From contig JALLLT010000037.1 of assembly GCA_025266875.1 (NCBI GenBank), positions 372,001-436,000 of the forward strand: a stretch of DNA of 64,000 nt, written 5' to 3'. The position numbers and the translations under genes are program-made. The stretch's first letter is position 1. Each line of letters begins with the position of its first letter. Source of the DNA: Fennellomyces sp. T-0311. Lineage: Eukaryota; Mucoromycota; Mucoromycetes; Mucorales; Lichtheimiaceae. Positions 1-64,000 of this stretch are shown here, piece after piece. Under the pieces are notes generated by a model. It was not told where the DNA came from. It did no database searches and saw only the letters and a program-made list of their open reading frames with translations.

Positions 1-118
1 TGTTTCAGAGGGAAAAAGAAGCAAGAAAAAAAATGCAAAAGAGGAAAGTGGCTCTACTGCTGCAAAATCGAAAAAAGAAGGCTTTGTGTCACGTTGAAAA
101 TGCTTTTATTATGATTAT

Positions 119-3100
119 TTAACAAATGATACATTGTTCGTCCTGCTGTACACTGCTGTTTTTACGTGATGCCCGGCCCCGCCGCCTGTCATCCTCGGGC
201 CGCTGCATGTTCGCCATCGTGTGTGACAGCAGCGCAGGGTTCTCGCTCAGCGCCTTGATTTCGTGCGGTGTCAGCCCCAACGCCTGCGCATATTTGCGAA
301 TGTTCGCCGCCTGCGGATGGTCTGACAGCATCGAAGAACTCAATGTCCGTGCATACTCCGGCTCGACCTGAGGGATCCCTCGCGCGACCGTCGATTGCTC
401 TCGCTTGTGATTGTAGATCTTTGCAGAAAACACCCACTGTGCTGCCATCTTAGCTTCATTCGTACACATATTCCCTGCAAAACTTACATCGTAGGAAGGC
501 TGTTGGTTGTTGACTTTGGGTGGGCATGAGAATGCTTGCGACTTGCATTCCTCATGACACATGAGGGAGCATGCTTCACAGAACGTAACTTGATCATTCA
601 TTGTTCCTCCGCACACCTTGCACCCGACATCTAGGTTCCAATTTGTTTTGTTACAACAATGAGTTGCCGCATGTATCCAAAGCTTACTTTTTCCAAACGA
701 TGTAAGGATGAATCGGTGTTGCCCTGCGCAACTGGGATCCGACTCATCGCAACCGTCGTCAAGGGTGCTTCTTCGGCTATGGTTTTCCGAACAACTTTCA
801 TGATCATCCGGCATGATGTTGTAATAGATCCGAGGGTATCGTAGATTCTTTTCATTCTCGATTACGATTGGCTCCTCTAAAATAACCACAATCAGAAAGC
901 TGTCAATGCATGCATCCGAATACGCTTACCACTGAACACTGGCGCCTTCTTCTCGGAAAAAGAAGATCCCGACGATGACGAAATGGTCGACTGCTGAGAT
1001 GAAAGTGAGGGACATTGCTGCTTATGCTTGATAATCCATGGGTGGTCCTTGAGTTGACTTGCACTCGGACGGTTTTCAGGATCCTTTTGGAAGCAGCACA
1101 TTAAAAAGTCCCTCATGTCATCTGAAATGGTCTCCGGCAAGGGTGGGTATTCATCCTCCACGATACGGAACATGGCGGACATGGCGATCAAGTGAGCATA
1201 GGGCGGTTTGCCCGTAGCCAGTTCAATCAAGGTGCATCCCAGCGACCTACAATGGCCCCACACGTATGAGTACTCACAACGAATATATACAATAGCTCTT
1301 ATATTACCATATATCTGATTTTGGCGTTGTGCCCTTGAGTTCAATTACCTCGGGAGCCACTAGAAAGAAAGTACAATGAATATAAGGTTTATGTTTTTTG
1401 ATTATATGTTTGCAGCGCTTACTCCAGTTTGGCGTTCCTGAAATATCAGCATCATCAATGTTTTCTTTGATTTTCAAGTTGAGAGACACGCCGAAATCAG
1501 ACAATTTGACATCGCCCGTCTTTGTGGTAAGAATGTTGGCAGCTTTGAGGTCGCAGTGAACAACCTATTTTGAAAGGCCAAATTAGTGCATCATGCAGAT
1601 TATTTGATAATTAGGGACGTTATCAACGAACCGAGTTTGTATGCAAATATTCAAGACCGTTTAGTATTTTCACGCAAAATGAAGCCACCAATTTTTCTGG
1701 GAACGCGCCGAATGCTTTCAATGTTGACATCAGAGACCCGTTCTCGGCATACCTATTATGTCACTTTAGCTTTCCGCGCAACCAAACGAACGATGCAATC
1801 TACTTGCTCTAGAACAATATTGATATGATTTTTGCTTCGTACGAACCCAAGGTAGCTGATAACATTCATATGCGATAATGTTCGAAGTAAGCCAACTTCT
1901 TTCTAAAAAATTAGCGTGTCAGGACATTCAAAGAGATATGCGAAAACAACCTTGTTGACTTGCCATGATTTCTTGATCTAACATGCCATCTTCACCGACT
2001 TTGAGCCGCTTTACTGCTACTATTTCGCCAGTAGCTAGATCAAGTGCTCTACAGATCAGGTTCTTTAAGTGATATATGCACTTATGTCAATTTGCTTTTA
2101 GCCTCCTTACTTGTATACTGAACCGAACTGGCCTTTTCCGATACAATTTCCAAGTTGCTTTTTTTTTGTTAGAATATTCCAGTTCATCCCAAAGTATGGT
2201 CACAGTAGACTTACAAATTGAGAACTGGGCGTTCCATCTTTGCTTTTCAACGAAAGTGTTTCACGCTCCAATTCCTTCTTATCACCTTCCTCTTCCTCCT
2301 TGAGCGAGTCCAATAATAATTGATGATCCATTTTTGTAACAGGCTCATCGGTTGACGATTCTGTTGATGTTGAACGTGACATGCTGGTTGTGCATTGAAT
2401 ATTCATCGATTCTTCCTCCTCTTCCTCTCGTTGTCGCAGGCTAATCGTAGGAGCTGAAGGTCGTCTTCGATCATAATTGTACGATATCTTTTCTTCATTA
2501 ATGATGTAGTGACTTTGTCTACTCAGTGAGGAGGCTTTTGTCCTACGTCGTCGGAGAGGTGACTTTGGAGGACGGAGATGGTGGGGTCCAGGCAACAATC
2601 CCGATGACAACGAAGGTTGGAGTGGAGGAAACTGATAATCCGGTTGATGAGAATGAGCACGTTCATGCCGGAATTCTGAACCAAAGATATCACGAACATC
2701 CCGGTACACGAGGTCATTGCTATTCTTGTTGAATTTCACCCCTTGATCTTCTTCCTCCTTCCTTGTAATAGTAGACTCCTTGAGAAATGGATGCTCCTTG
2801 TCTGCCGAGTGGAGACGTGAAAGCGTCAATATAGTGTGGAGTACCTAAATTTTTTTTAGAAAGGGGTCAAAAGGCTGAATTGCTTTTTTGTTGGATTGAA
2901 CTATACATACCGCAGTTGTATTTTTGCCTTCAAATAAATCGACAGCCTCGAATAATTCAGATTCATCCAATCCGAGCTATTACATCATGTCAATGTCCGT
3001 GCTCTCCCAAAAAAGAATTATCATCCAATCTGTTTACCTGACGAGCACCTTGCAAAAACCTTGCAATGTTGTCGATCTTTTGTGAATTAGAAAACGCTGA

Positions 3101-3460
3101 GCCCTAACTTATGCATTTCATTATTTTTTTTTTACCTTGACGAATGATAAATCCTTTTGACCAATATTTTTTATGGTTCCTGGTCTGATTATATTTACAA
3201 GCCTGCAACATGTTGTAAGCATGCATTTTTTTTTACAAGAAAAAAAATGATAAAATAGATTCTTACTTGCAAAGTATGATACCATCCTTGAGTTCATTAT
3301 GCAATTGGTCAATGTTTTCTAATGCTAGGTCCTCGATGTTCCGATTAAGAAATTCAATGATATAGAGCTGCTCATCCTGCGGAAGTTCATCCAATAGTTT
3401 CGCGTTGCTTTTGTTACATTTGTTGGGGAATGCATGTGATGCCGCCGTCGAAATCATCAT
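119..3460 (-). CDS. sepH: SepH/Cdc7-type septation protein kinase with CH and C1 domains
   Basis: Predicted Ser/Thr kinase of the septation initiation/mitotic exit network (family knowledge: SepH of Aspergillus, Cdc7 of fission yeast). I join 14 exons: 3460-3267, 3202-3136, 3076-3038, 2976-2911, 2844-2215, 2157-2111, 2048-1964, 1902-1808, 1752-1632, 1564-1423, 1359-1308, 1246-930, 876-688, 630-119, giving 851 residues. A calponin-homology domain (about 15-125) has LKDGIILCK and DLFEGKN. A basic, low-complexity linker follows. The kinase (about 333-585) has [34 protein letters not shown] and DIWSLGCT. The catalytic loop reads HCDLKAAN, so the usual HRD Arg is Cys; Asp, Lys and DFG remain. A C1 finger (about 672-717) fits HX12CX2C...CX2CX4HX2CX6C once the 57-nt in-frame intron 631-687 is removed. 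The protein ends CIIC, a possible farnesylation site. Start is the first ATG upstream of the CH domain. Two introns appear to be GC-AG. Confidence 0.9.
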
Positions 3461-4553
3461 TTTTCCAACGGCCCTGCTGTTGGGCTATTTGTAATAGAAG
3501 AAAAAGAGTAATAAAAAAGAGAATAAAGAAAAAAGGTCCTATATTATATAATATCCTTACTCCTTTATGGTAAGAAAAGAACGATCATGCGAAAAAAGAT
3601 AGTAAGGCAGGAGAGATTTGAGCGATATATTGCAAACAACAGTAGTAATAACTCGCTAGGCCAACTTCAGGAGTAAAGAGATCGATTCTTTTGCCCCCAA
3701 CAATAATCACAAGCCCACATATAAGGGGGGAGAGGATAATAATTTGCTATTGCCACTGTCAAAAAAAGTACTATTAGTTCGTACGGAAATTGTGAGAATA
3801 AACCTCGGTACTAGCAGGATTTGTCTCCGTTAGCTTAATTGGCTGCAGATTACCTTTGAGAAGACTGATGCCGAGTAATTCCCTGATATTCAGAATTATG
3901 ACATCCGAATATACTACATCCAGTACCACGTTCGCAACGTCATCTTTAATTATATAAACTTTATTTATAAAAAGTGTGGCATTACAAAACATTGCATCAC
4001 TTTTTGGTCCATCATCTGCTATAAGCTTTTTTTACCGACATATCTTTTTTGGAATTACGTATGTGCTGCATAGAAAAGCCGAAAGAGTCGCACGAATATC
4101 ATCATTCAAATTCCAAGTTCCAGGTTGTTATGAAACATCGGAAATTGACGACATACGTAGGATCGCCTCGTTATACCATACGCCATCCTGGATAGTACCA
4201 TCGGTCATTGACCCATATATATAATTTAATGGTTGCAGACGACTCACACGCAGAACATAAAAATGTTTTACTCTAGATGGATTACATTATGAGGACGTTG
4301 AGCAAAATATCTTACGGCACATCGTTTGCTGGGTCACCAATACATGCTATGAATCTTAGAACATAAAAAACGATAAAGAGACGAAAGGACGACACTAACG
4401 ACACCATGGTGATAAAAAAAAGAATACTAAAGAATGTAAACTTACCACCAATAAGCTTGCAGGCCGATAAAAAGAAGCTCATGTGGCAATGTTACACCCG
4501 AAACTTTATGCAGCATTAAATAACTAGACATCTTCCAATATGGCGTGCTCACG
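3461..4553. other. Stretch with only a doubtful secreted-protein candidate on the minus strand
   Basis: No firm gene. On the minus strand an ATG at 4407 opens a 92-nt exon ending at a good donor (gtaaga, 4315-4310); it encodes a signal-peptide-like start (MVSLVSSFRLFIVFYVLRFI). Downstream on the same strand, 4245-3774 holds one mostly open frame broken by two TAA stops and ending at a TAA at 3774. No domain is recognised. It could be a small spliced secreted protein or a decayed gene. I could not build a convincing full model. Confidence 0.2.
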
Positions 4554-4561
4554 TATATAAA
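4554..4561 (+). promoter_or_regulatory. TATA box of the CAP protein gene
   Basis: TATATAAA lies about 60 bp upstream of the chosen ATG at 4622, a normal distance for a fungal core promoter with a short leader. It supports use of 4622 and leaves little room for an upstream coding exon. Confidence 0.5.
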
Positions 4562-4621
4562 GCTTCAGAATATTGCTTTCAAATAGATCATAATCGTTTG
4601 TTTAACCATCCTATTCCCACC

Positions 4622-5302
4622 ATGATTTCGATGATTGTATCTTTTGTTGTACTGTTACTGCTATCCTCCGTCTTGGCAGCTCCCACAAATGTTTTGGATT
4701 CACCACCTTCTGTTATTTTAGAAACACACAATGAGCTTAGAGCATTACATGGATCTCCTCCATTAACGTGGAATGATGATTTGGCAAATTTTGCTCAGTC
4801 ATGGTCAAGCGAATGTGTATTGCAACATAGTGGCGTAAGTTCACGTTTTGCAGTTTGCAACACCGACATAATGTTAATTATATTCTAGGGTCAATATGGT
4901 GAAAATATCGCAAAGGGTACGGTCAGCTGGGAACAGTCTATAACGGCCTGGTACCAAGAAGAAGCGCAATATGATTTCGATAGACCTGGATTCTCTGAAG
5001 GAACCGGTCATTTTACGCAGCTTATCTGGAAATCAACTGTAGGTGCATTGGAACGTGTGTCCCATGTTTTTGGTATTTTGATTCTCACTTTTTTCCCTAA
5101 TAGGAACAAGTCGGCTGTGGTGCGGTATATTGTCCTAATCTTAATGGCAATTACTATACGTAAGTGGTAAACACTGGTAACGGTTTGACTTTTTTTATTA
5201 CTCACAGCCTCTATAAATTGTAGTTGCGAATATTATCCTCGTGGAAATATTCTCAGCGCTACTTCAGATACCGGAAAGTACTTTGCACAAAATGTACAAT
5301 AG
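4622..5302 (+). CDS. Secreted CAP/PR-1-like (SCP/TAPS) protein
   Basis: Small secreted protein of the CAP superfamily; fungal members (Pry proteins) bind sterols and fatty acids outside the cell. Four exons: 4622-4834, 4889-5038, 5104-5159, 5224-5302, about 165 residues. An N-terminal hydrophobic signal peptide (VSFVVLLLLSSVLA) is followed by the CAP fold: ETHNELRALHGSPPLTW, GENIAKG, GHFTQLIWKST (the CAP1 signature with its His), VGCGAVYCPN and CEYYPRGN (CAP2). Four cysteines in the CAP region could form two disulfides. The start at 4622 has a good context (accATGa) and begins directly at the signal peptide; the reading frame is open slightly upstream but without an ATG. Length and motif order are normal for a single-domain CAP protein. 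Substrate and role in this fungus cannot be told from sequence. Confidence 0.93.
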
Positions 5303-6047
5303 AAAGTTAGTGTATAATACCGTGACTGTAATATGTACCTATATTTTTTTCGACCTTATTATTATCAGTCATAACCTAAAAAAAAATATTCTATGTGTAT
5401 CTCGGTACCTAGTTCGGAATAGACTTGCTTGGTACAAAAGCCAGGCATACCGTTAAGCTCTGAATGCATATGATTCTTTAGCAAGCCAAACCGCCTTTGG
5501 TCTAGTTTGGGATGCACTCTTAGTTTGCATGGCAAATACAATAGCAGTAAAATGGATCCAGAATGAACCTTTAATACACTTGAAACATTGTTATCTTATC
5601 AATTTCACGGGAAGTAGTAAATACGTACACATGGATCATTCTTCTAAATGATTTTTTATCCAAAAGAGCATGTGTAGATATTAGGTACCAATTTTCTGGT
5701 ACTTTTACAGGTCTTGTTATGTTAAGAAATAATAGTATCATTTAGGGAGGTTCTAAGGAGTACGAAATCACAGATATAAGCTTTGATTCACAGCACAATA
5801 ATTTCACATATGTATGGCAGTAAGATTATTACAATTTTAGCGACTTTCTAGTCAGATCAACGAGCTTTATTTTTTGCATTCCTCTCGCCTGGATGAGTGT
5901 AGCATAGTAGGAAGTGATACGCACTCTATCAATGTCCAGTCATGCGATAGCATATAAATCCTTGTAAGACACTGTTCCAAAGCTAACATATAGTTTCCTT
6001 GGCTTTTACTTCCCAGTAGCTGTAAAGGCTAACTCTGGACTTTGCAG

Positions 6048-6612
6048 CCAAACCTATAATCAAGCTCTGGCAGAAGTATGTTGAAAAGACGGGTTTTATA
6101 TAGAAGTGGATCTCCAGTTATGCTTGCGTAAAGCTTTCAAATATACACATATATAAAGAGGATGGTGACAGTTGTTTGGCATGATACATAGAAAGATCTC
6201 AGGTATAAGAGTAACTATGACGGGATGGATGATGTTGACAAAAAGCAATAGCTGTCTGTAGCCAAGAAGAACCGTCAAGGATACTCAGGTATGCGCTGAT
6301 ACTCTCGTGAGAACGCATCATATAATCTAAGCTGAGAGTGGGTGGAACGCCTTACATGATTTAAGCTGAGTGTTGGTGGTATCCCCCCAAATTTCTCCTT
6401 GAAATGCAATCGTAATCCATTTTTCGAACACTGTCCATCTTGCCACGGCTGGCCTTGTACCCGAGATCTTTCAATAGGTCATACCAAACAACTCTTAAAA
6501 TGCTCTCTATCTATTTGAGCAGTTGACAATTTTACGCATGCATAATTGAGACCTACTTGTATATAAACCCGTCTTTTCATAATATTACTGTCAGAGGTTG
6601 ATTATGGTATTG
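6048..6612. mobile_element. Candidate non-autonomous DNA element with about 80-bp terminal inverted repeats
   Basis: The left arm (about 6051-6135) and the reverse complement of the right arm (about 6526-6610) align over about 80 bp, sharing for example GAAAAGACGGGTTT, ATAATCAA and TTGCGTAAA/ATGCGTAAA. The interior of about 400 bp has no credible ORF and includes a pair of near-identical direct repeats. The structure fits a MITE-like or foldback element. I did not find a convincing target-site duplication, so exact ends are uncertain. Confidence 0.55.
6319..6385. repeat. Two diverged tandem copies of a roughly 31-bp unit
   Basis: Copy one starts CATATAATCTAAGCTGAGAG and copy two CATGATTTAAGCTGAGTGTT; both continue with GGTGG. 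They lie inside the inverted-repeat element at 6048-6612 and may be its subterminal repeats. Confidence 0.45.
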
Positions 6613-6694
6613 GTTAAAAAGCTCGGATATGAGAGGCAGATGTTTGGGGACAGCAGTCGCCACTTCGCTTCAAAAACAATTCGCTTGTCACTTA

Positions 6695-6915
6695 GAGCAT
6701 CTCCAGCGGACTGACTGGCATTCCAGCGGTCTCGCTTTCCCATACGCCAAATCTACAATTTCGGCATTTTAAACGCTTTGCTCGCTAAATATCTAAAGAC
6801 AGGTTCATATCGCTAAATAGCGATTCCGCTGGAAATCTGTCTTGCCCTTAGCGAAAACTAAAACTGGCGCTCAACAAAATTTAGCAGAAAATTAGCGAGT
6901 CCGCTGGAGATGCTC
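6695..6915. mobile_element. 221-bp MITE with 18-bp perfect TIRs and TTA target duplication
   Basis: The ends are perfect inverted copies of GAGCATCTCCAGCGGACT (6695-6712 and 6898-6915). TTA flanks both sides (6692-6694 and 6916-6918). A 3-bp TWA duplication is typical of PIF/Harbinger-type insertion. The interior is non-coding. The clean ends and intact duplication suggest a fairly recent insertion; the family assignment is an inference from the duplication alone. Confidence 0.8.
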
Positions 6916-7475
6916 TTAATTTAGCAGTAACTGCAACCGATCAAATACGCAATTAGAAAGGAGATTTTACTACGTATTGATTTTTGCACAGCAATTCGCC
7001 AATTTGTTGTCAATTCTATGTTTATTACGTACGTATACTATATGACAACAGTTCTATTTCCTTCCCTTCGTACAGGTCCATTTGTTCGAAGTAATCGGCA
7101 TTTCTGATCGAGTAAGCCATCCTACTGCTGCTCTGGGAAGCACAGAGCAATTGACAACACGCTTAAGTCTTCAATAGATACAATTGCTAAGGCAACCAAT
7201 GTTTGCGAAAGCCTTAAAGGTGGGCATTGACCAAACAATGTTTAAATGCTGAGTAAAACTGCATGGAGGACCGCTTTACGTGAACCAATCAGATAATTCA
7301 GGCTACGTCATTATGGTAAAAGCAAGTTTCTCTCCTCCTTTTGTTCCTTTCTTTTGTACACACACCTGCTGCGTAAGTTGTTTTTTATAATCATTTAAAG
7401 TCGATGGATTGAACGATCGTCTAGATTAACCGTTTGCCTTTACATAATTTCAAGATTTTTTCCAATTATTTTCAA

Positions 7476-8776
7476 ATGATGGATTTTGAAAAGTTGATGG
7501 CGCAGGCAACTGCTGTGGCCAACAAACAAGACGCTCAGCTTGCGGAAAGAGCACGACGAAAACGACGTGAAGATGACGAACGACGAATCAGGGAAGCACG
7601 AGCCGAACGAGAACGTGAAGCACGAGAACGGGAACGCAAGCAACAAGAAGACAGACAAAAGCAACTTTTGAAAGAAAAGAAAAAGAAGGCACCAGGTGAT
7701 AATGCTGCAAAAGGCAAATTATCAGCTACGAAAAAGAAGTCGAACGGTGTTCCCATACGCTTTGAACCACCCGCAAAGAAGGTAAACTAGCTCTTTCTCT
7801 CTCTCTTTTTAGGCCACCACTGGTTCTCAACTGCTTTACTATTTGGTAATAGAGAGCCGACGCAGGATTATCCTTTGACCAACTGATGATGAAGGCGCAA
7901 AAGCTACAGCAAAAACCCGGAGCGAAAAAGGAACCATCACCTGCTGTGAAAAAGGAAGAGCGACCTGTGCTTTCGGGAAAACGTCCACCAGCGACGCAGC
8001 CGCCAAACCGCAATATACCCAATATTTATCAGAAGCGACGACCAGCATTACCCAAACAGGCAAACCCGGTGCCGCAGCCTTCGTCACTGTCTGCCCGAGA
8101 TAAAATCAAACAGATGTACCGACAACCTCCTCAAAAACTTAACACCCAGAAGCGCGATTTACGAAGCATCAGCGAGATTCAACGTGATATTCGTCATTCG
8201 AAAGGGATTTATTCTGACGACGAGCAAGATACCAGGCCCGATCCTCGATTGCTGCACAACAAAAACCGTGTGGTGTCAAAAATACCTTCAAGTGCTCGTC
8301 CGCTGACAGCTGGAAAGCGGCCTGCTGCAGATCCCGGTGCGCGTCGAATGCCGTTTATGCGCTCGGCAACGGATCGGAAACGGCCAATGATGCATCGTGC
8401 AGAAGAACCTGATGAGGATTTGGATGATTTCGTGGTGGACGATGAAGAGGAGGAAGAGGATTACTCGGCTGAAATCGGCCGGATTTTCCGTTATAACAAA
8501 AAGAGGTAAGCATTTTCATATCTAATTTGCAAAGGTTCTGACGGTCTGTGCCTAGATACCGCGATGAAGTGTTCTCCGATGATGATATGGAGGCAGATGC
8601 AAGCGAAGTTTTACGAGAAGAGAAACGAAGGTAAGTTGCATTGGTGTTCTTTGTGTGCATGGCAATTAACGATTCGTTGTAGTGCGAGACTTGCTAGACT
8701 GGAGGATATCGAGGAAGAAAAGCGGGAGGCAGAGCGACAGAAGCGCCTGAAGATGAAAGGAAAGTCTCGCTCTTAA
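7476..8776 (+). CDS. SPT2: SPT2 chromatin protein (histone H3-H4 chaperone)
   Basis: Nuclear chromatin protein that binds histones and DNA and acts in transcription-coupled nucleosome recycling (family knowledge). Four exons: 7476-7781, 7853-8505, 8556-8630, 8683-8776; 375 residues. The N-terminus is a highly charged Arg/Glu coiled-coil-like stretch, the middle is basic and Pro-rich, and an acidic tract (VVDDEEEEEDYSAEIGRIF) leads into the conserved SPT2 C-terminal region RYRDEVFSDDDMEADASEV, which binds H3-H4 in studied homologues. The tail is again charged (EEEKREAERQKRLKMKGK). Start: two adjacent in-frame ATGs at 7476 and 7479; the first is used. All introns are short and in frame. Its 3' end converges on the CDP-DAG synthase gene. 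Confidence 0.9.
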
Positions 8777-9213
8777 GAGTAATGTAAGCCCATCGATCCA
8801 CTGCTGCACTGATTCATGTTGTTGACAACGTACACTTAGAGAGAACAATGGAATATCCAATATAGCATACTTTTTTTTTCTGTTTAGTCATCCCATGTAA
8901 TCATAGTCCGTCTCATTCATTCAATTCATTTCATTCCTGTATCATTCATTCGTTTACTCAGCCACAGTACATTTCATCGTGACAGCACATCGTCTCGCAA
9001 GACGATGTGCCTTTAAAATAACTCGGATGGTTGGCCTCCGTGTACTTGTATGAGCTCAGTTTGTAATTCCTTTAAAAAAATCATACACGATAGTAGATAT
9101 TATGTAGATACGTAATATGCTATATAAAACATCTTATAATTGGATTCAGTGATGGGTTTGATAATGCGAAATCTTTCTCTATACAGCACTGTTGAAATGG
9201 GATGTGGATAAGA
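8777..9213. other. Convergent 3' intergenic region
   Basis: This 437-bp spacer lies between two genes that converge (SPT2 from the left, CDP-DAG synthase from the right). It is AT-rich, has T-runs, and holds the perfect hairpin at 8985-9010. No ORF of interest. Confidence 0.6.
8985..9010. terminator. Perfect 11-bp hairpin between convergent genes
   Basis: GCACATCGTCT and AGACGATGTGC pair perfectly around a 4-nt loop (CGCA). It lies about midway between the two 3' ends. It could be a 3'-UTR structure or help end transcription; this role is inferred from position only. Confidence 0.35.
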
Positions 9214-11029
9214 CTAATAGGAGGTAATAAGGTTGTCCTGAGCCTCTTGGATGATGCTATTAATGTTGCTAGACGCTAGTAACCCGGCATCAATGATGTC
9301 TTGATTCGAAAGATACGTCTGCAGCCGTTCTAACAGCTCCAGTTGCTCGCGAGGTGTCAAGTTATTGATTGTCAACGCGAGTATAGAACCAACCGAGACA
9401 CTATATGTCTAATTACCGAAGAAAGGACCATAAGCTTAGATACTGCACAAATTCCAAGAAAACACCATACCTTAATAAAGCTCTGATGATACATGTGGGC
9501 GAAAAAGCCCATCAAGAACTGACAATCCATACGATCAGTCAATCCACCGTGACCAGGAATACTGTGTCCGAAATCCTTGATCTTGAATGCGCGCTTGACT
9601 GCGCTGGCGAAGAAGCCACCAAATGGAGCAATAAGCGATGCAAAGCATGCCATCGCAATTGCATGTAGTTGAACGGGCGCGACCCAAACATGTGTAATAT
9701 CCTGGCGGAACTGTTTACTTCAAAGTTAGCGAGTGTTTGTGCGCGGATAGAGCCCGAAACGTACGAGGTACTTGACGATATAAGCAGCAGTACCAGGCAA
9801 TTGCCATGGGACGGCGGTGAAGACCGGGTTTTTGGCACACGAGACATTGGACCATGCCGATGCGCCAAGGTCCTAATTTTTGGATGGTTCCATTTGAGCA
9901 CGCTATTTTGAATTGGGGGGAGGGGGTGATGCTTACCTGAACTGGACAGACAAGGTAGTCAAAGCGCATGAGGATTGTAGTCAGCTAAAATAATAGACCC
10001 ATTAAAAGAAACGCATGACTCGGCAAAACAACACGGTTCCTTACCCCAAAGCCAAGCAACAAGGTCCAAATAAAGCCTCCCACGAAGCCTTCCACTGTTT
10101 TCTTGGGACTCAGCTGGATCAGTGGTGTGCGGCCCCAGAAGAAGCCACAAATGTATGCAAAGGTGTCGTTGCATACAACAAGCGCAGCGGGCACAACAAA
10201 CCTGGAGGTAATTCAGCTCCAGCATAATTTTTCCAAAGTGACGTATCCTACCATATCAATCCTTCCAAGATGTTCTCGACAATGAAATGGCTTTGGACAA
10301 CAATCAGCAGCAGGGCCATATGCGTGTAGCAGAATTGGGCCATTTGGAACCGATATTGGCCCTTTTTGAGATTAGCAACAAAGAAGACAAAACCTGCCAC
10401 GTGTTCCTGTTGGTCAGCATCGTTCTATCTCCTTCCATCACTCCCCATTACCTATCACGTAGAGCATGAAGCTAATGAACCGATGGTGCGTCGCAAATGG
10501 CAGCAGAAACTTGTCCACCATCACAATCTCCGTAAAGTAATAGATGATGGATTCGCCGTATAGAAAGTACTCCGTTGTGATCAAGAAGTACCTATTCGCC
10601 ACATATGAATGGTTTGCCCAACACCGCAAAGTGCGCTCTCTCTCTCTCTTACCAACTCATAGTCTTGAACCAACGTACGCTCTTTTCTTTGGCAGGTACT
10701 TGAGCGATCTGGATCACTTCCCGATAAACAGCCGTGGTGATCGCCATGACTGCTACAATCGACCAAATGTAGCCTGACGCCAGCACAAATAAGAAGGCGC
10801 CAATCATGAGTAAGGTGGTGAATGTTCGAGTAGCCATGTTTCGCCATTTTTTGCCAGACTTGTCAGCAGCAAGAAGTACGGTGCCTTGATCATTGGTTTT
10901 CTCGGTTGGTTCTTGCTGGTGTGCAATGCTACTGCGCCTGCTTCCAGTTGACAACGATGAATGATCGTTTGAGGTTGATGCAGGAGCATCGTTTCTTCGC
11001 TTCGCGGCCGATTTCCTTTTAGCTGCCAT
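9214..11029 (-). CDS. CDS1: Phosphatidate cytidylyltransferase (CDP-diacylglycerol synthase)
   Basis: Integral ER/mitochondria-facing membrane enzyme: CTP + phosphatidic acid gives CDP-diacylglycerol + PPi, the branch point to phosphatidylinositol, phosphatidylglycerol and other phospholipids. Eight exons: 11029-10653, 10591-10452, 10393-10252, 10201-10045, 9984-9937, 9872-9765, 9710-9471, 9408-9214; 468 residues, normal for the fungal enzyme. A basic, Ser-rich cytosolic N-terminus precedes several hydrophobic segments ([33 protein letters not shown], and others). Conserved blocks are [29 protein letters not shown] and the family signature around [21 protein letters not shown] followed by DRMDC (catalytic Asp residues). 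Start is the first ATG, beginning with a Lys/Arg-rich segment. Every intron keeps frame and restores family blocks. Confidence 0.95.
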
Positions 11030-11731
11030 ATTGTGAAAGGTTGAAAAGCGCGAAACTCTACTCCACCCTGCTTGGTTTTAATATCCGAGGGTTAGATTTT
11101 GGTCTATTCTGCATAGTCTCTCGTATTTATGAGATCATACAGCCCTCATCATAGGCCGGCGAGCAAGGTAACGAGCAGCTCTGCTCTTTTAAGATATCTT
11201 CTCTCTTCTGCTTGGTCCTCGTTCATCTTGGAACTACTCCGTGTGTCACCCATTAAAAGTGTCAAATCGCCAACATCCTCCGCCCGACGCATCATAAGTC
11301 CACAAAACGGAACCCGACCGCATAAACAGATGTATTATAATCGAATTCACCTAGAAGACGGTTAAAATGCAATCATGTGCCTGTGTTAATCTGTGCACCC
11401 TGTTACCATGGAGATAGAGATCATCACCTTGACATGACCCTTTGTAACACAAACTGACCACAGAGTATGCAAACTTAAACCTGTTTTCTTTGACTGCCTT
11501 CTTCCATAATGGTACGGAGCCAAAGTAGAACGCTTTTCTTACCTCGCTCATGGTCCTAAAAGTAGGCTATGAACCATCTACGCGTGAATGCTGCACTAGG
11601 CATTCGCGCAATCAAAGTAATGGTCGCATTTGACGCTCGATTCATTGCTTATATTAATATCGAAAAATACCATGCGACGTGACTTATCAAAACCCGCTTT
11701 GGCTGCCATGGTTTTTGGGGGAGGCTGTTAC

Positions 11732-11765
11732 GACTCTGGCTTTCTGTAAATAGAAAGTCAGAGTC
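11732..11765. repeat. Hairpin-forming inverted repeat
   Basis: GACTCTGGCTTTCT and AGAAAGTCAGAGTC pair with a single mismatch around the loop GTAAAT. No nearby gene explains it. Confidence 0.4.
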
Positions 11766-11886
11766 AAACAAGCGATGGCCTCCTTCTGGCTAGTTGACAC
11801 GGTCGGCCTAATGTATAGCGCATTCATGTAAGTAAACTTCTCCACTTTTGCAAGACCCCTTCACAGTATTAATCTCTTTGTAGCTA

Positions 11887-11923
11887 ACCGGACAGGCCGA
11901 ATTATTTATTGGCCGAGTCCGGT
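11887..11923. repeat. Hairpin-forming inverted repeat
   Basis: ACCGGAC...GGCC and GGCC...GTCCGGT pair around an AT-rich loop (GAATTATTTATT). It is 120 bp from the hairpin at 11732; the two may belong to one decayed element. Confidence 0.4.
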
Positions 11924-12911
11924 AGATGGTATGCCGCAGGGCCAAAACCTCCCCGTTTTATTGTCAAGTGTAGATAACCCTGAGTGACGATTACTTTCTT
12001 TAGCATCCAGGTATGTATTATGTTCTTGTTTTTGTTGCTTCCTGCTCTCTGACATATATACTCTGACTCTAGATTACGTGGGCGACGAAGAAATGTCTGG
12101 ACCGGACTGAGTAACGTGTTTACTGTTTGATTGCTTGCCACCTATCCATAGCATTAGTATGCATGTATTTTGTCTTTTCCTGTATGAAGATTACGTTCCT
12201 TATCTTCATATGTAGGTGGCATTTTTGTGACAGTTTAACTCCTCTACACTTTACTATGACGGTCCGCCTACACTGCAAGCTGTTTGTTTTATATATTTCC
12301 TAGTACATTTCAAATCATGAACATAACGCTTTCGATACATATTTCAGTTTGCCAATGGAGATCAGATAATGCAAAGGAATAACACTGATGAACTTGTAAA
12401 CTGCTTAAACATAAAATAGTGCTACATTTTATGTTTAATAGTGTATTAGAATATCAGCCTTGTTACGTATGTACTTGTATACAAAGACAAGGTTTATTTA
12501 AACGCGTTTACTGGCTTAACCACCGATTAGATTTCCGTCATATAAGAATATGGTTTTTAGAGAAGTTAAAGGCTCATCCAGTCTGAAAGGTAGCAATCTG
12601 CCTAAAGCACAGGATGACTTTCTTCTTGCCTTTTTTTCTCGCAGCAACATAAAATAAGAGTAGTGCCAAGTGAATGCCCTTTGAACTTTTGTACATGATG
12701 GTCCAACATGCGAACATTACGAAGCGGTCAATTATCCATGTAACAATAGTTTTTTATGGGATTAAGCTATGAACAAAAGTAGACCACCACAACTTCGATG
12801 TAGATCAGTGTATTCTGTATGTCAACACCCTGCTCTTACAAATGAGCAAGTACGATAGAAAATCTATTTATTTTAAATTACAAGGACTTGTCTATGGGTG
12901 ATTCGAGTCGA

Positions 12912-14829
12912 TTAAGCAATACGATCCAGTATCAATTGTCCCCCACGTTCGTGTTCGATGATGCGCTGAATAGCCTTCTTTTCGCTCAGAGGAATTCTCT
13001 CATCACTTGGATATACACTATCCTTACGAACATGAAGATACCGTAACAAGGGTAGTTTCTTTACTACTTCCAAGATATGCTTCCGCGCCATGTCCATTTC
13101 CAAATAAGAAAGCCGTTGCCCACCCACGTTTGAAAATCGGACCATACACGCTCGTAAATAACGTCGCCTACCCACGATTTTGAGATGGCGAAGAAGAGGA
13201 CAGCTTTTGGCAATGGTCACCAGTACCTGGTCGTCTACTTTCAGGTATCCATCAGTGTGTGGTTGGATGCCGCAACTGAATTTATCGGAAATTTCGATTA
13301 CTTCTAGTACCGGACACCGAGAAAAAAGTTCTGTCAACACCTGCTGGATGGGTGGTCCAATCTTAATTCTTCCCGGACTGTCCTCGGTCGACAAACGAAT
13401 TTCTCGTAATCGAGGTGCGCCACGACGTGCCAGCTTTCCAAGCGCATGTGGTCCGACTTTATGGCCGTAATGCAGATATAAAAGGCTCAAGGAACGGCTA
13501 TTTTTCTTAAAGACATGCACGATGTCTTCCTGCATCAGTCCAATTTGCCCACCACTAAGCACAAGCCTGACCAGTCCGATTGGCGTCATTGGTTTGTTGT
13601 TATCCATGGCAGTATGCGGTATATCCAGCTCATGGCAGTCGATTTGGCTCACCACAGTGGGAGGCATTTCGGCATCAAAGGTCATGACTAAATTTCGGAG
13701 GTACGGGCAATGCCTTTGGACTTGAGAAACGCAATCATCTTGATTGAGAAGACTTTTGGAATCCAGAAAAAGGTGTACCAAATTGGGACAATGAGCGAGA
13801 TTTTCGCATAGGCGTGGACCATCGATTCTGTCCATGGTGTTGTAGACCATGTACTGGAATGATAACTTGAGGTAGGTAAGCGATGAGAAAGTAGCACTTG
13901 GCGTGTCATTCTTGCTTCTGATCAACAAAGGAGAGTAATATTCCAAAGGGCCATCGATTCGTGAAAACGTCAAGTGCGATAGGTTCACGCACGATTCCAA
14001 TATGGGGTCAATTATACTGCGTTTGGGAATTTTGCACTCGATAAACTCCACTCGTTTTACTGATGAACTTGTTGATCCAAGTCCTATTGCCAAATAACTT
14101 GCATCCGAACAACTTAGCTGCAGTTTGTTAAAACCTATGACCGAAAGGTAAGTTAGAGAAAAGGAACAAATCTAGCCTTCTGTGGTAGTTATGCATACAT
14201 AGCTTGGTGATGACATGATTTTCGGTGTATGCTAATGATTTGAGAAGATCTACCACAAGACTAATATCCAATGGTCCATCAAACCAAAACTCTTGAGCCT
14301 GGCGACGTATCAGCGGTTCCAACCCTGACCTTTCCATCTGAGGCATTTCGATACGATGTTTCTCCCAGAACTTGGGCCAACTTGAAATAAAGTTAGACCA
14401 CGTTTGGCAAACACTTGTGCAGCGTAAAAGGTCTCGAAAGTTAAGTTTCGCAAAAATTAAACACCAGATATCGTAAGGGTTCAAGTATTGGAACATTTGG
14501 TGATGTTCCAAAAGTGTGGCTGATACACTTTGTGCTTCCTTTTGTAGTCGGGCGTACTGCGAATCAGTTGGTGGTACGGATAGCAGTCCTTGCTCGTAAA
14601 CAGCCAGCGCGGCGCGTAAATGTCCTTGTTGCTTATAAACTTCTCCAGCTGTGAGATAGCCTTCACCAGATTTAGGCTTCTTGCGTATCAACTTTTGTGC
14701 AGTAAGCTGTGCCTTCTCCAACTGAGCCGTGAAAGAACTGCCAGTGTCGGTCCATTGATTGGATTGATTTGTTACAGCCAAGTTACTGCTAGGTGCTATA
14801 TATTTGTAGGCGCCGTTGAGTGGAGACAT
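12912..14829 (-). CDS. TPR/F-box/leucine-rich-repeat protein (Dia2/Pof3-like architecture)
   Basis: Predicted substrate receptor of an SCF (Skp1-cullin-F-box) ubiquitin ligase. Two exons, 14829-14199 and 14134-12912; 617 residues. A TPR-like region (AQKLIRKKPKSGEGYLTAGE to LRAALAVYEQGL) is followed by the F-box LNPYDIWCLIFAKLNFRDLL with VCQTW, then a long run of leucine-rich repeats (for example CPNLVHLFLDS, CPYLRNLVMTF, CPLLRHLKIV). The order TPR, F-box, LRR is that of yeast Dia2 and fission yeast Pof3, but the sequence is that of a lineage-expanded family, so orthology is not claimed. The frame is open further upstream with an ATG at 15042; I prefer 14829. The single intron is phase 1, at the same place as in the genes at 15090 and 44734. 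Confidence 0.85.
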
Positions 14830-15089
14830 GATAGTTTCGTGGGGAAGAGTTAAAAGAGCCGCAGTATAAACGGAAAGCTTGGGATACAAGCCTGTATGCT
14901 GATTAGCATGGTCACACAAAGTTGATCTGGCACATGATTTGCACTGCGCTACACGAACACGGACACCTTGCAACGATGAAGAAAGGCTCGAAAAGTAACA
15001 ACATGTAAGATAACTCAATAGATCCGTGTTCATATCAGCCACATAAAATATCGGTTACTGCTGTAATTATATGCATAGCGTAAAAGCGT

Positions 15090-17001
15090 TTATTTCACCG
15101 TAAAATAGCCACCACGCTGTTGAAGTATACTATGGATAGATTCTCTTTGGGATTGAGACATCTGTAAGCACTTCCCTGATGCATCTTCTTGCTGATATAA
15201 ATATAAATACTTCAGAGAAGTGAGCTTGGTAACTAGATCCAAGGCAACTCTGTGCGATGTGTTGACTTCCAGGTAAGCGAGCTTGGAACCTCCAGTTGAC
15301 ACAAAGTCAAGCATAGTACTTGCTGAGTAATGGAACTCGCCCTCGAATTTCAAATGACGTAGCCGAGGGCAGCATTTGGCGATGGTAAGTAACATGTCCC
15401 TCCATGTCTTGCGGTTGCCGTCACTGTCAGTTGATAATTCCGAGCTATGGTCCAGGAATTTTATATAGTCGGCTATTTCGATAACCTCCAGAGATGGACA
15501 CTTTGAAAAAAGAGCAGCCAACGTCGGTATGATTGGTGGTCCGCCATGAAGAGATGCAAAAGTGGGGTACTTTTTTTGTGACATCAAATATATCTCTCGC
15601 AAATATGGTGCACCGTGGGATGCAAGTTCCGCCAATGCAGTGACACCGACACGGGGGTTTAACGTCAGATACAGGCGCTTCAAGGAACCGAATTTTTTGT
15701 TAAAGATCGAGATAATATGGTTGTTTTCAATGCCAGCAACTGCTCCATCAAGTACAAAGGTATCAAGCCCTTTGTCTGTCCAAAACTTGTCCGATAACGA
15801 AGGGCCCTCGTTGATTTGCTTGGAAATCAGTTCTGGTAGTTCTGCTTTGGGGCTCACAACCAGAGTTTTCAGTTGTGGGCAATACTGGAGTACAATGGAT
15901 ATACAGTCACCATGGTTTATCGCGCAATCTGTGGATAGGAACAAATGTTTCAAGTTGGGTGAACCGCCAATGACTTGAGCCGGTATCCGCTGAACATCGT
16001 CTATAGCCGTGTCAGTATTGCCTGTGCTTGTATAGTCTAGCTTCAGGTATGTCAACCATCGAAAGTAGAACTTGTCAGGCATAGGTTGACCGCGATATAA
16101 ATAGCCTTCATAGTATTGATTTTGTCTAGAACTTGAGGACACCATAACGCAATTTAGTGTTGCATGTGTAAGACTGCCAGAGCATGTCATCAGCAAAGGT
16201 GCTATGAGTCTTGCCGGAACCCTTCCTCCTTTGATGTCCAGCCGTGTTAATGGTGGATTGATCAACAATAATGCATGTCGCAGGTCGTTTATGATTCCAT
16301 GCTGTAGATCAACAGAGTTCAGTGCTTCAGATAAAGTTGCTATCAATGTACGTATATATTAATAGCGAACAAGGGCTCTTACCTAAGCGCTGACTCGAAG
16401 TATAGTTCCAGCATGAAAGAAACTTGAAGATATCTTTATCCATGCCATGATAACTGACAAGGGGGCCGCACACCTCGATCACTGGGAACTTGCGTTTGTC
16501 TGACAACGACCACGAAACCAGCTCTTCCCTTTGAAATATTTTAATTGGGAGTTGATGACGGAACCTTGGGATACGAATAATAAAGTTACGCCATGCCCTG
16601 GAAACGCAGGCGCAATGTAAAAGCTCGTTGAACTTGAGATATCCAAATATCGTGCTCCAAACGTTGGCTGGATCAAGCTCTTCAATTTTTCTTTGTCGGT
16701 CAATTGTGGCTGATACTTTTCGAATTTCCTTCTGTAGTGCATCACGTTTAGCCTCGTCTAACATGGCCCAGCGTAACCCGATTTGATAAACTTGCAGTGC
16801 TGCTTGTGGATTGCCTCTTGCAACGTAAATATTTCCAGAGTGTAGGTATTGTTGAGGGTCCTTCGGTGGCGTGATTTCACGTAATTCTACGCTTTTTGAT
16901 GTAGAATCTTGGTCGGACTCATTGCTATCTTTGATTGGGGTATATAAACAGCATGAAAATAGGATAAAAAAAGCTCTGCGCACACTTTGAATTAGACCCA
17001 T
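15090..17001 (-). CDS. TPR/F-box/leucine-rich-repeat protein, tandem paralogue
   Basis: Paralogue of the gene at 12912-14829, 260 bp upstream of it on the same strand. Two exons, 17001-16383 and 16339-15090; 622 residues. It differs at the N-terminus by a hydrophobic segment (RAFFILFSCCLYTP) that might be a membrane anchor. Then come a TPR-like unit (GNIYVARGNPQAALQVYQIG), the F-box (LDPANVWSTIFGYLKFNELL with VSRAWRNF) and leucine-rich repeats (SPNLKHLFLS, CPQLKTLVVS, CPSLEVIEIAD, CPRLRHLKFEG). As an SCF receptor it would pick substrates through the LRR. The F-box keeps the Pro and hydrophobic pattern needed for Skp1. Sequence divergence from its neighbour is high, so the duplication is not recent. 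Confidence 0.84.
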
Positions 17002-18440
17002 GTTTTTTAGGAAATGTCGGAAGAAGCGCGATCAAAAAAGAAAGGAATAAGAAAGTGAACCTTTATGTAGGTTTTTATTGTCGCACAAGAACGCATGACT
17101 ATGTGACAATCCGACGGCGCTGATGGCTACGCGCAATACTTTATCTATGCCACAGGGATGAATCGTTTCATATGACAAATGGCGGTGTTACTGGAAACCG
17201 GAGATAAGTATAAAATAAATGTGAACTTTTGATTCGATCATAAAGACTAGTTTTTAAATTTAAAAGTTCTTACCTACAGATTGGAAACGTAAACCTGATC
17301 TGCTGGTATCTTCACATATATACATATTCGAATCATTGACTCTCTTGATGCTCACTACTATGCTCTTTTGAAAAGCATTACGTCTGTCTATATGTATTTG
17401 AATCATCGTCACTCTACTGGCTTCTTTCAGAGAATGATGACTAGGACTAGAATTTTCCTGGAAGTAGCAATGAAACTCTTCTGTTTCGTTTTTTTTTTTA
17501 CTAATTTTCTTATCATATTTAGTCAGATCACGTATGTTTATGCATTCTTGTATGTGAAGATCAGAGAGAAAAAAAGCTCAGTACAATCCGGCATTCCGGG
17601 TCCAAAGAGTCAGATCTTCCTTTAAGAATTCTATTGACTGATTTTCTCATAGTGGCACCAAACTAAGATCAGAATTTACAGTTAACCCATTTTATTGTGG
17701 CATAGCGATATATCCTATGTCGGTAACCAGCTTGGGTTAATAATAAGCAATGCGGAGGTATTCATCTTCCTCCAAAAGAACGAATACACCGAATTACACT
17801 TCTGGTATGCTGTTCATCAGTATGACAAAGATTCCGTGGTGAAACTGTTCTAAAGATAACTAGTACTATCATATCCATAATCAGCAATCTCTTTATCATT
17901 AAATTCTTTTCAGAACACTTTTTCTTCAGACTACGCCTACTTTCCTTTTCAATAAGACATACCTTGATGCATTGTAAATCAAACTTAAAAAGATCGAGTA
18001 CCACTCACATGCCTCGTCAAGAGTGCAAAAAATCCCGCGTGGTATGTATCAGAGGTATTTGTGTCACACTTACATGAGGTAAAGGCTTCCATTATTTCAG
18101 TAAGCTTGCATAATTATTAATTAGGCGACACGTCTGTCACAGAGCACAAAATTCTCGGGACCTGAGAAACTGAACGGGTAAACTGGAGCCTTTTAAGATC
18201 AAATTGGGCTGTACAACGATTGATCATCCACGAATCAACCATGAAATCTTACTATTGGATTGAAATAGCCCCTTTCCCTACAACAAATTGCGCTTTCTTT
18301 GTTTAAAAACGCATCATTGCTTGGACCTTTAGCTGTGTCAAACATGGAAAACTCCGCGTATGACACAGCAGCCGGGCTATGCATTTTTTCTGGTCCTTGT
18401 GACAACCATAAGAACGCGTTCCATGTCATAAGATCACGCA
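17002..18440. other. AT-rich intergenic stretch
   Basis: Between the divergent F-box gene and DUG2. Only short frames without recognisable protein are present. Both flanking genes must have their promoters here. Confidence 0.5.
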
Positions 18441-21400
18441 ATGGACTTTAATACCATCGATCAACTTGCCGCTAGAACAGAAAGCCCGACACCATTAGGT
18501 ACGACAACATCCGACTCACTATATTTATAAAAACTTAAAACGAATCGCCTTACTCCCCCTTTTTGTCACCATTGCTCCAGGCAACATTTCTAAATCTGCC
18601 ACCACAAAGCCAATGTATCCCACACGATGCGTTCACACCATTTCGCAAGACGACAATTCGGTCCTTTCACTTGCTGCCAGTAACACCTACTTGTTCAGTG
18701 GCAGCCAAAGTTCCAAGATTCATGTAAGTTGCGACTGTCTTGTTCCACAAAAGTTTTACTTACTCCATGGCAACAGGTTTGGGATCTACAAATCTTCTCC
18801 TTGGTTACCACACTCGTTGGTCATCGTGGGAGTGTATTAGGGTTGACACTTTCTCCCGATCAACGTTGGCTGTTCAGTTGCTCAGGTTGGAAAACGGAAT
18901 GCGAGAAAACATTGTTTTGTAGCTGATCCATGTAACCTTTTTTTACTAGGGGATGGCACAATACGGGTATGCTTGCTATATCATGCGTAATAGAAAACTG
19001 TACTGACAGGATAGAGCACTAATGCAGGTTTGGAATACGGAAACCTTGACTTGCGCGTACCTTATTCAATCCTGTCACGACGTCGGTGACATCTTCTCCA
19101 TGGTGTATTCTGCTTCGGCAAACATGCTTATTTTCGGAAGTCAAAATACAAGTATCCAGGTCTTTTTTCTAGATCAGCAGAAATACCCATGGGGATGCTA
19201 ATAGTCAGTTCTAGTGGTATGACTTTTCCGACCCTCAGACGCACGGATCCACCGGTGGTGTACCAGTCATTCCGATTAATCCACGAAAGTCTGCGTCCCA
19301 AAAGTCAAAATTCTTTACCTCGCCAGCATATGAGGATATTGCTGAAGAAGTGGATCAATTCCCGGCGGAGCACGATCTTGTTAAATGTGTCATCCGCGAA
19401 AAGAACGTCCGGTCGAACGCTCACGATGGGTATGTCTACTGTTTGTTGCATGCCACTGATATCCCGAATGTTGAAGGCGAAGTTATCTTGAGTGGTAAGT
19501 GATTAATTTGGTTTGATCGCAAAAGTGCACGTATTAATGCTGTCGCAATGTGGCGTCAAAGGTTCAGGTGACGGAGATGTCAAGGTACAGGTTTAACTGG
19601 TGGACGATAAAGCATCAGTTGTTCTTAAGAATGATTAGATATGGAGTATCGCTGATTCCACTCTGAAACTACTCAACACATTGCGAGGTGACACGGATAA
19701 AGGAGTCTTGTGTATGGCAATTTCCGAAGACGGATACCTATTCTGTGGCGTTCAAGGAGGTGATGTGCAGGTAAGAGGAGTCAAAGTTTGAAATCATGGT
19801 ACACCTTCGCTTACAGCTCCACAAATAGATCTGGGACCTCGAAACAGTACGTAATTGCGGCTGCTTACCTCACACCTGACTAACATTGCATCATAGAATC
19901 AACTTATCCGTTCAATGATGGCACATTCGGTAAGTTTACTCTTAGGTTTCTATATTCGTTTAGCTAATCAAGAGCCACATAAAGGACGATGTGTTAGCAA
20001 TCGCCATCAAGGGTCCCGGTTTTGTGAGCGCTTCTGCGGATGGTACCATCAAGGTATGTTTGGAAAGAAAAAGATATAGGAAGATAGGGATTTATAATGG
20101 TATTACCAGGTCTGGAACGAGGAGTTTGAGTTCAGAGAGTGCATGGATGACCATGATGGTATCGTTCTGTCAATGATATGCTCACAAGAATATCTGGTGA
20201 CTGGAAGCAGCGATCATTCCATTAAAGTATGAATACAGTAACCGATAACTATGGGAAATTGAAAGCTTATAGTGTGCAATAGTTCTGGGATATGCCGTCG
20301 CCAACAAAGACAGTGGAACAATTCCGTCGAAACAGTATCGTACAGGATGCACCATCAAGCGGTAAATCATAACCATGATAACAACGTATCCCTTGCTGAC
20401 AGCGCCATAGATACCCTCCTTTATGTTCTCGACAAATGGATTGCTATGCGCACTGTGAGCGGCACACCCAAGTGTATGGAGGAATGTCGTCGTGGTGCTC
20501 GATTCCTAAAGAACGTATTACAACAGCTTGGTGCTGTTAGCAGGATGGTATGGGAATACATAGGAGAACAGAGGAAAGGTACTGACATGCTGCTCAGATA
20601 CCGGGTGTTGCTGGTCGTAATCCACTGGTGTATGGCCGATTTGCAGCAAAACGTTCGAGTAATGTCGGGATTACTTCGGACGCAAAAGTACCTACAGTTC
20701 TGGTGTACGGTCACTATGATGTAATTGCAACGCAAAATGAAAATCGACAGTGGAATACCGATCCCTTTAAACTCACCGGAAAGAATGGATATCTTTATGG
20801 GCGAGGAACCAGTGACAACAAGGTAAGGTTTGGATATTATAATTGCGATATCATGTTCTGATTTTCCAACTTTAGGGCCCAGTACTTGCATCCATCTTTG
20901 CAGTTTATGAACTTTTGAAAGAAGGATTACTCGATGTTAATGTAATTTTCCTTGTTGAAGGAGAAGAAGAAAATGGAAGTGTCGGTTTCCAGGATGCAGT
21001 GAATGCGAACAAGGTTAGTTCAAGTTAAAGGTTATCATAGTGGATTCATATTAATATACTGGATGCTTAGAAACTGTTTGAGGATGTGGATTTGATTTTA
21101 TTAAGGTAACCACGACAAATATTGCTATATACATCGTCTTGATCTAAAAATTAATAGCAACTCGTACTGGCTTGGCGAAGATGTTCCATGCATTACTTAC
21201 GGCTTGCGCGGCGTTATTCATGCATCTATTACTGTAAGACCGCATGTTACTCTAGTAGAAAGGCATGTTCACTTACAACATTGGTAGATCCAAAATACTT
21301 TATCCGATCTGCACTCGGGTGTAGAAGGTGGTGCAATTTCCGAACCGCTTATTGACCTTATCCATGTCACTAGCAAATTGGTGGATAACAACAAGCGTGT

Positions 21401-22413
21401 ACTGGTGCCAGGTATTGTAGCTAAACTCGATTTCCAGCATATGGCGAGCCAAGTTAACATCTTGCATTATAGGCTTCTATGACGATGTTTGCCAAGTCAC
21501 CGATGCTGAGCAAAAGCTATACGACCCAATTGTCAATTGGTTAAAAACGTTTGTATCAATAGTAACACGGCATGTGGACCTTGCATTGACAAACAACGTA
21601 GTTCTGAAACGGCGCTCTCACAATCTCGGACGCAACATTCTGCAATAACATCTCCAACATTATCGGATAGATCAAAGGGAAGCAGTGATTCACCATGCAG
21701 CGAAAAACGACCCATTATTCGACCGACACAATATGTCGATCTTGATACAGAAAAACTGAAACAGGAGCTCATGGCACGTTGGCGGTTCCCAACATTATCC
21801 GTACATAAGATTGACGTATCGATCAGTAACCGGACAATTATCCCCAGATGCGCCAAGGCTTGTGTCAGTATGCGAATTGTTCCGAACCAGTCTATCCAAG
21901 ATATTGCGGGGAAATTCGAAGATTACGTTCGACAAGTGTTTATGGACATGAGCTCCGAAAACGAAATTTCGGTAAGAGGGGGTCTATACTAGGAGATAAT
22001 TAACAAACATTCTCTAATATACACGCATACTCGTATTACAGGTCGAAATCCAAAGTTCCGCCGAGTATTGGCTGGGCAACCCTGAAAGTCGATATTTTAA
22101 AGCTGTTGAAAACGCAATCCAGAAAGAATGGAATATGCAGCCATTATACATTCGAGAGGGTGGATCGATCCCAGCCGTCCGCTTCCTGGAGAAATTTTGT
22201 AATGCACCTGCAGTCCACTTACCGATGGGTCAGGTAACACATAGCTTTGCCTTCTCCTTACATTGATGTTTTGCGATACTAACGAAAATATCCCGTCGGC
22301 AGGCATCTGACCAAGCGCATTTGCATAATGAACGGATACGCTTGCGTAATCTTCATGCTGGCCGCCGAATCATCAAGACGCTTTTGCAGGATTTAGCATC
22401 ATCGAGTTCATAA
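18441..22413 (+). CDS. DUG2: Dug2-like glutathione degradosome subunit (WD40 plus M20 peptidase)
   Basis: Subunit that with Dug3 cleaves glutathione outside the gamma-glutamyltranspeptidase route (yeast Dug2). 23 exons give 897 residues. The N-terminal half is a WD40 propeller (VWDL, VWNTE, WYDF, IWSI, IWDLE, VWNEE, FWDM). The C-terminal half is an M20 metallopeptidase with the zinc-site motifs VYGHYDV, GRGTSDNKGP, FLVEGEEENGS, DLHSGVEGG, YIREGGSIPA and the late His region HLPMGQASDQAH; all expected ligands are present. Three exons are tiny (17, 23 and 18 nt at 18950, 19562, 19829). A Ser/Thr-rich insert (about 21602-21720) precedes the lid domain; I place a 53-nt intron at 21549-21601 to hold frame. 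Start: exon 1 (18441-18498) joins in frame, but a TATA-like sequence at about 18519 inside intron 1 could instead drive a form starting at 18613. Confidence 0.93.
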
Positions 22414-22854
22414 AACCATAGATCTACATTTTAGAGAGTAATGATCCATCAGTACATGTTTAATGTATCACAGCCTGTATATACGCACTGACCACCTCGG
22501 TATGAACAATGTACAAGAATTGGCGTACCTCTTATAAACAAATATGCATAATCATCGTATTTACCAATGGAAGAAAAAAGCTTATGATGCATGATAAAGG
22601 GAGAAAATATCTACGAATGGAACTAAAGAACAATAAGAAGAAAAGCATATGTACGCGCTGCTTCCGAGAAGCAAGGTGCATAATGAAGAGAAACGGTATA
22701 AACAAGAAAGGGCGAAAAGGATGAAGACACTCATCATGACATACAAAAATAGAACAGAAATTGAAGGGAATCAAAAGGTTAAGCATAAAAAACGCACATA
22801 AGTTAGTAAGGAAAGAGTGGAATGGGATGAAAAGTAATAGAAAAAAATGTCAGG
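22414..22854. other. Convergent 3' intergenic region
   Basis: The 441 bp between DUG2 and the bHLH gene, whose 3' ends face each other. Purine-rich; nothing else recognised. Confidence 0.5.
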
Positions 22855-24162
22855 TTACTGGTTTCCTTCGAGTTGGCGAATACGCTGGTCTTTCTCTTCG
22901 ATAGTTTCTTTCAGCTGTGAAATATATTCATAAGCGTACTTGAGGAGGAGAACTTTGGAGAGTGGCTTGGGTTCTTCATCCTTGTCCTGCTGCTGCTGCT
23001 GCAACTCCTGTTGTTGGAGTTCTTCTTTCTGCTTGACGTATCCTTCTTCAACTTCGCGACGTAACCGATCGAACCATTCCTTGAGCGAGTCTCGTCGCTT
23101 TTGCTCAGCAGCCTTATGAGCCGTTCGACGAATTTCGAGACCACTCTTGATGTTTGATGAAAAGGCAATACCAAGAGCTGCTGCTTTGCCCTCCATCAGA
23201 TTTTGATAGTTTGACCGCGTGGCGAGAATATGCTCGGCGTCGTGAATTAATGGTGATGGTGCTGGGCCGGGGCGTAGCGTTGGGCTAATAAGCAGTGGTT
23301 TGAGTGCACGAGGCGAAGCATGCGCGTTATCAGGTGTTGCAGCAGCCACGCGTCGAGGTTTCTTGGCTGGGGGACCGGCCTTAGCAACTGGTTTCGAGGC
23401 GGGGCTTTTAATCTTCATCAAAGAAGCTGGTGTCACAGGCTCAATGCACGGAGAACCAGCTGGTGACAATGGCTGCTGGTGATCTACAAATGGACACAAT
23501 AAAGTTTAAGCAATATGCTTTTTTTTATAGAGATTATAAACCTATCTTACCCGAAATGCGACGATGAAATTGTTGTTGCTGCTGTTGTTGCTGCTGCAAC
23601 TGCTTTTGCTGCTGTTCGTCTTCTCGTGGTCGTTTTTTATGCAACTCAGAGAGCCGACGCGTGATCATAATCTTGGCTCGTTCCAGCTGCTCGTATTGCT
23701 CATAAATCTGGATCGGTGTCATATCGCTACCAGGAGGAATCGAGCTATTTGAATTAGATGACTCGCGCGAATGTTGTGGAAGAATAGCCGGAGAAGTCAG
23801 TGGCGAGAAATCCATATCTTGCGAAATGGGAACATTTGGTGTTTGTTGATGCGGGTGATAGGAAAACGACGGCGTCATGGCCGGTGAAATGAGCGGCGTG
23901 AATATATCCTGGATCCCATAAAGATAGATTTTTAGGATTCTGTCGATTAAAATGCGATTTCGCTTACGTCTTCATAGTAATTAGAATGAGCGTGCTGGTT
24001 CGAACTCTCGATTGGTGATTCCCGTTGATCGTTCGTTGAGTTTAACGATGCCATGAACGAATCAAGGTCCCCTGACTGCTGCAGAAGCATGTCGATGTTG
24101 GGCTCCTCGTTCGAGAACGAACGTAGCATATTGGTGATGGTGTCGAAGCTTGACAGATCCAT
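22855..24162 (-). CDS. bHLH transcription factor with glutamine-rich tracts
   Basis: DNA-binding regulator. Three exons, 24162-23968, 23908-23551 and 23483-22855; 393 residues. The C-terminal bHLH (about 301-390) has basic region RRTAHKAAEQKRRDSLK with the His-Glu-Arg spacing of factors that read CACGTG E-boxes, helix 1 EWFDRLRREVEE, and helix 2 PLSKVLLLKYAYEYISQLKE running into a short leucine/charged coiled coil. The loop is unusually long (about 26 residues) and Gln-rich. The middle holds a second poly-Gln tract (CAG/CAA repeats near 23564-23610), a coiled-coil-like EQYEQLERAKIMITRRL, and Pro/Ser-rich basic segments (PPAKKPRR could be a nuclear signal). The acidic N-terminus could be an activation region. 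Target genes cannot be told. Confidence 0.87.
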
Positions 24163-27100
24163 GATTTCGATTATTATTATTATTTCGTTAATTGTCCTTA
24201 CACCATCAGGGACGTGAAAAGAGAGGGTTCGGGAGGGAGAGAGAGTGCGTTTAAGAAGTACTAGCTCATCAGGATTAAAGGGGTCAAGGTGATTGGACCC
24301 CTCCCCATGCAGTCAGTCAAATCAACTGCCACAGCCCAAAAACGTGGGCAGCGTTTCCTGCAATGATCGGCTGCGGTGGTAGCACAAGGAATGCTCCAAT
24401 TTAAGTCACACACATCTCGGTTCGCCATGCCCAAAACGTTGCCAATGGAGGCGAGCGTGCCGTGCCTCCCGTCAACCTCATTGGCTATCACTAGCTTTGG
24501 GGGGACGCCCCTTCACAAAAAAAAGGCTTTCGGTTACATCTTTTTCATATTGCTTAAAGAAAACATAAATCTTCTTTAAAAGTCAGGCGTATAGGCATAA
24601 TACATCACCAATAACATTTGTTAATCCCGCCCATGCTCCACCATTAGTCGTCGAACCCAAATGCCGTTCCATACCGACTTGGCTTTCACATCTCAAACGA
24701 TGTTATTTTCTAGATCTATGTTACACCACAGCCCGTTAACGATAAACCCCATCCCTGCAGTTATTTGACACATTACATTGCCATATTGTCTGCTTGACAG
24801 CAAAAATTTTCATCGATGACATTCATATCAACCTATTTCATTTCAAAATGTCAAAACTGACATTTATTAATTTCGAGTTTTAGCTTTGATAAGAAAGTGA
24901 TCGTTACGTAGTCATGCGGGTAAGCGTACCATGACCCTGTCCTTCTTCATTGTAAACGCGGCCGTTGCCGGAAATACATCCAATGCATCATCGCGACCCG
25001 GAGATTCCTTTCCGAGTTTCCATACCAACGAACACCCGCCTTTGGCCCCATCGATCACACCAAGTTGCACATTGGCGCCCAATCCTTTCTTTTGAGTGTT
25101 TCGAGCAACGTTTACACAATGGATCAATTCTACTGGATGAGATCAGAACCATTTCGGCATCTCACCATTAAATAACAGAGGTCCCTGCTTCGCTGGTCAA
25201 AGATAGAAGACATCGCATACATCCTTTTCTCCCGATGTACTAGTTGATTCCATTCAAAACAACAAACGTAAAAGTGTATATAAAAAAAAGCCATGTTCAC
25301 ATGATAGCACGATACCAAAACATGCCACGAGGCTGAACTTTGTCATTAATTGGGTGAAAAAAACAACTTGGAAACAAAGTTTTCGGAATTCAAGGAACAA
25401 CGTGTTTCTCCATGAACGTCTGTAGATGATCGATCAAGAAAATATACTTCCGGGATAAAGAACAAGCGGGTGATCACCTTGAAACATTTGTAGGTTTCAC
25501 TCGTCCCGCATCCCTTCCATCCATATATACCGTAGCTAGACTGCATCATGCAGAGAGATTCGATCCACAGGTCAGAGAGCTACGCGGAGCTTGTTCCGAC
25601 ACTGTTCGCTTTTTTTTCAGACACTTGATTCTTTATATGGAATCTAAACCAAAGAGAAAACATTCGAGTACATATGTTACATACACTGATGGTTGAATCA
25701 CAGTATGGTTAAAAAGAAATATATATATATATATATTTACACCTTGTTACATATTTGAAATATATAATGGTCAATATTATGTTCAGTTGATCGAATTTCA
25801 CGAAGATATAAAGTTCAAAACAGCATCACTCATGATCAACAATCAAGTAACTCACATTATTCTCCATTTTTAACGATAAAGATACCATTTTAAGACAAGC
25901 GAGATTTTCTACGAAACTATACGTTATTTCACATTGGTTAAATGACTCTTATATTTCATGAGGTTATGTATATTACCACTGCTTATATCAAGTATATCTT
26001 TAACCTGCCACCAAAGTTATTTTTTTCATCCAGAGAAGCCGCGGGATTGTTGCTTTTGGGAAATGGGTTATACAAGACCAAAATGTAACGCGAGTTTTTA
26101 TCACTAGACCGCCTCCACCCTCCGATCGAATACAGGATTCTCTTAAGTGAGTTGCCTTTTTTTCGCTGGCACCACATATGTCTTTCTCAGCATGCTTATT
26201 GGCGGAGCGTTATTACGACCGAAGTATAGTATTTACTGGCGCAACACTCTTACATGTCGTCATGGAGAAACATATTATCACGATGATATTATTTTCTGAG
26301 AATACCGCGCACACACTATTAACTATGCATACTTCTGTACTTATACAAATAATCACGTGGTATGAAATGCTGCTTTTCACAAGTATTCAATATTGAGTCA
26401 TCTAATTTGATAATAATTACACAAAAAGCAGTTGTAAAGTAGATAATACCCTTATGTGCTAGCAGGCCGGAGGTAAAGAGAGCTTCTTCAGGTAGCAAGA
26501 AACGCAAGCGAGAGTAATGAAGAAATGGAACTCGGATAATATTATCCTTTCGCCCGCCCACCGAGTGAGATACTTTTTATAATAGGAGGGGCGCATTTTT
26601 TGTGTATTTCATCAGTGAGAAACGCGACACTGAGGTGGGTTTAACAAGATTTAGTTGTAAGTAACCTTAAAGACGGTTAGTGCCAGCTATGCATATAGAG
26701 AAGCGCCAAACATTATATTCTGAGAAAAATATCATACATATATATAGTACTCTGTCGATTTAATGCTTCCTGATACTTCTCATTTAACAACAAGGCTCAC
26801 TATTCTATTCCTACGTACAGCTAAAATAAATCTTAGATCTTGCATTTTGGAGCTTATTTCGGAAACGAGGAACTCCTTTACTTTCAGGATGGATGTCCTG
26901 TATATCTTGAGCCGCTAATCTTGCCGAGCACGGTCTGGTGTAAAGGTATTTGCTATTTTAGTAATGCGAGGTAATATCTAGAAGACCTTGTGAGTTTAAC
27001 GTTAAATGAAATTGGTCTTATCCCCATTTAAAGCGACCTAGTACGACAGCAAGTAGCATCTGGAGACTATAATATTTGCCCATCAAGCATGAAACAGTCA

Positions 27101-27846
27101 TTCATTTATATGGTTTGACTGCTTTCGCCCGCCACTGCGCGCTGGTGATCAGCAATTTTCACACTCCTGCACGATGCACACATTGTTAACAATAACAATT
27201 CCATACTGAAATAACAGCTATATAAGCTAAAAAAAGTTAATTCTACGCTCCTTCATACCTAAAAGCGCCATTTTCTATTCACTTTCATATAAACTAATAT
27301 TATTCATGATACGGTGGCAGCAACGAGTACTTCTCTTTCAGACAGGCAATGTGGCGTATCTTCGTTAACATATTTCACTCCCAATTCTGTTGACTGAATG
27401 TCTCTGAAAGACTAATGAAGATTATCATCGCGGAAATAAAAGGAATAGCTACTGTAGATGCAGTGCCTTCAAGTGTTGATATAAACACTTAATGGCGTCT
27501 TTGTGTACGTATGAAATGTCTTTTATTGGAATTAATTCATAGCACTTAGCAAGTGAGCAAATCAACAAACATCCACTAAATCTGACTAGCCCCTGGTCCC
27601 AGAATGTTGGACCTCTTTAAATTAGTGGTCCTGAGAATTTTAGAGACAGATGTTCGTATGATTTATCGATGTTCAAGGATAAAATCCTAAAAGTATGCAG
27701 AAATGTTAGGAAGCTAAGATTCAAACTGCGTATGTATGGGCTGCATATACCGCTTTATGTAGTTACATACCTGATTGATACCATTCAACAAGTGAATTAC
27801 GACGAAAGCCAGAGTACCTGCTTTAATAACTACGTGATGACTTGCC
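24163..27846. other. Gene-poor stretch
   Basis: About 3.7 kb upstream of the bHLH gene. Only short frames occur, none with recognisable motifs. It includes the bHLH promoter, an AT dinucleotide run at 25719-25736, and AT-rich sequence with many short TA-rich motifs. I see no RNA gene. Confidence 0.5.
25719..25736. repeat. AT dinucleotide microsatellite
   Basis: Nine AT units in a row in gene-free DNA. Confidence 0.8.
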
Positions 27847-28494
27847 ATGAAGCTGCGCGCACATACATTACAGCTCAAATTCGCCACCAGACTCCAATCG
27901 CTCCCAGTGTCTACTATGGCCCGTGCGATTGAGCTTTCTTTCCTACGAAACGACTTGACCTCAACCAAGGACCCGGTGGCAGCGGTCATTGATAAGAAAC
28001 GAGACGAAGAGTTTACAGCTCGGTCTTCCAAGTACAAATCAATTCGGTGTCTAAGGCCATATCGCCTTGTCGACCCCATCTTGTACTTGGCAGCCTCATC
28101 TAAGAACCGACACCGACTGGTTAAATGGCGTATGCATTGGCTTCCCTCATACACTCTGAAGGACTGCGAATGCGGTACAGTTGCTGCCCCTCGAGAACAC
28201 TACGCCACCTGTCCATTGGTTCGGGCAGAACTTCAAGAACTACTCCTAGCATTTGGACCAGTCCCTGACCAGCAAAGCAATACACAGGTGATCGACTTTA
28301 TATTGAACAGCCTTCCGCGTTCAAATAATGGACTGGCCCGGGGCAAATGGAAGAAGGCATGGCCCGCACATTTGCATGTCCTCCGCAAGGTTGATAAACT
28401 GAGCCATAAAGACGAGCAGTACGATGACGATGAACCGGCACCGGAAGAAGCTCTTCAAGGCGGACCATCAGCACGTACAAACCACCACACTTAG
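27847..28494 (+). mobile_element. Remnant of a LINE-type retrotransposon: C-terminal tail of the RT polyprotein
   Basis: A 215-codon open frame. VDPILYLAA, RHRLVKWRMHWLPSY and the Cys/His cluster CECGTVAAPREHYATC (CxC-x8-H-x4-C) match what I know of the extreme C-terminus of reverse-transcriptase proteins of non-LTR elements common in Mucorales (pattern 'DPIL...RLIKWRLGWLP...C.C...H...C'). No reverse-transcriptase core or endonuclease lies upstream, so this looks like a 5'-truncated insertion, the usual fate of LINE copies. The frame is still intact to a TAG, and the C-terminus is acidic and hydrophilic. An independent host gene derived from such an element cannot be excluded. Confidence 0.55.
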
Positions 28495-30716
28495 GGTGAT
28501 ACCCACGTTTACATTATTGATATTATGCCTACACTGTTTTTCTTCTCTCTATTTCTATAACTATTCACAACGTTTCTACATCGGCCTGTCTTTTTCCCCG
28601 TAAGGGGTTTTTTTAGACATGGCAGCAGATACCTTTATATATATACATTTGTAACGCAAGGAAGCGACCATATACCTATTGGAGCAGGTCAAAAAGTCTT
28701 CCAAATAAAATTTATACTTTTCAACTACGTAATGACTTGTAAAAGATACTAAGACTATTAGTACATCGTCATATTTCCGCTTGACCACCATCAACTTTAG
28801 TTACCTGTTTTATACGTACGTGCATATTTATGTACTTTTCGAGTAACTTAAGCTCAACATTTTCCTCTTCGCCTCTGGCCTCACTTATCGTAACTTATAC
28901 AGTATCCGTTGGGAAATGAGTGTTTGTAAGTGTCGTGAACATTGTAGCAGAATACTACTAAGAAGAGTCATCTTTGTTTCATACTACTTTTCCTTTCGAC
29001 TTTTTTTTTGCAACAAGCTACTTTACCGATACCAATGGAGTCGGTATCCTTTTTTCCGGGTATAATTTAGTGCTGAACGACAGAAAGTCGATCCAAGCGG
29101 TCCATTAAGGAGATTATCCCAATTATAGAAACGGACGAAATGGAGGAATTGCTTAAAGGAGCTTTTCCTTACTAAAGGAGTCTTGTCAAATACGCACGTA
29201 TACGTATCGTAATCACATCACTCACAAAAGGTTTACGTATTCGCCATTTCTCCATCTATGGCTTACATGGTTCATATTTCTTTTCCGATTGTCAAAAACT
29301 TAAAGAAAAGATAACGAAAAGGTATGGTGTGTCTTGAAGTTTCTAATGGCGACAACGCATGCTGCTTCTACCATTTCGCCTGTGTGCATAAAAGCAGGCT
29401 GACAAGAATTAGGTTCGTCGACTCATTCATACATTTATTCGTTTGTAATGATTATAATAAATAAATAGCCCCATTTGGCATCAGGTTGACATTTTCTATC
29501 AATGAACATGATGTCATGTGGAAACTTCATAATTTTCGGTAAACAGGTGATGTAATTACACAGAAAAAATATGCTATCATCATTGGCTACTTGTGGAAAA
29601 CAACATTTAGCGTGGTACCTGGTCGACCCCTGGAATCCAGAAATTCAGTTGAAATTCTTAAAAGTAACTAGGTCATTTTAGTTATGTATTCAAAAAGCAG
29701 CTTTATAATCAGTACTCGAGGATTCGTTGTAGATAATTGAGAGGTCAGTTGCTTCTATTGCATGCCAGCTTTGAGTGACAGTGTAAAAATTCAATTTTAC
29801 GAATACTAAACTTTGGCCTTCCGTCTACAGCCTTACTCCTTACGCCCTTAAATTTAATCGACTTGATAAAAGTCAGAAGGTCAAACTAGCCGCTCAAATT
29901 ACTATATGATTTATTAAATACGATCGCCAGCATGCCCCTCTCCCCTGCCATGTACTCTAGACATTTCTTCATGCTTATACAACTCATGCAGCACTTTGAC
30001 CAATGTAACTCTCAATCTATTGAATCCCTTCTTACGAAAAAATCCGATAAAGCGTTCAAGGCTGAATATTTGAACGTGAAGAAGACAGTCCTCAAAATAG
30101 GGTGTACCCAAGTAATCCACTGTTACACTGCATTGGCTTGGAAAAATGCAGCGCAATTCCTTTGGAGCGATATGATGTATCCCTGCAGTTCAGTTTTTTA
30201 TTCGATAAGCATCTCCCTATCATTGAAAAGTATCAAAATACCAAATAGCCAAGTTCTCCGACTTTTTTTTTTTGCAAAAGATTATATTACAAAAGGATCA
30301 GTGATCATGAGGTCTTTGTGGCACAGTGCCACTAACTGGTTCTCCAAGGAAACGAAGGTGGGATAGCAACAAATTGATGGGAACAGAAAAATTACCATGG
30401 AAACGGGGACCACGCATTTTCATAGAATATGGTAACTCATTGGATGTGTTGAACAATAGAATGGCGGTACAAGAGATAATAAATTCGATCACAGTGAGTA
30501 TATAAAAAAAGGTTTAGGTAACGTTCTCGCCTATCAAAAGATGGGCCTTTCTTTTTTTGTTCATTCTCTTCCACAATCCTTTCCTCTCCCCACACCTCTC
30601 CCCTTCCTGCGATATGAATGTTGACACCACTTCTCGGAACATGTAATGTTGCCTGTGCATTTGAAGAAATGAAAAAAAAAGATTCCATTGCTGATTGAAT
30701 TGACAAAAGTAAGCGA
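28495..30716. other. Gene-poor stretch downstream of the LINE remnant
   Basis: A 144-codon frame (29932-30366, +) and overlapping minus-strand frames exist but show no motif, and neither strand is clearly coding. A short hairpin CCCC-GTAA-GGGG followed by a T-run lies near 28596. A TATA-like run (TATATAAAAAAA) is near 30499 and may serve the gene at 30717. Confidence 0.45.
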
Positions 30717-31474
30717 ATGGACAAGAGCTCTTTCAGAAAGCGGCAGAAGCGAGAGGGACTGGGTATAGTGGATGTCAACCGGCTTCCGCAGCAACCCAAT
30801 GTGGAACCAAAGCGGGGCTCGATGGATATGCCTGGTTTGTATTCCCCAGAAGAGCTTGTGTCGATCCGTCGCAACCTCAGGGCCAACTTGACACTGGCCA
30901 AACGGCGGATGATGGCCCGACTGAGTCAATCAAGCGTGCCGAAAGACGTGCAGATGTATCAGTACCTGACTGATTCTGACAAAAAGCGGCGTACGAAGGG
31001 CAGGAAGCAACACAGTGGCGGCAAGCTCAAGCAACACCGGCCACGTCCGCTGATGGCTCCGCCTACAGGATTGGCAAGCGGTCCATCGGCGCCAGCACCG
31101 GTTGCAGCAGCGGAGCCGGTTGTGCCTCTGGACATTCTGTTCGGGGGCAACGAGATGACGATGGACGAGGAGGAGCCGGGCAGCCTCTGCGACCCGTCGA
31201 GCAGCCCACTGATGCCAGCATGCGTGCGGGACCCCGAGGAGAGCGAGGAGGCCATGTGGGATATGTCAAATCATGCTGCCGGACTTCTGAGCAATTTCCT
31301 GTGCAACGAGAACGAACACATCATAAGTGGCGAACCAATCGATTTATGGTTGCCCGGCACGATGGCAATGAGCGACCAGGACATGTCAGGTAAAGCCAGC
31401 AGACGCGCCTGCGAATGACGTTTTACCAATGGTTATGAAAACGCACTTTAGACCTGCTCCAGTTCGATCAATAA
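30717..31474 (+). CDS. Unknown protein with basic N-terminus and acidic C-terminus
   Basis: I do not recognise this protein. Two exons, 30717-31389 and 31452-31474, 228 residues; the splice replaces a short read-through tail with DLLQFDQ and restores a hydrophobic/acidic end. The N-terminus is basic (SSFRKRQKREGLG), followed by a helical stretch (YSPEELVSIRRNLRANLTLA), a Lys/Arg/Gln-rich patch (DKKRRTKGRKQHSGGK, a possible nuclear signal), a Pro/Ala linker, and an acidic, Met/Leu-rich C-terminal half (MTMDEEEPG, DPEESEEAMWDMS). This composition recalls a nuclear regulator with an activation region, but that is inference only. Upstream TATA near 30499 fits a leader of about 190 nt. Confidence 0.7.
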
Positions 31475-31665
31475 AAAGAAAAGAAAAGAGCGCAGCTTTG
31501 GCACTCAGCGGATGTTTGGGGAACTTCAAACAGCGGCGGTGCAGGCAGATGGGCAAGCCAAATTTTCTGTTTTTGGACCATTCAGCTTCCGGCTGAAAAC
31601 CCACAGAGTTTTTTCCTTCGTTTCTTCAATATCCCTTTCCACTTTCCTTCTCAGAAAATAAGAGC

Positions 31666-32827
31666 ATGCGTACCTCGCGAGGTCTGCGCATTACTTCCCT
31701 CATAGTCGTGTCGCCGGTGATCCTCATTCTCATTTCGCTTGTGATCATTCTCGCCATTGCTGTCCAGTCCCAGGTGAAAGCATGGTATTTTGCCGCCGTA
31801 TCGACTCTGCCACCACACCAGCCATTCTTTAATGAACCCTCGCCACAATTCATCAATACTCGTTCCATCTCGAGGCTGGCTTCGACTGCGTTCGTCTTTT
31901 CATACAACCACCCGACCGCTCAGTTACCGGCCTCACTGGACGCCAGCAACAGAATCGACACGCCCAAGGTGACCGTGGCCACCACCCGACGCATCTTGCC
32001 ACGCCTCAAGCGGCTGCTGCCCTCGTCCACCTGGATAGGCGTGTTGACGGTCTTCGCCTTGATTACGCTCCAGAAGGTAAGGACGGATGAAAGGGAAAAA
32101 AATTGTTCGACGGAAAAAATAATGAGGAAAATCTTTCTGCCGTCATTAGGTTCCCTTGCAGCCGCTCAAGTCGATCGCTTCGTGTATCACGTCGCCTCCT
32201 GGTGAGATCGTGGACCGTCCGGAGACGAAGTTGTCCCGCCCTGTCAGCAAGCCGCGTCGAAAGCGTGTCAGGCGTGCCGTGCGCAAGTCAGCCGCAGCAC
32301 CCGCAGCACCGCAACAACAACAACAACAACCAGCTGATCGTTCCAACACCAGTGCTACGACCGAGCCTGTGCAACACACGCTGGAAGATCACTCGTCGAT
32401 CGAGTCATCTGATGACGACGAGAACGCATGGATTAACGTTGGAGAGAAAAAGAGAAACAAAAAGCCAAAGCCCACGCCCGAACAGCTTCCCGAGGTGCCG
32501 CCCGAGGAGCAGCCATCCGCCGAAGAAAAGGAAGACGACGATGACGATTCAGACGACACTGCCACAGAGGACGAGGTCGAGAGCGTCACAAAGACGCCTG
32601 TGATGGAAAAGCCTCGCATCCAGAGCTGGTACTCGCCCTTCTCCACCGGTCTTGATCTCGACATCATGCCCAAAGGCAGCGATCTCTTGTTGAACAAGCC
32701 GCTGGCCCCGCCCATGAACGGCGATCTGTTTTTCCGTCACCACCAGCTCGACAGGTGGAAGAGCCAGCAAGAATACCCCTTGATGCAGCGCCGTGCTGAG
32801 CCTTTCACCTTTTTTGACCACTACTAA
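31666..32827 (+). CDS. Unknown two-pass membrane protein with long acidic cytosolic-type tail
   Basis: Not recognised. Two exons, 31666-32076 and 32162-32827; 358 residues. A strong hydrophobic segment near the N-terminus (SLIVVSPVILILISLVIILA, about 12-31) and a second one (STWIGVLTVFALITLQ, about 121-136) suggest two membrane passes or a signal anchor plus one pass. The second exon is soluble-type: a very basic patch (KPRRKRVRRAVRK), a Gln run, Ser/Asp/Glu-rich acidic stretches, and a C-terminal block with aromatic motifs (SWYSPFSTGLDLD, PMNGDLFFRHHQLDRW, PFTFFDHY). The last block looks conserved and might bind a partner. Start is the first ATG just before the first hydrophobic segment. Confidence 0.7.
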
Positions 32828-33017
32828 GTTGCGTGTTGTTGTAAAGCCCTTTTTTTTCCCTTCTGTACAGTTGTTGTTACATAATTCCCCCCCCGATATA
32901 TAAATTTTCGGTGCCCACCAAACGATATTTTCCGTAAAAAAAAGCCTTCGTGCCATGGGAAATAATGTTCTTTCGGTCATTTATGACATATGGAGAAATA
33001 ACGAGCTTTCTGTCTCG

Positions 33018-33024
33018 TATATAA
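33018..33024 (+). promoter_or_regulatory. TATA box of the aldose 1-epimerase gene
   Basis: TATATAA ends 8 bp before an in-frame ATG at 33032 and 41 bp before the ATG at 33065. Transcripts normally start about 25-35 bp or more downstream of a TATA box, so 33032 would lie outside the mRNA. This decides the start in favour of 33065. Confidence 0.55.
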
Positions 33025-33064
33025 CCCGTTCATGCAGAAAATCCATGGTTACTGCAGAATAACC

Positions 33065-34556
33065 ATGGTTGCTCTTCTGACTCTCGCTACTCTGCTTGTG
33101 GCTGGCCTGACCAGCGCAAAGCCCGCCAATGATCCGTTCCATAAGCACACAATCAGGGCCGAGGGTATCGAGGCCTCCTTCATTGAGTATGGCGCGACCA
33201 TCACGGTAAGTACGCGGCTTGCCTGCTTTCGATGCCAGACTGTTGATCAGAACATCCAACAGAACCTTTGGGTCAACGACAAGGAGGGCACGCCCCGTGA
33301 TATCGTTCTCGGATGGGACGACGTAACGCGCTTTAAGTTCTTTTGTTTGTTTGCAACCTGTCTAATTGCACTGCACTCCAATACAGACCACCCAGTTCAA
33401 CCTGCAAGCTGGTGTTCCCGGATTCCTTGGAGGTAAGGGCAAATGTAATTTCCCTGCTTGCATACAGCCGATGCTTAACCCCTTGCATAGCCGTGGTCGG
33501 TCGTTATGCCAACCGCATTGGCAATGGCACCTTCAGCATTGATGGCAACGTGTTTCACACCCCTTTAAATGAAAAGGACATTACCACGTTGCATGGCGGT
33601 GATATGGGCTTCAACCGTCTGAACTGGACCTTGCTGGACAAGGGCAAAGACGAGATCAGCTTTGGACTGACTTCGCCGGACGGTGATGAAGGGTTCCCTG
33701 GCACTGCTGACGTTACTGTGAAATGTAAGACGGAAAATATAGCATCTGGGAATATTACTCATCGTCCACAGACAAAGTCAACGATAATCAAGAGTGGCAT
33801 GTGTCCTACGAGGCTACCTCGGACAAGGATACCATCATGATGTTGTCTCAGCACACGTACTGGAACTTGGATGCATACACGACCAGTGACACGGTGGAAG
33901 ATCATGTAATGCAGATCGCTTCGGACCAATTTATCAAGACCAACGGAGACTTAATTCCAAACGGCGAGTTTGGCGATGTTGGAGACACCGCCCTGGACTT
34001 CCGCACACCCAAGCCGATTGGCCAGGATTTGATGGAAGCAACTGAATGCGGGTAAAAAAAACATTGGTCTCTTCAGAAAAATTTTACTCATCTGCATACT
34101 TTAGCTTCGATTGCGTTGGGTACGACAATGCTTGGATATTCTCTGACCCGGACCCCGAGAAGGATCAAGTGACAGTCTATGCACCTAGCACAGGCATCCA
34201 ACTGTCCATCAAGACCGACCAACCGGCCCTGCAGTTCTACTCATGTGGTGGATTGGATGGCACCGCTTTGCCTGTCAAGAGTGGCAAGAAGCATCACCAT
34301 CGCAAGCATGAGCGTCGCTGCGAGAAAGAGACGCGTTATGTCCAGAAGTACGGCTGCTTCGTTTTGGAGACCGAAAATTACATTGACGGTATCAACAACC
34401 CTGCATGTAAGTTTCTTTTGTTTTCTGCAAAAGGTTTGTTGTGTCGCTGAATGTTTCAAAAACGTTCTAGGGGGCCAAGAGTACAGCGGCATCCTTCGCG
34501 CGGGTGACACATACACCCATAGTGCAGTGTACACCTTTTCTATCCGTAACGAGTGA
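33065..34556 (+). CDS. Secreted aldose 1-epimerase (mutarotase)
   Basis: Interconverts alpha and beta anomers of aldoses such as galactose or glucose. Seven exons: 33065-33205, 33263-33322, 33387-33432, 33491-33724, 33772-34051, 34105-34406, 34471-34556; 382 residues. A signal peptide (MVALLTLATLLVAGLTSA) makes it extracellular or secretory, unlike cytosolic GALM. Family blocks are all present: VVGRYANRIGNGTF, LHGGDMGFNRLNW, MMLSQHTYWNL (catalytic His), ALDFRTPKPIG, GYDNAWIF, LQFYSCGGLDG, and CFVLETENYIDGINNP (catalytic Glu). Odd point: between GGLDGTALPVK and YGCFVLETE there is a very basic, His-rich insert (SGKKHHHRKHERRCEKETRY). Start 33065 has context accATGg and the TATA position supports it. 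N-glycosylation sites (NGT, NWT) fit secretion. Confidence 0.93.
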
Positions 34557-34706
34557 TTTAAGTTTCTTTAAGTAACTTTTAACTTGCCAAATATAATAAA
34601 AATACCTTATAAGGAGTCTTTTTTCGTTGCCAAGATTATTCGCTGACGCTGACTTACAACTTTTTTTGGGCATACACACACACAAAAGGTCCTGTCCCCA
34701 CCGACG

Positions 34707-36004
34707 ATGAGCATCAACCATGAAGGACTCTACGCGGTCATTGTAGTATGTCTTGTCATTGTCGTTGCATTGGTATGCTGCGTTGGCGTCCGCATGTACC
34801 GGCGCCCTGCAGCGAGAAATGCGCGAGATGACCCGTCATCCAACGCAGAATGGCAATCGCTTCGAGAAACTACCTCGGCTGCACCCGAGTTTCGACAAGA
34901 GCTACAGCAAGTTATAGGTAAGTAAGCAGCAAATCCACTGCATCAACAATAATGCCGGCGGCTTTGCCCTAGGCAAAGAAAAATATATATATATAACTCA
35001 AAATATGTATGATATAGCATGGCAAGCAAGGCACCCGCCCAAATCAAATGATTGGATGGACGCGGCTATGGCGCCTGTTGTACGTGAACGTGGCGTGGCA
35101 GCCTGGACTTTTCTTGAAAATGAACGCATGACCGATACCGACGACGATTCCAACGCAGCCGTCATGGATAAAACCACTATTGTGTTTTGTCAAGGACAAG
35201 GCTGCGTACTTACCAACTTGCCCATTCCCATGAATCAGGAATTCGTATACTGGGAAGCTAAAATTTTGCAACTTGACGAACAGGATCGCGTAGCGATTGG
35301 CTTGGCAACCAAACCGTATCCATGCTGGCGGCTACCAGGTAACGAAAAATTAAAATATGTTATACAAGCAATGATGAAAATCTAAACTCGGATATATGGA
35401 AGGTTGGCATCGTCATTCTGTTGGGTATCATTCACATACAGGTGCAGTTCATGCAAGCGATCCGCTGGTAGGAAGGCCATATGGACCACCTTACAATGAA
35501 GGTGATGTGATCGGCGTTGGTTACCTCCGCAACACAAGCACAGTATTTTTCACACGGAACGGGAAGGTAAAAAACGATCGTCGGTATGAAAAGAAAACCA
35601 CAGGAATGAAGAAACTGATGCAACGACTATTTTAGAACCTTGGCAAGGCGTCAATTGGTTTCAAATTTCCTGTGTATCCGGCAGTAGGTGCAATGGGTCC
35701 ATGTCAGGTCTCTGTAAACTTTGGTCAGCAGGATTATCTATTCTCCCCTGGTAAGTACCAAAAGTAGTAATTAGATGAAAGGAACTGACATATGGATTTC
35801 TCATCAGCCAATTTGCGTGAAGCGGCATTGGCGCCGAAACAAGGCACGCTACCACCACCTCCTGCTTATGGCGATTTACGGAACACTGTCATGCTTTTTG
35901 GCGCCTCAGACGACGACAATAACGCCGACACTCGACATCTTGATTACTCGCAACAACCCAACACATTTGACCCCCCAACGTCTCCACCGCCACGATATAC
36001 CTGA
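34707..36004 (+). CDS. SPRY-domain membrane protein with PY motifs (Ssh4/Ear1-like Rsp5 adaptor)
   Basis: Likely endosome/vacuole membrane adaptor that brings cargo to the Rsp5/Nedd4 ubiquitin ligase (role known for yeast Ssh4 and Ear1). Five exons: 34707-34917, 34973-35338, 35403-35566, 35636-35750, 35808-36004; 350 residues. An N-terminal membrane segment (AVIVVCLVIVVALVCCVGV) is followed by Arg-rich cytosolic sequence, then a SPRY domain (FVYWEAKILQLDE, VAIGLATKPYPCWRLPGW, VGYHSHTGAVHA, GDVIGVGYLRNTSTVFFTRN, LGKASIGFKFPVYPAVG). The C-terminus has two PPxY motifs, PPPPAYGD and PPPRYT, for WW-domain binding. Order and size match the family. Exon 2 opens with a TA run (KYIYI) right after the acceptor. 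Its 3' end is 124 bp from that of the methyltransferase. Confidence 0.9.
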
Positions 36005-36128
36005 GCATCACTTCTTTTTTCTTTCTTCTCTTATTCATGGGCATTACATACATATATATTCATTTCTTGCGTTTAGATGTAATAATACATTATTTTCACC
36101 TGCTAAAATACATTTTCTCGAATAATTA

Positions 36129-38894
36129 TTACATGCTACTAATCATTTTTATAATACATTGTCCCCAGGATACTCGATCATATTGCACCTGAGGTAAATT
36201 GCATTCCCTGAGCTGATTCTGCCATGTTTCAGTCAGCGTCAGGTTAAGTTCAGATTCCAATGCTCGTTGCAGTTCTTGAGGGATTTGGTAAAGTGCATAT
36301 GCCAAATGATCTATGGCGTATTGACATAATGATGCACGTTGCAAAACTCGAGTTACTGCTTCCCGCAGACTTTTGTACTTGACATCATCCCAGCGAAGTG
36401 GCTCGCGCCACAACGGGTTCGAGCGTTCATATTGTTCAAGTGCTTGTACATCTGTCATGGAGAGATCCCAGCTCCCTCCTCGCACTTTTTCCATCAATGT
36501 CTGTAGCTGCGTCAGCTCCACAATCGCATAAATGAAAAACCTGGCATGCGATACGATCTGGACCAGCGTTGTCATGATTGGGCCGTCTTGTAATGACGGT
36601 AAAGCACATGGAATGTTAGCCATATTCTTTCCGAAAAACCGGGTACGTCCTTGCTGATCGTAGTAGCAGTGCTCTTTGATGAAGAACTGGACCGTGCTTG
36701 AATTCAATAGCCCACAAAAGTACTCGGGAGTTGGGCCGAGTATGCTCCGGGGTGTAAAGTACATGCACTGGTTCGTCAAGCAAAGCCTACTTCTGTCCAT
36801 AAAAAAGCGTTGACGAGGCTGAGACTTTGTAAAGTACCCATAGTTGATTGGATGTACGATTTTCACTGGCACATCGGCGCCACATTTGTTGTAATGACAC
36901 CAAGTGATTTTGCGATCGGCTCGACCGTCCTGCAATGCCTCCCGTGCTTCACTGAGATACCGGTATAACTCAGGGTACTGTTGCGGGTCGCGTTCCAGTT
37001 CATGAGCGCCAGTCTTGTCCACCAAGATCATTGAGTAAAATGGTTCGCCATTCTCGGTGCGGATGAGTGGCAGATACGCTTCTGCCGGGGACGTCTCCTT
37101 GCGGGTCAATCGCTGTGGATCACGATGGAGCCAGAACGTGCTTTCTTTGTCGACGCCTTTGGATTTTCCACTCCAATAAAATGCTGGACGCAGCCATCGA
37201 TCACAACAAGCTCGTCCAAATGTCTCTCGAGCCCATTGTGTCCTGACGACCAAAGCATATACAGGATTCGTGTTGGGACCTCTGTGAAATTCCAGCGGTG
37301 CATCTTCGCTGTTGCACAAACGTGGCAAATCACTCGTAAGATGGTTCAATTGGTCCGACAATTTCGAGGTAGGGGACAGGAACGCAAACGAAGCATTGGG
37401 CGATTGTCGGATTCTGTCAATATTGTCAACGCAAGTCAATTTGTACTTGAGCAACGGATCATGCACAGCTGTGCTATCGAAATGGGTATACGCGTACAGG
37501 ATATCATCCAATGTTGCCTTGCGTGACATGTGTCGCAAAAACAAGAGCTTTTTTTTCGTTGCATTTTCGTGTCGCATCCGGAGTCGAAAAATCAACGAGT
37601 CGGTCTGGATCTTGGGCCACACTTTGTATGGTTCGAATTGATACACCTCCAGTAGTTGACAGTGCTGCCACATCCATGCTCGCAAGTGGCGTGCAAATTC
37701 TAATATCATCCATTGGCTTGGGGTGATGAGGCATAGTTGGCCGGATACCGGGTCGCAGCGCTGCATACATATCCACATAAAATATAGGTAGGCTTGTGCA
37801 CCGCGCCCGCCCAAGACACGGGCATCGTAGAGCGCAGGGTCGGGTTCGGTAATCAGACCCGTTTTGCGAATCATGTACGGCGGATTGGTGACAATGTAAT
37901 CGAATTTAAGCTGCGTTGCATCGCGTAATCGCTGCAATTCGGCCCGCTCCCATGGCGACGCGTTGTCGTAGATGGTCAATCTAAGCGTATCGTTGCAAAA
38001 TAGATGTAGACGGTCTACTGAGACGATGTGATGGTTGGATAGTTCGGTGATTCGTTTGTATAATGGAAACAAGTGGACCAGCACATTAAGTTTCCCGAGT
38101 TTGAACGCAAATGGATCGATTTCAACGCCCCAGATGTTTTGTGGAATGGCGTGACATAGCATGTGCTTCAAGTATTCGGCATTGTTCCATATACTAGACG
38201 TTCCCATGCATGTGTTGACTAGCCGCGTCAGAAATTCGCACAAGAACGAACCTATCCCCATGCATGGATCAAACACGCGAGGCACTCCAGTAAGCAATTG
38301 AGTGTCAGCGAGACAGCTGTCCCACATAAATTGTACAATGCTCTGAGGCGTGTAGAACTGGCCGTGTTCTTTCCGTTGTTTCTTGGCATTGATTTCCAGA
38401 AAGCTGGTGTAAAAGTGCGAGAAGATCGAGTCAATGTACCGAAGTGAACGAAACACGATGCCGTGAGCGAGAAATAGCGAGCGCAGTTGTTCCACTTGTC
38501 GATCGTCCACATCGGTTATCATGCCGTCATGAAATAATGCCATGTAGGTCTTCATCACTCGGTAACCCATCAGATCCTGCAGCAACACATCGATAAACAC
38601 GAGATATATTGTCATTAGACCATGCGTGTCTGACTCTCCTGCAGAAACAAATAAAACAAATTGAGCATATTACTGGTTTTGGTCAGCGAAAAAAATAAGC
38701 TTACGTGATGTTTCCAGTAACGAACTTAGAATGGCCACCACCGCCTTAACTTGTGCTTCGGAAATGTCATCTAGAACTGCCATGGTTCGTTCTCGTTTTT
38801 CGGGAATGGGCGACTGCGGCGGTTCAGAATCGAACAACGTAGATGCGATCGTGTTTGGATCGGGTTGCTTCGTTGTCGGATCCAGTGTGTTCAT
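36129..38894 (-). CDS. Eco57I/TaqI-like N6-adenine DNA methyltransferase
   Basis: Bacterial-type SAM-dependent DNA methyltransferase expected to transfer a methyl group to adenine N6. Two exons, 38894-38705 and 38638-36129, 899 residues. The MTase core has motif X (HGQFYTPQSIVQFM, about 155), motif I (VFDPCMGIGSFLCEF, about 186), an acidic motif II (WGVEIDPFAFKLGKLNVL, about 232) and catalytic motif IV (FDYIVTNPPYM, NPPY about 315-318). A C-terminal half like the target-recognition part of type IIG/TaqI enzymes has EYFCGLLNSSTVQFFIK and GRTRFFGKNMANIPCALP. About 150 residues precede motif X, with no visible nuclease motif, so this looks like a methyltransferase without restriction activity. 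A 66-nt spliceosomal intron in the 5' part shows it is a resident nuclear gene. Start 38894 is the first in-frame ATG. All key residues are intact. It could act on DNA or, less likely, RNA. Confidence 0.9.
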
Positions 38895-40518
38895 TTTCCT
38901 TTCATGATTTTCTGTCCGATCTTGCAATCGTACGAATCGAGAGCGGGGGATTGGGAGGAGTGGAAGAGCGCACTTTTTTTTTATTCGGTGCGGTATACAA
39001 GGGTTCCGTTGTCAGACGGGGTACACATTCTGTTGAAGGAAGTCTGTGGTACAACCACGTACGGCTTGGCGGGTCATATTTTTATCTCTCCTTAGAAAGA
39101 TACTCACATAAGGCATGAATATCCATGCCAGCACTTGATCGTCTTCTTTTTTTATATAATTTTGTTGCCAGTAGAAACAATCAGATCTGTCGTCATTCCT
39201 TGTTTTGAATTATGATCGCTCGATTGGTCAGGTGGTAGATGGACTTTGTCGCTGGGGGGAAAGGTACAACATAAAACTCAATTATAGTCGCGTGTTTTAA
39301 ATGCTATATTCCCATGGTACAGAATAACTTTATGAACAGCTGGATCCGTGTACGACTTTTTTTTTCGACACGATGAGTAGTTAACCTTCGCGCTGATCCA
39401 GCCGAGTCCCTTACTTTTTCTATTTGTCCTCTTTGCTGAAATATGCTTGAAAACAGGCATCAGTAAGCAACGTACCTAAAACATATCCATCAACCCATGC
39501 ACGTGGACAAGGTCACTTAGCAGCCTCTCGATTCAGCAGAAAAAAAGATGCATTTGTGCCTTGCATGACTTGCGTCACAACCCTTATCAGAAAGATTTGC
39601 ACGTGCCAAACAGAAGGTCCGTGCTCCGCTAGCTCGCATGCATGGGCTCTCTCAGCTTCATACATTTAATCGCACGTATACTGACATAGCTGTCCAGATA
39701 TCAGAATTTGTTAGTACGCCATTAAATCGTTTTCTAATGATATATAAGGACGATACCAATCGATGCGCTGTAATTAATGATCATCCGTAACTGAGATTGT
39801 AAGAGATTTATCTTATTTAAGATCGATCGTCTGACGTTCAAGTTTCACGATAAGAACATTCTGTAAGTCAATCAAAATTGACAAAATAGCTTGGTACTAC
39901 TGTCTCCTGTTGGATATGACAGCTAACTAATCTTTTCAAAATCGTAACGTCAATCCATCCATTTCCAGATACGTATGCTTGGCAATGGATTCGCAGGCGA
40001 ATGATATCATACTTGAGAGCACCGGAATTAGCTGACATGTGGTTTCTAAGCTAAAGCATACATAGAATTTTTACTTTATGCGCTTGATAGAGCTCTCAGC
40101 TGATCACAGTCGGTTGATGGAATTAACGATAGGGTTAAACATTCCGTATATACTTGGCATTTTAGCAGTTGCTCACTTTAAAAATTGGATGGCACGTAAT
40201 ATCCTTAAGGATCTTGGCCACAGCAAAAGTTTATCCAATCTTAGCACATACATTTAGTTTGCAGCACTCTCTACTTGCCTTCTGCCCAATTAGTATGCCA
40301 CGAATGAACCGCAAGAATATGCCATGAGTTGAAAGCTTCCTGATTCTGACCACATGTTAAGTAACTATCTATTGGAAGAATACTCAAAGCAAATCCAGTA
40401 TAACCCATATCATAATTATAGCTGCCTTGGCTGCATATGTATGTAATTAGGCGTCAAAGCTTCTCAACAAATCGCAATGACCAGATTGTCATTTTCTTTG
40501 CTTTTGACATTATTTCCG
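38895..40518. other. Intergenic stretch between methyltransferase and F-box pseudogene
   Basis: About 1.6 kb, AT-rich after 39600. Only short meaningless frames. It should include the methyltransferase promoter near 38900-39100. Confidence 0.5.
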
Positions 40519-41970
40519 ACATGTTCTCTCATCTCAACCCAGCACCATTGCATTTAACTCATGAACGTCTGCCATAGATTGTATTCCGAAATCCCGTCTT
40601 ACAGAACCGATCTATGGAAATCAATCAAGATTTCGCATCCGCGTTGGCACTAGCCTAACTACAGTATGGTACGCTGCCTTGGACATCACGTCAACGCTGT
40701 ATCTATCTGTGACATGACCAACAGGTTGACCTTGATAGAAATCACAAGTGAAGGAACATGGGAGTTGACAGTTGATGGGACACGGAACAGCCATCAAATT
40801 ATACCACCCATTCATCAGTTCAATAATACTTTGAAGCAGTTGTCCATATATGATTTCAAGGCGACTACCTGTGTCTCAAAAGTCCTTGAGCATTTTCCGA
40901 ATCTCACGCACCTCACGCTGTCGTTTTTTGGGCGAATCCACAAAGGACAATGCAATCAGCTATAGCAATCTTAGCCACTTGCATCTGAATGCAGTTTCAA
41001 GCATTGAGGATCAGATCATCCCTGTCCTACGTTCCTGTCCAAACGTAAAGACCCTGGCATCCGCACACACCGACTCCAGAGGTATATCGCCAGATGTCTT
41101 TGACCGTACGTTCAGCTATGTCCTGGTATACAGCACTTTAGCTGCGATAATACTACTATTCGGAAACCAGCGGAATGGATTGGAGCTGATTTCAGTGGCG
41201 GTGCTCTACAAACGTTCATATTCAAAGTTGATTTTGATGCACTACGTAAATTCAATGCTCGACTCACAAAGGCAGGTCACAGTCTGAAGCCCCTCCATCT
41301 TTTCAATAGAACGCCAAGGACTGTGATGGAGCGGAACTTTCTATCAGCACTACAATTCTCTCGTGTGCAAGAACTTATTCTCAAAGGCACCCGAATGACA
41401 GCTGATCAATGGCACCCGTTCTTGGTAGGCTTCCAACGTCTTCAATACGTGGATATATGTTTTTATATGATCGACTTCCGGTTAAGTCACTGTGTAAACA
41501 TAATCTGCCGTTGGAAAGACCTTGAGCGGCTGAAGATTGAAGCGCCGTGTTTCTTACGATTTTCCGAAGCGCGGGACAATATTGACTTACTATCCAACAC
41601 AAAGCCTCAAAACTTGACGTTGCACCGCGTATGCATTACATACAGAGGACTGTTGAGCATACTCCAAATACGATCATTGCGGGAACTCGCGATATCCCTG
41701 AGGAGAGATGGCTGCGCCAGCCTCGAAGTACAGCTGCAATTCTCCAATGGACGGAATGTCGTGAATTCTGCTCTTGAACTTGAAGCTTTCGGCGTTTGAA
41801 AACCTGAAAGACAATGTCCTTGAGCGTCTTACCAGCGTCACAAGCCTGTCGCAGTTCACGATACTGCACAACGACCTCATTACTTTCTTAGGAGTGAAGG
41901 CGCTTGCGTGTGACGGTGGTTCTGAAAGCATAGCCATAGGCCTGCATGCGATATTCATGTCGGCATGTCA
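40519..41970 (+). pseudogene. Decayed F-box/LRR gene
   Basis: Related to the intact genes at 42212 and 47057. The F-box core is missing about 25 residues: after a short start (MFSHLNPAP) the sequence resumes at VCHRLYSEIPSYRTDLWKSI, matching VCRHWHSEMPLYTTDLWKE of the neighbour. LRR-like pieces follow in different frames: MVRCLGHHVNAVSICDM, LEHFPNLTHLTLSFF, NLSHLHLNAVSSIEDQIIPV, a long frame from 41323, and ENLKDNVLERLTSVTSLSQF. At least three frame changes (near 40640, 40960 and 41780) plus an early stop make a working protein unlikely. Introns cannot explain all breaks because related genes have only one intron, located earlier. Confidence 0.7.
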
Positions 41971-42211
41971 CTGTGGGAAAGTGTTGCACGAATGGTTTCT
42001 TGTGAATAGATGGGTCCTCGCTATTACTTCTCCACATAGTGGATGTAATCAGTAGCTACATATGAACCTTTGCGCGCTATAAATTTCATGCGAGTGATGG
42101 TAGCCCAGCCAATTTATTGGACGCTAATCCAGAACAGGAAAGAGCAGTGTGGGCTGCTGTTTTTAGCTACCCGCATTAACATAACCTTTCTTAACACTTT
42201 TAACAAGCCGA

Positions 42212-43919
42212 ATGAACATCTTCCCAACCTCATTACCTCCTGAAGTTGTTTTAAGAATCGTTTCTTTTCTCGATCAACATGATTGCCTTCAATGCCTTCA
42301 GGTGTGTCGCCATTGGCACTCCGAGATGCCGCTGTATACAACCGATCTGTGGAAGGAGGTCGTGATTTCACCAGCATGCTGGAGCACGATGAATAGTTGC
42401 TTAATACGCAGTCTCGGTGTGCACACCCAGAAGCTCTCCATCAGTGACATGGATGTGTTCAGCATCCTGCACCGGTTCAAGAAGCTAAAATGTAAAATAA
42501 CCTCGCTCGGTTAGTTGCCACGTTAACGGCCGCTATGTTTTCTGTACTAAAAATGATGCCGTATTAGAAATCGCGCAAGTTCACGATGACACAATGACAC
42601 ATGATCAACATATGGAGGACCACGCCAGATTTCTTTCGACAATCAAGCAATTCGACTGGTCGTTGCGCCAGCTTTCCATCATTGACTATTCGTTCGGTCT
42701 GTTAGTGACAGAGGTGCTACAGCAGTTTCCTAACCTGACGCATCTTACATTGCTGTTCGACCACCGCTTACATGAATACTTATCCAAGCCTCTTGTGGTA
42801 CATGACACCAGCAATCCTGGGTTCCGGTCTTACGCGGGGCTTGTGTATCTTCACTTGGATGCCTTCCTCAACTTTGACTGTCGCATTGTTCCTACTCTTC
42901 GTCGTTGTCCAATGCTGAAAACTCTTCGCTTGTCGAATGACGGCATTGACGCCTTCAGTATGCCCTCCAATTTTGCCACTATTTTCCAGCTTTGTCCACA
43001 CTTAATGCATCTAACGTGGAACGAGGATCGATATCCTCCTGATATGCGTGACAGCATATTGATGCACGAATTGGACGCACCGTCTCCGAACACCACTAAT
43101 GGCGATTATAAAGGAACTCTTCAAACGTTTTTATTTAGCGGGAATATAAGCGATATCGATAGGGTACTGCCTATACTCAGAGCGTCGCATCACGAACTTG
43201 AACGGATAGAGCTTTCCTTTTGGGCAACGTCGGTGACTCCTGAACTGCACACCCTACTATCACGCATTTGCTTTCCGCGATTGAAGGCACTTGTGGTAAG
43301 TAGGCTGAAGATGGTATCGGATGACTGGGTATCGTTTTTAGCAGGCTGCCCGAGCATAGAGGTCCTTGATTTATATTTGTTTAAAGAAGATCTGGCTATG
43401 AACACCATATGTGCTATCGTCGGCTCGCTGGACCAACTCCAGTACTTGAAAATTAAACGTAGTGCCGAATCATGGACTCCTTCCCGGGAAGAGGCGATAT
43501 GGAGCAACACCATCATCCTTTCTAGAACTCGATTGCAATATCTTGACCTCGATGGCGTTTTACTTACGGACGACGGGTTGTTGAACTTGTGCGATATATC
43601 ATCATTGAAGGAGCTATCCCTTTCCCAGACGCGATATAGCTACATCACCCTTGAAGGATTACTGGCGTTTGCTGACAAACTAAACTCCAGTAAGAGCTGT
43701 CTTGCCACGCTGAAGCTTTCGTACTTTACGACCTTGGATGATACTGTCCTCCAACGCTTTTCACGAGCCAAAAGCTTATCATTTCTCTTATTACAATGGT
43801 GTCCCAAGGTTACTGAAGCAGGTCTGAAAGTATTTCTCAATGGTGGCGCCAACGGCGTAAAGAGAAAAGTCACAGTAGAACACTGTCGCTTGATTTCCAG
43901 ATTTCGGGGCTTGGGATAG
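42212..43919 (+). CDS. F-box/leucine-rich-repeat protein (short form without TPR)
   Basis: Predicted SCF ubiquitin-ligase receptor. Two exons, 42212-42509 and 42568-43919; 549 residues. The F-box sits at the very N-terminus (LPPEVVLRIVSFLDQHDCLQ, VCRHWHSEMPLYTTDLWKEV). Exon 2 carries LRR-type repeats (FPNLTHLTLLFD, AGLVYLHLDAFL, CPMLKTLRLSN, CPHLMHLTWNED, CPSIEVLDLYLF, LQYLDLDGVLL, SSLKELSLSQ). Exon 1 is 298 nt, exactly as in the gene at 47057, and the phase-1 intron follows the same residues (ITSLG). This marks the two as paralogues. It is 240 bp downstream of a decayed relative. No TPR, unlike the gene at 44734. Confidence 0.87.
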
Positions 43920-44733
43920 CCACGCACTGTATTCCCACAATGGTTGAACTCCATTCATAGTAGTAAAAGGAATGTATAGCTGATCGGATATATGATGTAA
44001 AAGTACTGTACTTCGCCATAGAAGTCATGATATATGATCACAAGTTGTTATTATATTGTTCTAAAAAAAGCCGTCCAACATATACAAAATCTACATACAT
44101 GGTGTCTTCCAGAAGTAATTCCAATCGAGTATGTGTTACCAACGTTGACAGCATTTACACAGTGACGTACATATGGCGAGTTATTTGGCGTAGCCCCTAG
44201 AAAATATAGTTCTGATGGAAGGATACTCCCCACTGCCCACCATTCCCTGGAGCAAATACACCAAAAGATTCAGTATTCTTTATTGGCCAAAGTATATTTG
44301 TTACGCAGGTACCCGAAGATGACACGTTGCATATTTTCCAAGGAAAAATCCCAAAGGACTATCACCACGAGATGATTGCTATGGACAACGTTTATGGAAA
44401 TTGGAGGACTGGAATGCCAAATATTGGTGCAACTATGGAAGGTAAATATTAGCTCTGTGTAACAAACTCCAATGCTCTCACTGCAGAAGCAGGATCGGCG
44501 ATATGGACGCATACACCAACCGAAACAAAAAAGTCGGCGATTCCCTTCAGGTAAAGCACATATGTTATGAATATCAAGGAATCAATACGACTATAAAAGC
44601 TACTCTAGGTAAGACGAAATACTCCTTTGATGACTAATATTATTGTGTGTCACAAAAAAAGAAAAACTTCTGAAATGCGCTCGTGTCATCGGCTTTTCCT
44701 CTTTTACGAGTTTCCTTCAATTTTTATACACAA
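43920..44733. other. Intergenic stretch with TATA box for the next F-box gene
   Basis: About 0.8 kb without a recognisable gene. TATAAAAG at 44592-44599 is a good core promoter candidate for the gene starting at 44734 or 44842. Confidence 0.45.
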
Positions 44734-46682
44734 ATGTCCACAGTAAAACACGTATATTCTGTCTTGAGTTCCATACGTTGGACGCATCACGAATCAACCG
44801 AGAGAAAAACGTGCTACAAGCAAGACTCTAACAAAAAAACAATGCGACAACAACAAAAGGCGCAACTTGCTGCTCAGAAACGTGTCAAGAAGTCACCATC
44901 ATCAGCAAACGGATATATCGCTTTGGGAGAAATATATAGGCAACAAGGCAGTTTACTGAGCGCGATCAACGTTTATAAACAAGGATTACGGAACGTCCCA
45001 TCAAGTGATGATCAGCATGCTCAGTTACAAAAGGAAATGAGCAGCGTATCAGCAGCACTTGCAGTTCGCCAGAAGATCCAGCAACTAGTCCCATACGACA
45101 TTTGGTATCTCATATTTCAATATTATCTCCGGCCTCGAGACCTTTTGCGGTGTGCTGGTGTATCCAGACTGTGGTACAATTTTGTCGTCAATATTCCCGG
45201 ATTCTGGCAGCAGTTTCCAATGCAAGTGTCACAAATGACCAGATCGATGTTGCATATTGTGACACCATATCAACCCCAAGTGATCCAGTTTCATGAATAT
45301 ATGGATCGTGATCTTATTGATGATATTCGCATGCTTCTTGCATATTGGAATTGCAACTCCACATTGAAGCTATGTGAGTTCATTTTTCTTAATGAAATAT
45401 ATGTTTATTGATTAATACCATATTTGTAGTATTTTACAAAGTACCCGTGTTGAGCAGTAGAAACATCAACCTCTTGACGCGCTTGCTACGGTCATTAAAT
45501 TGTTCAGTTCAAGTGGAGTTCATCGACTGCGCTTTTCCAAGGAGCAAAGTGATCTTTCCTATACTGGAGTCATGTACAAATTTATCATATGTGTCATTCT
45601 CGCAGAGCAGTGTGGAGACAACGGGATTTTCCGAGTCTCCACTTAACAAAATTGAAATCCCAGACATTCAACTCTTCTCTCTTACATACCTCAAATTATC
45701 CTTTCAGGATGCCGCTTACGTGGACGACGGACAAACCGGGAGAAATCTTCTATGTGGAATATTCTGCAAATGCCCCAACCTCATACACCTGTTTTTGGAT
45801 TCCGGTTGCTTACTCCATCACCGCGAATGCATCACTGAATCTCTAAAGCATTGCTCACGACTGGAAAACTTGGTGATGAATTATCGTGGAGAGATGCCTA
45901 TCAGCGTTATCAGCAGTATTAATGACCGCGAATTTAACCCACGCAGCAACTTTGTATTACTGGACTCTATACCCAATTACGCGACTCGACTACGTAGACT
46001 TGTACTCAACGGTGGTCACATCGAGCTTGATCAGGACGATATCGGGACAGCTTTCATGAATAACTACCAATTCTTGGAATATCTGCATCTGAATTACGGA
46101 CATACGGTTGGTCCGGATGCGCTCAGCAGATTGGCAGATTATGGTGCTCCACGATTACGGGAAATATGTATAACGGCAAATCGGTACCATCCAGACCTTT
46201 CCAATATCAACAACCCATCAATTCACAAGATACTTAGTACCCTCTTCTCTCGCTGCCCGAATTTGGAAGTGGTTGCTTTTGAGGATACGGTCGGCGCTGG
46301 TTTTCACAAGTCGATCAATGGAGTTATCGAAGGCGACAGCGAGGTGGTGAAAGCGATTGCTGAACACTGTCCTCGGCTTCGTCATCTCAAAATTCTCGGT
46401 GGTCGTCGTCGCCAAACACTGGATAGTATATTACACTTCGCTGCCATTCGGGGATCGAGACTGACTTATCTTGAAACTGATATGGTGCGCGATAATATAC
46501 TCGAGGTGGTCAAGAAGCTACCGTCGTTGCAGTACTTGCATGTTCGGTACGAGTCACGATTGGATGATGACATTCTCTCCGAAGAAGATAGGGCGGCAAT
46601 CCAGCACATTCTTTCAGATGAGCGGCGTGGAAAATTAATAATAGACGATAACCTGAATTTTGAAAGCGCTACGCTCATGTAA
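44734..46682 (+). CDS. TPR/F-box/leucine-rich-repeat protein
   Basis: Third TPR/F-box/LRR gene of the window, closest in design to the one at 12912. Two exons, 44734-45373 and 45430-46682; 630 residues. TPR-like region (AQKRVKKSPSSANGYIALGE, LSAINVYKQGLRNVP), F-box (LVPYDIWYLIFQYYLRPRDL, RCAGVSRLWYNFV), then LRRs (CPNLIHLFLDSG, CSRLENLVMNY, FLEYLHLNYGHTVGPDAL, CPRLRHLKILGG). The block GHTVGPDALSRLADYGAPRL is nearly the same as GHKVGPHALGKLARRGAPRL in the 12912 gene. The phase-1 intron is at the homologous position. Start: ATG 44734 is the first in frame; ATG 44842 (MRQQQKAQ) just before the TPR is an alternative and may be the true one. Confidence 0.85.
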
Positions 46683-47056
46683 TTAAATAAACTATGCCTT
46701 TTCTTTGTGGATAAGCGTAATAAACCAGTACAAAGGAATATCAAATACTTCTCTCGATTTGTAAAGGTTAAAGCGTTACGAATGTATGGATAAGGACAGC
46801 GTGTATGCTTTTTCCCGTGCCTGAAAGGTCCGTAAATTGATATATCATGTTGACACCTACTATTAGATTGCAGATGTCGTGCTCCATGGCAACTTTTGTC
46901 CAGGTGCGTAACAAGGAAGCAGCTACACGATTAGTTATCAAGTTTGCGTAAATGTTAATCGGAGAGCGTTTCAGCATTTGTTCCCAAAAATGGTTGCATT
47001 AATCGTGTCCATAAGCTTAACTATTTTTTTACTTTACACTCTGCACATAAATAACA
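46683..47056. other. Short intergenic stretch
   Basis: 374 bp between two same-strand F-box genes; presumably terminator of the first and promoter of the second. Nothing else seen. Confidence 0.5.
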
Positions 47057-48688
47057 ATGTCTAAATTCCCATCCCATCTACCACCGGACATTGTTTTCAA
47101 CATTCTCTCCTACATTGACCAGAAGGACTGTGTCGAATGTCTGCGCGTATGCCGCTCATGGTTTGCCGAGATTCCTCTTTACGCCACGGATCTATGGAAG
47201 CAGATCTCCATCTCCCTCATGACGTGGAATAAAACCAACACCTGCCTAATACGCTGCATTGGACCGCACACAAGATACGTGTCTATACGTAACATGTATA
47301 TGTTCCACGCGTTAAGCCGGCTCAAAAAATTAAATTGCGCGATCACCTCACTAGGTTAGTTGGGTTGATTCCTTTGACCATGCAATGATACTGAACAAAG
47401 AATAGAAGTCGAACGACACGTATCAACTCGATGGATCTATGACAGCACCAAATTTCTATCAGCAATCATGCAATTCAGTGACACGTTGACAGAGCTACAA
47501 ATCACCAATCGTTCGTCGAGCTTATCCGTATCACAGCTGCTACATCACTTGCCAAAGTTGACGCACCTCACCTTGCTTTTCGATGACCTACCGTATCGGC
47601 ATCAGTATGAGGCCATTGAAGATGATACCAGTTCTAACCCCAGCCAGCTTATCTATCTGCATTTGGACTCGACACTCCATTTCGATCATCGAATCGTGGC
47701 TGCATTGCGACGGTGTCCAAAATTAAAGGCCTTGCTTCTATCCAGTGGTAGCTTGAACATATTGCCAACGCCCGCCAATTTTGGACAAATATTCCAATTA
47801 TGTCCATACTTGACCCATTTCGCTTGGAACAAGCAAAGAACATTCCCAATAGTAAAAGACGATCCAATATGCAAACGATGGATGAAAGCATCCAATAGTG
47901 ACGACGACGAAGGGATTCAGGAGCTCTTTTTCAGCGGAAACATGAACGATCTCGACAAAATTGTACCAGTACTTGCAAAGTCGCGACACACTATTGCATC
48001 CCTAGAACTTGTCAACGAATCAGATCCGATTGAATGGAACCGTCTTTCACGGCTTCCTTTTCCTCGGTTGAAAAGACTGACCTTGCACAACTTGAAGATG
48101 GACGAGATTGAGTGGATCGCATTATTGGCTGGGTGCCAAAATATAGAGAGCCTTGAGCTAACACTACAGACCGTGCATATGGACCGCATGACAGAAGCCA
48201 TCAGCTCGTTAAAGTACCTCAAGTATCTGTACATTGCTCAGGATACCGGAGATGCAGCGTTTTGGAGCAATGCAAGAATGCTTTCCAGCAATACGTCACT
48301 TCAACGCTTAAGGCTGATCGGAGTACCGATGGAGGACACCGTATTATTGGCCTTGTGCGAGATGCCAACATTGAAGGACTTGTCTCTATCCGAACAACCG
48401 TATACCAGTACCATTGGACTTGACGGATTGCTGGCATTTGCTGACAAACTCAAGGAAAGCTGTATTGAAACGCTTGGGCTCATCTATTTTGAATGCTTGG
48501 AGGATAAGGTTCTCGAACGTCTTGCACATGTCAACAGCTTGTCTATGCTTACTATCCTATTCAGTCCTCGGATTACCGATGCCGGAGTAAAGTCGTTCAC
48601 CCGTGGCGGAGCCACGGCGAAAAAGATTGATGTGCAGTACTGTCAATCGGTTTCTAGACGTGGTCTCTGGGCTGAAGAATTCTGTTAA
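47057..48688 (+). CDS. F-box/leucine-rich-repeat protein (short form without TPR), paralogue
   Basis: Paralogue of the gene at 42212. Two exons, 47057-47354 (298 nt) and 47406-48688; 526 residues. N-terminal F-box: LPPDIVFNILSYIDQKDCVE, VCRSWFAEIPLYATDLWKQI. LRR-type repeats: LPKLTHLTLLFDD, QLIYLHLDSTLHFDHRIV, CPKLKALLLSSG, CPYLTHFAWNKQ, CQNIESLELTLQ, TLKDLSLSEQPY. The exon 1 length, intron phase and flanking residues are the same as in the 42212 gene, but the proteins differ a lot through the LRRs, which would be expected if substrate choice is what diverges. Predicted Skp1-binding receptor of an SCF ligase; targets unknown. Confidence 0.87.
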
Positions 48689-50586
48689 AGAACAATCTCA
48701 CTATTACTCGGAATCTTGTGTAGATATGCTCAAGTACAACTCCGCGTATTCTATCTTTAGCAAAAGCAATGTATATAGTAGAGTTTTATCTCCAACTACG
48801 TAATAGTTTCCAATTGTATTGATAAATGCTTATACAATACTGCAATGTATCACGGTTTCAACCCAACACGCAAGGCGTCAATAGCGATAAAGCTCATTAT
48901 TAGATGATTCTTGTGGCCTTGACTATCTCCGAGATGCGAGGGGTGTGTAAAATGCTTTGCAGTCTGCAAGGCAACAAGCGCTGTTGGCGATAAGATTAGG
49001 TTAAGTTCATGCATTTTCCTCCTGTCGGATTATGCATTGATACGGGATAATAACTGATGTAAATTCCGCCACGATAACCAAGACGCGCGTATGTAGCCTA
49101 GCGAGGAAGCATCGTATACACTTATAGTCCATGTAACCTCGACATGGCAGTTTATATACAAACAACGGGGCACGGTAACTAGATGTATTACATCACCGCA
49201 AGCTGTGCAAAGGATTTGCACTTCTAACAACGGTGCAGATCAGAGCTGAACATGTTCGCACGCTTACAACAAGAAGTGCATATTAGCAGTCGGTGTTACA
49301 TTTCTTTCTGCGCTACTGGTGTACAATGCAATGCCTTTGTTGTCATTCATCGATCAAGTTCTAAACGTATAAGTATGCACAGCATAAGCATTACCTAGAT
49401 TACGTTTGGGGGTTTAAATCACGTTGTTGATTCAATCCCATAGCTGCGCTCGAGCCATCAGCAAAGCCAAGGATCTGGTTTACCAACAACAACACGTAGA
49501 GTAGTTGCACGTGTAAACCCGGAACTTTTGCCATTGGCGATTTCGCAACTGCATTATGCACAGAAGGGCACATTATGCCGCAGATTGGAAATCCCGGATT
49601 ATTACTTATATCTTATCCCGCGTAATCGTTTATTTGTTATTCTGTATCATTTTCTACGAATATATTGTAAAAAGTATAACTAACAAATATGTAGTCATAA
49701 ATATCGGATGATCTATTTAATTGAGAGAAGGAAAAATATAAAAAAGAGAGGTCACCTGAGCTTTTGAAAATGGAGGGGCGGTACCTGCAGGGATCAACAT
49801 GAAAACTCAAAAAAAAATTTACTGGCAGAAAGGCTACTTGGCCGCCACATTCCTCCCTCAACCAATGTAGAGTTCTTGTAATTTTGACTATTATCTGTTT
49901 AGTATGTGTTGCCTAGACTGCCTTAGAAGTACAACTAGACGGTGGTATTGCCTTCCATGTCCCTTTTTTTTAGTAAGTACAGAACACATAGTGTTATACA
50001 GCTTGTCTGTCGCGTGAAGTATCACCCTCCTGCGTCATAATCATTCTCTATTAATATAACTGCTCGCGGGTTAGCTACTCTGACTTTGCTCATAAGCACA
50101 GACGTTTGTGAATGCTTTTTTAATCATCAACAGTTTCAGGGCAACTAAAATTTTACGATTGTACATGAATGTACTTTTCCGCATTAAAAAATAGTCGAAC
50201 TAAAATGATCGGCAGCAACTTTTTTTCTGACCGCCCATCAGCATATGTAGTCGCCTTATGTGCATGTCAGATGTGTTACTATGCTTTGGTATTTGATGCA
50301 TATATTTTTACACCAGCTTTTTTGTTTATATGCTTGACCGACATCACATAGAAAAAGTCAGTCGGTAATAGATATGATATGGCGAAATCGAAACATTTGC
50401 CACAAAATCGTGCTATTATAGTTCGCCTACGTTACTTTTGAAATTCACGACGCCTCTTTGTATCAGATTGGCTTGGCGCATTGCATTTGGCATGCATCGC
50501 TGGCTCACTTTTTTTCAATAACTGTTCGAAAAATATCCACTCTTTTTCTCTTCTTGCTCTCTTCTTACCCATTTTCTTTTCGTTTA
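48689..50586. other. Intergenic stretch of 1.9 kb
   Basis: Only short frames, none recognisable. The last 100 bp before 50587 are pyrimidine-rich, as in fungal promoters. Confidence 0.5.
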
Positions 50587-52468
50587 ATGTCTGATAAACC
50601 ACCAGTTACAAAAGAACCTCGACGCCCGGACAGTGTGCTCGTACAAGAAGAAGATATTCGTACCATTTCTCCAGATGAATATCAGCATAAAAAAGACGAC
50701 ATCAAAAGCCGGTTTTCTCGCACAGAAGTAAATTTTATTGTCAGTATCGTGTGCGCATCACTAGGATTATCATCGGTTGGCGTTTTTATTTATGTGCCAT
50801 CTATAAGCACAATTATTTCGGTATAATTCAAAAGTTACTAATACAATGAGATTTTAAGATAGCTCACGACGAAAAATAAATTAGGACCTTAATACCACAG
50901 CATCTCTCACTAATGCTACAATGTCATGCTATCGTCTCGTACAAGCGTTCTCTCCAACTCTCTGGGGATCATTGTCTGAATTATGGGGTCGCCGACCAGC
51001 GTACATGGCTGTCATTGCAATATCAGCTGTGGCGTGCGTTGGTTTAGCACTTACCCCGACTATTTGGTGCTTTTTCATTTTTCGAATGTTTCACGCTTTT
51101 GGATCAACTTCCATCCATCCAATAGGTATAATTACCTTAGCGGCAAGTTGAATACCAGTTCCTTAACACTTTTTATTGTTTAGGATGCGGAGTAATAGGC
51201 GAAGTTTCCATACCATCAGAGTAGGTTGGTTTCATGAAGAATTAGGGTTGACAAGTAACACAAATTTATTAGACGAGCAGGATATATTGCAATTTACAGC
51301 GCAAGCCAACGAACATTTTCATTAATAGGCCCTGTTCTCGGGGGCGTCATTGGCGAACGGTTATCATGGCGGTAAGCGGACCCAAACATTTCAGAACGTC
51401 AATGTCTAACATGAAAAAAGATGGGACTTTTGGATTCTTTTAATTATTGGCGCTGTACTTCTCATATTCATTACATTATTTATGCCAGAAACCCTCCGTC
51501 ATCTTATGATTGAAGGCAAGAACCCAACTATCTTTCAGTGGATCCAACGAAAACGCCAACAAAAATTGGATCAACCCAAGGTGCATGAAAAATCACGCGA
51601 GGCATACTCCGAGAATACCGGAAAGAGTCGATTTCTGCAGTTTCCGGATCTGAGTCAGCCATTTCGCTATCTGGCGCATTTAGATCTGCTCCTTATCATC
51701 ATCCTCCACGGTATCAATTCTGCTATCAACGACTGCTTCATGATTACACTTCAGGACCAGCTGCATGCAGGCTATGGTTTGAGTCAGCAGCAGATTGGCT
51801 TTACTTTCTTTGGACAGTCCACAGGTTGTATCATTGGTGGCATCGTAACGGGTCCTGTGTTGAATGGCTTCTTCCGCCGTGTAGCCAAACGCTATAACCC
51901 AAATAATGCATGCGACACCTTACGACAAGACCGTGTCCCTATTGATTTTCCAATTCACCATGCACGTTTATTCCCAGTTACTCTGACCTTGATCCTCAGC
52001 ATCATGATAACTGTATTGAACGGCTGGGCCTTCCACTATCACGTACATCTTGCCATTGCTATTGCTATCCAGTTCTGTGGTAAGTAACGTTTATATATGT
52101 GCACAGATGGCCTTTCACTTCTTTTAATCGCCTTACATAATAGCTGGTTTTTGCTTTTCTTTTGTTATTGCTGCAACTAATACATTACTACTTGATTTGT
52201 GTCCTGGAAAAGGGGCGTCCGCCATTGCAGCACTTAATTTACTCAAATGCAGCTTGAGGTAAATTTGCCGACGCTTTCTATCATGCAAATGACTAATGCT
52301 GTAACTAGTGCATTGTGTCTTGCTGTGCTGACACCAGTAACAGAAGCAATTGGCGTTGAATGGATGTATACCACGTTCGGTGCTGTCATGGCAACGTCGA
52401 GTATATTCGTCGCGGTGTTACTGAAGCATGGTGTCCAATGGAGACTGAAGCGTGCTGATCGGCAATAA
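50587..52468 (+). CDS. MFS transporter of the drug:H+ antiporter type (DHA1)
   Basis: Plasma-membrane secondary transporter; DHA1 members export drugs, polyamines or other small molecules. Seven exons: 50587-50820, 50885-51125, 51184-51220, 51273-51371, 51421-52079, 52144-52258, 52309-52468; 514 residues. A hydrophilic acidic N-terminus precedes about 12 hydrophobic segments. Family signals: loop 2-3 motif A (GSLSELWGRRP), FRMFHAFGSTSIHPIG, GEVSIPSERAGYIAIYSAS (like the conserved 'GD...ERG' motif), GPVLGGVIGERLSWRW in TM5 (antiporter motif C), and MPETLR after TM6. A large central cytosolic loop separates the halves. The final intron (52259-52308) is in a stretch where the frame changes; splicing gives CSLSALCLAVLTPVTEAIG, as expected for this region. 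Substrate unknown. Confidence 0.9.
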
Positions 52469-52631
52469 CAGCAGCAGTAATTACAATCATCACCTGTACA
52501 ATAATTCAATAAACATTTCGCTGTAGTATGCTGATGTAGAGTAAATCATAAGCTCTGTTGCAAAGCTACGTATTTCGTTTTGTCCGAGTGGCAAGCAAAA
52601 GATTCTTCTCCGAACATCTTTCGCTTGAAAA

Positions 52632-55156
<2,525 letters not shown>

Positions 55157-55356
55157 CGGCTACTCCTAGGCGGAAACTGGTGGAATGGTAGCCTGACGAG
55201 CTTAAAATAATAAATTGGGGGGAATTTGGTTTTTTTTTTTCGCGGACTGTTAAAATAAGGCAAGCGCTTTTTGTTTTTTGGTCACTGCCCTGTCCCTTTT
55301 GTTCTCTATAACTCTCATAAACACCAGCTAAATCACTTTAAGATATATAAAGAGTG

Positions 55357-56966
55357 ATGAACCAGCTGGATGAGCCCTTGCTTTTCGATATGAACAACGG
55401 CGAGCATCAAGAAGTCAAAGACTTCTTTCAGCGGTGTGGTCTGCTTCAATATCTGCATATCTTTATCTCTGAAGGATTCGAGAGTTTGTCTGCGGTAAGC
55501 CATCTTCCTAGGTAGGTTTCAAGTTGATCTGATGGCGCTGTATTATCCACTTAGCTGTATGAAATTACCGAAGAAGATATGGTTGCCATGGGTGTCAAGC
55601 GGGGCCACCGTAGGGTAAATGTTCTTTCACCTTCTTTACCCCTTCCACATTTAGTAAGCGTTTTCCTTGCTAACTGCTAAACGGTAGTTGATTCAGCGCG
55701 ATATAGCTAACGCACGAAATCTTCCTCCACCGGACTCGATTGGGGCGCCTCCGTTTAGTAGGTTCTTTTATATTTGACCCGGTAAGAATTCATTTAAAGA
55801 TTGAACTTGTTAGATACTTCCAGAAACTTCTATGACATTCTATAACCCATCACCATCTGCTCCCCGGGATTCGTTCTCATCGGCGACCAACACGCCACCG
55901 TCGTCTGCAGACGTTTCCGGAAACGCAGATTCTAACAGTACTGGTAGCGGATCCAGCAGCAGTGGCGGCAATGGAAGCGCTAGTTCCAAACGTGCCAGCG
56001 ATGTGATCATTCAGCATCAAACAAAGCGCAAATACCGACGGCGCCCAAAGCCCGACAAAAATGCCCCTGTCAAACCGCCCTCAGCTTACATTATGTTCTC
56101 GAATGAAGTCCGCGCGGAAATGAAAGATCAAAACATGAGCTTTGCAGAAATAGCCAGAAGCATTGGCGAGCAATGGAAGGCTATGAGTCCTGAAAAGAAG
56201 CATTCATACGAGATCACAGCCATGCAAGCTAAAGATGCTTATTTGATTGCTATGCAACAGCATAGACAGACCGCAGAATACAAACAGTATCAAGAGTACT
56301 TAAAAGGGTTCAAAGAGAAGCAAGCCGTCGCTAACCGACTTATCTCCCGCGCTCGTCGGCGTTCACCATCCAAAAAAACTGATTCGCCAAGCAGGTAGTT
56401 ACCATTCGTGGTTGGTATGTTTTCTCCCTAAATCTAAGGAAACATTTTCTCCCATAGTAGTAGTAGTATAGCTGATTCGAGCTCCAATGCGACGGAACGC
56501 GACAGCGCAGTGCAAACAACAGTGGATAGCAGCGAGAGTGGCAGCAGCAGTAGTACAAGCAACTCTGATCTCCAGCAACAGATATTCCTTATCAAGCTGC
56601 CAGAGCATAATAGGGCTGTGGTTTGTGCTCCAAATCTGAGGTTTCCCTGCTTCGTTCATAAGCGTTGCACTGAGGCCGATACTTGTATAACTCACCTTTC
56701 CTTATACTTTTGTTATATCTTGTAGCCCGAACACTACTACCAACAAAGATGGCCAAACGAAAGCAGACAAGGAGCAAGCTATGAGCCAGGATAAATCTGC
56801 TTCCCCGCAACCTCTTCCAAGGCGAAGACCTAGAGCTCATAGTGCGGCTTCGTCGCCAGTTTCTAAATCAGAGGGCTCCGAACTTGGTACGGTTATGAGA
56901 CGACAGCGCAGCCATAGCTTTGGCGAAAGTGAAAAGTCAACAGATACCCCCGCAATCATCAAATAA
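55357..56966 (+). CDS. SAM-domain plus HMG-box DNA-binding protein
   Basis: Probable nuclear DNA-binding regulator. Six exons: 55357-55494, 55555-55614, 55688-55757, 55824-56394, 56458-56640, 56726-56966; 420 residues. N-terminal SAM domain spread over exons 1-3: VKDFFQRCGLLQYLHIFISE, GFESLSALYEITEEDMVAMG, VKRGHRRLIQRDI. After a Ser/Gly/Asn-rich linker comes an HMG box: RRRPKPDKNAPVKPPSAYIM, FSNEVRAEMKDQNMSFAEIA, RSIGEQWKAMSPEKKHSYE. The C-terminus is Ser-rich, with a basic RRRSPSKK patch and RRRPRAHS. Exon 5/6 joining is the least certain: the donor at 56641 keeps frame but is followed by an unremarkable sequence. SAM would mediate self-association or partner binding. Targets unknown. Confidence 0.88.
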
Positions 56967-59735
56967 GCTACATTTATTATTGTATCACGACACCTTTGTA
57001 GATTGATTTCTTTGTTCTTATTTTTGATTTTATACTTCTCCTTTAAAAGAAATTGAATACGCATTTTAGACTATAAAGTCTATGCACACTTGCTTCGGAA
57101 ATGCTGTCGATGATCTGTATATGCATGCATGCATGTTATTTTTTTGGTCCTCTCATTTGTCATGTTTACAAAAAAGAGGATGCTACACATGACCTTTTTA
57201 GATCACATGAACAGTGCTTACATCACTATAACAAAACAAATGGTTTGCGAGTACTTCCATGTGTAAATTGTCGTACAACTAGACCGATCCCATGGTGATC
57301 GTCGCCATAGCAATGTGTTGTTAGCACTCTTACCAAAAGGAGCTACTGAATTCAGATTACGGTCATACAAAGTGGATAAGGAAAGAGGCACTACATATCT
57401 CCGCATAAAATAAAATTGCTGCCTTCAGATCAACGGTGAACATTTATTACATGACTCTTAACACCAACTGATTGATGTTTTTATTTTTTTATCATACGGG
57501 CACGAAAGCGATCTGGTACATTAGATGGGTAGGTCTTTCAGAGACAGCTTCAACACAAAATAGAGGACTTCTTTTGTACGTACATGACAGGCATACACAT
57601 GGTTTGCTTTCGATCTGCCGCATCAAATGCCGGCATAAAAATCGAGGTACTATATATTAATAGGAAGAATTCTACAAAAAACTTGAATATTTGTAGTTTG
57701 TTTTAGGAGGCACAGTCGAGGAAGTATAACGCGTGCTTTTTTACTAACAACCACCCTGCTTTCGCCCTTAACAATCCCGGAATTGGCTTACGCGGTCTAC
57801 CCCATTTCACGTACGTAGCGTTAATAAATCCTCCCTTGGTAGGAGTTTACGTTTGACACGCCATTTAAGTTTGAACCGTAGTAATTTATGAGACCCAAAA
57901 GAGCAGAATATTGTGATACCAAGATCATATCCATCTGTCTGTTGTAATTTGATACGTGAATAATAGTATTTATTGTATATTATACCAGGACTCTTGCATA
58001 TTATTCCGGTCAGTGTATAACCCATCACCAAAGGTTGATTACGTCTGAAGTGTGCTCCCGCTGTTAACAGGTATGTTGTCCCAATGCTAGAGCTATTATA
58101 CCTTCTGCTTAATCAGTGCTTGTGGTCTCCTTAAGCAAAGACAAACATCAATCTCTTTCCCGAATACCAATGGCGCCCAGTACTGTAATTGTTTACACTT
58201 AGACCATTGGATAATACCGCTTTGCATAAGGGTCATTTAGTTAATCGTTCAAACACAAGTCAGATCTCGATGTAAACTAAGGCTGGGCTCATCTCTAAAA
58301 CTCTAAGAGTTTAAATCATTTTGTAGTTGTCAGTTTGTGTAATATGGTTCATTCGCTCCGTAACTTCCATAGGAATATGGTATACAATTAATTCTTCAGT
58401 GCATCTACATATTTTAATCATATATATGCCCATGACATTCTATCAAGCTTAAAGGATTTCGTACCACTATCAGCATATCGAATTACTTCGAAGACATAAT
58501 ACCGTGGCATTGCTTAACGAGAAAGGTTTTCGAATGACGAGATCAAAATATCCATCCAAGTTTATTGTGGAAGTTACTCTCTATTTTTACTGACGATGAA
58601 TCAGGTCCGACGTGGTAAGAGAGAAATTTATCAGCAAAACGGTGAGTTCTGTGAGAATCGAATATGTCTTTATTATGTTAACGGTTCTCTCTATTTATAT
58701 TGCTCGAGATAAAATCCATAATCAAATAGCCGTGGTCGGGAGGACGCCATATCGTATAGCCGACACGGCGATGTTTCTAGACTTCTTGGAAGATCTAGTC
58801 ATGCCGGAAGGCTGTCAATGTATTATTCAGGTACAGTCATACGTTTACCCGGTAATGCCGACTAGCTAGTACCTTGGATACCGTCCGAGAAGATAAATAC
58901 TCTGTGTAATAATCCCAAATACCTATGTTATAATCAAGTTTCATATAACCTTGCCATTTGTTGAAGAGACCGAAGATCTGAGAACAAGCTAACGAAGTTG
59001 CCTTACATGATCGGTAAAACCAGACCATGGTTGCACATAGGAGCAAATAGTGTAATCGATAATCGTACGGTTTCTGATGCCATAACAACAGTGGATTTAA
59101 TCAAGGAAGGGAAAGTATGTAACCCGGATTATGGTATATCAAGGATACGACAAATAGCCATATCAAATGAACCTGATCGCTGCGAAAGGATCGGAATGCG
59201 ATAGAACATGTGAGGCTGTAATATTATACACGGCTTGGTTGAACCGCTATAACGGACACCAGACAACCTTTTATTTGCTGATGCTTGTTGATTAAACACT
59301 GCATGTAGCTCATGCATATCTGCCCGCTCCCTAACCTTTGCCTCCGCATTGTTCGTTAGCCTGCATAAAGATTGCTGTTCAATGAGTTGATCCACCTAAA
59401 AGTAACGTGTTCACACACGCACCGTTCAATCAATTATTCTGACTGACCTTTGGAGAGTCCTTCTACTCCCTCCCTTTGGCCGCTTTTGCGTCGTTACAGT
59501 CTTGCTTGCCTACCTAGCGTGTCATCTGATCGCCTTATAACGGAGTAGAGGAGGCTGGCGCTTGTCCAACGGTTGATATAGTTTTTGTGGGACCGTGGTC
59601 TCCGTTGTTCTTTGCTTTTGACGTAAAAGCACCGTTAATCTTGTGGGTAAACCTTCGCATGATATCGGGTAAAGGAAGAAGAGACGTTTGATGAAATCTT
59701 TTATGCAAAAAACCACATGATCAACCGTAGGTGTA

Positions 59736-59752
59736 ATATATATATATATATA
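59736..59752. repeat. AT dinucleotide microsatellite
   Basis: About eight TA units in gene-free DNA. Confidence 0.75.
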
Positions 59753-60325
59753 GATGTTGGCGGTAGCCTACCTGAAAATCGTTCCCGCTGACGAAACAAA
59801 TAGACACAATCAATTGTCTGAACAAGACGAAGAGTTCATCAATCAATGGTAAAGACGAAGTAGATGTGTCTAAATCTTGCCATTTACAAGCTGTGTACAA
59901 GGATCGGAGATACCTTCATCATTGAACCGGATGAAGCGCTCCGATACACTAGCATCGAAAGTCCTTACAATCGCAGTTGCGCTTATGTCGACTTTAACAG
60001 TTGACAACGAGCATACTTGATAACACGGATAACACATGTTATTCCTGATTACGCGATCCAACGGATTACCAACAGAAACACTGGCAGAGTAGCTAGTTTC
60101 TTGCGACACATTTGCCACTGAGTTATGGTACGTCTAACTGTCAATATTACTTGTTATATGACCATTTCTACATCAACATCCAGCAGTTTGGACCACATTG
60201 CCATATACAAGAACAAGGTATAGTTTTATATGTATACGTGCTCATCAAATGCATGCCCTATGGTACTTCATCGTCGAATTCTTTAAGATGATAGCGAGCA
60301 GCTAGAAAGAATGTAACTGTCATCT

Positions 60326-60598
60326 CGCGCACAGAAAATATGCCACTCCGCTCTTTTCTGTGCGCCTCGTTCAATTTTGTACAAATATAGTGAAGTATGC
60401 ACGCTAAACTACGGTATTAACGGATATTATGAATAACTTCAATGTCATAAAAAGTATTTAAATACTCGTTGTACGGTAATTTACAACGAAACAGCTTAAC
60501 ATATGTGAAAAGGCATCTCGGTCATGCACTTTTGATTAGATGAGCATTATGGTACCACAGATTTGTGTTAAACTACTAAGGTTTTTTCTGTGCGCGTG
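60326..60598. repeat. Inverted repeat CGCGCACAGAAAA with an internal extra copy
   Basis: CGCGCACAGAAAA at 60326-60338 is found inverted at about 60586-60598, giving a possible 273-bp element. An additional inverted copy at 60354-60365 makes a 12-bp stem with the left one (15-nt loop). No target duplication was seen and the interior is non-coding. Confidence 0.4.
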
Positions 60599-61674
60599 GT
60601 TTTTCCCGATTGCAAATATTTGAGCATTCTTTGGACGCTCGGATCTCGGACGTCCGGATCAGTGTCAGATACCTTGCGATCAAGCGTTTAAACTTTTGCG
60701 CAGGCACAGATCTGGTTCCACACATGGCATGCATAATATGCGCGGGACCATACGATAATGACGATCTCTTCTCTTGGTGTAGTGGTGGTGAGTGACAATC
60801 GGCGAACCATGCCATATAATGCCCTTTGTGTCCATTGGTATGTGGGGTATAAGTGCATTCACGTTGTTCGAAGTATCTGCTGAAAGAGTACCGTATTAAT
60901 TTAATATAAGGAACAATGCGTTGGTATCAATGATGACATAGAGGCACATAGCTATGCTGAGGCAAAATATTGTATAGCCGACTTATGTCACGCAGCTGTA
61001 TGAGTATATCTTGGAAGAATTCATGCATCAGGATCTGGCCGATCGTCTCTGTAATCAAGTCCTCCAACTGCGCTAGTGTAGCTGCTGGTACTCGTCTTCG
61101 CAAAAAATGGCCTGGACTGGTGTGATTGGGTTGCGTACCATGTCTCATGGCGGCTTTCAGAATCTTTCGTAATACGTTGTTGTAATGCGCTGATGGTTTT
61201 TTTTGTCAGATGAGTAGGCTGCAATCCGAAGCTGGGGCACCAATTCAGGTATTTGAGCTGGATACCAACTGTTGGATGTCTTCTGTCGCTAGAAATATCT
61301 TTGAGGTCAGTGACAGAAAATCAAAAAATATGCTTTATACCAACTTATCACAACCAAATGGAACAGATGATCATATATAGAATAATAGCGTTGCATTTAG
61401 CGGAAAATGCTCTTTAATAAGTATGATACTCTCCAAAACTTTTTTAAATCACCTACCAAGTAAGGGTGGCGGATGCTTCTACCTGAAGGTCACACAAACC
61501 ACAATTGCCAACGATGTTGCCACCTGTGCCGTGGCAAGACAAAATGCTTTTTAGGATGGTACATCAACCTACCACCGGTAAACAACGGCGAAGGAAAAAT
61601 ACTTGATGAAAAAGAACTGTAAAGTATAGCTGTCGTCAGCAACGCAACATCATGAATTATTACCCAACCCGCAA

Positions 61675-61904
61675 CACCGTAAAAAATCCGCCTGGGCGAT
61701 TTCGGGGATGTTGGGATCTTCTGGGATAATAGCGAAATCCCAACATATGAGTAACACAGGCTGTGCTTGCGACCCAAGCGAATCCCAGAATATCCCAAAA
61801 TCTGCCCAACGCTGCTACACAAGATCTCAAAATCGGTTAGCGTCTCCTTTATCCCCAGATTATCCCCAGAAATGCCCAGAATATCTGAAGGATTTTTTAC
61901 GGTG
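61675..61904. mobile_element. 230-bp MITE-like element with 15-bp perfect TIRs
   Basis: The ends are perfect inverted copies of CACCGTAAAAAATCC (61675-61689 and 61890-61904). The interior is made of many variants of the words CCCAGAAT and ATCCC in both orientations, so much of the element can fold on itself. No clear target duplication. A long minus-strand frame (62020-61490) runs through it but has repetitive, non-protein-like sequence. Confidence 0.65.
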
Positions 61905-62259
61905 AACTTATTTTGTGTTCCGAGAAAACGTTGAAAGTCGTTGTGGACTTTTTCGTCATTAGAAACGTTACATATAATATTTACATACTGTAAGATAGAC
62001 ATAAAATACATACAGCTCATTGTTACGGAAAAGTTGAAGGAGAAAAGGTTCTTTGGCGAAGCTGCATACTTAAACCTGACTATGGATAAAATTAATCCCG
62101 CGATTCATTGATATAACTAGTTCATTGTAAAAGATTTTCAATCGAAGCGGAAGCACCCCATCATATATCACAATAAAAATGGACACCTTGCCATAAATAA
62201 ATGCTGATGTGACTACGTACGTTCATTCAGCACAGCTCCCACCATAACGAAAAAAAATG
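61905..62259. other. Spacer between two inverted-repeat elements
   Basis: AT-rich sequence without gene or recognised signal. Confidence 0.5.
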
Positions 62260-63467
62260 AATTGACAATTTTTTTTTCATGGCCAAGAAAAACGAGACTA
62301 TACTCCTTAGAAAAAACAGATGAAAACACATCAGTCTTGCCTGGGAAAAAATGTAGAGAATAGACATGCTTTTCAGAGAAGAGCTCAATGGACAAAAATA
62401 GACATCTTTTTTTTCAGTCTACCCGCCAACTTCAACTTCTTTTTTTACATAAACTCCTATGATACCGCACGATATTAATAATATTCCAGTTCACAGCAGC
62501 AGCCTTCGACAAATAAACAATGTCAAAGAAAGCAAGATAAAGCACACCAACAGTTTGAGAAAAATAACACTTTGACTAGCCAGCTATGAAAAATTAATGT
62601 AGCTACGTATCGCCGAAAGTGGAAGGCAAAATCCTATGCTGATTCGCTAAGGACTGCCTGTTTATAAATTAGACGGTAAAGGATACGCAGCCGACAAGTT
62701 AAACAGAGTTAAATATGGCAACAAAGCTAAATTTCGTGGTAGAAGACTTTCATTGTCGACTGGATATATATATATATGCATTTTCTTCATTCATATTTAG
62801 CATGGATATTAAAGACTATAATTACCGGTTGGACCGAGTGTTCTTAGATCTATAAAAGATAGCTATCCACAATTCCTTTTTTTCGGTAAAACAGCGAAAC
62901 AAATAATGCTTTTGACAATGATCCACCCAGACACATATCTGATCTCGTAAGTGCTATATCTTTATCAAAATTTGACATTGGTTCTATCGTGTCTTAACAT
63001 ATCAGTATCGGTTAATTCATAGTTCGAGAATGATGGCTTTCTTACTATCTGACTTGAAAAGTGCCTGTAGTTCTTGAAGGGCGCATTAAAAACCTGTAAA
63101 CCACAATAGAATTTTCTATAACTTTTTGTCTGGCTCTTTGATTCCTACCATGTATTCTAAAAGCTCCCTACATACTTGTGGTTAAAAATGATGGAATGCT
63201 AAAAAAAATAACGAAAAGATAAAGAAGGTACAAAAGAGTATAAACAAGAGCTGGCGAAGTTTTATTGTCGAAATTATAATGGTAACGAAAGGACTGAAAA
63301 AAAAAATGTCTAAAATTCATCTATTTCTGTCCATTTTGAGCTCTTTTCGGAAAAAAGCATGTCTATTCTCTACATTTTTTCTCAGGCAAAACTGATGTGT
63401 TTTTCATCTGCTTTTCTAAGGAGAATAGTCAATTTTTTCTTGCCTATGGAAAAAAAATTGCCAATCC
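62260..63467. mobile_element. 1.2-kb element bounded by about 160-bp inverted repeats
   Basis: Left arm 62260-62418 and right arm 63293-63467 are inverted copies over about 160 bp with small differences. A 27-bp identical core includes ATGTAGAGAATAGACATGCT; other shared words are ACACATCAGT, CTCCTTAGAAAA and GAGCTCAA. Both arms carry A/T homopolymer runs. The 870-bp interior has no long ORF. This fits a non-autonomous foldback or long-TIR DNA element; family unknown. Confidence 0.65.
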
Positions 63468-64000
63468 GAAAATTTTTTGTTATCCTGTAATTGATACGAA
63501 ATCTTCTCTCGCCAAGGTTATTAGATGAGGAAACGTTCAGCATAGTAGCCTCTGTAAAGTATCTGTTCCGTTATTGTCTGTCTGTTGCTTTATTTATTCA
63601 AAAAAAAATTGACAAGTATCTGTCGTCCAAAAGCGTTTGATGGGTCCGGCAATCTGGGCTGCAAACGTATTGCGCAAATCTTGGCTCTCATCAGGTAACC
63701 TGGCACGCAGCACACGGAAGAGATACGTGACTGTCAATAGAATGAATCCAATATGTACTAGCAACTACTATGCTTCTTCTAAAATGAAATATCAATCCTC
63801 CAAAGTTATTTGCTCAAATATTTTTGCTACATTTAGCCGCTAAAGCTCATCGGTAGCTGTGTATATCTTCCTTATGATTTCAGCACCTCGAGCATCACGT
63901 TTTCATAGTTCACTACCCATTACCCTTCGCTACTAAAGTGTTCATTGAGGAATTATACGAAACACGGTATCATTTTTCTCATATAATGTCGTTGGAGTAA
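63468..64000. other. Right edge of window
   Basis: No gene recognised; one 68-codon frame (63637-63843, +) without motif. Confidence 0.4.

Follow-up and report, generated by a model that had tools for sequence, protein, structure and literature searches.

The window, i.e. the whole stretch of 64,000 nucleotides that was analysed, corresponds to 372-436 kb of contig C114 in an assembly of 45.6 Mb and 182 contigs. It carries the following features of a gene predicted to encode a DNA methylase:

36129..38894, minus strand, methylase gene, from ATG at 38894-38892 to the stop codon TAA at 36129-36131, spliced product of 899 residues
38705..38894, minus strand, exon 1, the ATG and 62 further codons, then a single base (sequence, splice join)
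38639..38704, minus strand, predicted spliceosomal intron of 66 bases, GTAAGC...CTGCAG, GT-AG type (sequence)
36129..38638, minus strand, exon 2, coding for the methylase and target-recognition domains and for the C-terminal helices (open frame, Pfam, AlphaFold model)
37785..38429, minus strand, match to N6_Mtase (PF02384), frame residues 81-295, 60.5 bits (cut-off 20.4)
37617..38141, minus strand, match to Eco57I (PF07669), frame residues 177-351, 77 bits (cut-off 25.3)
38346..38363, minus strand, motif X, GQFYTP, residues 156-161 of the spliced protein (HGQFYTPQ begins at 155)
38244..38270, minus strand, motif I, DPCMGIGSF, residues 187-195, SAM binding
38106..38129, minus strand, motif II, GVEIDPFA, residues 234-241, SAM binding (VEIDPFAF begins at 235)
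37875..37886, minus strand, motif IV, NPPY, residues 315-318, catalytic
37617..37619, minus strand, W404 in VWP, at the place of the cage phenylalanine (Phe253 of CamA) according to alignments, with the correspondence drawn by eye
36609..36815, minus strand, stretch resembling TaqI_C, with LLNSS, belonging to the target-recognition domain and covered by the structural match to CamA

Three observations speak for the intron: its removal joins the exons in phase, its retention would produce a stop at codon 75, and the coding score of exon 1 reaches 7.28 nats in the joined frame versus 3.06 and 1.58 in the other frames, with 3 stops each. The coordinates given in a preliminary description of this locus are correct, and its 5' intron at 38639-38704 is probable. 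The chance of the 846-codon open frame is about 1e-22 per start under a base composition model, and such a frame is not expected to arise by chance. A start without intron at ATG 38615 would keep all methylase motifs, so that the catalytic assignment is independent of the intron.

The order of the motifs, X, I, II and IV (NPPY) followed by a C-terminal recognition domain, is that of the gamma-class DNA N6-adenine methyltransferases, the name given to the Eco57I/N6_Mtase type of these enzymes. This name is also used in the paper on CamA (PMC8187626). Both Pfam families score far over their curated cut-offs, and the window gene is the only Eco57I match found in the assembly. The Eco57I/TaqI-class core that had been read from HGQFYTPQ, DPCMGIGSF, VEIDPFAF and NPPY is indeed intact. 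In five aligned rows, motif I is invariant at D, P, F and its two glycines, and motif II at G, P, F and A; in a 52-row alignment the same is true for the T-P pair of motif X, for the two glycines and the F of motif I, and for NPP (52/52). The best matches in other collections, namely MAD2 in PADLOC (E 4.6e-19), the Alw26I group in NCBIfam (39.5 bits versus a cut-off of 353.5) and a phage DNA methyltransferase in PHROG (E 1.5e-20), reflect distant kinship rather than identity, and MmeI_Mtase stays below its Pfam cut-off in the open frame (19.8 versus 27 bits). The MT-A70 domain (PF05063) has no match in the open frame up to E 0.1, nor at the place of the gene in the assembly search, and the catalytic motif is NPPY instead of the MT-A70 motif DPPW.

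No nuclease family was detected by Pfam in the open frame or its three pieces, no [DE]xK occurs within residues 1-150, and no Pfam family exceeds its cut-off in exon 1 or in the approximately 155 residues that precede motif X (about 150 in the preliminary description, which had likewise seen no nuclease). Restriction by this protein chain is therefore unlikely, although a very divergent nuclease might escape these tests. Among seven relatives scanned, an HSDR_N-type restriction domain precedes the methylase over cut-off in L012, L014 and L017 and below cut-off in L031, and none was found in L013, L019 and L092. The Type IIG/IIL enzymes, such as MmeI (5hr4), DrdV (7lo5) and the haloarchaeal L012, have the same order of methylase and then recognition domain, but differ from the window protein, in which no nuclease domain was detected. 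The BREX proteins PglX/BrxX (9ewz, 8c45) differ in their length of about 1200 residues and in belonging to a multi-gene defence system; for the window protein, the search for partner genes covered ten neighbouring frames.

The AlphaFold model of the protein has a mean pLDDT of 70.7. Its predicted fold matches the DNA-bound orphan adenine methylase CamA of Clostridioides difficile (PDB 7lni, 7lt5) across catalytic and recognition domains, with TM values of 0.68-0.74 and a shared fold of 539 residues, and is thus a CamA-like two-domain fold, in which no nuclease was detected. The structure prediction proposed in the preliminary description gives a model resembling a known enzyme in both domains, and CamA is nearer to it than MmeI. 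For alignment A3 and the fold, 46 of the 80 relatives retained were picked by hand. Identity to CamA is 17% over the aligned part, and the window protein is longer (899 versus 577 residues), with a longer N-terminus and extra C-terminal helices. Shared are NPPY and the positions of the aromatic cage: F158 in motif X aligns with CamA Tyr30, again with the correspondence drawn by eye. In CamA, Tyr30 forms one wall of the base-flipping cage and Phe253 is the cage phenylalanine (PMC8187626). The recognition domain is divergent, with stretches of low confidence in the model. A C-terminal half like the target-recognition regions of type IIG enzymes had been proposed; the fold comparison supports a target-recognition domain, but TaqI_C reaches only 21-22.8 bits in the open frame and its three pieces, below the cut-off of 26.5.

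All relatives found are distant. The best segments are 21-30% identical for prokaryotic loci (best 80 of 146 confirmed) and 21-31% for 28 viral loci, which were obtained by a profile scan of viral contigs; a single-protein scan of the viral contigs found no match. Beyond the prokaryotic loci listed, closer relatives may exist. In a re-search, six of ten genomes or records matched at 1e-5, with HMMER identities of 23-32%, so that significant segments range from 21 to 32% identity among the matches listed. Short BLAST segments of higher identity, e.g. one of 21 residues with 47.6% at E 3.3, were regarded as chance and not counted. Ranking by phmmer places a haloarchaeal protein first (78.1 bits), a Bacteroidales protein second (72.7 bits) and a haloarchaeal virus enzyme third (L005, 65.0 bits). 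Of 395 genomes in the phylum of L013 (from a Bacteroidales MAG), one, the centre genome itself, matched with an E value of 1e-10 or below; among the matches listed, no more than two candidates were scored for each genome. From 1119 frames searched, 102 matched; 22 under 20 bits were dropped, and 51 of the remaining 80, selected manually, entered alignment A2 and the tree, giving 52 rows with a best identity to the window protein of 27% over 286 columns. A phylogeny with bacterial and fungal homologs had been suggested; the tree, run with homologs from prokaryotic, viral and plasmid collections, places the window gene on a long end branch (1.84) next to no neighbour with support. Warnings issued by the program concerned the meeting of long branches and the unusual letter make-up of this gene. 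Naming a donor was given up for this reason. In the same tree, eight Lokiarchaeal Eco57I-type frames of 624-655 residues (L019, L024, L025, L027, L029, L030, L033 and L038) form one group with a support of 100/100; the one scanned, L019, is without a restriction domain.

A fungal methylase of this kind is already known. Lax et al. (2024; PMC11258239), who scanned 183 proteomes, described MetB, an N6_Mtase (PF02384) protein of horizontal origin that occurs in prokaryotes, in Mucoromycota, Mortierellomycota and Glomeromycota, and in some exceptional cases. MetB forms a well-supported fungal clade, often with less than 30% identity to bacteria (PMC11258239). Its deletion in Mucor reduced 6mA by 70-75%, affecting chiefly asymmetric 6mA and abolishing the AAA6mACA motif, whereas deletion of mta1 removed symmetric 6mA (PMC11258239). 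A review of 2026 and a Nature Genetics paper of 2025 repeat the finding (PMC13297926, PMC12695648). In our assembly, PF02384 exceeds its cut-off at two places: one is the window gene, the other a short C128 frame which, read by eye, is probably of HemK/PrmC type. The window gene is thus the only DNA-methylase-type match seen; by the PF02384 definition of PMC11258239 it is this genome's candidate for MetB, and most likely this fungus's MetB. Its fungal nature is indicated by the neighbouring genes, the codon usage and an MTA1-like gene in the same genome, and its low identity to prokaryotic relatives, among the matches listed, agrees with MetB. With MetB of Mucor lusitanicus (JGI ID 1597305) it shares the N6_Mtase family, the occurrence in an early-diverging fungus, the low bacterial identity and the company of MT-A70 genes, and we infer that the two are orthologs. 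Mucor MetB, compared here by its description only, was linked to MmeI by HHpred, whereas the window protein model is nearest to CamA, a name that a word search did not find in the accessible text of PMC11258239. The preliminary description had proposed a second, prokaryote-derived 6mA writer outside the MT-A70 class; the prokaryote-type methylase gene in a fungal contig stands, but such a motif-specific writer is not new in early-diverging fungi, having been published as MetB (PMC11258239).

Alternatively, a bacterial methylase could have entered this lineage independently and later, in which case the window gene would be distinct from the MetB of Lax et al. and have its own target sequence. 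That PF07669 outscores PF02384, that CamA is structurally nearer than MmeI and that two transfers into fungi have been reported (PMC11258239) would fit this scenario. A close bacterial relative would then be expected, as for the second fungal clade, which is 50-80% identical to bacteria (PMC11258239), but the window gene does not exceed 32% among the matches listed. Moreover, the assembly showed no second candidate for MetB, although an intron-broken gene could be missed. We consider a later transfer improbable. An origin from a virus, e.g. through infection of an ancestral fungus by a giant virus, seems to us more improbable still. Giant-virus adenine methylases (Bodo saltans virus, Yasminevirus and others) do match the model, viral contigs of 309-673 kb carry some of the relatives, and haloarchaeal virus enzymes (L005, and L094 at 55.8 bits) score above most prokaryotic relatives. 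However, the structural matches are weaker (TM to target 0.21-0.61 among the ten best) than that of CamA, the two best sequence matches are archaeal and bacterial, and the best match on a contig above 300 kb scores 39.6 (L092). In addition, one of four large viral records matched at 1e-5 on re-search, and no viral gene was seen among ten neighbouring frames scanned. A degenerate methylase, or one kept for a job other than DNA methylation, is very unlikely: the divergence and low-confidence stretches of the recognition domain could be cited in its favour, as could the fact that MetB function is known from Mucor rather than from this fungus, but the long stop-free frame retains motifs X, I, II and IV together with the positions of the aromatic cage.

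The methylase gene, found once in the assembly by protein search, lies about 408 kb into its contig. Four of the ten neighbouring frames exceed Pfam cut-offs (protein kinase, LRR, F-box and HMG box), one has a sub-cut-off match to aldose epimerase and five are without match, and fungal-type genes are present on both sides, as had been stated in the preliminary description. Codon usage of the gene is host-like: its correlation with 11 pooled neighbouring frames, taken as stop-to-stop frames and not as annotated genes, is 0.848, versus 0.56-0.85 for each neighbour against the pool of the rest, and its GC3 is 0.53, versus 0.40-0.66 for these frames. Bacterial contamination, a concern raised earlier, or misassembly has nothing in its favour beyond the bacterial family membership and was rejected as having practically no chance of being true, in view of the intron, the codon usage, the fungal-type flanks, the position within one contig and the lack of a close bacterial relative (best 80 of 146 loci). 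As to the surroundings, frames of F-box/TPR/LRR type occur in two stretches that flank the methylase, 12912-17031 on the minus strand and 40835-48688 on the plus strand; 44674-45408 has an F-box-like match, 42501-43916 an LRR family match, and by eye 12912-14171 and 45396-46682 resemble paralogs. The 217-residue frame at 27841-28494 (plus strand) resembles, on visual inspection, the end of a reverse transcriptase from a non-LTR retrotransposon, and 55814-56398 (plus strand) encodes an HMG-box protein (51.6 bits).

The same genome contains MT-A70 genes, the enzyme class with which the methylase had been contrasted. The one on C98 (L009) matches best PDB 7f4r and 7yi8, which we take to be ciliate MTA1, with about 108 bits over 78 residues, and METTL3 far more weakly (about 49 bits); it is MTA1-like and a candidate for the catalytic gene of an MTA1-type system. 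The gene on C35 (L008) matches best 7cv6 (140.5 bits), presumably METTL4-like. A third match, on C57 (L010), lacks DPPW in all frames of the locus and is perhaps an MTA9- or METTL14-type partner. The MTA1/AMT1 complex also writes 6mA in early-diverging fungi, but belongs to the other methylase class (DPPW) and methylates ApT symmetrically. As AMT1 is reported to be absent from Dikarya (PMC8298701), the MTA1-like gene on C98 suggests that the host is an early-diverging fungus.

We consider it highly probable that the window gene is a MetB gene, encoding a nuclease-free gamma-type N6-adenine methyltransferase of ancient prokaryotic origin, bearing an intron and acting on the fungus's own DNA. 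With its one recognition domain, the enzyme would bind a short non-palindromic site and flip one adenine into an aromatic cage that, by alignment, would consist of F158, Y318 and W404. If the predicted CamA-like fold is right, the single recognition domain would lead to methylation of one strand, and hence to asymmetric 6mA of the kind MetB writes in Mucor, and the symmetric methylation of ApT would be the task of the MTA1-type system. CamA itself recognizes the asymmetric site CAAAAA (PMC8187626). A bolder and rather doubtful proposal is that the gene encodes a domesticated CamA-like orphan methylase with a diverged recognition domain, and that its orthologs in different early-diverging fungi write different one-strand 6mA motifs.

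The window gene adds, as judged from sequence, a further fungal genome with both candidate 6mA systems, one being the methylase derived from prokaryotes and the other an MTA1-like gene. The likeness of the model to CamA may provide a concrete reason for the asymmetric methylation of the MetB type, and suggests that the solved CamA-DNA structures could guide assays of fungal MetB. If orthologs do write different motifs, eukaryotes would possess an epigenetic code that came from bacteria and can change, beside the symmetric code of MTA1.
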